From positions 1 to 31,776 of the IMG/VR virus record IMGVR_UViG_3300030451_001440: DNA of 31,776 nt; one strand, given 5' to 3'. Positions 1-31,776 of this stretch are shown one piece after another. Position 1 is the stretch's first letter. Each line of letters begins with the position of its first letter. A program made the position numbers and the translations under genes. The stretch is from a virus. Under the pieces are notes generated by a model. That model saw only the letters and a program-made list of their open reading frames with translations, was not told the DNA's origin and ran no database searches.

Positions 1-1097
1 GGCCCAATAAACTGCATGCTGTATAAGGAAGTGTCGGTCCAGATTAAAACTTCTTGCCTGGATTTTATGCCAGCTATAATTGATGAACCACTTGATAAGC
101 GTAAAGAACCAGCAGAGTTTGTGCTTAACGGCTCAAACTCTAGTTCGTTTTCTTGGTCCGAAAAAGCCACCAGCATGGGGTCTATGGCGCCCGTCCTGGA
201 GCCGCCACTCAGAGGGTCGGCGCCTAAAACAATTAAATGCCTATCTGTTTCTGAGGTAATTACTTGCAAGGCTTTTGTCGGCACTTTGTTGGCCCCAGAA
301 ATACCAGATAATTCTACTGCCCTAGTTGTTAGGCCATCGCTTTCATCCCACTTAAATATGCCGCCAGCTCTTGGATTTATTATTAAATCTTCACCGAAAT
401 TGTCGTGTGTCCAAAGTCTTAAGTTGTTTGTATCGCTCAAGGCTGTAGCGGCTCCCCAGGCTCCAGCACCCCATGTTCCAACACCCCAACCCGTGCTAGG
501 TACAAAAACATCTAGGCCAGAGTTGATTTGATAAACTGCGTCGGTTGCCGAACCACCATTACCCGAATCACTGGCATTAGCTGTCACTGTAGCACCAGAG
601 GTATCTTTTGCAGTAATTTCGTAGGTGTTTGCGCCCGTAACTAGGGTTATTTGATACTCTTGATTCAAGACCGTTGCAGTAATATTACCACCCAAACTTA
701 CAGCGCTTGAAAAAGTTACAAAATCTCCGTTTACTGCGCCATGACCTGTTTCGGTAACGGTAATCGTTGAGGAACCATTTGTGGCCCCGAACGTTGTTGA
801 ATTGGTTGAGGACCTGCGAATCGGGGTTACATCGTAATAAACATTACCATTTTCAACGTAATATTTGTTAGTAGTGCCGACACCAAGATATTGAGATCCA
901 TCTAGTGCAATCCAGGCATGTAAAGCTCTTGGGGACCCGATAAGGGTAGAATCTATGTATTTTTCCCAGCCACCAATTTTTTCAACACGACCTTTTCTGA
1001 ACCGAATAAAATTACCGTCAACCCAACCACCCTCATTAGAATAGTCGGTTTCCTCTTTATTGATTCCTGGTCTGAAATTAACTTTTGTTAGCGGCAT
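1..1097 (-). CDS. Tail hub/closure-like virion protein, partial
   Basis: The reading frame opens at an ATG at 1097 and stays open to the left edge (365 codons visible, no stop), so the C-terminus is missing. The N-terminus MPLTKVNFRPGINKE is followed by GNFIRFRKGRVEKIGGW and then a long beta-rich, Gly/Thr/Ser-rich stretch. That layout resembles podovirus tail-closure proteins of the P22 gp10 (packaged-DNA stabilisation) type; this is a fold-level impression, not a demonstrated homology. Residues about 201-216 contain a WGVGTWGAGAWG motif that recurs in the tail protein at 25742-26293. No good Shine-Dalgarno precedes the ATG. It is the last visible gene of the tail-connector operon, consistent with a late-assembled tail part. 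Confidence 0.75.
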   Translation of the reverse strand, partial: MPLTKVNFRPGINKEETDYSNEGGWVDGNFIRFRKGRVEKIGGWEKYIDSTLIGSPRALHAWIALDGSQYLGVGTTNKYYVENGNVYYDVTPIRRSSTNSTTFGATNGSSTITVTETGHGAVNGDFVTFSSAVSLGGNITATVLNQEYQITLVTGANTYEITAKDTSGATVTANASDSGNGGSATDAVYQINSGLDVFVPSTGWGVGTWGAGAWGAATALSDTNNLRLWTHDNFGEDLIINPRAGGIFKWDESDGLTTRAVELSGISGANKVPTKALQVITSETDRHLIVLGADPLSGGSRTGAIDPMLVAFSDQENELEFEPLSTNSAGSLRLSSGSSIIAGIKSRQEVLIWTDTSLYSMQFIG

Positions 1098-1126
1098 ATT
1101 TAAATTCTACCATTTTAAAAATAGAA

Positions 1127-1555
1127 TTAAGCCAATCTAATAATTGCACCTGTAGCTGTTGCACTTGGAAATACAATCGTAAAGTCACCAGCGGTGCTAG
1201 TTTTATCTCCACCAAAGTCAATAGCACAAACAGCCTTGTCACTATTAGTGTCGTTGTAGATCAAGCAACCTCTAGCTGTTACAGTTGCATTACTGAAAGT
1301 TAAATCAGCAAAATCACAAACAGCAGTTGTTCCAGAGGCTACTGGTGTCACATTTGTCAAAGCAGACCCACCAGAAGTATAGTTGGTTCCACTTGCTTGG
1401 CCTGTGGTGGTAAACGCAGTTGTTCCAGCGCCCAAGGTAGCCGATGAGGTATATAGCGCTAATTTAAAAGAATTACCACTACTTGCAGTAAAGTTGTGTG
1501 TTCCAACCAAAAGCTCTTGTTTGAAACTTGTGCATATTGCCGATGTAATAGCCAT
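1127..1555 (-). CDS. Beta-rich virion protein of unknown function
   Basis: A 142-residue protein starting MAITSAICTSFKQELL, preceded by a strong AAGGAG ribosome site. It is dominated by Thr, Ser, Gly and Ala in alternating beta-strand-like patterns and has no signal peptide or membrane segment. I recognise this type of protein as a frequent companion of tail/connector genes in marine phage genomes, but its function is not known to me. Its place between the adaptor genes and the hub-like gene suggests a minor structural protein, for example a tail or head decoration component. No catalytic motif is visible. Confidence 0.75.
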   Translation of the reverse strand: MAITSAICTSFKQELLVGTHNFTASSGNSFKLALYTSSATLGAGTTAFTTTGQASGTNYTSGGSALTNVTPVASGTTAVCDFADLTFSNATVTARGCLIYNDTNSDKAVCAIDFGGDKTSTAGDFTIVFPSATATGAIIRLA

Positions 1556-1843
1556 TTAAAGCTCCTTAATAATATCGGCCATGTCACTGTGGCCTTGTTT
1601 TTTTAACAAATTTACATAAGTCGTGTTTTTCGACTTAATTGCATTTTTTATACTATGTAAGATTACATTATAAACTTGAGTTTGGAAAGCGTGGGCCTGT
1701 TGTTTTATATGCTCTGGTGCCTCGTTAGAATAATCACAAATTTTCTTAGTGGCTTGTGCGGCCCAAAATTCTGGCGTATGCCCCTCGTTCTCTGTTGCAT
1801 GCACAGAGATACTACCTAGTTTAAATTGACTATCTACGCTCAT
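1556..1843 (-). CDS. Small hypothetical protein in tail-connector operon
   Basis: A 95-residue, mostly helical protein (MSVDSQFKLGSISVHATENE...). The N-terminal part has a His/Asn/Glu-containing HATENEGHTPEFWAAQA motif and the remainder is amphipathic helix rich in Lys, Gln and His. Its start overlaps the stop of the preceding Rossmann-fold gene by 4 bases (ATGA-type coupling) and it ends one base before the next gene, so it is translated as part of the structural operon. Similar small proteins occur at this place in related marine phages as far as I recall. No function can be assigned. Confidence 0.7.
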   Translation of the reverse strand: MSVDSQFKLGSISVHATENEGHTPEFWAAQATKKICDYSNEAPEHIKQQAHAFQTQVYNVILHSIKNAIKSKNTTYVNLLKKQGHSDMADIIKEL

Positions 1844-2583
1844 CCTTTGTACGGTTCTGGTGGTGCAACATCTTCATTAATTTTAAGACCGAGCTTTTCT
1901 AATCTATCATTAATTTCATTGTAGGGCCCGATTATAAATCTTCCTTCATGTGGTATGGCAACCAATGGTTTATCTAGTCTATGAAAACCATACAACTTTT
2001 CGGTGGCTGGAACGTTTGAATCTAATACTGTAGACCTACCGCTTATCCCAACCAATATATCATTTTCCATACATTTGCTTATCCAAAACTCTACACATGC
2101 ACGGCCCGCCTCAGCAAAGTGCATATTTTCTTTGTATGAAAAATCTATACCAAACAGGTCTATTCTGCCAACCTGGTTCCACAATGCAAAAGCTATAGCG
2201 TAAGCCACCGTGTTATTTAAGTAAGCGCATTTTGTGGCGTTACATACTTCCTCCACAGGAAACAATACTGGATTTTTTAACCTTTCATCTAGTTCGCAAG
2301 TGTAAATGGGTGTGGTTGTTTTTGATAACAGTCTTTGCATGACGTTGGTTTGCTTACCTGCATCTTCTGAATCAAAGAATCTGCTTGCTGGGTCTAACAT
2401 AAATATTTTATGACACGGATAAGTCGCACCAGCTGAATTTATGCACCAAACCTCGTCCCATGTTCTGCCGTTTTGCAAGCCAATAGCAAAATCTACCTGG
2501 CTTATTCCCAAACCAACAATAGCTACTCGTTTACCTTTTAAATTTTCGTCTGGTGTTTTTTGATTACTTTCTACTTCATTCAC
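1840..2583 (-). CDS. Rossmann-like nucleotide-binding protein (DUF115/MptE-like candidate)
   Basis: A 247-residue protein. Near residue 18 it has a nucleotide-binding start GKRVAIVGLGISQVDFA (beta-strand, Gly-rich loop, helix). Later it has IDLFGIDFSYKENMHFAEAGRA, and the middle part contains LDPASRFFD. The strand-loop-helix start plus the D-L-F-G-I-D-F-S-Y signature resembles the DUF115/MptE-like and sialyltransferase-like Rossmann families known from phages and from sugar-modification loci. What it acts on is unknown. It sits tightly between the adaptor gene (1-base overlap at 2583) and a small hypothetical gene, an odd place for an enzyme. It could modify virion proteins or host surface sugars, or have become a structural part. 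Confidence 0.65.
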   Translation of the reverse strand: MNEVESNQKTPDENLKGKRVAIVGLGISQVDFAIGLQNGRTWDEVWCINSAGATYPCHKIFMLDPASRFFDSEDAGKQTNVMQRLLSKTTTPIYTCELDERLKNPVLFPVEEVCNATKCAYLNNTVAYAIAFALWNQVGRIDLFGIDFSYKENMHFAEAGRACVEFWISKCMENDILVGISGRSTVLDSNVPATEKLYGFHRLDKPLVAIPHEGRFIIGPYNEINDRLEKLGLKINEDVAPPEPYKG

Positions 2584-3230
2584 TAACTTACGCCAGTGCG
2601 TAATAGATCATATCTGTACTCATCCCTAGTACCTCTACCTTCGGATATGTTTTTGATCCTCGCCACTGCCTCCTTGAAACGCCCCTCAAACTGGGTAACG
2701 ACATCAAGTGGCTCTTTTAAGAATATGGCCCCCTCTACTAACGTGCCATACAACAATGCGTCTGGATAATCTGTAGACAAAAATGTTGTACCGCTGTCAC
2801 TACCGCTCGTTAAAGATGCTGGTTTATGTAAATAATGCAACTCTACCGTATAGTTAGCGTCGGGTACAGGTGCAACCTCAAAAGCTGTGTCATCAAATAA
2901 AGAGTAATATTTTGGCTGTCCTGTTGATGTCGAGCCAGGTGCATACTCTTTAATAAAAGATGAGTGTTTAAAATCTAAATAATCGTATGTGTCTGAGCTA
3001 ATTATAGCCAAACTAAATGGTGCATAAAAATCTGTCGGTGTTGCTAAAAATCTATTGCTGGAAGTAAGCGTGCCTTGCACATTTTTTCTTTGTTTTGGTA
3101 ACTGAACCAGGCTAAATATTCGGTCCTCTGCCTCTGTAATAAATGTATTTAATTGTGAGGTAAACGTAGATTCAGAAACTTGTAAATAGTCTTGAACCGC
3201 TGTTTTTAATGTTGCTAGTGTAAAACTCAT
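2583..3230 (-). CDS. Head-tail adaptor protein (SU10 adaptor-like)
   Basis: A 215-residue protein. The N-terminal helical half carries LATLKTAVQDYL, FITEAEDRIFSLVQLP and TPTDFYAPFSL. The middle has beta strands (QPKYYSLFDDTAFEVAPVPD, YTVELHYLHKP), and a C-terminal helix contains DALLYGTLVEGAIFLKEP. This order of motifs matches the adaptor proteins of SU10-type podoviruses, which form the ring under the portal and link it to the tail. Overlap with both neighbours (3227-3230 and 2583) puts it in one translational unit with other connector genes. I am fairly sure of the family and less sure of its exact position in the virion. Confidence 0.8.
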   Translation of the reverse strand: MSFTLATLKTAVQDYLQVSESTFTSQLNTFITEAEDRIFSLVQLPKQRKNVQGTLTSSNRFLATPTDFYAPFSLAIISSDTYDYLDFKHSSFIKEYAPGSTSTGQPKYYSLFDDTAFEVAPVPDANYTVELHYLHKPASLTSGSDSGTTFLSTDYPDALLYGTLVEGAIFLKEPLDVVTQFEGRFKEAVARIKNISEGRGTRDEYRYDLLRTGVS

Positions 3231-3541
3231 GTTATTGATACGGTTACTGTTCCAACGCTACTTGTAAGTCCAAACGTTGTTAATTCTTCGCCTAATTTTC
3301 CGTCGCCTACGTTAGTGTAAACAAGAAAAAAATTGTTGTCATCTTTTTGTTCTGGTCTGGCGTTGCGTAACGCTTGTGGGTCCTGTGGTACGGGCCTTGG
3401 CATTAACTGTGGATGTTTTGGGTCAAATTGGTCTGGGCCGACTAATAAACCGTCCCAGGTTCTTTTCATGTCTTTTAATTTATAACGGAAACCTGTTATG
3501 TCGCAGATCCCGTAAGCAAATTTACCCGATGCAAAAGCCAT
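3227..3541 (-). CDS. Virion-operon protein with degenerate zinc-ribbon-like segment
   Basis: A 104-residue protein. Residues about 7-60 read FAYGICDITGFRYKLKDM, then TWDGLLVGPDQFDPKHPQ. In related phage proteins I recall the same frame as C-x2-C-GFR...L...W-GL-VC-x2-C-(W/Y)-EP(R/K)HPQ, a zinc ribbon. Here the framework (GFRYKL, W-GLLV, DPKHPQ) is kept but only one of the four cysteines remains. The C-terminal third is Thr/Gly/Val-rich and beta-like. It overlaps the adaptor gene by 4 bases and starts on the last base of the previous gene's stop. Probably a small structural or assembly protein. The family link rests on recall. Confidence 0.65.
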   Translation of the reverse strand: MAFASGKFAYGICDITGFRYKLKDMKRTWDGLLVGPDQFDPKHPQLMPRPVPQDPQALRNARPEQKDDNNFFLVYTNVGDGKLGEELTTFGLTSSVGTVTVSIT

Positions 3542-4236
3542 TATGCGTTGTTGTAACTGCGAATGTCTGGAGATATTCTAAAAGATGCCCTATCTTCATC
3601 TTGAGATAGAGCTCTTGTAAACTCTTCTTCGTACATGCTTTTCAGCATAGCGGTCCTTTCAGGTGCTCTTTTCATAGATATGTAATAAGCAAGGCCCGCA
3701 GTCAAACATGGATAAAAACGAAATGGCACTTCCATAGTATTGGTTGCTGAATCTGAATCATCCATCCTGGTTAAAACATTCATAACCACAGTGTAAGTGC
3801 TTGATTTATCTGGCGCTGGCCACACTGAAATTGTCGGTGTAATTTGTTTGTTTACAAAATATTGATTGGGTTTGCCTGTCGATGATTTATTAACAATATG
3901 TGAGTATTCTGCTCTGCTTAACCTGGTCATAGGCAAATCTGTTGTTTCTGAGCTTACTGTTTCGCGTATAAAGACGTCTAATACATCTATGGGTGCTGTA
4001 CCATTGGTACTATCAATATTGTATTCTGTGGTGTCTTTGACCATGGTTACGGTTTTTTGTGCAATGGTCCACTGATTCAAGCCTCTGTTGGCCCACTCTG
4101 CTAACATTAGATTTAAACTTCTGTTAGCGCTTTTTAGATCGTAACCCGTACGCAATTCTAAACCACAACGCTCAAAAGCCTCTTCTATATATTCGGCTAC
4201 GTCTGGCTCAAAATTTTTACTGTTAGATGTCGCCAT
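3541..4236 (-). CDS. Virion structural protein, connector type
   Basis: A 231-residue protein. The N-terminal helical region contains DVAEYIEEAFERCGLE and SLNLMLAEWANRGLNQW; beta-rich segments (YNIDSTNGTAPIDVLDVFI, TISVWPAPD) and a C-terminal helix (FYPCLTAGLAYYISMKRAPE, MYEEEFTRALSQDEDR) follow. Its organisation parallels the downstream adaptor (helical N-terminus, beta middle, C-terminal helix with Pro-Glu-Arg). The two may therefore be distant relatives forming successive rings between portal and tail, like gp4/gp11-type proteins of short-tailed phages. It abuts the 226-residue protein (1-base overlap at 4236) and the 104-residue gene. Structural role likely; precise role unknown. Confidence 0.7.
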   Translation of the reverse strand: MATSNSKNFEPDVAEYIEEAFERCGLELRTGYDLKSANRSLNLMLAEWANRGLNQWTIAQKTVTMVKDTTEYNIDSTNGTAPIDVLDVFIRETVSSETTDLPMTRLSRAEYSHIVNKSSTGKPNQYFVNKQITPTISVWPAPDKSSTYTVVMNVLTRMDDSDSATNTMEVPFRFYPCLTAGLAYYISMKRAPERTAMLKSMYEEEFTRALSQDEDRASFRISPDIRSYNNA

Positions 4237-4916
4237 TAATCCTCCGTGTCGTTATACAAGTTATCAAAAACTCGATTTACGTCTAAAGTATAGTCTAAAT
4301 CAGATTTAGAATAATGTATATGTTGAGAGGGTCGGAAATCGGGTGCCCCTTCTCCATAAGCAAACCAAGCTGGATGTGTAACTCGGACACGATTATTAGG
4401 TAAAGCCACAATGTTACCTGTCCATTCACCAGCATCTAAAAGCTCCATAACGTGACTTTGTTTATGTTGTGCTGGGTCATCCGCAATCTCGCTTTCAGTA
4501 TAATCAACTGTAAACATGTATTTAGCTGGGTAAAACTCACCGTCTATTTTTGCTATCCAGGGACAAGGTGTTGCCCTGTCAATCACATAAACCGCATGAT
4601 GATGGGATGAGCAATCCCAGGGTTGTGCATCATGTACGGCCATAGGTTCTGGCCATTCCTCCAAAACTGTGTCACCGACTAGGCCTGTAATCGGCATCCT
4701 GGCCCACATAGCACCTCCATGAACCGTATCTTCTGGTTCGCCGTCTGGAGCTATGCCTGTAAATATAACTTGAAAACTTAGACACCTGCACGGCATTGAT
4801 GTGACACCAACTGCCATGGCATGTAAAAACTCACCATGGTATTCCTCATGGTTATGAGTGTATTCTTTTCTAACCCAACACTTAAAATAGGGTATGTTTG
4901 AATGTAAGTACGCCAC
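4236..4916 (-). CDS. Conserved His/Trp-rich virion-operon protein, unknown function
   Basis: A 226-residue protein unusually rich in His, Trp, Tyr, Cys and acidic residues. It contains the segments EYTHNHEEYHGEFLHAMAVG, VHGGAMWARMPITGLVGD, CSSHHHAVYVIDRATPCPW and GEWTGNIVALPNNRVRVTHP. The first and third segments cluster His and Cys in a way that could bind a metal. I recognise the protein as recurring in marine phage genomes between the basic-protein genes and the connector genes, always without a known function. No signal peptide or membrane segment is present. Its start lies 20 bases after the preceding gene. It could be a virion component or an enzyme. Confidence 0.7.
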   Translation of the reverse strand: MAYLHSNIPYFKCWVRKEYTHNHEEYHGEFLHAMAVGVTSMPCRCLSFQVIFTGIAPDGEPEDTVHGGAMWARMPITGLVGDTVLEEWPEPMAVHDAQPWDCSSHHHAVYVIDRATPCPWIAKIDGEFYPAKYMFTVDYTESEIADDPAQHKQSHVMELLDAGEWTGNIVALPNNRVRVTHPAWFAYGEGAPDFRPSQHIHYSKSDLDYTLDVNRVFDNLYNDTED

Positions 4917-4936
4917 AATACTTTTTTAGCTAAAAA

Positions 4937-5299
4937 CTACTTTCTGCCGTAAAGGCCCATGTTTTTCTTGCCATTCATTCTTCTTCTGCCGCCAGTAGCA
5001 CCGCCTTTTGACATCATTTTGCCGCCTTTTTGCATTTTTTTGGTGGCAATTTTCATATCTTTTTTAGAAATAGTTTTGCCAGTCTGGCCAATGGTTTTTT
5101 CAGCGGCCGTTAATGCTTTTTTTCTTTTAATGGCGCTTAAAAATTTTTCTCCTTGTTTGCCAATAGGCTTGCGCTTGCGTGGTCCCTTTGTCGGGACAAT
5201 TTTTTTCTTACCCCTTTTTGCTCCGCCTCCGACACTATAACCTTTAGCTTTTGCTTTACCGCCAGCTCTCATGCCTTTAGCTTTCATTTTGTGTTTCAT
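4937..5299 (-). CDS. Lys/Gly-rich basic protein (putative nucleic-acid-binding virion protein)
   Basis: A 120-residue protein with about 41 Lys+Arg against 3 acidic residues by hand count. It is built of repeats such as GGKAKAKG, KRGKKK, KGPRKRK, KGGKMMSKGG and GGRRR. It ends NMGLYGRK, nearly the same C-terminus as the next gene (NMGLFGRT). The ATG at 5299 has a weak-to-fair ribosome site (AGGAG, 5303-5309 region). It is the last of six consecutive basic small genes between virion genes. Such composition suggests DNA or RNA binding, for instance condensing packaged DNA or being injected with it. That is inference; no named domain is recognised. Confidence 0.65.
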   Translation of the reverse strand: MKHKMKAKGMRAGGKAKAKGYSVGGGAKRGKKKIVPTKGPRKRKPIGKQGEKFLSAIKRKKALTAAEKTIGQTGKTISKKDMKIATKKMQKGGKMMSKGGATGGRRRMNGKKNMGLYGRK

Positions 5300-5307
5300 A
5301 TTTACTC

Positions 5308-5616
5308 CTATGTTCTGCCAAATAAACCCATATTTGACTTATTTTTAATTATACCGCCATTAGCGGCAAAAGTTTTTACATTTGTAGGTTTACCGCCTAC
5401 ACCCTGTTTTTTAGCACGTTTTCTTCTAACCGCAGATTTGATTTCTGATTTGGTCATGCTTTTAGCTTTTGACCTGGGGACACACTTTGGATATTTTCTT
5501 TTAGACCCTTTGGTCGAGGCCCGACCGCATTGTTGAAATTTGCCGTCTTTTTTTGGCGCACCGATATCTACCCAATCACCTTTGGGGCCTTTACCAAACC
5601 ATTCTTTTAACGACAT
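5308..5616 (-). CDS. Basic protein with WVDI...CGR...YPKCVP motif
   Basis: A 102-residue protein. The N-terminal half reads KGPKGDWVDIGAPKKDGKF, then QQCGRASTKGSKRKYPKCVP, then MTKSEIKSAVRRKRAKKQG. The two Cys with flanking Arg/Lys and the fixed spacing look like a small structured domain, possibly metal-binding. I recall this motif from small proteins of marine phages and from large algal viruses (a DUF5872-like family, from memory). The tail is basic and ends KSNMGLFGRT, shared with the neighbour's NMGLYGRK. It starts one base inside the stop of the preceding gene (TAATG). Function unknown; a nucleic-acid-associated virion protein is a guess. Confidence 0.65.
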   Translation of the reverse strand: MSLKEWFGKGPKGDWVDIGAPKKDGKFQQCGRASTKGSKRKYPKCVPRSKAKSMTKSEIKSAVRRKRAKKQGVGGKPTNVKTFAANGGIIKNKSNMGLFGRT

Positions 5617-5768
5617 TATTTATACTTTTTACTTTTTACTTTACGGCCTTTATTTTTGCCGCCCGTCCTGGCTATTAAGCCTCGAGCTTTTGCTTGGGCC
5701 TTTTCACTAAATCCTAGTTTTTTACCAGATCTAATTTTTTTCTTAATTGTACTAACTTTTGCGACCAT
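5616..5768 (-). CDS. Very small basic protein
   Basis: I place the start at the ATG at 5768 (MVAKVSTIKKKIRS...), giving 50 residues with 19 Lys/Arg and one acidic residue. The frame is open further upstream to 5852, but that extension would overlap the preceding gene by 100 bases; the chosen start overlaps it by only 17. The sequence is a single amphipathic region (KIRSGKKLGFSEKAQAKARG) followed by a basic tail GGKNKGRKVKSKKYK. The SEKAQAKARGLIARTGG part is helix-forming. It is one of the basic cluster; function unknown, nucleic-acid binding plausible. Confidence 0.55.
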   Translation of the reverse strand: MVAKVSTIKKKIRSGKKLGFSEKAQAKARGLIARTGGKNKGRKVKSKKYK

Positions 5769-6090
5769 GAGCTTTTCTAATAGAATCTTTACCTTTTCTA
5801 AATATATTAGCGACGCCTTTTTTACCCATAACTTTGGCCCTTTGTTCGCCAACCGTCAAGATTTGTATTTTTCTGGCAAAAGGTTTTTTAATTCTTTTTA
5901 CCTTATTTACTGTAGCCGTAGCGTCGGCCATAGTCTTAAACTTGATGCTTACGGTATCTTTGGGGTTTTCATCTGTATATAAACGTCTACCAGAACCTTT
6001 TGGTTTTTTACCAGTGCCGACTTTTGGATCTCTTTTCTTTTTAGACCCTTTACTTACAGATTTGCCAATGCTACTTCTGCTTATAGCCAT
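5752..6090 (-). CDS. Basic protein with compact central domain
   Basis: A 112-residue protein. A disordered basic N-terminus (SVSKGSKKKRDPKVGTGKKP) is followed by a region that looks folded: GSGRRLYTDENPKDTVSIKF, then KTMADATATVNKVKRIKKPF, then ARKIQILTVGEQRAKVMGK. The middle pattern of strands and one helix suggests a small alpha/beta domain, and the end is again basic (KAHGRKS). It starts MAISRSSIG five bases after the preceding gene. I do not recognise the family by name. The combination of a folded core with basic tails, in the same operon as five other basic proteins, hints at a DNA-binding virion or injected protein. Confidence 0.65.
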   Translation of the reverse strand: MAISRSSIGKSVSKGSKKKRDPKVGTGKKPKGSGRRLYTDENPKDTVSIKFKTMADATATVNKVKRIKKPFARKIQILTVGEQRAKVMGKKGVANIFRKGKDSIRKAHGRKS

Positions 6091-6095
6091 GGTTT

Positions 6096-6569
6096 TTAAC
6101 TTCTAGGCACCCTAGTAGGCTTGCGTTTGCTATTCATAATTGCGCCACAACCTCTAGCTTGAAGTGTTACAGGTCCACCGTCTTTCATAAAACCCATCTT
6201 ATTTCTAACTTTTGTAGGTAGTTTAGATAAGCCTTTGCCTTTATTGCCTGCTGGTATTGGTCTTAAATTCTTATTACTCACTTCGCCTCCTTCTGCTTTT
6301 TTTGCACCCTTATACTTACCGCCTCTTTTTTTGTAGGTTTTTACTAACCAGGCGTTTGCATAAGCAGACGGATAAACGTCAAACTTTCTTTTTGCCTCGG
6401 ATTTAACTCTTTGATACAAAGAAGGGTTAGCTACGTTGCTTGGTGTTTTAGATTTAGCACTGCCGCCCTTACCAAACTTAATACCCTTTAAAGTTTTAGC
6501 CTGTTGTGCGTGTGTTTTACTTGCTTTCTCTAGGCCTTTAATTACTTTATTTACTTTTCTTTTTGTCAT
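6096..6569 (-). CDS. Basic protein with PSAYAN-W-YKKRGGKY motif
   Basis: A 157-residue basic protein. Residues about 50-95 contain SLYQRVKSEAKRKFDVYPSA, YANAWLVKTYKKRGGKYKG, a motif (R-V-K-E-A-K-K-F, P-S-A-Y-A-N-W-V-Y-K-R-G-G-Y) that I have seen in many marine phage and giant-virus small proteins. The rest is low complexity: a helical N-terminus (KGLEKASKTHAQQAKTLKG) and a Gly/Lys/Pro-rich C-terminus with MKDGGPVTLQARGCGAIMNS followed by KRKPTRVPRS. It follows the 97-residue gene after five bases. Function unknown; grouped with the other basic proteins as possibly packaged with DNA. Confidence 0.65.
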   Translation of the reverse strand: MTKRKVNKVIKGLEKASKTHAQQAKTLKGIKFGKGGSAKSKTPSNVANPSLYQRVKSEAKRKFDVYPSAYANAWLVKTYKKRGGKYKGAKKAEGGEVSNKNLRPIPAGNKGKGLSKLPTKVRNKMGFMKDGGPVTLQARGCGAIMNSKRKPTRVPRS

Positions 6570-6574
6570 AATTA

Positions 6575-6868
6575 TTACCAGTTTTTACAAGACCAATAAC
6601 CAGCTGTAAAGACATCCTTCTTTTTTTGGACGGCATCGCAATTATGCCTGGCCCGAAAAGATTTTCGCCTTGCTGGTTGGTCTTTTTTGATTGACATTTT
6701 GGGGTCGCCGTATCTTACGATTTTAACTTGGTCGCCCTTTTTTGCTAATACGGCAAACTTTTTCTTGGCTCCAGGTGTTCTTTTTTGTTTGTTATAACCA
6801 GGAAAAGACTCGCCGCGGTAGGAAAGCCTACCGCTGGCTGATCTTTTGACATCTTTGGTCGTTGCCAT
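6575..6868 (-). CDS. DUF5754-like small protein (RARHNCD...AGYWSCKNW)
   Basis: A 97-residue protein ending in a strongly conserved type of C-terminus. The order is KKFAVLAKKGDQVKIVRYGD, then MSIKKDQPARRKSFRARHNC, then KKKDVFTAGYWSCKNW. I recall this pattern as a family of uncharacterised proteins (DUF5754, from memory) in marine phages and in large algal DNA viruses. The His, two Cys and clustered aromatic residues in the last 30 residues could coordinate a metal. The N-terminus is basic and flexible. It begins the block of six basic genes and follows a virion-type gene by three bases. No biochemical role is known to me. Confidence 0.7.
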   Translation of the reverse strand: MATTKDVKRSASGRLSYRGESFPGYNKQKRTPGAKKKFAVLAKKGDQVKIVRYGDPKMSIKKDQPARRKSFRARHNCDAVQKKKDVFTAGYWSCKNW

Positions 6869-6871
6869 AGA

Positions 6872-7276
6872 TTAGTCGTATTTCTTGATTAACTCCAAAA
6901 TAATCATGTAGCTGTCGCCACTCGAATGGCCAGTCGTGGTAAAATCGAGGTCTCCCGTTTTACCAGAACCAGCATTATTTGGAATCGCGGTGAATGTATC
7001 GTAATATTCATCGCCAGTTGAATCGGCTGGTAAACCAATAGCTAATACGTTTGTACTTGCATCAAAATCTATTTTTACCGACATGCCAACACAAGACCAC
7101 CATATTCTTTGTATATGGACTTCTGTGCATGCTTGCCCTTTTGAATTAGACCCTAATGCAGAAACGTCTACTTTCTTTACAGCAGATTCACCCGTGCCGT
7201 CTGATACGTTAGTGAACCGCAAAACAGCAGTTCTTTCACCATCTTGAATGGTTTGAGAGGTTACTGCGTCTGCCAT
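6872..7276 (-). CDS. Conserved virion-associated protein
   Basis: A 134-residue protein (MADAVTSQTIQDGERTAVLR...). It contains SDGTGESAVKKVDVSAL, VHIQRIWWSCVGMSVKIDFD and a C-terminal GDSYMIILELIKKYD. Strand-rich, with no signal peptide or membrane span. I recognise it as a regular neighbour of the preceding gene in marine phages, in the stretch between capsid and connector genes, where virion decoration or fibre-base proteins would be expected. It starts one base after the stop of the preceding gene with a weak AGAGAG ribosome site, so it is probably translated by coupling. Confidence 0.7.
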   Translation of the reverse strand: MADAVTSQTIQDGERTAVLRFTNVSDGTGESAVKKVDVSALGSNSKGQACTEVHIQRIWWSCVGMSVKIDFDASTNVLAIGLPADSTGDEYYDTFTAIPNNAGSGKTGDLDFTTTGHSSGDSYMIILELIKKYD

Positions 7277-7277
7277 T

Positions 7278-7994
7278 TTATCTCTCTACGATAGCTGTAA
7301 CGTAATCAATAGTCATGGTTTTGGCCGCGGCCTCACCGTTTTGAATACCGAATGATACAGTTAATTCTTCATTGTCTGGTAGATTAGTGTTTACAACACC
7401 GACTGGCTCTGCATTATTAACAGAGTAATGAACCAATGATGTATCTGGGTCTACAAAGAAAGCTACGGTAACAAAAGTATCGTCTGCCATTGTATGAATT
7501 GCAGTTGTATCTGTCGATGTGCTGTCTTTTTCAACGATAAAGTCAAGGTTTGTATCACCGTCGTCTTTAATAAAGAAAATACCGTCTGAAACCGCTAATG
7601 GAGTGGTGTCAGTGATTTGTAGGCCCATAACAAAGTCAGATTGAGTTGCGTCACTAACTTTAAACCTAGCTGAAAAATAAGCTCTTTTTGAGCCAGTTAT
7701 TAAAAAAGACTCGCCTTTTAGTTGTAGAAAGTCTAAGTCGTTATCGCCAGCCGCGTTAGTAAGCAAAAGTTGACCACCAGCACCAGAAGTAATTGCCTCT
7801 GTTGCGGAGCCTGTTCCTGCCTCGGTTGTTGTAACTGTCCAGTCACCACTGTTGTAGGTCATAAAATCATTGAAATAACCATAGTGTGTTTGGTCAGAAG
7901 GTAAAGGCACAAACATCGGTTGATCTTTTTTTGCCTTCGTTGCAACGGTGTTACCCGCCCATTGGATTTGGTTTTGAAAATGTGGATTAGCCAT
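7278..7994 (-). CDS. Virion structural protein, jelly-roll-like
   Basis: A 238-residue protein, first gene of the tail-side operon, with a strong AAAGGAG site before MANPHFQNQIQW. After about 35 residues the sequence alternates short hydrophobic strands with Asp/Thr/Gly turns: GYFNDFMTYNSGDWTVTTTE, KRAYFSARFKVSDATQSDFV, VTVAFFVDPDTSLVHYSVN and a C-terminal MTIDYVTAIVER. This is the look of a concanavalin-like sandwich as found in phage decoration and fibre proteins. A palindrome and a short hairpin lie in the 90 bases upstream. Exact role unknown; could be a capsid or tail decoration protein. Confidence 0.7.
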   Translation of the reverse strand: MANPHFQNQIQWAGNTVATKAKKDQPMFVPLPSDQTHYGYFNDFMTYNSGDWTVTTTEAGTGSATEAITSGAGGQLLLTNAAGDNDLDFLQLKGESFLITGSKRAYFSARFKVSDATQSDFVMGLQITDTTPLAVSDGIFFIKDDGDTNLDFIVEKDSTSTDTTAIHTMADDTFVTVAFFVDPDTSLVHYSVNNAEPVGVVNTNLPDNEELTVSFGIQNGEAAAKTMTIDYVTAIVER

Positions 7995-8020
7995 TATGAA
8001 CTCCTTTGTTTGTATTAATG

Positions 8021-8036
8021 GAAAGCGGCAAGCCGC
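8021..8036 (-). terminator. Short GC hairpin after the accessory cassette, weak terminator candidate
   Basis: Read leftward, GCGGC-TT-GCCGC (8025-8036, 5-base arms; the physical loop would be CTTG) is followed by TTTC. It lies about 50 bases past the end of the nucleotidase gene and 31 bases before the next gene's start. The stem is short and the T-run is only three bases, so it may merely attenuate. Confidence 0.35.
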
Positions 8037-8047
8037 CCCTCATCAAG

Positions 8048-8068
8048 CTAATTAATATTGTTAATTAG
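8048..8068. promoter_or_regulatory. Perfect inverted repeat upstream of the tail-side operon
   Basis: CTAATTAA and TTAATTAG form perfect 8-base arms around TATTG. The site is 54 bases upstream of the gene ending at 7994, in a 91-base non-coding gap (7995-8085). AT-rich and without a T-run of its own, it looks more like a protein-binding site than a terminator. A similar TAATTA-containing palindrome precedes the terminase gene. Confidence 0.45.
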
Positions 8069-8085
8069 ATACTACACTCAAGGAA

Positions 8086-8571
8086 TTACTTTAGCAAGTG
8101 AAGAGAGTCTAAAATATCGAGCGTTTCTTTAGGGTCTTTGTGCAATATACCAATGCCGCCAGCCTCCTCCCAGTGCTGAATGTTAGACTTTTTATCATCA
8201 ACCAGAACATGGTCGGGCCTAGCAAATATCTTTTTGTCTTTACCTTTTAAAGTTGATGATACGACTACGCTTGGACAAATATATTGTCTTATCCACTCGG
8301 TCTTGTCTGCAACTACTAAAGGCCTATTGATTAATCCAGAGCAAGTAAGGATTTCCCAAGGGAGTTTAGAATCTTTTACCCAGGCAATTAAATCTAACGC
8401 TCCTGGCATGTAAGGCAAGTTTCTAAATAACCTTTTGTTAGTAAACTCTACCTTGCGATGATCGTAAGTTTGCTCGTTCCACAGGGGCCCGTTAAGAAAG
8501 TCTGGGCCTTGGACGCCTGTAACGAAGTCAGCTAAAACTCCGTCCATGTCTAAATATATCTTTTCAATCAT
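8086..8571 (-). CDS. 5'(3')-deoxyribonucleotidase-like HAD phosphatase
   Basis: A 161-residue protein with the HAD catalytic motif near the N-terminus, YLDMDGVLADF (nucleophile Asp8, acid/base Asp10). A LTCSG Ser/Thr motif in the middle and RPDHVLVDDKKSN as the acidic motif IV follow. The DMDGVLADF form and the length fit the cN/mdN-type 5'(3')-deoxyribonucleotidases (NT5C family) common in phages, which dephosphorylate deoxynucleoside monophosphates in the cytoplasm and shape nucleotide pools during infection. Substrate is inferred from family. It overlaps the upstream 64-residue gene by 4 bases (ATGA coupling), making it the last gene of a five-gene cassette between head and tail operons. 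Confidence 0.85.
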   Translation of the reverse strand: MIEKIYLDMDGVLADFVTGVQGPDFLNGPLWNEQTYDHRKVEFTNKRLFRNLPYMPGALDLIAWVKDSKLPWEILTCSGLINRPLVVADKTEWIRQYICPSVVVSSTLKGKDKKIFARPDHVLVDDKKSNIQHWEEAGGIGILHKDPKETLDILDSLHLLK

Positions 8572-8762
8572 GTTTTTTCCTTGGGTGGATAAATTATCGC
8601 CATATTTGCCTTATTCATTTGATGAATGTTTGCAAGTAATTCTTTAACAGTATCTTCATCTTTTTGTTTGTAGTAGCCGCAGTCAAGTTTAGGAAACCAT
8701 TTGTTTAACACCTCAATTAAGTCTGTTGTGACCTCCTCTAACATTACATATTCGTTGTGCAT
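8568..8762 (-). CDS. Small hypothetical protein of the accessory cassette
   Basis: I start this at the ATG at 8762 (MHNEYVMLEEV...), giving 64 residues. It has a strong GGAGGGGG ribosome site six bases upstream and shares the TAATG junction with the preceding gene. An upstream GTG/TTG-type extension is possible but would run into the preceding gene. The protein is helical and acidic (EEVTTDLIEVLNKWFPKLD, EDTVKELLANIHQMNKANMA) with one Cys. No family is recognised. It is translated together with the nucleotidase gene through an ATGA overlap. Confidence 0.65.
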   Translation of the reverse strand: MHNEYVMLEEVTTDLIEVLNKWFPKLDCGYYKQKDEDTVKELLANIHQMNKANMAIIYPPKEKT

Positions 8763-9022
8763 TACACCCCCTCCACAAATTTTTGCGCTGTTTTCCAACC
8801 TTCTCTGTAACCAATAGCCTGCTCTGGTTCTAGGAAAAAACCCTCTGCATCAAGCCATTTACAAAGTTGATTTGGTGTGCAACCCCAGCCTTTGCATAAA
8901 TACATTATTTGCTTGTACCAAATAACATAATTACCTTCGCTAACACCCATGTCGCCTTTATTATAAGGCGGTATATAATAATCACCGTCCAAATCTATTT
9001 TTGGTTTAAATTCATATTCCAC
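8762..9022 (-). CDS. Small hypothetical protein, GTG start
   Basis: An 86-residue protein. The start codon is GTG at 9022 (GTG-GAA-TAT-GAA), fixed by an AAGGAGGTGGCGTA ribosome site and by overlap with the stop of the preceding gene. The sequence has aromatic and Cys content: YYIPPYNKGDMGVSEGNYV, IWYKQIMYLCKGWGCTP, LEPEQAIGYREGWKTAQKF. No known domain. Its ribosome site is one of three nearly identical 17-base modules in this genome (see 9343 and 29468). Confidence 0.65.
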   Translation of the reverse strand: MEYEFKPKIDLDGDYYIPPYNKGDMGVSEGNYVIWYKQIMYLCKGWGCTPNQLCKWLDAEGFFLEPEQAIGYREGWKTAQKFVEGV

Positions 9023-9345
9023 TACGCCACCTCCTTTTTTTTAACAGGTATAAAACTTTGGTCAATCAACGCTTGGACCTCTTCGTCCGTTAATCCTTGT
9101 TTTTTGTTCCAAGCATCTATTTTTACTTGGTCCCATTTTACATAATTGCTATTCTTAGAATCATAAAGCGGAATATAACCTCTCATGCTGGCTTTAGAAG
9201 AATCAGTAAGCGGAATATAACCTCTCATAAAATCAACTACGGCAACAGTGCCTTTTAAACCATAATCAGTGCCATCGTAGATAGCGACTCTTTTACCCCA
9301 CTTTTTTTTGGCACTAACAAACCAATCTAAATTTTTAATATCCAT
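9022..9345 (-). CDS. Small hypothetical protein with 14-residue tandem repeat
   Basis: A 107-residue protein. Residues about 40-67 hold a direct duplication, MRGYIPLTDSSKAS followed by MRGYIPLYDSKNSN. Upstream, KKWGKRVAIYDGTDYGLKGT and VAVVDF are strand-like, so the repeat may duplicate a strand-turn unit. The C-terminus PVKKKEVA arises from codons that also form the ribosome site of the next gene. It is likely cytoplasmic and early or middle expressed because the cassette promoter resembles the early promoters. Function unknown. Confidence 0.65.
   Translation of the reverse strand: MDIKNLDWFVSAKKKWGKRVAIYDGTDYGLKGTVAVVDFMRGYIPLTDSSKASMRGYIPLYDSKNSNYVKWDQVKIDAWNKKQGLTDEEVQALIDQSFIPVKKKEVA
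9167..9228 (-). repeat. 42-base in-frame tandem duplication inside a coding sequence
   Basis: The 20 bases at 9167-9186 recur exactly at 9209-9228, a 42-base period (14 codons). Flanking bases are partly conserved, consistent with a duplication of the whole 42-base unit followed by drift. It encodes the two MRGYIPL segments. Confidence 0.8.
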
Positions 9346-9767
9346 TACGCCACCTCCTTGTCGTTGTAAATGAAACCGTCAATATCAAAGTTGTCGATGA
9401 CAACAGTTTGACCATGTGTTTTGTAAAGAATGTCATCGTCCATTGGACCAAGCGGAACCAGGAACCAGTATTTGTTTTTGTTACCGTCATAAATTACGTC
9501 GCCACTAGAAGTAGACCTTAAACCCATAGGCTCGCCTGTTCTTTTGCTAATGGCAAGGTCAGTTGTAACCTTAACCTCTGGGTGAAAGTCGTCATTGACA
9601 ATTTTCTTGCCGTCAAACTCAAACTCTGGACCCCTTGACCAAGAACCCCCGTTCAGGTTTTGAGTGTAATAAAACGCATCAGAAATACGGTCAACATTGA
9701 CCTCCGCTACTTTGGTGTAACCTTTGGTGTTATCACCAAACTCGTTTGCATGAAATACTGTAATCAT
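9345..9767 (-). CDS. Hypothetical protein, first gene of the accessory cassette
   Basis: I start at the ATG at 9767 (MITVFHANEFGDN...), which has a GGGAGGG ribosome site at the right distance; the frame is open 13 codons further upstream but those lack such a site and lie in the transcript leader. The product is 140 residues. It contains KVAEVNVDRISDAFYYTQN, GGSWSRGPEFEFDGKK, GLRSTSSGDVI and a conserved-looking KYWFLVPLGPMDDDI. The RSTS-GDVI segment recurs in small phage proteins of unknown function that I have seen before. It ends in NDKEVA, where the codons double as the next ribosome site. Confidence 0.65.
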   Translation of the reverse strand: MITVFHANEFGDNTKGYTKVAEVNVDRISDAFYYTQNLNGGSWSRGPEFEFDGKKIVNDDFHPEVKVTTDLAISKRTGEPMGLRSTSSGDVIYDGNKNKYWFLVPLGPMDDDILYKTHGQTVVIDNFDIDGFIYNDKEVA

Positions 9768-9799
9768 TTTGCCCTCCCTGGCTTGTTTATTAATTTTAC

Positions 9800-9842
9800 T
9801 TCCCACATGTCTAATATACTAAATATTGCACATATTTACAAG
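9800..9842 (-). promoter_or_regulatory. Promoter of the accessory cassette (early-type)
   Basis: Read leftward: TTGTAA (-35, 9836-9841), 17-base spacer containing ATGTGCAA, TATATT (-10, 9813-9818), then ATGTGGGAA (9800-9808) near the expected start site. The same elements in the same order occur at 30315-30356. It lies just upstream of the gene starting at 9767 and just downstream of the capsid-operon terminator, which fits an independent promoter. Confidence 0.65.
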
Positions 9843-9874
9843 TTTTTATACATATTATTTGTAATTAATTTAGG

Positions 9875-9902
9875 CCAAAAAAAAGGGCCCTGGTGGGCCC
9901 TT
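9875..9902 (-). terminator. Strong intrinsic terminator after the major capsid gene
   Basis: Leftward transcript: AAGGGCCC-ACCA-GGGCCCTT, perfect 8-base arms (9883-9890 and 9895-9902), immediately followed by a run of eight T (9877-9884 on the other strand; two of these pair in the stem). It lies 45 bases past the capsid gene stop. This separates the head operon from the accessory cassette. Confidence 0.9.
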
Positions 9903-9946
9903 AATTTGAAATACTTGAGTTAAAAACGGTATTTCAGTCGTTCTAT

Positions 9947-10864
9947 TTACGCACCTTGTGATCCGAAGATTCCTCTCCAATCAGAGAAACCAAATGAGTA
10001 TCTTTCACGCGCTTTGTAACGGATGTTACCAGTTGAGAAATCTGGTTCCATGGATGTTTCCATGCCAGTTCTCTGGAACATTTTAAGGCCATCGCCCATC
10101 GCTGTTACAGAAGTTAAGATGAAGTATGCGTCTGGGTCGTTCAGATAATGGTTTACTGAATAGCCGCCAGGAAGAACACCTGTGTTCTTAATAGCGTTCA
10201 AGTCATTATCAGATGTTCCAGTTCTGCCTGGTGAATTAAGAATCCTATCAGCAACGAAAACGAGTTGCGGAGGCACAATTAATTTATCGGCTTGCACGGA
10301 TATGGTTAATCCTTTGTCATCTGTGAAAGTTGAGATACTAATTAAATCGTCCTCTAATGAAGTTTCATTAAGGTCGGCCATAGTTGTTTGTCTATTAGCC
10401 GCTGTTCCACCACCTGCAAGTGGGTGAGCAGTGTTAATTAATGAAACACCGTCTCCTCCAGTAAAGCTGGATGAGAAAGCATTATTGAGAACGTCCGCAC
10501 CTTTAACCTCTTTGGTATGAGCCATAGATTTTGCTAGTGCTTTAACGTATCTTTTCCCGAGTGAGTCGTAAAGGTTATCTTCAACAGCCTCTTCTGTTAG
10601 AGCAAACGCTAACGCCACTGTATCGTGGGTGTAACGTGCACTGAAACTTTCAGACGCGTTGTCAAAGACTACTCCTTGACCTTCGGTTTTAGTCGGCGCA
10701 GATCCGAAGCCAGTAATTAATACTTCTTCTTCAAAGGCACGGTTGGAATCTTCAATAGTGAAGATCTCTTCGTATTCACGATCGTATTCATCATAGTTAA
10801 GACCAAATAATGAATTCAGACCTGGTTCTAGCTCTTTAGCTAGTTGAGCTCTTGATATTGCCAT
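9947..10864 (-). CDS. Major capsid protein (HK97-like fold)
   Basis: A 305-residue protein. The N-terminal region (SRAQLAKELEPGLNSLFGL) is followed by GFGSAPTKTEGQGVVFDNAS as the E-loop-like part. The central helix region has ALTEEAVEDNLYDSLGKRYV and KALAKSMAHTKEVKGADVLN, and the late part has PPQLVFVADRILNSPGRTG and ARERYSFGFSDWRGIFGSQ. This order, the length, and the place after scaffold and decoration genes are those of a Mu gpT/SU10-type major head protein. A strong AAGGAG site precedes it and a strong terminator follows it. No scaffold-like N-terminal delta domain is fused; a separate scaffold gene is present. Confidence 0.88.
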   Translation of the reverse strand: MAISRAQLAKELEPGLNSLFGLNYDEYDREYEEIFTIEDSNRAFEEEVLITGFGSAPTKTEGQGVVFDNASESFSARYTHDTVALAFALTEEAVEDNLYDSLGKRYVKALAKSMAHTKEVKGADVLNNAFSSSFTGGDGVSLINTAHPLAGGGTAANRQTTMADLNETSLEDDLISISTFTDDKGLTISVQADKLIVPPQLVFVADRILNSPGRTGTSDNDLNAIKNTGVLPGGYSVNHYLNDPDAYFILTSVTAMGDGLKMFQRTGMETSMEPDFSTGNIRYKARERYSFGFSDWRGIFGSQGA

Positions 10865-10874
10865 TATTTACTCC

Positions 10875-11462
10875 TTACGCTAGGCCAGCACCTTTCTGCC
10901 CCATGATGTGGTTTTGAATCACACAAAGAACATTGGTGTTGCTTGATGCTACGTCATCGTTATCGGGATCCTGGGAGATATCAATTGCCTTGAGAGGTAA
11001 CGTTGCGGTCGTAGCACCAGTAGTTACGTCTAATTCAAGGTTTGACCTTCCAGACTTAGTATCGCCAACAGGTGAACCATCAACAATGTCAAAGTTACCG
11101 AACAGATCAGCTACAGGAAATGTATCATCTGCTTGGACCTCAAACACTACGTTTGGATCATCTATTACGCTTGCGATTATATCACTAGCAGAAATACTGC
11201 CAGGATATGTGTTTTTGAAAACTTGCTCGCCTGTGGTTGGATCAGTGTATTGAACACCGTTAAACACTCCGACAATCGGAACAGTACCAGTTGCGGTATG
11301 TCTACCAATAACACCAGCTGTCAATTGAGTTACCAAATCGCCTTGAAAGATTGGAGTTGTAGCTCCACTTGCGATTCTGTATCTTGATTGACCACCAGAG
11401 TATGGTGCTCCACCCATCATACGAACAGGTTTGCATCCAAATGCGCTATCACTATTAGCCAT
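10875..11462 (-). CDS. Capsid decoration/cement protein candidate
   Basis: A 195-residue protein directly before the capsid gene, with an AGGAG ribosome site. It contains FGCKPVRMMGGAPYSGGQSR, then YRIASGATTPIFQGDLVTQ and VPIVGVFNGVQYTDPTTGE, later NVLCVIQNHIMGQ. The beta-rich character, the position and the GDLV...GVF pattern match small-domain capsid-stabilising proteins of many phages, which sit on the outside of the HK97 lattice. Identity inferred from position and general resemblance; a minor head protein is the alternative. Confidence 0.72.
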   Translation of the reverse strand: MANSDSAFGCKPVRMMGGAPYSGGQSRYRIASGATTPIFQGDLVTQLTAGVIGRHTATGTVPIVGVFNGVQYTDPTTGEQVFKNTYPGSISASDIIASVIDDPNVVFEVQADDTFPVADLFGNFDIVDGSPVGDTKSGRSNLELDVTTGATTATLPLKAIDISQDPDNDDVASSNTNVLCVIQNHIMGQKGAGLA

Positions 11463-11484
11463 TTTTCGCTCCTATTATATGTTG

Positions 11485-11958
11485 TTACTTTTTCCCAAAA
11501 GTAACATTAGACTCCCTTTTTGAATCATACTGCACATAACGGCTATCTTTACGCGACTCATTGAACATGTTGTTATCCAGTGCCTCACGTTTTTTAGCTG
11601 TTTGACCTTCATAATAAGCATTACGCTCATTCTTGGTCTCTACAGGAATCTTCGCTAAGAGTAGTCCATCGTTATAAACTATGCCAGCATGTCTGCCTTC
11701 TTCCATAGTAGGTAAGACAAATTCTGTGGGTAAATCAGTACCTCTTACGAGTTCCCAACCTTCCCTTAGTCTTTTACTTACGTTACTTCTATCCTCTTGG
11801 CCCAGCATGGATTCTCTTATCCAACGATATTCATATCCTTCTGGTGGGGTAGGGGTTTCTAGCTTTCTAACTGGCCTCCATGGTTGTCTACGAGTAGTAT
11901 TAGCGTGACTCTCGGATTCACGGGATTGTCTGGTTGTAGTTACTTTTTCTTCGTTCAT
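11485..11958 (-). CDS. Conserved head-module protein, unknown function
   Basis: A 157-residue basic protein with a disordered Thr/Arg-rich N-terminus (about 30 residues). A conserved core follows: PPEGYEYRWIRESMLGQED, NVSKRLREGWELVRGTDLP, then GIVYNDGLLLAKIPVETK. The EGYEYRW-I-R and GLLLAKIP motifs recur in marine phages between the scaffold and capsid genes, as I recall. The C-terminal part (AKKREALDNNMFNESRKD) is helical and charged. It overlaps the scaffold gene by 4 bases (ATGA). It probably assists head assembly or lines the capsid, but no mechanism is known. Confidence 0.7.
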   Translation of the reverse strand: MNEEKVTTTRQSRESESHANTTRRQPWRPVRKLETPTPPEGYEYRWIRESMLGQEDRSNVSKRLREGWELVRGTDLPTEFVLPTMEEGRHAGIVYNDGLLLAKIPVETKNERNAYYEGQTAKKREALDNNMFNESRKDSRYVQYDSKRESNVTFGKK

Positions 11959-12902
11959 TTTGCCTCCCTGTTGGCTATTTTTTGTTTTTCTTTAGCAACA
12001 GATTTCAACCACGCATCTTCTGTCATATTGTGTGGTTTCAACCCTCTGAGACGCTCAACTTCCGATTTAGAGAAAGTTACACCGTTCTTTTTGCCTTGTG
12101 TTTTTTGTCGACCTCCCACAGAGGTTGAGGCGACTCTTTGCACAGCGGGTCTACCTTCTGATTGCTCGACATTACCAGATGGTTGAAGATCTGGATAAAC
12201 TTTATAAACGCGGCTATTTAACTGGTCATAGTATTCTTGTGAATCAGCCTCATAGCCTTCGTTAATTAAATTAAAATGAGTAAAGTACGCAAACTGCGTA
12301 GCTTGTTGATTGGTTGGGTCAGAATCATCGCCGTACCAAGAGTTTTCAGAGTGCCACTCTTTGGCCTCTCTGGAGGGTTCTGGTTGCGGTTGTGCTTGCG
12401 CTACCTGCTCTGGTTGTTGCACAGGCATCGGATTCTGGAAATTTTGTTGTTCTGCTTGTTGTTTTGCGATTTTAAGTTTTTCTTTTTGAATACTTAAATC
12501 GCTTTTTAAGGTATCAGCCTTGCTTATTAATTCAGCGTCATTAGCTTGTATTGCTTTTTTATACAAATCATCGGCTTGTAATTGTTTGGCCTCCAAGGCC
12601 TCTTCTTCTTTGACTAAAAGCTGGGCCTTAGTTTCTTGTGCTTGTTTCAACATGCTTGCTGTTTCCATTTCTTTTTGGGCCAGCATTTGCTCTAACCTGG
12701 CCGCTTTTTCCTCTGCGGCTCTGTTACGCTCATTTAGCTTGTTAATTCTTTTTGATACACCTTTTGTGTAATTCTCTAACTCATCATCCGTAGAAACAGA
12801 TTCGGCTTTTGCCTCTGCGTTTTCTACTTGTTCTACTACCTCTACTTCTAGCTCTTCAACCTCTGGCTGAACAGCTTGAGCATTTTCTTGTTCACTCATC
12901 AT
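11955..12902 (-). CDS. Scaffolding protein
   Basis: A 315-residue protein with the classic scaffold composition. It has an acidic N-terminus (EVEELEVEVVEQVENAEAK), a long coiled coil at residues about 50-150 (NKLNERNRAAEEKAARLEQM and similar), a Gln/Pro-rich linker (PVQQPEQVAQAQPQPEP) and a basic helical C-terminus (DAWLKSVAKEKQKIANREAK) that would contact the capsid protein. It sits between portal-side genes and the capsid gene, as scaffold genes do. The first codons are ATG-ATG; either may start translation. Its start overlaps the GroES-like gene stop by 4 bases. Confidence 0.85.
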   Translation of the reverse strand: MMSEQENAQAVQPEVEELEVEVVEQVENAEAKAESVSTDDELENYTKGVSKRINKLNERNRAAEEKAARLEQMLAQKEMETASMLKQAQETKAQLLVKEEEALEAKQLQADDLYKKAIQANDAELISKADTLKSDLSIQKEKLKIAKQQAEQQNFQNPMPVQQPEQVAQAQPQPEPSREAKEWHSENSWYGDDSDPTNQQATQFAYFTHFNLINEGYEADSQEYYDQLNSRVYKVYPDLQPSGNVEQSEGRPAVQRVASTSVGGRQKTQGKKNGVTFSKSEVERLRGLKPHNMTEDAWLKSVAKEKQKIANREAK

Positions 12903-13318
12903 AAACTCACTATGTCATCTGGATTGAGAATGGTGGCTATGACCTCATCATCATTGATGATTCTAACCTCCGCACCATCTTCAAGTTTAAACCTAGAGCC
13001 AGAGTAGCGCCCTATTAAAACCCATTGTTTTTCTTCGCACCATGGCTTATCACCGTATCTTGCTTTGTCGTTGTAACATTGTGGCCCCATTTTAACCACA
13101 TAAGCCACGACGGTTGCCAGGGCCTCCCTATTTACTGTTTCTTTTGCTAATACTATACCGCCTTTGGTTTTTGCCTTACCTGCGTATGGTAAAACCAACA
13201 TTCTCCAACCCGTAGGTTGTGGCATGCGGTCTAAAATTGATTTGTCTAAAAGTTCTGGATCCAAAATTCTATCATCGGGATCTATATATGCGTCTGCCAC
13301 TTTTTTCGTTTCTGCCAT
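12899..13318 (-). CDS. GroES-like co-chaperonin
   Basis: I start at the ATG at 13318 (MAETKKVADAYID...), with AAAGG six bases upstream; an in-frame TTG two codons earlier is less likely. In the 139 residues, GWRMLVLPYAGKAKTKGGIV corresponds to the first strand and mobile loop of Cpn10, and GRYSGSRFKLEDGAEVRIIN with DDEVIATI to the C-terminal beta-barrel. The barrel interrupted by an ALATVVAYVVKMGP strand is GroES-like. Phage co-chaperonins (gp31 type) replace host GroES on the host GroEL ring so that the capsid protein folds. It lies directly upstream of the scaffold and capsid genes. No GroEL homologue is visible, so a host partner is inferred. Confidence 0.8.
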   Translation of the reverse strand: MAETKKVADAYIDPDDRILDPELLDKSILDRMPQPTGWRMLVLPYAGKAKTKGGIVLAKETVNREALATVVAYVVKMGPQCYNDKARYGDKPWCEEKQWVLIGRYSGSRFKLEDGAEVRIINDDEVIATILNPDDIVSL

Positions 13319-13320
13319 TA

Positions 13321-13500
13321 TCAACCTTTATATATGTCGCTAAGTTCGTTTGCAATATAGTATAAAGCACTTAGCTCACCTTGCAAATATTTATAATGTT
13401 CAATATCTTTTAGGCCACCAGACATTAAAGTCTCTTGAATTTGCTTTTCTCGAGTTTCAATAAGTTTTTTAACTCTATCGAGTAAATCTATATCATCCAT
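13321..13500 (-). CDS. Small helical protein between AT-hook protein and co-chaperonin
   Basis: A 59-residue ORF, MDDIDLLDRVKKLIETREKQ, then IQETLMSGGLKDIEHYKYLQ and a GELSALYYIANELSDIYKG end. It starts at the ATG at 13500, overlapping the stop of the preceding gene (TAATG), and its TGA sits three bases before the co-chaperonin ATG. It is a two-helix coiled-coil-like protein. Without it the 175 bases here would be the only empty stretch in the head operon. I recall similar short proteins at this position in marine phages; function unknown. Confidence 0.72.
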   Translation of the reverse strand: MDDIDLLDRVKKLIETREKQIQETLMSGGLKDIEHYKYLQGELSALYYIANELSDIYKG

Positions 13501-13832
13501 TATTTTTTAGTTTTGGATTTTGCTGGTCTACCTCTTTTCTTTGCTGGCGCTTTTTTTGCTGTGGTTTTCTTTGCTGTAGTTTTTTTAGGCGTTGCTTTTT
13601 TAACCTCTCTTTTCTTGGGTTCTGGCTTTGCCTCTACAACAGGTTTTGGGTTCGGGACAACGCCACCCGCATCAATTATTTTTTGTTTTGCGGCTATTCT
13701 TGCGTCGCTGGCCTCTTTTTTTGCTTGCGCCGCCATTATGGCTTTTGCATGATCCTGCATTTCTTGGGCCCGCTGTTTTGCTTTTTCATGTTTTAGCTTT
13801 GTTACGGCCTCAAGTTTATAAGATGTTGTCAT
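13500..13832 (-). CDS. AT-hook, histone H1-like basic protein
   Basis: A 110-residue protein. The N-terminal 60 residues form a charged helix (KLKHEKAKQRAQEMQDHAKA). The rest is a Lys/Ala/Pro tail (KPVVEAKPEPKKREVKK, ATPKKTTAKKTTAKKAPAKK) ending in an AT-hook core KKRGRPAKSK. The AT-hook RGRP inserts into the minor groove of AT-rich DNA; the tail resembles linker histone C-termini. It sits between portal and co-chaperonin genes, so it is likely made late and may act on packaged or replicating DNA. Whether it is in the virion is unknown. Confidence 0.72.
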   Translation of the reverse strand: MTTSYKLEAVTKLKHEKAKQRAQEMQDHAKAIMAAQAKKEASDARIAAKQKIIDAGGVVPNPKPVVEAKPEPKKREVKKATPKKTTAKKTTAKKAPAKKRGRPAKSKTKK

Positions 13833-13833
13833 A

Positions 13834-16317
13834 TTATCTCCTAAGTTTACTCTCTAGCTCTAGCAATTTTAGATCTGCGTTTTGCTTTAATCTGTCAATA
13901 GCTACCTCGAGTTTATCATCTGCGATTGATTTTTGCACATTGATACGTTCTTTTTGTAAATCTGCGTCCATCAATTTTTCTTGCGCTCTTTGTTCTTGTT
14001 TTGCTACAAACTTATTAGCATCAAGGTCTAACTCTTTATCTTTGAGTGCTAATTCTGTTTTCCTGATTTCCACAAGAGGATCTTCGCTTGAACCTTGACC
14101 TATGGACTGGAGAAAATCATTGGTAAGTTGGGCCATGATTGGAGCGCTAAATTGGTCTAAAATCATCTGTATTTGTTGACCAATTTGTTGAGCCTCTTGT
14201 GGAGTAACTTGTTGCATCTGCGCTTGAATCTCTTGAATACGCATTTGCGTTTCTTCTGGTATCTGTTCTTGAGCTAACTGAGCAGATAAGAATTGTAAAT
14301 GTTGCATGCAATGACTAATGATAATTGACTGAATTTGTGGATTTTCTTGAACAATGCTTGTTAAGAAAAGACTTTTATGTGCATCTAAGTGAGCCGCGTG
14401 GTTTTGTTGCTCAAAGGCTTGAGCTGGCTGTCCCATCAATAATCCAGAGTTTTCAATACCCGCATCAATCGGTTTTGGTGTCATATCGGGTGGCGGCTGT
14501 AACAATGAATCTACATTGTCCACACCGAGAGCTGAATACATACGTCGATAAGCCTCGTAAATACCCATAGGGCCATGCACATCGGGCGCAGATTGAACCA
14601 TCTGTAGTAATTCTTGTGCCAAGGTTACTCTTTGACTTTGTGAAAATATGTTTGGGTCTGATACGGGAATAACGTCTATACGGCCGTCAAAGTCCATGCT
14701 TTTGATTTCTTGTGACCCAGAGCCAACAGCAAACTCATAGACTGGTGGCAGATACTCTGCAAAAACCTTAGAAAGTATCTGGAACTCCATCTTTTGTGCG
14801 TAATGTAATCTTTTGTGAATCGCAGACATTACTTTCGTACCGCGCTCTAATAAAGCTACAGTAGTGCCTACAGGCATCGCTTGGTTCATATCCCCAACGT
14901 TCATGTCAGCTATTGCCGCAAAACGTTTACCAGAGTCTACTAACAATCCCAGTAATTGCATCAACACACTGCTTGGTTCTTTAATCGGTAAAGGTATTAG
15001 GTTTTCTCTAAGAGAACCGCCTGTAGTGTCTATATCTCTAAACTCTCCTGGTTGCAGTGGCTCATCCTCATCCCTAATACGCATACCTCTGGCTTTAAAA
15101 CCAGCTGGTAAGTTAGCTAATGTACCGCTGTCAATAAGTTGTCTTAAGATTGATGTAGAGGCTTTAGATAGGCCACCAATCATGTGTGATAAGCCTAATC
15201 CGTAAAAACCTAATCCTGGCAAAAACTTATATTGGACAAAGTAATTAATTTTATTTTTAAGTGGGTCTGTTTCTAAAAAGTTTCTTCTAATAGATAGAAC
15301 AGTCGAAGAGTCCTCATCTATGGTAACGATGTAAGGTAATTTAAGGCCAGTTGTTTGGCCCGTTTCATCCATATCCTCAAAACCAGCAATGTCTAAAACG
15401 GTATGAATTTCGTAAATCGTTCTATTTCTGTCCTCTTTGTAGCTTGGCTCTACACCTTGAATATCATCAATAGCCTTTTCTATTTCTGATTCAGTGTCAT
15501 CATAAGTTTCTTCGTTAATTTCTACGTTTGCATAGAAACCAGTAAGTTGTTGTTTTCGTACTTCATTTAATGACATGCTGATTGCATGGGTAATCCTTTC
15601 AGCCGAAGTTATATCCGAGGCCTCGTAAGGTACAATTAAATCTTCTGGGGGTATAAACTTAGATACTGCTTTGCCTGTAACGCTGTCATAATAAATCTTT
15701 TTAAATGCAGACCCAGCCAACGGCAAGTAAAACAAAAGCATATCAAGCTCTGGGTCATAGTCACTCATTACATTCATAATGTAATAATTCATAAACTCTT
15801 GAACTCTCTCAGCTTGATCTTCGGTTTCTATGGTCCTGGCACCAATGATTTCTGTTTTTACTGGGCCTTTCGGCGGCAACATTTCTTTATAGGCCTGGGC
15901 CTGGAATTGAGTGACCGCCTCGGCCAGTATTGGGTGTATTACTCCAGAGCTACCTTCAAAGGGTTGAGACCTAGATTCATCAAACTTCATGCCTAAGTAT
16001 TTAAGGCCGTCTGTGTAAGTTTTTTCCCACTCCGACCTGGATTGTTTGTCTGTTTTGATTGAGCTTAGTAAGTCAGAGGCTATTTTTTGTAAAGTAGATT
16101 TATCTATAAAATCAACTAAATTTGAATCGAACGGCACTTGTGGCGTCGCTGGTTCCAACATTTCATCATCTAAAAGCACCTGTTCTTCATCGACGATTAT
16201 TTGAGCGGCGTTCGCTATCTGTTCTTGTCTTGTTTCTTCTGGAAAAACCTCAACCGTAGTAGATTGATTTTTTATATCAGGTGAATTTTCAGCGTCTAAT
16301 ACTTTTTCTACTGCCAT
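13834..16317 (-). CDS. Portal protein
   Basis: An 827-residue protein, the size of large podovirus portals. The N-terminal region leads to SRSEWEKTYTDGLKYLGMKF; the core contains PVKTEIIGARTIETEDQAE, FLPGLGFYGLGLSHMIGG, RQLIDSGTLANLPAGFKARG and NQAMPVGTTVALLERGTKV. These are typical SU10/P22-type portal signatures. The C-terminal part is Gln-rich (QAQMQQVTPQEAQQIGQQ) and ends in a charged coiled coil, consistent with the barrel. Dodecameric at the DNA-packaging vertex by family. It is next to the large terminase, separated only by a 60-residue gene. Confidence 0.88.
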   Translation of the reverse strand: MAVEKVLDAENSPDIKNQSTTVEVFPEETRQEQIANAAQIIVDEEQVLLDDEMLEPATPQVPFDSNLVDFIDKSTLQKIASDLLSSIKTDKQSRSEWEKTYTDGLKYLGMKFDESRSQPFEGSSGVIHPILAEAVTQFQAQAYKEMLPPKGPVKTEIIGARTIETEDQAERVQEFMNYYIMNVMSDYDPELDMLLFYLPLAGSAFKKIYYDSVTGKAVSKFIPPEDLIVPYEASDITSAERITHAISMSLNEVRKQQLTGFYANVEINEETYDDTESEIEKAIDDIQGVEPSYKEDRNRTIYEIHTVLDIAGFEDMDETGQTTGLKLPYIVTIDEDSSTVLSIRRNFLETDPLKNKINYFVQYKFLPGLGFYGLGLSHMIGGLSKASTSILRQLIDSGTLANLPAGFKARGMRIRDEDEPLQPGEFRDIDTTGGSLRENLIPLPIKEPSSVLMQLLGLLVDSGKRFAAIADMNVGDMNQAMPVGTTVALLERGTKVMSAIHKRLHYAQKMEFQILSKVFAEYLPPVYEFAVGSGSQEIKSMDFDGRIDVIPVSDPNIFSQSQRVTLAQELLQMVQSAPDVHGPMGIYEAYRRMYSALGVDNVDSLLQPPPDMTPKPIDAGIENSGLLMGQPAQAFEQQNHAAHLDAHKSLFLTSIVQENPQIQSIIISHCMQHLQFLSAQLAQEQIPEETQMRIQEIQAQMQQVTPQEAQQIGQQIQMILDQFSAPIMAQLTNDFLQSIGQGSSEDPLVEIRKTELALKDKELDLDANKFVAKQEQRAQEKLMDADLQKERINVQKSIADDKLEVAIDRLKQNADLKLLELESKLRR

Positions 16318-16319
16318 AA

Positions 16320-16502
16320 TTAGTGTAATACCTTTGGCTCAAGTTCCGTTTCATGTGCCTGTATTATGTCTTGTAATTCACCCATAACCACTAATCCTTG
16401 TGACTCAGCAATAAGTTCAGCATTATCCATATTTTCTGCATGAATGTTAGGTCCTGCAAATTCTTCGCCGTCATGGGTAAATTTAGTTATATATATCTTC
16501 AT
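16320..16502 (-). CDS. Small protein between terminase and portal
   Basis: A 60-residue protein, MKIYITKFTHDGEEFAGPNI, then HAENMDNAELIAESQGLVVM and GELQDIIQ. The beta-beta-alpha-beta pattern (KIYITKF, AENMDNAELIAESQG, LVVMGELQ) suggests a compact alpha/beta fold. It starts at 16502, one base inside the terminase stop, and ends two bases before the portal gene. I recall small proteins of this form in the same slot of marine phages. Too small and too acidic to be an obvious small terminase; no role is assigned. Confidence 0.68.
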   Translation of the reverse strand: MKIYITKFTHDGEEFAGPNIHAENMDNAELIAESQGLVVMGELQDIIQAHETELEPKVLH

Positions 16503-17986
16503 TAATAATATACTTGTCTGTTAGATTTTAAAAGCCTTACCTCGTCTTGATAATCTTCTTCAAGTGAAACAAAACCACCTTGTCTAAATCTCATCAAAGC
16601 CATTGTAGCACTATCGCAATAGTCATCATAATCGCCAAATGGAAATGATGCCATTTCCTCAATCACTTCGTCGGCAAAATCGTGATCTGGGGCCCAGACC
16701 ATACCCGACTCAAATATCGGCGCTACAGAATTCATCCTGGCTATTTTGTCTTGGCCGCGACTAGGACTGTAAGCTGTTACAGGAATACCCATACGCCTTA
16801 GTTCGTGGGTCAAAGGTGTTCCAGAGGCTTTTGCCTCTATTAAGACACAATCTGGATTCCAATATCTGTATTCTTCCATAGCAAGTCTTTTGAGCTCTGG
16901 AAAGTCCACTCTTACTCTTTTTGCATCTAAAAGGATGATTGCATCGGCCGTTTCATCGCCTGCGTTAAATATGGCCCAGGTTGTGATTGCAGAATAATCC
17001 GCAGTTTCTTTTTTAGAGAAGGCAGTATCATAGCTTTGTATAACATACGAATACGGTGGAATATCCTCATATTCCCACCTTTTCCACCACTCTCTTTTGA
17101 CAATAGATCCTTCCTCTGCTGTAGGGTTTTGCATCCACTGTGAGTTCCATTTACTAACGGGCAAAGAGGCTTTGACACCTAGCAATTCTTCCTTCTTCCA
17201 AAACTCTGGCCATAACGGTTTTTCGGACTCTGGCATAATCGCAGGAAATTCAACAACATCCCATTGGTCGGCATTGTCATCGCCTTGTTTTTGTAAAACT
17301 TTACCAACCAGGTCTTTTGTTGACCATCTTGTCATTACTATCACTATAATACCGCCTGGTTGTAAACGTTGCCTAGGTCCAGAGGTGTACCATTCATAGG
17401 CACTTTCTAGCGCTTTTGGTGAAAGCGCATCTTGTTCAGAGTGCGGGTCATCAATAACTAATAGGTCAGCACCACGTCCTGTAATCGCACCACCGACACC
17501 AGCGGCAAAGAATTCACCGTCTTGGTTGCTTGTCCACCTGCCAGCTGATTTGTTATCGGCTTGTAGTTTAGTGTCTGGAAAAATATGCTGATACTCTTCG
17601 CTGTCTATAATATTTCTTACTTTACGGCCAAACCTTACCGCTAATTCAGCTGTGTGAGTTGTTTGTATTATTTTAAGATTACCTCTACGGCCCATCATCC
17701 AAGCAGGAAAAAAAGTAGAGGCAAACTCTGATTTAGAGTGCCTTGGTGGTAAACATACTATGAGTCTTTTTAATTTACCGTCCGCTATCTTGTTAAACTT
17801 ATCAGCTATTATTTTATGGTGACGACCTTCAATAAATTCTGGCCACATGTGTTTTACAAAACCAATAAAATCTTTTTGACAAGCATCCTGCTTATCTAGC
17901 TGTTCGTATCTATTTAAAAGAGCTACAGCCTCGGCTTTGTCTTGCTCAGACAATATATCAAAATCTTTTAGGGAAACATCACTCAT
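16502..17986 (-). CDS. terL: Terminase large subunit
   Basis: A 494-residue protein with both terminase domains. The N-terminal ATPase has Walker A LPPRHSKSE at residues 79-87, Walker B LLVIDD at 175-180 and a coupling motif TRWSTKDL near 219. The C-terminal RNase H-like nuclease has acidic residues in QSYDTAFS (Asp320), VLIEAKASG (Glu384) and DDYCDSATMAL (Asp458). It drives DNA into the prohead through the portal and cuts the concatemer. The first gene of the head operon, it follows a 102-base gap with a large palindrome. No small terminase gene was recognised in the window. Confidence 0.92.
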   Translation of the reverse strand: MSDVSLKDFDILSEQDKAEAVALLNRYEQLDKQDACQKDFIGFVKHMWPEFIEGRHHKIIADKFNKIADGKLKRLIVCLPPRHSKSEFASTFFPAWMMGRRGNLKIIQTTHTAELAVRFGRKVRNIIDSEEYQHIFPDTKLQADNKSAGRWTSNQDGEFFAAGVGGAITGRGADLLVIDDPHSEQDALSPKALESAYEWYTSGPRQRLQPGGIIVIVMTRWSTKDLVGKVLQKQGDDNADQWDVVEFPAIMPESEKPLWPEFWKKEELLGVKASLPVSKWNSQWMQNPTAEEGSIVKREWWKRWEYEDIPPYSYVIQSYDTAFSKKETADYSAITTWAIFNAGDETADAIILLDAKRVRVDFPELKRLAMEEYRYWNPDCVLIEAKASGTPLTHELRRMGIPVTAYSPSRGQDKIARMNSVAPIFESGMVWAPDHDFADEVIEEMASFPFGDYDDYCDSATMALMRFRQGGFVSLEEDYQDEVRLLKSNRQVYY

Positions 17987-18002
17987 ATTTATAAAGGCGG
18001 GA

Positions 18003-18035
18003 TAGGTAATTAGGTAGTGACATAGTAATTACCTA
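18003..18035. promoter_or_regulatory. Large inverted repeat upstream of terL
   Basis: TAGGTAATTA (18003-18012) and TAATTACCTA (18026-18035) are perfect 10-base arms around a 13-base spacer, 17 bases before the terminase start in the 102-base gap (17987-18088). A second small stem (ACGC-TTCATT-GCGT, 18043-18056) lies next to it. There is no T-run, so a terminator is unlikely. It could be an operator for the head operon, a packaging/cos-type site, or an mRNA hairpin. Confidence 0.5.
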
Positions 18036-18088
18036 ACCCTAAACGCTTCATTGCGTCTAAGGAAAGTATAAAGTAATTTTGTTTTCTG

Positions 18089-18535
18089 TTATACCTCATG
18101 CCAGGCAGAATCGCCTTCAAATAACATAGACTCGGCAAGCCTTCTGCGCTCTAATCCTTCTAAAACTTGTCCACCAGCTTTATTCCAGCGCCGCATTTGT
18201 GCTGGCACTTCTTCCAAGTTATTTTCATTTAAAACTTTTAACATGGTTGAATTATTGAGGTTAGTTGGGCCTAGGTTATAAGTCCATGCAACCAGCGCAT
18301 CAAATTGATTTTGTGTCAATGGCACTTTTACAGCATCGTTTACATATCCACCGTATTCTTCTAACTCTTCCTCTAGCCAGGCGTCTGCTTGTTCTTGCGT
18401 ACACTCGTCGCCCAGTCTTACACCTTTGGTTCGGCCGTAAGCTATTGTAGGCACGTCTACGGCGTCTAAATAAGCCTCTAGCTTACATCCTTCAAATTTC
18501 TTGATTAATGATTTACCTTCTTCTGATATGTGCAT
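18089..18535 (-). CDS. Endolysin, GH24 (T4-type) lysozyme
   Basis: I start at the ATG at 18535 (MHISEEGKSLIKKFEG), which has GGGGGG upstream; the open frame before it overlaps the nuclease gene. The 148 residues carry the GH24 triad with T4 spacing: Glu15 in KKFEG, Asp24 in AYLDAV and Thr30 in VPTIAYG. Later QNQFDALVAWTYNLG and LEGLERRRLAESMLF match the family C-terminal region. It hydrolyses the peptidoglycan glycan strand at lysis. There is no signal peptide or membrane anchor at this start, so export by a holin pore is expected. It is the last gene of the lysis cassette. Confidence 0.88.
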   Translation of the reverse strand: MHISEEGKSLIKKFEGCKLEAYLDAVDVPTIAYGRTKGVRLGDECTQEQADAWLEEELEEYGGYVNDAVKVPLTQNQFDALVAWTYNLGPTNLNNSTMLKVLNENNLEEVPAQMRRWNKAGGQVLEGLERRRLAESMLFEGDSAWHEV

Positions 18536-18536
18536 G

Positions 18537-18917
18537 TTAATAATCCCCCCACACTTTGGTTTTTTTGCCACCCGAATATTCAACGGCATGGCCTTCTTTG
18601 ATAAGTATTTGACAAATATCCTCGCCATCTTCTGTATAAGGTATGCCAAGTATTCTGCCATATTTTCCTTTGCCGAGTGATTTTACCCTAAATTTTCCTT
18701 GGCATAATTCACCAAGCCTTTTTTTAGCCGCAAGTCCTAGTTTTTTTTCTGCTAAATCTCTTGTTCTGCTTTCGGGTGTATCTATACCGTGAAGGCGGAC
18801 TCTTTGTTTGTGTAGCTTGACATCAAAACCAAGGTCTAAAATGCAATCCAAGGTATCACCGTCAATTATTCGATCTAACTCGGCCTGATAAACAAAGGCA
18901 TCTGGTCCGTTACTCAT
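18537..18917 (-). CDS. Staphylococcal-nuclease-like (thermonuclease family) protein
   Basis: A 126-residue protein of the SNase fold. It has IDGDT (Asp19, Asp21 for Ca2+), RLHGIDTPES with Arg41 and Glu49 at the catalytic eight-residue spacing of SNase Arg35/Glu43, and KYGRILG (Arg88, cf. Arg87). All catalytic positions are kept, so an active Ca-dependent nuclease is expected. There is no signal peptide. Its start overlaps the lipoprotein gene stop by 8 bases and it ends just before the lysozyme. A nuclease in a lysis cassette could degrade host DNA or thin viscous lysate; the role is inference. Confidence 0.87.
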   Translation of the reverse strand: MSNGPDAFVYQAELDRIIDGDTLDCILDLGFDVKLHKQRVRLHGIDTPESRTRDLAEKKLGLAAKKRLGELCQGKFRVKSLGKGKYGRILGIPYTEDGEDICQILIKEGHAVEYSGGKKTKVWGDY

Positions 18918-19302
18918 CTTTATTATTATCCGTTGTTGTCACCTTTTTATAATAAACTACAACCTCTTTTAATTCATTAATATACCTTTTTAATTCTTGC
19001 ATGTTGTATGCCATCAATTCGTAGTCTGGAACCGACATAGCAAAAAAAACTATATTACCTTGGTCTTTTTCAATCCTGGTAAGAAACTCATCTATATTTT
19101 TTTCAGATACAACATACCAGTAGGGTTCTTTTAGATCAATTTCTCTGGGCATGACGGGTTGTATAAAGGTTCGCTTAATAGGCTTAGAAACGACCTTAAC
19201 TTGTTGCTGGCTAGGGATTAGACTGCAACTGTAAGCCATTGTCGAGGCTATCAATATTGCGACTGTCCTCTTCGATGCTTTCAAAAACTTTTTTAGTTCC
19301 AT
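18910..19302 (-). CDS. Outer-membrane spanin-like lipoprotein candidate
   Basis: A 130-residue protein with a basic start (MELKKFLKASKRT), a hydrophobic stretch VAILIASTMAYSC and a Cys at residue 26 in a weak lipobox (Ala-Tyr-Ser-Cys). The mature part is polar (VKVVSKPIKRTFIQPVMPRE) and ends charged. The gene starts inside the last 92 bases of the coiled-coil membrane gene in another frame, the arrangement of embedded Rz/Rz1 spanin genes that fuse inner and outer membranes at lysis. It is longer than most o-spanins, and the lipobox is not ideal. The alternative is an unrelated lipoprotein. Confidence 0.6.
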   Translation of the reverse strand: MELKKFLKASKRTVAILIASTMAYSCSLIPSQQQVKVVSKPIKRTFIQPVMPREIDLKEPYWYVVSEKNIDEFLTRIEKDQGNIVFFAMSVPDYELMAYNMQELKRYINELKEVVVYYKKVTTTDNNKDE

Positions 19303-19603
19303 TATTTACTCTCGGTTCTATTAGACCAGGCTTTGCCGCGGCTAATTTAGTTAAATCGTGTCTTTTGAAAATGTCCAGATACCGATTCATTTCGGCTTGA
19401 ATTTCTTGGTTTTTTGATTGCAGGGCCAAAAGACCTTCGGATTGCACTTTGAAGTCGTTTTGCATAGTTTCTATGGTGGCGAGCTGTTCTTGATTTCTAA
19501 TCTCAAAGGCTTGATTTAATTGTGATAGCCTTGCATTTTCGCTCCATAAAAAATATAAACCTAGGCCCAAAACCAATATTATTCCTATAAAAACTTTACT
19601 CAT
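19211..19603 (-). CDS. Inner-membrane spanin (Rz-like) candidate
   Basis: I start at the ATG at 19603 (MSKVFIGIILVLGLGLYFLW), whose first bases overlap a preceding stop (ATGA). An upstream TTG-start extension is less likely. The 130 residues have one N-terminal transmembrane segment, then a coiled coil (RLSQLNQAFEIRNQEQLATI, ETMQNDFKVQSEGLLALQSK), then KPGLIEPRVNNGTKKVFESI. A single N-in anchor with a periplasmic coiled coil is the i-spanin (Rz) layout, and the overlapping downstream lipoprotein-like gene supports it. Confidence 0.7.
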   Translation of the reverse strand: MSKVFIGIILVLGLGLYFLWSENARLSQLNQAFEIRNQEQLATIETMQNDFKVQSEGLLALQSKNQEIQAEMNRYLDIFKRHDLTKLAAAKPGLIEPRVNNGTKKVFESIEEDSRNIDSLDNGLQLQSNP

Positions 19604-19674
19604 AAATACGGTGGGTCTTGAAATAATGATATTAGTATTAACAAGCCGCAAATAATTAAAATTAAATCAATCAT
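19600..19674 (-). CDS. Possible 24-residue membrane peptide
   Basis: A tiny ORF with ATG at 19674: MIDLILIICGLLILISLFQD then four more residues. Its TGA overlaps the i-spanin ATG (ATGA), and its start lies inside the end of the preceding membrane gene. It is a single hydrophobic segment with a short polar tail. No proper Shine-Dalgarno spacing; coupling from the preceding gene is the only plausible initiation. Real small holin-like peptides look like this, but chance cannot be ruled out. Confidence 0.35.
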   Translation of the reverse strand: MIDLILIICGLLILISLFQDPPYL

Positions 19675-19915
19675 CCTTTAGTTTATTTTCTTCTTTTAGT
19701 TCTAAAACTGTATTAATTTTTTGTTGCAACCTAATCATATCTTGGTCCAATAAACGTAATTGGTCTGTTAATCTTATTATGGTTTTCTTCATTTCGCCAA
19801 CAGCTGGGTCTATTGTTTTAGTTATTGTTACCCAGACGTAGTAAACAAAGTAGCCTAGGCCAACAACCATAACTGTTGTGAAACCAAACTCTTCGACCAG
19901 GGCAACAATATCCAT
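19667..19915 (-). CDS. Small membrane protein of the lysis cassette (holin-like candidate)
   Basis: An 82-residue protein. One N-terminal transmembrane segment (TTVMVVGLGYFVYYVWVTIT) is followed by a coiled coil (MKKTIIRLTDQLRLLDQDM, IRLQQKINTVLELKEEN). The LDQDMIRL...VLEL part parallels NNDMIRI...ALDL of the next protein upstream (19915-20211), so the two look like diverged duplicates. A good AGGAGA site precedes the ATG. Holin, holin antagonist or spanin partner are possible; only membrane location is well supported. Confidence 0.68.
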   Translation of the reverse strand: MDIVALVEEFGFTTVMVVGLGYFVYYVWVTITKTIDPAVGEMKKTIIRLTDQLRLLDQDMIRLQQKINTVLELKEENKLKDD

Positions 19916-20211
19916 TAATCTCTCCTGGCATCAATTTTTCCATCTTCTACAAAGTTTTCTGCTCTTGCGATTCGTGTAAGGTCTGGACTTAAATCTAAAG
20001 CAGAGGAAACGCTGGTATCTATTCTTATCATGTCGTTGTTCATTATGGAGGCTCTGGTAATAAGCATTTTAGTAATAGACTCAACACCCTTTATATCATT
20101 AACAAGGCCAGACATAAGCTGTTTCATAATTAAAAAAATAAAGTAACCCATTACTAGGCCGCTGGCTATCGGAACACCAACGTCTGCGATCAAGCTGAAC
20201 GCTTGGTCCAT
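19915..20211 (-). CDS. Small membrane protein, paralogue of the following gene
   Basis: A 98-residue protein with one long hydrophobic segment (GVPIASGLVMGYFIFLIMKQ) and a helical tail (MLITRASIMNNDMIRIDTSV, SSALDLSPDL). The tail aligns with the corresponding part of the protein at 19667-19915 (DMIR-x8-L-D/E-L). The start overlaps the preceding stop (TAATG at 20211). The tandem pair in a lysis cassette suggests two-component holin or holin/antiholin relationship, which is inference. Confidence 0.68.
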   Translation of the reverse strand: MDQAFSLIADVGVPIASGLVMGYFIFLIMKQLMSGLVNDIKGVESITKMLITRASIMNNDMIRIDTSVSSALDLSPDLTRIARAENFVEDGKIDARRD

Positions 20212-20591
20212 TAATCTTCGCCTTTAAAACCCTTAGACGAATTTGAGGTCCCAGCATAAAGACCGAACCATGCCGCCCCAGCACCAACTATTATTGATAT
20301 TAGTCCAGATTGCTCTAAGCTGGGTTCCTCTAAACCCATAAACCACATGGTTGAATAATAAAGTAAAAAAATATAAACGCTTAAAAACACGCGAGGAAAA
20401 ATTCTCCAAGAGTCTACTGCTCTTGCCAGGTGAATCCATTTTTGGTGTGGGTTTACTTTGGAGTCTGATTCCAAGTCTCTAATTTTATCTTTTAAATCAG
20501 ATATCTCACGGATCATATCCATGAATTTGTTGAGGTCCATTTCGACCTCATTTCTGTCCATGTCGCCACTAAATCTATTTTGTTCGTTCAT
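20211..20591 (-). CDS. Two-TM membrane protein, probable holin
   Basis: A 126-residue protein. The first 40 residues are a charged helix (NKFMDMIREISDLKDKIRDL). Then VDSWRIFPRVFLSVYIFLLY and SGLIISIIVGAGAAWFGLYA-like segments form two transmembrane helices, and the end is charged (SSKGFKGED). Two closely spaced TM helices with a cytoplasmic coiled coil and a charged C-terminus in front of spanin and lysozyme genes fit a class II-type holin. The start is coupled to the previous gene by ATGA overlap. Confidence 0.72.
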   Translation of the reverse strand: MNEQNRFSGDMDRNEVEMDLNKFMDMIREISDLKDKIRDLESDSKVNPHQKWIHLARAVDSWRIFPRVFLSVYIFLLYYSTMWFMGLEEPSLEQSGLISIIVGAGAAWFGLYAGTSNSSKGFKGED

Positions 20592-20770
20592 ATAAATTTA
20601 GTTAATACTACGGCGCCAACAATAAAAGGATAGACGGCCCAAAGCATGGTTTCTAACTTATCAAACCTTTTAGATCCTGCCTCAAGTCGTGCATCTATGC
20701 TCTTATACAAAGCTCTACATTCGCGTTCATGCGACTCTATAGCATTGAGAGCGTCTTTTACTGTTGTCAT
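20588..20770 (-). CDS. XhlA-like small protein with C-terminal membrane anchor
   Basis: A 60-residue protein. A soluble helical part (VKDALNAIESHERECRALYK, SIDARLEAGSKRFDKLETML) is followed by a C-terminal TM segment (WAVYPFIVGAVVLTKFI). This soluble-coil-plus-C-terminal-anchor arrangement is that of XhlA/haemolysin-type lysis accessories, which act with a holin. The TAA of the preceding 54-residue gene sits right before its ATG (TAAATG). Assignment is by layout. Confidence 0.65.
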   Translation of the reverse strand: MTTVKDALNAIESHERECRALYKSIDARLEAGSKRFDKLETMLWAVYPFIVGAVVLTKFI

Positions 20771-20935
20771 TTATTTTGCCTTTTTAGTTTTTTTGACCCT
20801 TTTTGTCGTGTAGGCCTCATTCACATCTGGTGTAGATTCGTCATCGGCGACATATCTACCTTTTTTATTTCTGGATCTAACTACTACTTTTTCTGTTCCT
20901 GTTATAAAATCCACTACCTTAGTCCACCAGCTCAT
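20771..20935 (-). CDS. Small conserved protein with GRYVADD-STPDVNEAY motif
   Basis: A 54-residue ORF at ATG 20935: MSWWTKVVDFITGTEKVVVR, then SRNKKGRYVADDESTPDVNE, then AYTTKRVKKTKKAK. A strong AAGGAG lies seven bases upstream and it ends exactly before the next ATG. The KGRYVADD...TPDVNEAY motif is one I recall from small proteins around phage lysis genes. The end is basic. No TM segment. Too short for many gene callers, but start, spacing and motif make it convincing. Function unknown. Confidence 0.75.
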   Translation of the reverse strand: MSWWTKVVDFITGTEKVVVRSRNKKGRYVADDESTPDVNEAYTTKRVKKTKKAK

Positions 20936-20936
20936 G

Positions 20937-21101
20937 CTACTTCTCCTTTGCGCGGCCTATGTTTAAAGCGGCCCAATCCACCAATTTGTAAAGTTTGCCT
21001 ATCCAGGCATCGTCTTTCGGTGTGGGCGTTGAGGCGGCAATCAATGAGGCCACGGTTACTATGATTGTCACCCATGTCACTAAATTTACTATCATTTCCA
21101 T
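20937..21101 (-). CDS. Small single-TM protein (first gene of the lysis cassette)
   Basis: A 54-residue ORF starting at ATG 21101 with an AGGAG site: MEMIVNLVTWVTIIVTVASL, then IAASTPTPKDDAWIGKLYKL, then VDWAALNIGRAKEK. One N-terminal TM segment, then a conserved-looking TPTP-DD-WIGKLYKLVDWAALNIG segment that I recall from many phages. Its last codons hold the ribosome site of the next gene. A competing frame over the same bases (20932-21138) yields an unlikely protein and is rejected. Membrane or lysis role plausible. Confidence 0.78.
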   Translation of the reverse strand: MEMIVNLVTWVTIIVTVASLIAASTPTPKDDAWIGKLYKLVDWAALNIGRAKEK

Positions 21102-21116
21102 TTTTTACTCCTAGTT

Positions 21117-21683
21117 TTAACTTGGTTTTGTAGGCCACTCACCTAGCGGTCTTGTGGGCGGGTCTTGTTCATTATAAACATATAAAGCTGCCAAAGCATC
21201 CACATCGCTAACGGCATCTATTTTGTTTTTCATATCATCTGCTGTAGACCTTACATTGGTTCTAAATGTCGACCAAGCGGAAGGTATCGCAGTGCCAGCC
21301 TCTTGATTTCTAATCACTAACCAATCATTTGATTGTAACAAAGTATAAGCGTGGTTGTTTATATATTCTTTGTGTATTGTCTTTAATCCTTTCACTAAAT
21401 CAGAACCAGAACCACTATCGTCTAATGACCGCGCCGTAGCTGTGCCATAAGATGCTTTTACTGCGCCACTAGAAAAAGTAAAAGTTTGCTCTGTGTTTAT
21501 ATAATAATTTTTATCTTTAAGATTCGTATTATCTTCAACTACTTCGTAAATGCCTATAGCCTCTAACTCAGAGCTCGACCATAATTCAAATATATTTCTT
21601 GGATATTTTATATCACCAATTAATTGTTGTTTGGGTTGTTTGATTATCTTACTAATACTACCCGATTCTACCAATGCCCACAT
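21117..21683 (-). CDS. Tail-fibre-associated protein (XkdW/fibre-assembly-like candidate)
   Basis: A 188-residue protein at the distal end of the fibre operon, starting MWALVESGSISKIIKQPKQ with a GAGGTAA site. The N-terminal half has IGDIKYPRNIFELWSSSELE, then AIGIYEVVEDNT, which resembles the front of phage fibre-assembly/XkdW-type proteins. The C-terminal half is Trp-rich (NDWLVIRNQEAGTAIPSAWS) and ends in PPTRPLGEWPTKPS. Such proteins usually help fold or cap the receptor-binding fibre encoded next to them. Assignment is moderate. Confidence 0.65.
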   Translation of the reverse strand: MWALVESGSISKIIKQPKQQLIGDIKYPRNIFELWSSSELEAIGIYEVVEDNTNLKDKNYYINTEQTFTFSSGAVKASYGTATARSLDDSGSGSDLVKGLKTIHKEYINNHAYTLLQSNDWLVIRNQEAGTAIPSAWSTFRTNVRSTADDMKNKIDAVSDVDALAALYVYNEQDPPTRPLGEWPTKPS

Positions 21684-21686
21684 AAT

Positions 21687-22760
21687 TTACCTCGCTGTTG
21701 TTGGGATTCCTGTTGATGTTACAAATGGATTTTCTGCAAATGCCATATAAACGTATGTGCCACCACTAACATTTTGGTCCGATGCTGCTGTTTTCCATTT
21801 AAAACCATTACTTAAAAAATCAGCATGTTCATTACCAGATGTGCCTGAATATTCAGTATCATTATTATTGGCTGATAATCTAGCATTTACAACATTGAAT
21901 GGATTTCTTTTTGCATCATACATACGCCAATGATAACCTGCGGTATCTGTTCTTTTAGTCATAATAAAAGCAGGTTTAAATCCTAGATGGATGAACGGAC
22001 CATTTGCATCGCCTGAGGCAGTATATTTGCCGAACTTACTAAATCCTTGAATTTCAGCAAAACAATAAGCTATATAACCTATCGTGTTTTGATTTACCGA
22101 TGTAGCTGTACCTATTGAAAAAACAGATGTTGTTGGATCTGTTTGTGTCCAAGCGCCATCGTTTGCTGTTGCTGCATCTGTTGTATTCAGGCTTAGAAAA
22201 TCATAATTGTTAGTTGTACTATGATGTCTAACTGTCCAATTAGCAGAAGTAGTCCTACTTTTAACTACAATCCAAGCAGGTGCTTTACCAAGTCCATGAC
22301 CTATCGTAGCCGCACTACCTGTTCCTGTATAAGTAACAATGCTGAATCCTGCTGTAGTGTTTGCTTGTACTGTAGAAGTTATTGAGCCATCACTATTGCT
22401 TGATGTAGTGCCACCGTTGGCTTTCCATTGCCAACTAACATAAGTATCGTTTGAAGCATTAAAACCTGCATCACCTGCGCCTACACTAAATCCATCTGAA
22501 TTTAATGCAGTTACATAATCATCAATAGTGAATTCAGCATTAGCAGAATTAGATACTAACACTTTACCTGAAGAACCGACCCCTCTTGAAGAATCCATAA
22601 GAGCATGATTAAAAGCTATTCCTCTTGGTTTTGTCCAAACCCAATCAGGTTGTAAATCACTATTACCGTCATTAGTAATAGATTGTGTACTACCACTACC
22701 TGACCAAGTGGCTATTTGGAAATTGGCGCTTGGATCGTCTATCTGAGTATATACTGCCAT
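21687..22760 (-). CDS. Tail-fibre/receptor-binding protein with repeating beta domains
   Basis: A 357-residue protein, Gly/Ser/Thr/Asn/Trp-rich. Landmarks are DWVWTKPRGIAFNHALMDSS, a GFSIVTYTGTGSAATIGHGL, then GKAPAWIVVKSRTTSANWTV segment, and GPFIHLGFKPAFIMTKRTDT near the C-terminus. I recognise this as a widespread fibre domain of marine phages. It is likely an outer, ligand-contacting part. A strong GGAGG precedes the ATG and the next gene follows after three bases. The receptor is unknown. Confidence 0.78.
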   Translation of the reverse strand: MAVYTQIDDPSANFQIATWSGSGSTQSITNDGNSDLQPDWVWTKPRGIAFNHALMDSSRGVGSSGKVLVSNSANAEFTIDDYVTALNSDGFSVGAGDAGFNASNDTYVSWQWKANGGTTSSNSDGSITSTVQANTTAGFSIVTYTGTGSAATIGHGLGKAPAWIVVKSRTTSANWTVRHHSTTNNYDFLSLNTTDAATANDGAWTQTDPTTSVFSIGTATSVNQNTIGYIAYCFAEIQGFSKFGKYTASGDANGPFIHLGFKPAFIMTKRTDTAGYHWRMYDAKRNPFNVVNARLSANNNDTEYSGTSGNEHADFLSNGFKWKTAASDQNVSGGTYVYMAFAENPFVTSTGIPTTAR

Positions 22761-24152
22761 TTACCCTCCGCTAGATCCTAAATTCTTCGAGCACAGAGCT
22801 AAATACCCCGAGGGAGGCGCAAACTCAAATGAGCCAAAACCGTTCTCGTCTGTTGCTACGCTTGAAGGTGTCCACACTGAAAACCCACCAAAATTATATT
22901 GAACTGTATCATTAATAGTAGCATGAAAAGGCACGACCATTTTATTTGCCGCATCAAATAATCCAGAATTGGCTACGCTACTTTGCAACGTGCCGTTTCC
23001 AAAAATACTTATTTGATTGTCGTCCATATTTAAAGCTATAGAAATTATATCTCCATCCGTGTGAAAATCTGCAAAAGCATCGAGAGAACCATTAACCTTA
23101 GAACCTCCATTAAAATATTCTATACGCGCCGCCGATATATTGAAATTAAATGTTGAATTTATATCTTGCGGGTCATTTGAAGCTGTAACGTTGTCGCCAT
23201 CGTCAATAGCACTTACACCTATATTGTGAGAATTTTGTTGCACAAGTTTCATTTCCCAATACCATTTACCAGAAGTTACTGCAAAAGTACCAAAAGCACC
23301 ACCAACACCACCTCCAGTGTTGTCACCAAATTCAGTTGCGCCGTTGATTATCCCGTTAGTAGTGTATTTGAAATTTACTACAGGGTTAAGGGTACAAAAA
23401 TTGTTAGTGCAAGTGTCTGTAGCTTGATTGCTAGCTGATACGTTAATTAAATTAAAGTTGTTGCTGTTTCCGCTTGAGTCAGCTCCCATAGACCCAGAGT
23501 TATCAAAATTTAAGAAAAATCCTTCACTCCCATAAGAGCCAGTGTATTTTTTTGGAATCCAAATACCGCTGTCTGATTCAAATTCTCCAAATTGAGTAGG
23601 TGCTAATTGTGATCCATCAATATAATTGACCTCTGTAATATAACCATCAAAACCGTAACCGCTCTCTGTAAAAAAACCTAATTGTGTGGTTACTGAACTA
23701 AACTGTCCAAGAGTAAATTCCTCATTTAAGTCGGGATATTGTGCTGTATCAAAATCTGTTTCTTGAACTCCATTCCAATATATTTTTACTCTGTCCGAAT
23801 TTGTGCTTTGTGTCGTATCAATAGCAACCACCATGTGTGACCATGCGGCAGGATCTCTAAATACTCTTGATTCATTTTCAAACTCATGTCCGTTTGCTAA
23901 CCGTAAACTAAAGTAGTCAGAGGTTTTGAATCTAAACCTTACATGATCGCCTTGTGAATAAAAAATGTGGTCATTTCCTGGTTGAGTTCTTTTAAGCCAC
24001 ATAGAAAGAGTCATAGTCCTTCTATTGCCATCACTACCCGAGGCAGGTCTTTGTAAATACTCTGTATTAGTATCTTCAAGTTTTACAGAGTTAGATATGT
24101 CATATCCCGTACTAACAGAACCTCGGTTTGCTGTACGCTGTAACGTTTCCAT
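22761..24152 (-). CDS. Tail fibre with LamG-like and SPRY-like domains
   Basis: A 463-residue protein. Residues about 45-200 form a LamG/concanavalin-like sandwich (MTLSMWLKRTQPGNDHIFYS, VKIYWNGVQETDF, FDGYITEVNYIDGSQLAP). Residues about 285-420 look like a SPRY domain (SGKWYWEMKLVQQNSHNIGV, DDNQISIFGNGTLQ). The C-terminus FAPPSGYLALCSKNL is a conserved ending in marine phage fibres that I recall. Both domain types bind sugars or protein surfaces, so a role in host recognition is likely. The ribosome site is weak. Confidence 0.8.
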   Translation of the reverse strand: METLQRTANRGSVSTGYDISNSVKLEDTNTEYLQRPASGSDGNRRTMTLSMWLKRTQPGNDHIFYSQGDHVRFRFKTSDYFSLRLANGHEFENESRVFRDPAAWSHMVVAIDTTQSTNSDRVKIYWNGVQETDFDTAQYPDLNEEFTLGQFSSVTTQLGFFTESGYGFDGYITEVNYIDGSQLAPTQFGEFESDSGIWIPKKYTGSYGSEGFFLNFDNSGSMGADSSGNSNNFNLINVSASNQATDTCTNNFCTLNPVVNFKYTTNGIINGATEFGDNTGGGVGGAFGTFAVTSGKWYWEMKLVQQNSHNIGVSAIDDGDNVTASNDPQDINSTFNFNISAARIEYFNGGSKVNGSLDAFADFHTDGDIISIALNMDDNQISIFGNGTLQSSVANSGLFDAANKMVVPFHATINDTVQYNFGGFSVWTPSSVATDENGFGSFEFAPPSGYLALCSKNLGSSGG

Positions 24153-24153
24153 A

Positions 24154-25713
24154 TTAGCTTTGCGTTAGATTTTGGCTAATACCGATATTTTGCCACTTGT
24201 TACCGTTATATCTGAAAGCAAATATATCTGTTTTTGCGTCTGTAGCGGTCATCGTGGGGTTTTCATCACCTGGGAACTCGAAAATAGCGTTGAACGCTAA
24301 AGTGTATGGCCCACTAGATGCGTGTTGAGCAACTTCTATTTGTATGATAGCTCCCTCCGTAGCGTTAGTAGGTGCTGAAATGGTGCTGTTTTCTTCTAGT
24401 AATAAAAATGCGTTTGCGGCCGCTCTGGCATCCCAAGACACCGTGCCGTCTGTTAAGGCGACTTGTTTTATATTTGCGGATGTTTCAGCTGTTACCACTT
24501 GGTTCTCGTCAATACTTAAAGCAACGCTAGATCCTACAGTGCTACCAACACCAACAAGTAAATCATCGGCGCTATCGTCTAATGCAACGTAAAAGTCTTG
24601 TGCGTTGCCGTCGAAAACTATTGATGTGTCAACAGCGGCGCCGTCTCCTAATGTCACAGTATCGTCTGTAATTGTGAGAATATTGTTAGTGCCTACGGTT
24701 GAGCCTTCGCCGATTACTAATTTATCGGCTGAATCGTCCAGGGCCACATAGAAGTCTTTTGCATTACCGTCAAATACTAAAGCTGTATCTGCGGCCGCGC
24801 CGTCGCCTAATGTGACTGTATCGTCGGTGATAGTAAGTATGTTGTTTGTGCCGACAGTTGACCCTTCACCAATAACTAATTTATCAGCAGAGTCATCATT
24901 AGCAATATAGAAATCTTTTACGCCGTTAAACTTAATAGCTACATCTTCTTCGCCACCGTCACCTAAAGTAAGTGTAGGTGTGGTGCCTAATAAAGACATG
25001 GTTTGCGCGGCAATATCACCTGTGGTTGATGATGCCGCTTGGCCAACACCTATGGATTGAGCAAATTTAATATCTTGGTTTTCATCAATTTCAATAGCAG
25101 GCGTTGTTCCTACTGCTGAACCAAGGCCAATAACTAAATCATCCGCTGAGTCATCTAAACCCATGTAGAAATCTTGAGCATTACCGTCAAACACGATTTT
25201 AGTATCTTCTGCTCCAGCGTCACCGATTGTTAAGGTTGGTGTGGATCCAGATATGGTTAATGAATCTGTTAAGTTTAGATCTGTTAAGGCCTCGACCATA
25301 GCACCGCCAGATCCAGCACCGTCTGAATAAATTGCTTTGACGTGGCTGTTTGGTACGGTAACGGTTGCGCCAGTGCCTTGTTTGATAATAATGTTGTAGG
25401 GTCCAGAAGAACCGCTATCTGTAGTTGCGTTTTCAATAAACCAAAGTTTTGAAACGGTGTTTGGGCCTATTGTAATTGTGCAATCAGAATCTAGTGCACC
25501 TGTATATTTTAAAAATATAGACCTACCTGGGTCGGTGGAGCCGTCGGCTATGGTTGTTGTGTGTGTGTTCGCGTTTGTAGTTATGGCCTCGGTGCCAAAA
25601 CTGAAAGCCTCTGCAATAAGTTCTAGGTTGGTGTTGGTTTCGGATCCCCAGGTACCCGAACTCTCACCTGTGCCTATCTCTTTGAGTCTTAAATCATTTA
25701 CATAAGTTGCCAT
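24154..25713 (-). CDS. Long tail fibre with 53-residue repeats
   Basis: A 519-residue protein. The N-terminus MATYVNDLRLKEIGTGESSG, then TWGSETNTNLELIAEAFSFG, is a recurrent virion-attachment type. Residues about 161-406 contain four versions of a repeat with DGNAxDFYVALDDSADKLVI, GEGSTVGTNNILTITD and VTLGDGA, spaced 53 residues for the last three (DDSAD at 273, 326, 379). The C-terminus is a separate globular part (ENPTMTATDAKTDIFAFRYN). Repeats would form a rod. An AGAGGA site precedes the ATG. Fibre shaft is likely. Confidence 0.82.
   Translation of the reverse strand: MATYVNDLRLKEIGTGESSGTWGSETNTNLELIAEAFSFGTEAITTNANTHTTTIADGSTDPGRSIFLKYTGALDSDCTITIGPNTVSKLWFIENATTDSGSSGPYNIIIKQGTGATVTVPNSHVKAIYSDGAGSGGAMVEALTDLNLTDSLTISGSTPTLTIGDAGAEDTKIVFDGNAQDFYMGLDDSADDLVIGLGSAVGTTPAIEIDENQDIKFAQSIGVGQAASSTTGDIAAQTMSLLGTTPTLTLGDGGEEDVAIKFNGVKDFYIANDDSADKLVIGEGSTVGTNNILTITDDTVTLGDGAAADTALVFDGNAKDFYVALDDSADKLVIGEGSTVGTNNILTITDDTVTLGDGAAVDTSIVFDGNAQDFYVALDDSADDLLVGVGSTVGSSVALSIDENQVVTAETSANIKQVALTDGTVSWDARAAANAFLLLEENSTISAPTNATEGAIIQIEVAQHASSGPYTLAFNAIFEFPGDENPTMTATDAKTDIFAFRYNGNKWQNIGISQNLTQS
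24496..25233 (-). repeat. Protein-level tandem repeat in the fibre gene
   Basis: Four copies encode residues about 161-213, 248-300, 301-353 and 354-406. Copies two and three are identical over 34 residues around DDSADKLVIGEGSTVGTNN, yet by hand alignment differ at about 20 of 100 nucleotides, all silent. Confidence 0.75.
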
Positions 25714-25741
25714 GTTGGTCCTCTTCTAAATATTCTAAACG

Positions 25742-26293
25742 TTATGCCGCATCGCGGCCCGCGTCAATTACAGTATAAGACGGTGTTTGACTTGTTGCAA
25801 CGGCGGAATAGCCAGGAGATTGATCCGTGTCTATTACGCCATATACTAAAATAAATCCTGTCGATGCAGTAAATTCCACCCCTATCGGTGATACGTCTGC
25901 GTTAGCTTGTGTGGTAACAGCTCCAATACCCGAGGCTACCTGGAACCCAGTTAAATTTATAATCTCGTTTTCGTGGACTATGACAGAGCCAATAGCCGAA
26001 GTTGTGACCAGGGTTGTAACAGTCACGTTTGCTTTTGCCACTTGTGTAGTTGTCCCTAGACCCGAAGTTATGGCAAGGGTTCCTAATGTTTGATTGGCTT
26101 TACCGCTTTGTGTGGTTGTTCCTTGGCCAGAGGTTATGGCCAAAGTGCCTACCGATACGTCGGCCGCGGCGGCTACGGTTACAGTTCCTAGGCCAGCTGT
26201 AATTGCTCCTACACTGGTAAGGGTTACGGGTAGCTCTTCGCCCCAAGCACCTTCACCCCAGGTGCCTCTACCCCAACCGTTGATAATAGCCAT
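25742..26293 (-). CDS. Tail/fibre protein with Gly-Thr-rich repeats
   Basis: A 183-residue protein. The N-terminus NGWGRGTWGEGAWGEE repeats a motif of the hub-like protein at the left edge. Then about five 22-residue repeats follow, such as GTLAITSGLGTTTQVAKANV, each with an S-G-L-G-T-T-T turn, which suggests a beta-helical or stacked rod. The C-terminal 30 residues include SPGYSAVATSQTPSYTVID. Its ATG lies inside the stop of the 47-residue gene (TAATG). Likely a structural connector of the fibre region. Confidence 0.7.
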   Translation of the reverse strand: MAIINGWGRGTWGEGAWGEELPVTLTSVGAITAGLGTVTVAAAADVSVGTLAITSGQGTTTQSGKANQTLGTLAITSGLGTTTQVAKANVTVTTLVTTSAIGSVIVHENEIINLTGFQVASGIGAVTTQANADVSPIGVEFTASTGFILVYGVIDTDQSPGYSAVATSQTPSYTVIDAGRDAA

Positions 26294-26436
26294 TAGTTAG
26301 TCAATGAATCGCGCACTTCTTCAAGTTGCGATTTGAGTTGAGTTAGGTCGGACCTAACGGGTTCTGTCATAAAATCCAGGAGCAACATCGACTCGATTGT
26401 GGTTATGCACCAAATTACTTTTTCTAAGTCACTCAC
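26293..26436 (-). CDS. Small coiled-coil protein, GTG start
   Basis: A 47-residue ORF, starting at GTG 26436 (MSDLEKVIWCITTIESMLLL, then DFMTEPVRSDLTQLKSQLEE). GAGGA lies five bases upstream. It overlaps the preceding gene's end by 8 bases and shares TAATG with the next gene. It is a hydrophobic-then-charged helix. Without it 135 bases between the large protein and the next fibre gene would be empty. Function unknown. Confidence 0.6.
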   Translation of the reverse strand: MSDLEKVIWCITTIESMLLLDFMTEPVRSDLTQLKSQLEEVRDSLTN

Positions 26437-28306
26437 TTGATTCCTCAAAAATATTTATATTTTCCAGGTTGTAATTTTTTGCACTTTTTTGTAAACTAGG
26501 GTCTATGGAAAAATCACGTTTATATTTTGCATGGGAAAAAGGCCCAGCTGTTGTTGAGAAAGTACCAGATGGTAGCTTGGGTTTTATACTTGGTAATGAC
26601 GCGTGGATTCCAGCAAGTCCAGCACAGGTAGCTGATTTTGTCATTGATGGCGCGGAATTATCAGAAAGCGCATTTAACGAAAGGTTTGGTACCATCGGTG
26701 GCACTTTGCCAAATCTACCTGTCGAGTAAGTTACCGCACCGCCCATAGCAAATTTTTGCACATCTAAGTCAAAAAATTCTTGGTCTATTTTTGCACCAGC
26801 ATCGCCAAAAATTTGTTTCATTTCTTTTTGTAATCTTAAAGCCTCGTTCAAAGCCTCATCCGTAACGCCCGCTAATTGTTTGGGGTCTTTAGGCATACCT
26901 TTAGGTAATATGGATCTAAATTCTTCATAAAGAGGATGTGCTTTGTTGGAGGCTTTCCACATTTCATCGGTAATAAGACCTATTTCTGCAATAATTTTTT
27001 CGCCGTTAGAGCCTGTAAACTGAATATTAAGTTTTCGGTCAATATATCCCTCTGGTTTTAAAACTCTACCTGAGTCCATAGCTGGGAATTTGTCTGCAAT
27101 CGCTTTAGCTAATTCGCGTTCTTCTGCTGGAGTGTTGACAATAATACGAGTTCTTATTGGGTCTGTCATTTGACCGATATCGCCATTGTATTTATCGGTG
27201 GCTTTTTCAATCATTCTAGGAATCCCTTTTACCTGTCCAGCTATTTGCCCTGTTTCCATATCTATAGCGCCTGGTTCAGCGCCAGGGTTAGATGCTGTTT
27301 TTTTATTAAATTGTTGCGCTATATCATCTATGCTTTGTTGAAACTCGGGATTTAGTCTTTTCGCCCGTTCAAACATAAAAGCCGCATCGTCATTCACAAA
27401 ACCAGTGCTTATGTCGTCTTGATGCGCGTTGAATATTTGTTTTACTTGTTTTTCTGTTTTAGACCCGAATGGCTCTACTTTCAATTCCAATGTTGGATTC
27501 CCTGCCTCGGGTTGTAATTTTGTTGATTTTTCAACGCGAGCCATTTCTTTGTTAAGTTTTCTGGCTTTTTCGTAAGCCAAGAATTCTTCTTCGCTCGTAA
27601 ACTTTTTAATCGGTACTTGTGTTATACCTGCGCTTTCTAGGGCCTCGATTGATGATTTGCCTGCTAACTGTTCTAAAGAACCGTCTGCTTTTTCTAGGAC
27701 TTCTATCGGTTGTCTGGGGGTTTGCTTGACACCTTTGTATTCATAACCCATGCCTGTTGATTTCATCTGTTGAGCGGCATCCTCTACTCTACTAGGTGGA
27801 GATCTTAAAATATTTCCTGTGGGGTCAACAGGTCTTTGAATTTTTGAAATATCTACAACGGCATCCGAGCCTTCTGTTGTGATTGATTTTTCTAATGGGT
27901 TTGGAGTTTTAAGTGCGCCCTTTAATCCTGCCTTGGGCGCTTTGACTAATTCGCCTACTAACGGTAGTGCGCCTAATGCAGATAGTCCCGCTATACCGAG
28001 GTTGATTGCACCCTCTTTGCCACGGCCAGCCTGTAAATCTCTGTAAGCATCGCGGCTGTATTTACCTGCGGCGGCTAAGTCAATTCCCATACCAGGGAGC
28101 GTAAGGCCAGTCAAAATTTGTGCTCCTAGGGGCACGGTTTCTTCGTAATCTTCTATGCTTTTATCTAAAAAATCTCTAGTATCTTCTTCGGCAAGCTGGG
28201 ACAAAGGCTTTACATATCGGGATGTGTCCGTTGACGCAAGTGCAAGCGTTTCGTCAAGGGACAGCGGCGTTTGGTCAAATATATTGATGTCTCTATAATC
28301 ACGCAT
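26429..28306 (-). CDS. Large protein with hydrophobic segment and RelA/SpoT-like domain
   Basis: A 625-residue protein. Residues 59-130 are hydrophobic and Gly-rich (GAQILTGLTLPGMGIDLAAA, GLSALGALPLVGELVKAP), like proteins that phages eject into the host or pre-toxin regions. Residues about 360-468 match the layout of a RelA/SpoT nucleotidyltransferase: DKYNGDIGQMTDPIRTRIIV, GYIDRKLNIQF, AEIGLITDEMWKASNKAHPL. Candidate key residues are Asp382, Arg385, Tyr421 and Glu441. Residues about 527-600 are Ser/Pro-rich and overlie an antisense ORF. The start has no ribosome site; TATAAT sits 7 bases upstream, so a leaderless mRNA is possible. Activity is not proven. Confidence 0.65.
   Translation of the reverse strand: MRDYRDINIFDQTPLSLDETLALASTDTSRYVKPLSQLAEEDTRDFLDKSIEDYEETVPLGAQILTGLTLPGMGIDLAAAGKYSRDAYRDLQAGRGKEGAINLGIAGLSALGALPLVGELVKAPKAGLKGALKTPNPLEKSITTEGSDAVVDISKIQRPVDPTGNILRSPPSRVEDAAQQMKSTGMGYEYKGVKQTPRQPIEVLEKADGSLEQLAGKSSIEALESAGITQVPIKKFTSEEEFLAYEKARKLNKEMARVEKSTKLQPEAGNPTLELKVEPFGSKTEKQVKQIFNAHQDDISTGFVNDDAAFMFERAKRLNPEFQQSIDDIAQQFNKKTASNPGAEPGAIDMETGQIAGQVKGIPRMIEKATDKYNGDIGQMTDPIRTRIIVNTPAEERELAKAIADKFPAMDSGRVLKPEGYIDRKLNIQFTGSNGEKIIAEIGLITDEMWKASNKAHPLYEEFRSILPKGMPKDPKQLAGVTDEALNEALRLQKEMKQIFGDAGAKIDQEFFDLDVQKFAMGGAVTYSTGRFGKVPPMVPNLSLNALSDNSAPSMTKSATCAGLAGIHASLPSIKPKLPSGTFSTTAGPFSHAKYKRDFSIDPSLQKSAKNYNLENINIFEESSE
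26505..26729 (+). CDS. Antisense ORF inside the 3' end of the RelA/SpoT-like gene
   Basis: A 74-residue plus-strand ORF whose product looks like a natural protein: EKVPDGSLGFILGNDAWIPA, SPAQVADFVIDGAELSESAF, NERFGTIGGTLPNLP. The opposite-strand translation of the same bases is Ser/Pro/Leu-rich, as shadow frames tend to be. G exceeds C here on the + strand (about 59 to 39 by count), opposite to much of the neighbouring leftward genes. The start has only AGGG upstream and no promoter is obvious. It may be a real gene, a remnant, or an inverted piece of the host gene. Confidence 0.35.
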   Translation: MEKSRLYFAWEKGPAVVEKVPDGSLGFILGNDAWIPASPAQVADFVIDGAELSESAFNERFGTIGGTLPNLPVE

Positions 28307-28342
28307 TACATGATTATAGATTGAAGAATTAAATTTTGCTAA

Positions 28343-29137
28343 TCAACTGGCCTGGTTTAATCCCTGGAACTTTCTGTTTAGGATTTTGTGGACTTTGTGG
28401 TAGGGAAAGTCCTCATAGCCTTTGTGTAAATTTTGCACCTGTTTGGCAATCCTTCTAGCACCTAGGCCACGCTCTTTGCAGGCATAGATTGTTTTTAGAA
28501 CCTCTTGTTCTTCGGGTATGGGAACCAATTTGGCTCTCCTTTTGTTGTTACCAAAATATTCATATTCTTTTTTGTAGCCAAACGGGGTGTGACCGCCGAT
28601 CGAATAACCTTTTTCGGCCCAGGCAATCTTGCCATTATTAAACCTGGACATAATTAGGTCCCTTTCAAATTCTGCGAACTGCGCTATGGTTGCTAACAAA
28701 TTACGGTTGTTTATCCTGGCCATGTCTAGTTTGGCCTCTAGGCCAGTGGATTCTTCGTCTTTAGGTAAAACTACTGGTGTATCACCAAACATTTCACAAA
28801 AGTAAAGCGTAATACCTGTGTCCTCCAATGTTGGCACCATGTTTAACATGTCATAAAAACCTCTGGCAAACCTGTCTAGCTTAGTGGTTACTATCACGTC
28901 ATGCCTGTCCATGATGTCAGTTAAATCTCTGGAGCCTGGTCGATCGACTAAGTCCTTCATGCCACTAACGCCAGCGTCAATAAAGAATTTATCGACGGGC
29001 CTGTTGAACTTAGCCTGGACAAACTGTTCAATAGAATTTTTTTGGTCGTCCAAAGAAGAACCTTCTTTGACTTGTTGCTCCGAAGAAACACGGACATAGC
29101 CGTAAATGTTATTAATTTGTTTGCGCGGTTGTATCAT
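28343..29137 (-). CDS. Serine recombinase (resolvase/invertase family)
   Basis: A 264-residue protein. The N-terminal catalytic domain carries YGYVRVSSEQQ (nucleophile Ser18, Arg16), VDRPGSRDLTDIMDR with Arg66 and KLDRFARG (86-93). A long alpha-E helix follows (IAQFAEFERDLIMSRFNNGK), then a Recombinase-type second domain (KGYSIGGHTPFGYKKEYEYF). It is shorter than large serine integrases and longer than classic resolvases. It has AAGGAGGCCGC before its ATG and is the last gene of the leftward early run. It may integrate the phage, resolve multimers or invert a segment; no att or inverted-repeat site was found. Confidence 0.85.
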   Translation of the reverse strand: MIQPRKQINNIYGYVRVSSEQQVKEGSSLDDQKNSIEQFVQAKFNRPVDKFFIDAGVSGMKDLVDRPGSRDLTDIMDRHDVIVTTKLDRFARGFYDMLNMVPTLEDTGITLYFCEMFGDTPVVLPKDEESTGLEAKLDMARINNRNLLATIAQFAEFERDLIMSRFNNGKIAWAEKGYSIGGHTPFGYKKEYEYFGNNKRRAKLVPIPEEQEVLKTIYACKERGLGARRIAKQVQNLHKGYEDFPYHKVHKILNRKFQGLNQAS

Positions 29138-29146
29138 GCGGCCTCC

Positions 29147-29470
29147 TTAAGCAACGACAGGATTACCCTCATCGTCAATAATTTCACAGGTTGTTTTGGG
29201 TTGATATGTGCCGTCAATATGTTGTTTCAAGAAAAACTCCCAAGCCGTAAAGCCTTTGTTTTTTTCTTTTTCTATTAAATCAGAAAAACCTATTTCTTCT
29301 GGTTTCCATATTTGAACCGCAAGATTTATATATATTCTTGTTAGGTCGTGATTGCCACCTAAATCTTCAATAACAGTTTTTTCTGTCCACACTGTATCAG
29401 CGTCATACTCAACCTCTTTTATTAAAAACCTAGTAGCTTTATCTATACTATATGTTGTGATACTGCTCAT
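29147..29470 (-). CDS. Hypothetical early protein
   Basis: A 107-residue protein with alternating acidic and hydrophobic segments (TRFLIKEVEYDADTVWTEKT, AVQIWKPEEIGFSDLIEKEK, AWEFFLKQHIDGTYQPK). The compact mixture and the strand-helix spacing suggest a small alpha/beta protein. The start follows an AAGGAGGTGGCGTAATG module; the stop is inside the recombinase ribosome site, so both are translated together. No family is recognised. The context is early control genes next to a recombinase. Confidence 0.65.
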   Translation of the reverse strand: MSSITTYSIDKATRFLIKEVEYDADTVWTEKTVIEDLGGNHDLTRIYINLAVQIWKPEEIGFSDLIEKEKNKGFTAWEFFLKQHIDGTYQPKTTCEIIDDEGNPVVA

Positions 29471-29640
29471 TACGCCACCTCCTTGATGTCTTTAAGTTTA
29501 TTGAAAGCATTAACAACGTCATCGTCAGTATAATCTGTGCCACCATTACATTTGATGACATCTTTTAGATGACCAACAATTTCAAATATCTCACCGATTG
29601 TTAATTCTACTTTTACTTTTTTGTGAAAATCAATTTTCAT
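29470..29640 (-). CDS. Small hypothetical early protein
   Basis: A 56-residue protein from the ATG at 29640 (MKIDFHKKVKVELTIGEIFE), which has GGGAGG upstream and overlaps the previous stop (ATGA). A start four codons earlier is open but lacks that site. It contains a strand, then a helix (IVGHLKDVIKCNGGTDYTDD) and ends DVVNAFNKLKDIKEVA. The last codons (KEVA) double as the next gene's ribosome site. Function unknown. Confidence 0.62.
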   Translation of the reverse strand: MKIDFHKKVKVELTIGEIFEIVGHLKDVIKCNGGTDYTDDDVVNAFNKLKDIKEVA

Positions 29641-29855
29641 GCGGCCTCCCAAACGTTTTGACCGTTAATATTAACATTTACATTTTGTTTCCAAAGGCTA
29701 ACGTGTGTTATCCACTGCTTTGGAACATTGTAAGTGTCCATGACTATTTGCTGGGCCTGGGTATCATTTGCGGCAAATATGAAAACCCTAGCAGGGTGAG
29801 CAAATTTATCGCAACGAAATAAGATTCTGTATTTATTCATAACTCCTTTTTTCAT
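29637..29855 (-). CDS. Small hypothetical early protein
   Basis: A 72-residue protein. The ATG at 29855 has AAGGAGG and overlaps the previous stop (ATGA); an internal ATG six codons later also has AAGGAG, so two starts may be used. It is basic and aromatic: KYRILFRCDKFAHPARVFIF, AANDTQAQQIVMDTYNVPKQ, WITHVSLWKQNVNVNING. The alternation suggests beta-alpha-beta. No family recognised. Confidence 0.62.
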   Translation of the reverse strand: MKKGVMNKYRILFRCDKFAHPARVFIFAANDTQAQQIVMDTYNVPKQWITHVSLWKQNVNVNINGQNVWEAA

Positions 29856-30097
29856 GTTACCTCCTTTTTAATTTTGAACATGGGGTCATTCAATATGCAC
29901 TCAACAATGTATTTGGCATCGGCGTAAGTGTCACAGCTGTCAATACCGTAGCCAGCCTCAAAGTAACAGTCGCCATACCAATAGCCTTCTCTAACACCAA
30001 CGGTCCAAAAAACACTGCCGTCATAGCCTTGAACTTTTGTAATGTCAAACACGTCCCACTCGTATTGGCCAGCACTAAGTCTTTTTGGTCTCTTCAT
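29852..30097 (-). CDS. Small hypothetical early protein, Tyr-rich
   Basis: An 81-residue protein. Strand-like N-terminal part (AGQYEWDVFDITKVQGYDGS, VFWTVGVREGYWYGDCYFEA) and a helix (TYADAKYIVECILNDPMFK). Starts coupled to the preceding gene by ATGA at 30094-30097. The end (KKEVT) uses codons that form the next ribosome site. Nothing recognised; a small protein interaction domain is possible. Confidence 0.62.
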   Translation of the reverse strand: MKRPKRLSAGQYEWDVFDITKVQGYDGSVFWTVGVREGYWYGDCYFEAGYGIDSCDTYADAKYIVECILNDPMFKIKKEVT

Positions 30098-30279
30098 AAC
30101 CCTAGCTCCCTCGCGTTGAGTTTTTTATCCTTCATCCACTCAAACACGAAATCCTTGGCTTGATGCGGAAACATATCAAAGTCATGCACTAGCCATTCCC
30201 AAGCACCGTACATGTTGACAAATCCAGACTCTCTCAAATCATCGAGATACTGGAACACTTCTTTATCTTTGTCGTTCAT
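30094..30279 (-). CDS. Small hypothetical early protein, first gene of the leftward run
   Basis: I start at the ATG at 30279 (MNDKDKEVFQYLDDLRESGF), with a good AGGAGGGG site; the open frame upstream lies over the promoter region and lacks such a site. The 61 residues are helical with Trp and His (NMYGAWEWLVHDFDMFPHQA, KDFVFEWMKDKK). This looks like a small helix-turn-helix-sized or protein-binding peptide, but no domain is recognised. It is transcribed from the leftward promoter at 30315-30356. Confidence 0.65.
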   Translation of the reverse strand: MNDKDKEVFQYLDDLRESGFVNMYGAWEWLVHDFDMFPHQAKDFVFEWMKDKKLNARELGL

Positions 30280-30314
30280 AACCCCTCCTGGTTTGTTTTT
30301 GTTTTTAACTTCAT

Positions 30315-30356
30315 TTCCCACATACCTATAATAGCAAATATGCACATAATTACAAG
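30315..30356 (-). promoter_or_regulatory. Leftward early promoter
   Basis: Read leftward: TTGTAA (30350-30355), 16-base spacer with ATGTGCAT, TATTAT (30328-30333), then ATGTGGGAA (30315-30323). It matches 9800-9842 in order, spacing and the ATGTGGGAA block. It lies about 36 bases upstream of the first leftward gene start. The region 30280-30461 (182 bases) holds nothing else except the rightward promoter. Confidence 0.68.
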
Positions 30357-30389
30357 TCTTTATATAAAGAAATATTTATTAGTAAATAC

Positions 30390-30427
30390 TTGCATATTTG
30401 TATAAAGTGTGCATAATAAAGATGTGG
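30390..30427 (+). promoter_or_regulatory. Rightward early promoter
   Basis: TTGCAT (30390-30395), then ATTTGTATAAAGTGTG, CATAAT (30412-30417), then ATGTGG (30422-30427). The -35-to-ATGTGG distance is 26 bases, like the leftward copies (26-27). It lies 35 bases upstream of the first rightward gene start and 35 bases from the leftward promoter, making a divergent control region. Confidence 0.65.
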
Positions 30428-30461
30428 ATAGAAAAATTAATCATAAAACCAAGGAGGCAGT

Positions 30462-30767
30462 ATGAAGTATTTAAAATCTACGTTTGAAGGCGAGTTAGCT
30501 TACAGGTCAACCAAAAGAGATTACAAGGTTGCAATGTGGGCCAAAATTCCATTGGCAGACGGCAGAATAAGAGTTGACCATTTATCCTTTAACAGTAAGC
30601 CTTTGACTAAAGGCTCTGCTCTTAAATGGTACTACAAAGACAGTGCATACGATTACGCAGGTATCAAGGTGTTTGCTATGCCTGTCGAAGAGGTAACAAA
30701 AGAAGAGTTCGATAATAGAGACGAATTAATAAAAAAAGCATGGGAGGCAAAAAATGAAATTAACTAG
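30462..30767 (+). CDS. Hypothetical protein, first rightward gene
   Basis: A 101-residue protein with a strong AAGGAGG site before MKYLKSTFEGELAYRSTKRD. Strands and charged turns dominate (YKVAMWAKIPLADGRIRVDH, LSFNSKPLTKGSALKWYYKD), with a C-terminal helix (EEFDNRDELIKKAWEAKNEI). Its end overlaps the next gene by 14 bases, where GGGAGG acts as ribosome site. No family recognised. The position suggests an early gene. Confidence 0.65.
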   Translation: MKYLKSTFEGELAYRSTKRDYKVAMWAKIPLADGRIRVDHLSFNSKPLTKGSALKWYYKDSAYDYAGIKVFAMPVEEVTKEEFDNRDELIKKAWEAKNEIN

Positions 30768-31332
30768 AGACTTTTATATACCAGAGGGGGCCAAAGAAAT
30801 TAAGGCCGCCACAACAGACGCCGTTGCATACACCAACGACTATCCAGACGGAACCAAATATACCGTCATGGTCTTTGGTGGCAAGAGAACCAAATACGAT
30901 AAGTATTACGGTTTCAAAACCAAAGAGGACAGAGAGAATTACATTCTCAAGTATTTCGCCCAACAAGAAAACTTAGCGGATTCTAAAAAGAAGTGGGCGG
31001 AAAAACAAAAGGCCCAGGCAGAGGAAAATCAAAAGAGTTACCAGGTTGGCGATATTCTTGTTTCAATGTGGGGTTATGACCAAACCAACATCGACTTCTA
31101 CCAGATTGTTGAGAGAACAGCGAAAATGGCCACGATTCAAAAAATTGCTAGTGAGTATTTGGAGTATGACAGCGCTAGTGAAGATAAGGTAGTGCCAGCC
31201 AAAGATAAATTTATTGGCAAGCCATTCAAAAAAAAGGTGGGTCCATACGGAATCAACTTAAACAGTTATTCTCTTGCGAGTCTTTGGGACGGCAACCCAC
31301 AATATAAAACAGCTTACGGGTGGGGGCACTAA
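30754..31332 (+). CDS. Conserved phage/plasmid-type hypothetical protein
   Basis: A 192-residue protein. The N-terminal half is strand-rich with charged helix (KYYGFKTKEDRENYILKYFA, DSKKKWAEKQKAQAEENQ). The C-terminal half has VGDILVSMWGYDQTNIDFYQ, FIGKPFKKKVGPYGINLNSY and YSLASLWDGNPQYKTAYGWG. The GDIL-S-WGYDQTN-DFYQ and SYS-AS-WDG-P-Y-T-YG motifs are ones I have seen in many phage and plasmid hypothetical proteins. Function unknown. It starts inside the end of the previous gene and shares TAATG with the next. Confidence 0.7.
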   Translation: MKLTRDFYIPEGAKEIKAATTDAVAYTNDYPDGTKYTVMVFGGKRTKYDKYYGFKTKEDRENYILKYFAQQENLADSKKKWAEKQKAQAEENQKSYQVGDILVSMWGYDQTNIDFYQIVERTAKMATIQKIASEYLEYDSASEDKVVPAKDKFIGKPFKKKVGPYGINLNSYSLASLWDGNPQYKTAYGWGH

Positions 31333-31748
31333 TGAGTACAAGAGCTTGCTATGTTTTCAAAGGCAATAATCCTCTTGGCGAAGAGGATTGTGTAACTATC
31401 TACAAACACCATGACGGATATCCGTCTGGTGGGACGACTTGGATTATGTTGGCCAAAGACTACGCCAAGCAGTTGGCCACAGATAAGTTTGACAAATCTC
31501 TTTATCCGAGGGAGGCAATGGTAACAGGTTTTATGGCTTGTCCAGATATTACAAATTGTAAAGAATTTACACCTCACTTTGAGTGTCACGGTGATCTTAA
31601 TTATCACTATGAGATTACTGATATGGACAAGGTTGAAATCTACAGACACAGCGGACCTATAGAGGGTGACTGGAATTACAGTTTAATTTTTGAGGGCACT
31701 ATTGAAGAGGCTTACAAAAAATACAACAAAGAATTTGAGGAGGCCTAA
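31332..31748 (+). CDS. Hypothetical protein, STRACYVF...HHDGYPSG type
   Basis: I start at the ATG at 31332 (MSTRACYVFKGNNPLGEEDC), which overlaps the previous TAA (TAATG) and follows a G-rich stretch; a GTG-start extension four codons upstream is less likely. The 138 residues contain VTIYKHHDGYPSGGTTWIML, CPDITNCKEFTPHFECHGDL and a C-terminal IFEGTIEEAYKKYNKEFEEA. The N-terminal MSTRA... and H-DGYP-G motif recurs in phage and plasmid small proteins. Cys and His might bind metal. Function unknown. Confidence 0.7.
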   Translation: MSTRACYVFKGNNPLGEEDCVTIYKHHDGYPSGGTTWIMLAKDYAKQLATDKFDKSLYPREAMVTGFMACPDITNCKEFTPHFECHGDLNYHYEITDMDKVEIYRHSGPIEGDWNYSLIFEGTIEEAYKKYNKEFEEA

Positions 31749-31776
31749 TGATTACCTACGAAGATAAAAAAGTCAC
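31748..31776 (+). CDS. Start of a further rightward gene (cut by right edge)
   Basis: The ATG at 31748 begins MITYEDKKV in the frame following the TAATG junction, with GAGGAGG seven bases upstream. Only nine complete codons are visible. It continues the rightward early operon. Confidence 0.55.

Follow-up and report, generated by a model that had tools for sequence, protein, structure and literature searches.

Basic proteins packaged in virions are already known as a kind. The internal proteins IPI, IPII and IPIII of bacteriophage T4 are packaged with the DNA, carry a capsid-targeting leader and are cut by gp21; both the sequence of this leader and the consensus of prohead proteases, (L/I)xE, are known. 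Adenovirus protein V acts as a basic cement between the capsid and the outer DNA layer. Phages of SAR11 and roseobacters rank with the most abundant viruses of the sea, and the literature searched describes no set of internal DNA-associated proteins for them. In T4, some 1000 molecules of internal protein are embedded in the DNA, with lysines that touch its phosphates (PMC3012670). These proteins enter by way of a short N-terminal targeting sequence, and the prohead proteases of T4 and of giant phages cut after Glu (PMC5694885; PMC9958956). The locus described here is a block of six adjacent genes for small basic proteins whose families are not known to be related to any internal protein described so far. 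We read the block, with a probability of about 0.55, as a modular set of virion proteins that would be packaged in the head with the DNA and neutralise its charge. The proteins would then work like the T4 internal proteins by analogy, and would not be members of that group by sequence.

The window, which is the whole stretch of DNA analysed, is a 31.8-kb marine tailed-phage fragment, and the virion genes listed here all lie on its minus strand. They include TerL (16502-17986), the portal (13834-16317), a GroES-like gene, a tail gene, the major capsid protein (9947..10864; phrog_371, Phage_capsid_4) and the portal-tail adaptor (SU10_adaptor, 3541..4236; PF24175, E 1.5e-12). Six very basic genes in a row had been reported by the sequence-only reading, and all six open reading frames were found, consecutive on the minus strand from 6868 to 4937. 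Upstream the block borders on two acidic genes (6872-7994). The nearer of these (6872..7276, minus strand) encodes a small protein that matches no PHROG or Pfam family and, judging by its position, is probably a capsid decoration protein. The downstream side (3541-4916) is formed by the adaptor gene and a gene for an acidic 226-aa protein (4236..4916, minus strand; phrog_3704, labelled 'ferredoxin'), which is kept in 33 of the 38 corresponding slots sampled in relatives. The proposed placement of the block between capsid-side and connector-side genes is confirmed by this order, which is conserved in relatives.

The first gene of the block, g6575 (6575..6868), encodes a 97-aa protein of the 'RARH...YWSCKNW' family (phrog_7595, E 2.3e-19). 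The 157-aa product of g6096 (6096..6569) consists of an N-terminal KVIKGLEKASKTHAQQAKTLK module, a DUF5872 core with the motif PSAYAN..YKKRGG and a C-terminal GG..ARGCGAI..RKPTRVPRS peptide. It belongs to DUF5872 (PF19197, E 3.1e-9) with 37.9 bits, above the Pfam gathering cut-off of 27.5, by a match that spans positions 3-54 only of the 116 in the profile. The g5752 protein (5752..6090, 112 aa) represents the 'GSGRRLYTDENPKDTVSIKF...QRAKVMGK' family and has homologues in S-SM2 and in the SAR11 phage HTVC033P, the counterpart in the latter being 74% identical. The third gene counted from position 4937 is most likely g5616 (5616..5768; 50 aa with 15 K and 4 R), with an ATG start that lies within the 3' end of g5752, rather than a 78-aa open reading frame with a TTG start; it was recognised by its reading frame, charge and dN/dS. 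The 102-aa protein of g5308 (5308..5616) is a member of the 'WVDI..CGR..YPKC' family (phrog_23735, E 1.7e-23) and ends in NMGLFGRT. This family is encoded on at least 599 IMG/VR stretches, and its invariant residues are W15-V-D-I, C30-G-R and Y42-P-K-C45. The product of the last gene, g4937 (4937..5299, 120 aa), ends in NMGLYGRK. In this protein 41 basic residues (32 K and 9 R) stand against 3 acidic ones (1 D and 2 E), exactly as counted earlier, and the three motifs quoted along with that count are those of g5308, g6096 and g6575. A paralogous relation of g5308 and g6096 was considered and rejected (probability 0.4%). The block proteins match none of the Pfam histone, HU, H1-like and protamine families; the sole match below the cut-off in that comparison was a chance match to a BRCA2 repeat.

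Net charge per 100 residues amounts to +20.6 in g6575, +22.3 in g6096, +24.1 in g5752, +36.0 in g5616, +22.5 in g5308 and +31.7 in g4937, against -6.0, -8.4, -8.8 and -2.6 in the two neighbours upstream and the two downstream. Of the 56 genes called in the window seven are strongly basic, and six of these adjoin, an arrangement with a permutation probability of about 2e-5. All six block genes are under purifying selection in these frames, with median pairwise dN/dS of 0.07-0.21 (0.075 for g6575; 0.144 for g5616, 44 pairs), ratios that are approximate, dS values being high. Compared with the capsid and adaptor genes nearby (dN/dS 0.07-0.08), most of them evolve at a higher rate. The ratios indicate that the reading frames are real protein genes, and together with the homologues they rule out an origin as artefacts of composition or of the antisense strand.

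Close relatives were drawn from IMG/VR with the adaptor protein, so the loci were not chosen by the basic genes themselves. At least three basic open reading frames fill the slot in 31 of the 38 sampled contigs that have both borders. With a minimum length of 45 aa, basic genes make up 146 of 205 (71%) within the slot versus 13 of 360 (4%) elsewhere on the same contigs, an enrichment whose Fisher p-value overstates independence, since the slot loci are related. A few contigs (L143 and L126) possess head and tail genes and a slot without basic genes, so that the block is dispensable. About 150 compared loci reveal the anatomy of the cassette. Its first position is taken by a protein of the g6575 type (RARH..YWSCKNW) or, in many relatives, by a DUF6321 protein. 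The window itself lacks DUF6321: the family profile (PF19846) matches none of its block proteins, and g6575 has only a short RRKSF.AR stretch in common with the family. Distant homology of the two occupants, suggested by this stretch and the common slot, was rejected (hhalign probability 7%). The g6096 protein is built of separable parts, a KVIKGLKKASK..HAKQAKTLK module and the DUF5872 core, and its first two modules are stand-alone genes in three loci (L058, L067 and L073). The last position, that of g4937, changes fast and is held in relatives by variable KGG-repeat proteins. Proteins of the g6096, g5308, g4937 and KGG-repeat types bear two C-terminal peptides, NMGL[FY]GR and RGCGAI..RK.TRVPRS. 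These peptides are exchanged between the families of the block; one homologue of g5308 (locus L084) carries the g6096 peptide at its end. None of the structural families in the flanks bears them, and among about 1,700 open reading frames without a label 14 do; one may speculate that they act as targeting tags. The block is a modular cassette in which at least five families without a known function, DUF5872 among them, are shuffled.

The cassette recurs, relocated, in cultured SAR11 and roseobacter phages and in one freshwater lake phage. Its order is mostly [RARH or DUF6321] - DUF5872 - g5308 family (CRP-2, HTVC106P, C72C1 and DSL-LC04), and the DUF5872 and g5308-family genes are adjacent in HTVC023P and HTVC027P. 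The basic cluster of HTVC027P sits between the portal and the GroES/capsid genes; the main text of the transcriptome paper on this phage does not name the cassette genes (PMC12753301). HTVC033P has seven basic open reading frames in a row near an amidase gene, away from the head genes. The capsid proteins of DSL-LC04, HTVC023P and HTVC027P are related to that of the window (59-62% identity), and CRP-2, C72C1, HTVC106P and HTVC033P were not among the matches in the capsid-protein search. This distribution bears on the idea that the block proteins bind the inner shell or the portal vertex, as a basic cement that holds the outer layer of DNA to the capsid and does not condense the DNA. In every close relative their genes do stand beside those for the decoration protein and the adaptor, and the proteins have conserved folded cores with paired cysteines. 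However, QDWS535, RW and L143 have related capsid systems and lack the block, and the cassette is present in phages for which the capsid-protein search returned no relative of the window's, and we regard a role in the shell as very unlikely.

T4-like cyanophages display several modules of the cassette fused in one protein. SSM2_109 of S-SM2 (708 aa), encoded between TerS and TerL, joins an N-terminal g5752-family module (E 2.8e-25) to g5308-family (6.6e-8), DUF5872-like (0.003) and DUF6321 (2.3e-14) modules. In a second IMG/VR sample, drawn with the DUF5872 domain alone, the g5308 family lies within about 6 kb in 57 of 74 loci, and a second module is present in 41 of 70 distinct DUF5872 open reading frames. 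Module fusions are classical evidence of shared function.

The domain of g6575 points to the interior of the head. Vibrio phage P018-4 encodes it (E 1.6e-21) in one protein with Peptidase_S78_2/XkdF (PF14550, E 3.1e-12), and the fusion gene is located between the portal and major capsid genes. KBS-S-2A carries the domain as a free gene between the minor head and coat genes. It is also found inside phrog_220, a PHROG profile for a minor head protein / DNA pilot, where the match covers one domain of a mosaic profile. In phrog_220 and the XkdF-like proteins the domain is part of a large head protein, whereas in the window it is a free protein of 97 aa. The label 'DNA methyltransferase' of phrog_1530 is an annotation artefact; its proteins are XkdF-like.

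T4-type pelagiphages related to HTVC008M begin the protein with a leader MK[TS][LF]KQ, followed by [LI]xE[AS] and then by the g6575 domain. Leader and [LI]xE[AS] are present in 21 of 21 non-redundant sequences of this type, which are homologous and hence not independent; for the motif the comparison figures are 17% of background open reading frames and 9% of shuffles. The [LI]xE[AS] ahead of the domain is a candidate prohead-protease site. DUF5872 proteins of T4-like contigs are not enriched in a T4-like leader (4/70 versus 71/992), and its use as a general signal of DUF6321 or DUF5872 proteins is unsupported. From the fusion and the leader we infer that the block proteins would be located inside the head.

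Virion proteomes of cyanophages contain homologues. The virion proteins of S-SCSM1 were identified by mass spectrometry (PMC9602691). Its SSCSM1_29, annotated 'virion protein' in the genome, contains DUF6321 (1.4e-13), a DUF5872-like PSAYAS motif and a g5308-like region, the latter scoring 4.6e-15 by iterated profile. The S-CREM2 virion table (PMC10665884, Table 3) lists 108049-109521 (gp137) with 4 peptides and 128342-129235 (gp160) with 7. DUF6321 is found in gp137 (E 2.1e-23), and gp160 has a DUF5872-like match (4e-4) and a g5308-like match (1.6e-7), the latter by iterated profile only. A census of the whole records of three phages characterised by mass spectrometry (S-SCSM1, S-CREM2 and S-SZBM1) with unmodified profiles returned four module proteins, SSCSM1_29, gp137, gp160 and SSZBM1_192, and no others; the DUF6321 protein SSZBM1_192 is not in the S-SZBM1 virion list. 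Three of the four are therefore listed in virions against about one in five expected (estimated p ~0.03), which is consistent with packaging, if modestly so. S-SZBM1_190, a 'virion structural protein', was considered as a cassette member and matches no module. Taken through these homologues, the association of the block proteins with virions, which had been suggested from gene order, appears well supported: relatives of at least three of them stand in the S-SCSM1 and S-CREM2 virion lists, and in a Vibrio phage the g6575 domain forms one protein with a prohead protease.

The same data bear on the alternative that the proteins are not packaged, and are late nucleic-acid-binding proteins outside the virion that, for example, compact replicated DNA at packaging sites or bind ribosomes. 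Non-structural proteins may in some cases co-purify with virions, as the authors of the S-CREM2 study note (PMC10665884), and the lists come from phages other than the window's, the detected homologues being large fusions from distant myoviruses. The cassette of HTVC033P moreover lies beside lysis genes. Against this stand the listing of three of four module proteins, compared with about a fifth of all proteins, and the prohead-protease fusion, and a purely intracellular role seems quite unlikely to us.

For packaging with the DNA, the preferred reading, the following course may be envisaged. The genes would be expressed late along with the head genes, as the operon position suggests. The products would enter the prohead ahead of DNA packaging, a step to which the g6575 domain in the Vibrio prohead-protease protein and the pelagiphage leader with its candidate site both point. 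They would be present in the finished particle, as published mass spectrometry shows for homologous multi-module proteins in two T4-like cyanophages only. Contacts through Lys and Arg would neutralise part of the DNA charge, to judge from composition and from T4, and the proteins might be ejected with the DNA. One set of all six carries about +161 charges, and some 60 copies of each protein, a feasible number, would therefore balance 10% of the phosphates in a 50-kb genome. Condensation of DNA and coating of host DNA, both put forward by the sequence-only reading, are plausible from the charge and the T4 analogy. For the liquid-like assembly sites that it also named, evidence turned up on neither side.

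Ejection leads to a rival in which the proteins are packaged and have their main role in the new host, in the way that T4 IPI* blocks a restriction enzyme. They might shield the DNA from nucleases or bind the host nucleoid, RNA polymerase or ribosomes. The rapid shuffling of modules and tags and the replacement of genes in the slot resemble a diversifying set, and both diversity and a role of this kind are known from the internal proteins of T4 (PMC3012670). Co-packaged enzymes, NMNAT among them, are listed in the same cyanophage virions (PMC9602691, PMC10665884). The five families are nevertheless strongly conserved (dN/dS 0.07-0.21), unlike a typical arms-race set, and a search for defence-related matches found none. 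We consider this role unlikely.

A broader interpretation, which we put forward tentatively and regard as doubtful as a whole, extends packaging to a mobile, recombining cassette of 'virion chromatin'. At least five unrelated basic families would be loaded into heads through exchangeable C-terminal peptides. They would move as a group among unrelated tailed phages of the sea and of fresh waters, with DUF5872 also in algal giant viruses; small phages would have them as clustered free proteins, and T4-like phages as a single fusion.

In comparison with T4 IPI, IPII and IPIII, the block proteins are likewise small and basic, of several kinds per phage, encoded in the head-gene region and dispensable in some lineages. 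The HTVC008M-type homologues of g6575 add a T4-like leader and a candidate Glu site before the basic domain. The differences are that no sequence relation was detected, that the block proteins of the window have no T4-like leader, and that packaging and ejection are only predicted for them. None of the head-protein families of PHROG, NCBIfam and Pfam matches any of them over its whole length. DUF5872, known from algal giant viruses and phages, is joined in g6096 to a further module on its N-terminal side and a peptide on its C-terminal side; DUF6321 is fused with other modules in cyanophages. Should the packaging reading be true, DUF5872, DUF6321, phrog_23735, phrog_7595 and phrog_727, which number among the most frequent 'unknown' families in phages of the ocean, would form one functional group with a role in the virion. 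The cassette would then represent a system other than that of T4 for neutralising packaged DNA and for proteins entering the host with it.

Structure prediction had been proposed for the three motif-bearing proteins. In the AlphaFold2 model of g6575 the N-terminal beta domain is reasonably confident (pLDDT ~86-90 across the first 30 residues, against 71 for the whole protein) and the helical part at the C-terminus is weaker; the model of g5308 shows a mixed fold that is weak (63). Comparison of these two moderately confident models with solved structures returned no match, and relatives of solved structure sought by sequence were not significant.

Adenovirus core, histone H1-like and protamine-like proteins are likewise basic proteins of virions, and Lys/Arg-rich low-complexity parts are present in g4937 and in a seventh very basic gene, g13500, a likeness of analogy only. 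This gene (13500..13832, minus strand; 110 aa, +20.9 per 100 residues) was absent from the sequence-only reading. It adjoins the portal gene, and its product matches no PHROG or Pfam family and has an H1-like Lys/Ala/Pro tail, TPKKTTAKKTTAKKAPAKKRGRPAKSKTKK. A scan of GTDB for DUF5872 gave 37 matches, nearly all on marine MAG or single-cell contigs, which are probably phage or provirus DNA.

In contigs resembling the T4-type pelagiphage HTVC008M (L381-L460), a T4-like leader and the motif [LI]xE[AS] stand directly before the domain of g6575, the first gene of the basic block, in all 21 non-redundant sequences. The domain-bearing proteins of these contigs are candidates for new internal head proteins of pelagimyophages. 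The T4 capsid-targeting leader is also similar to the N-termini of two NMNAT/cytidylyltransferases listed among cyanophage virion proteins, SSCSM1_91 of S-SCSM1 (MKSFLQFLKEA; L174, 38819-40048) and gp154 of S-CREM2 (MKNFSSFLTEA; L461, 24608-25468), and such leader-like N-termini may account for the recurrent finding of these enzymes in cyanophage virions. A full-length member of PHROG phrog_1530 from Vibrio phage P018-4 (E 2.8e-127) is an XkdF-type prohead protease carrying the g6575 domain; given this member, the family name 'DNA methyltransferase' looks wrong.

Two exchangeable C-terminal peptides, NMGL[FY]GR and RGCGAI..RK.TRVPRS (4937-6569 in the window; loci L006-L161), are nearly restricted to proteins of the block and possibly represent a targeting tag. 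In four loci (L084, L144, L153 and L159) the block is interrupted by large ORFs of 540-864 aa, located between its first position and the DUF5872 gene. These ORFs are net acidic, contain coiled-coil-like stretches, and might encode ejection proteins.

A GroES/Cpn10-like gene (12899-13324, minus strand; PF00166, E 5.9e-7) lies between the portal and scaffold genes, a position it shares with its counterparts in phages DSL-LC04, HTVC027P, CRP-902, Pag-Yong1, QDWS535 and RW. Adjoining the portal gene, a seventh very basic protein (13500-13832, minus strand; 110 aa, 28 K and 5 R) matches no family and bears an H1-like tail, TPKKTTAKKTTAKKAPAKKRGRPAKSKTKK, which includes the AT-hook-like GRPAK.

The phage, of otherwise lytic appearance, encodes a 264-aa serine recombinase whose N-terminal domain is of the resolvase type (28343-29137, minus strand; PF00239, E 6e-25). 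The coding regions of a Staphylococcal-nuclease-like gene (PF00565, 18537-18917) and a T4-type lysozyme gene (PF00959, 18089-18661), both on the minus strand, share about 125 bases.
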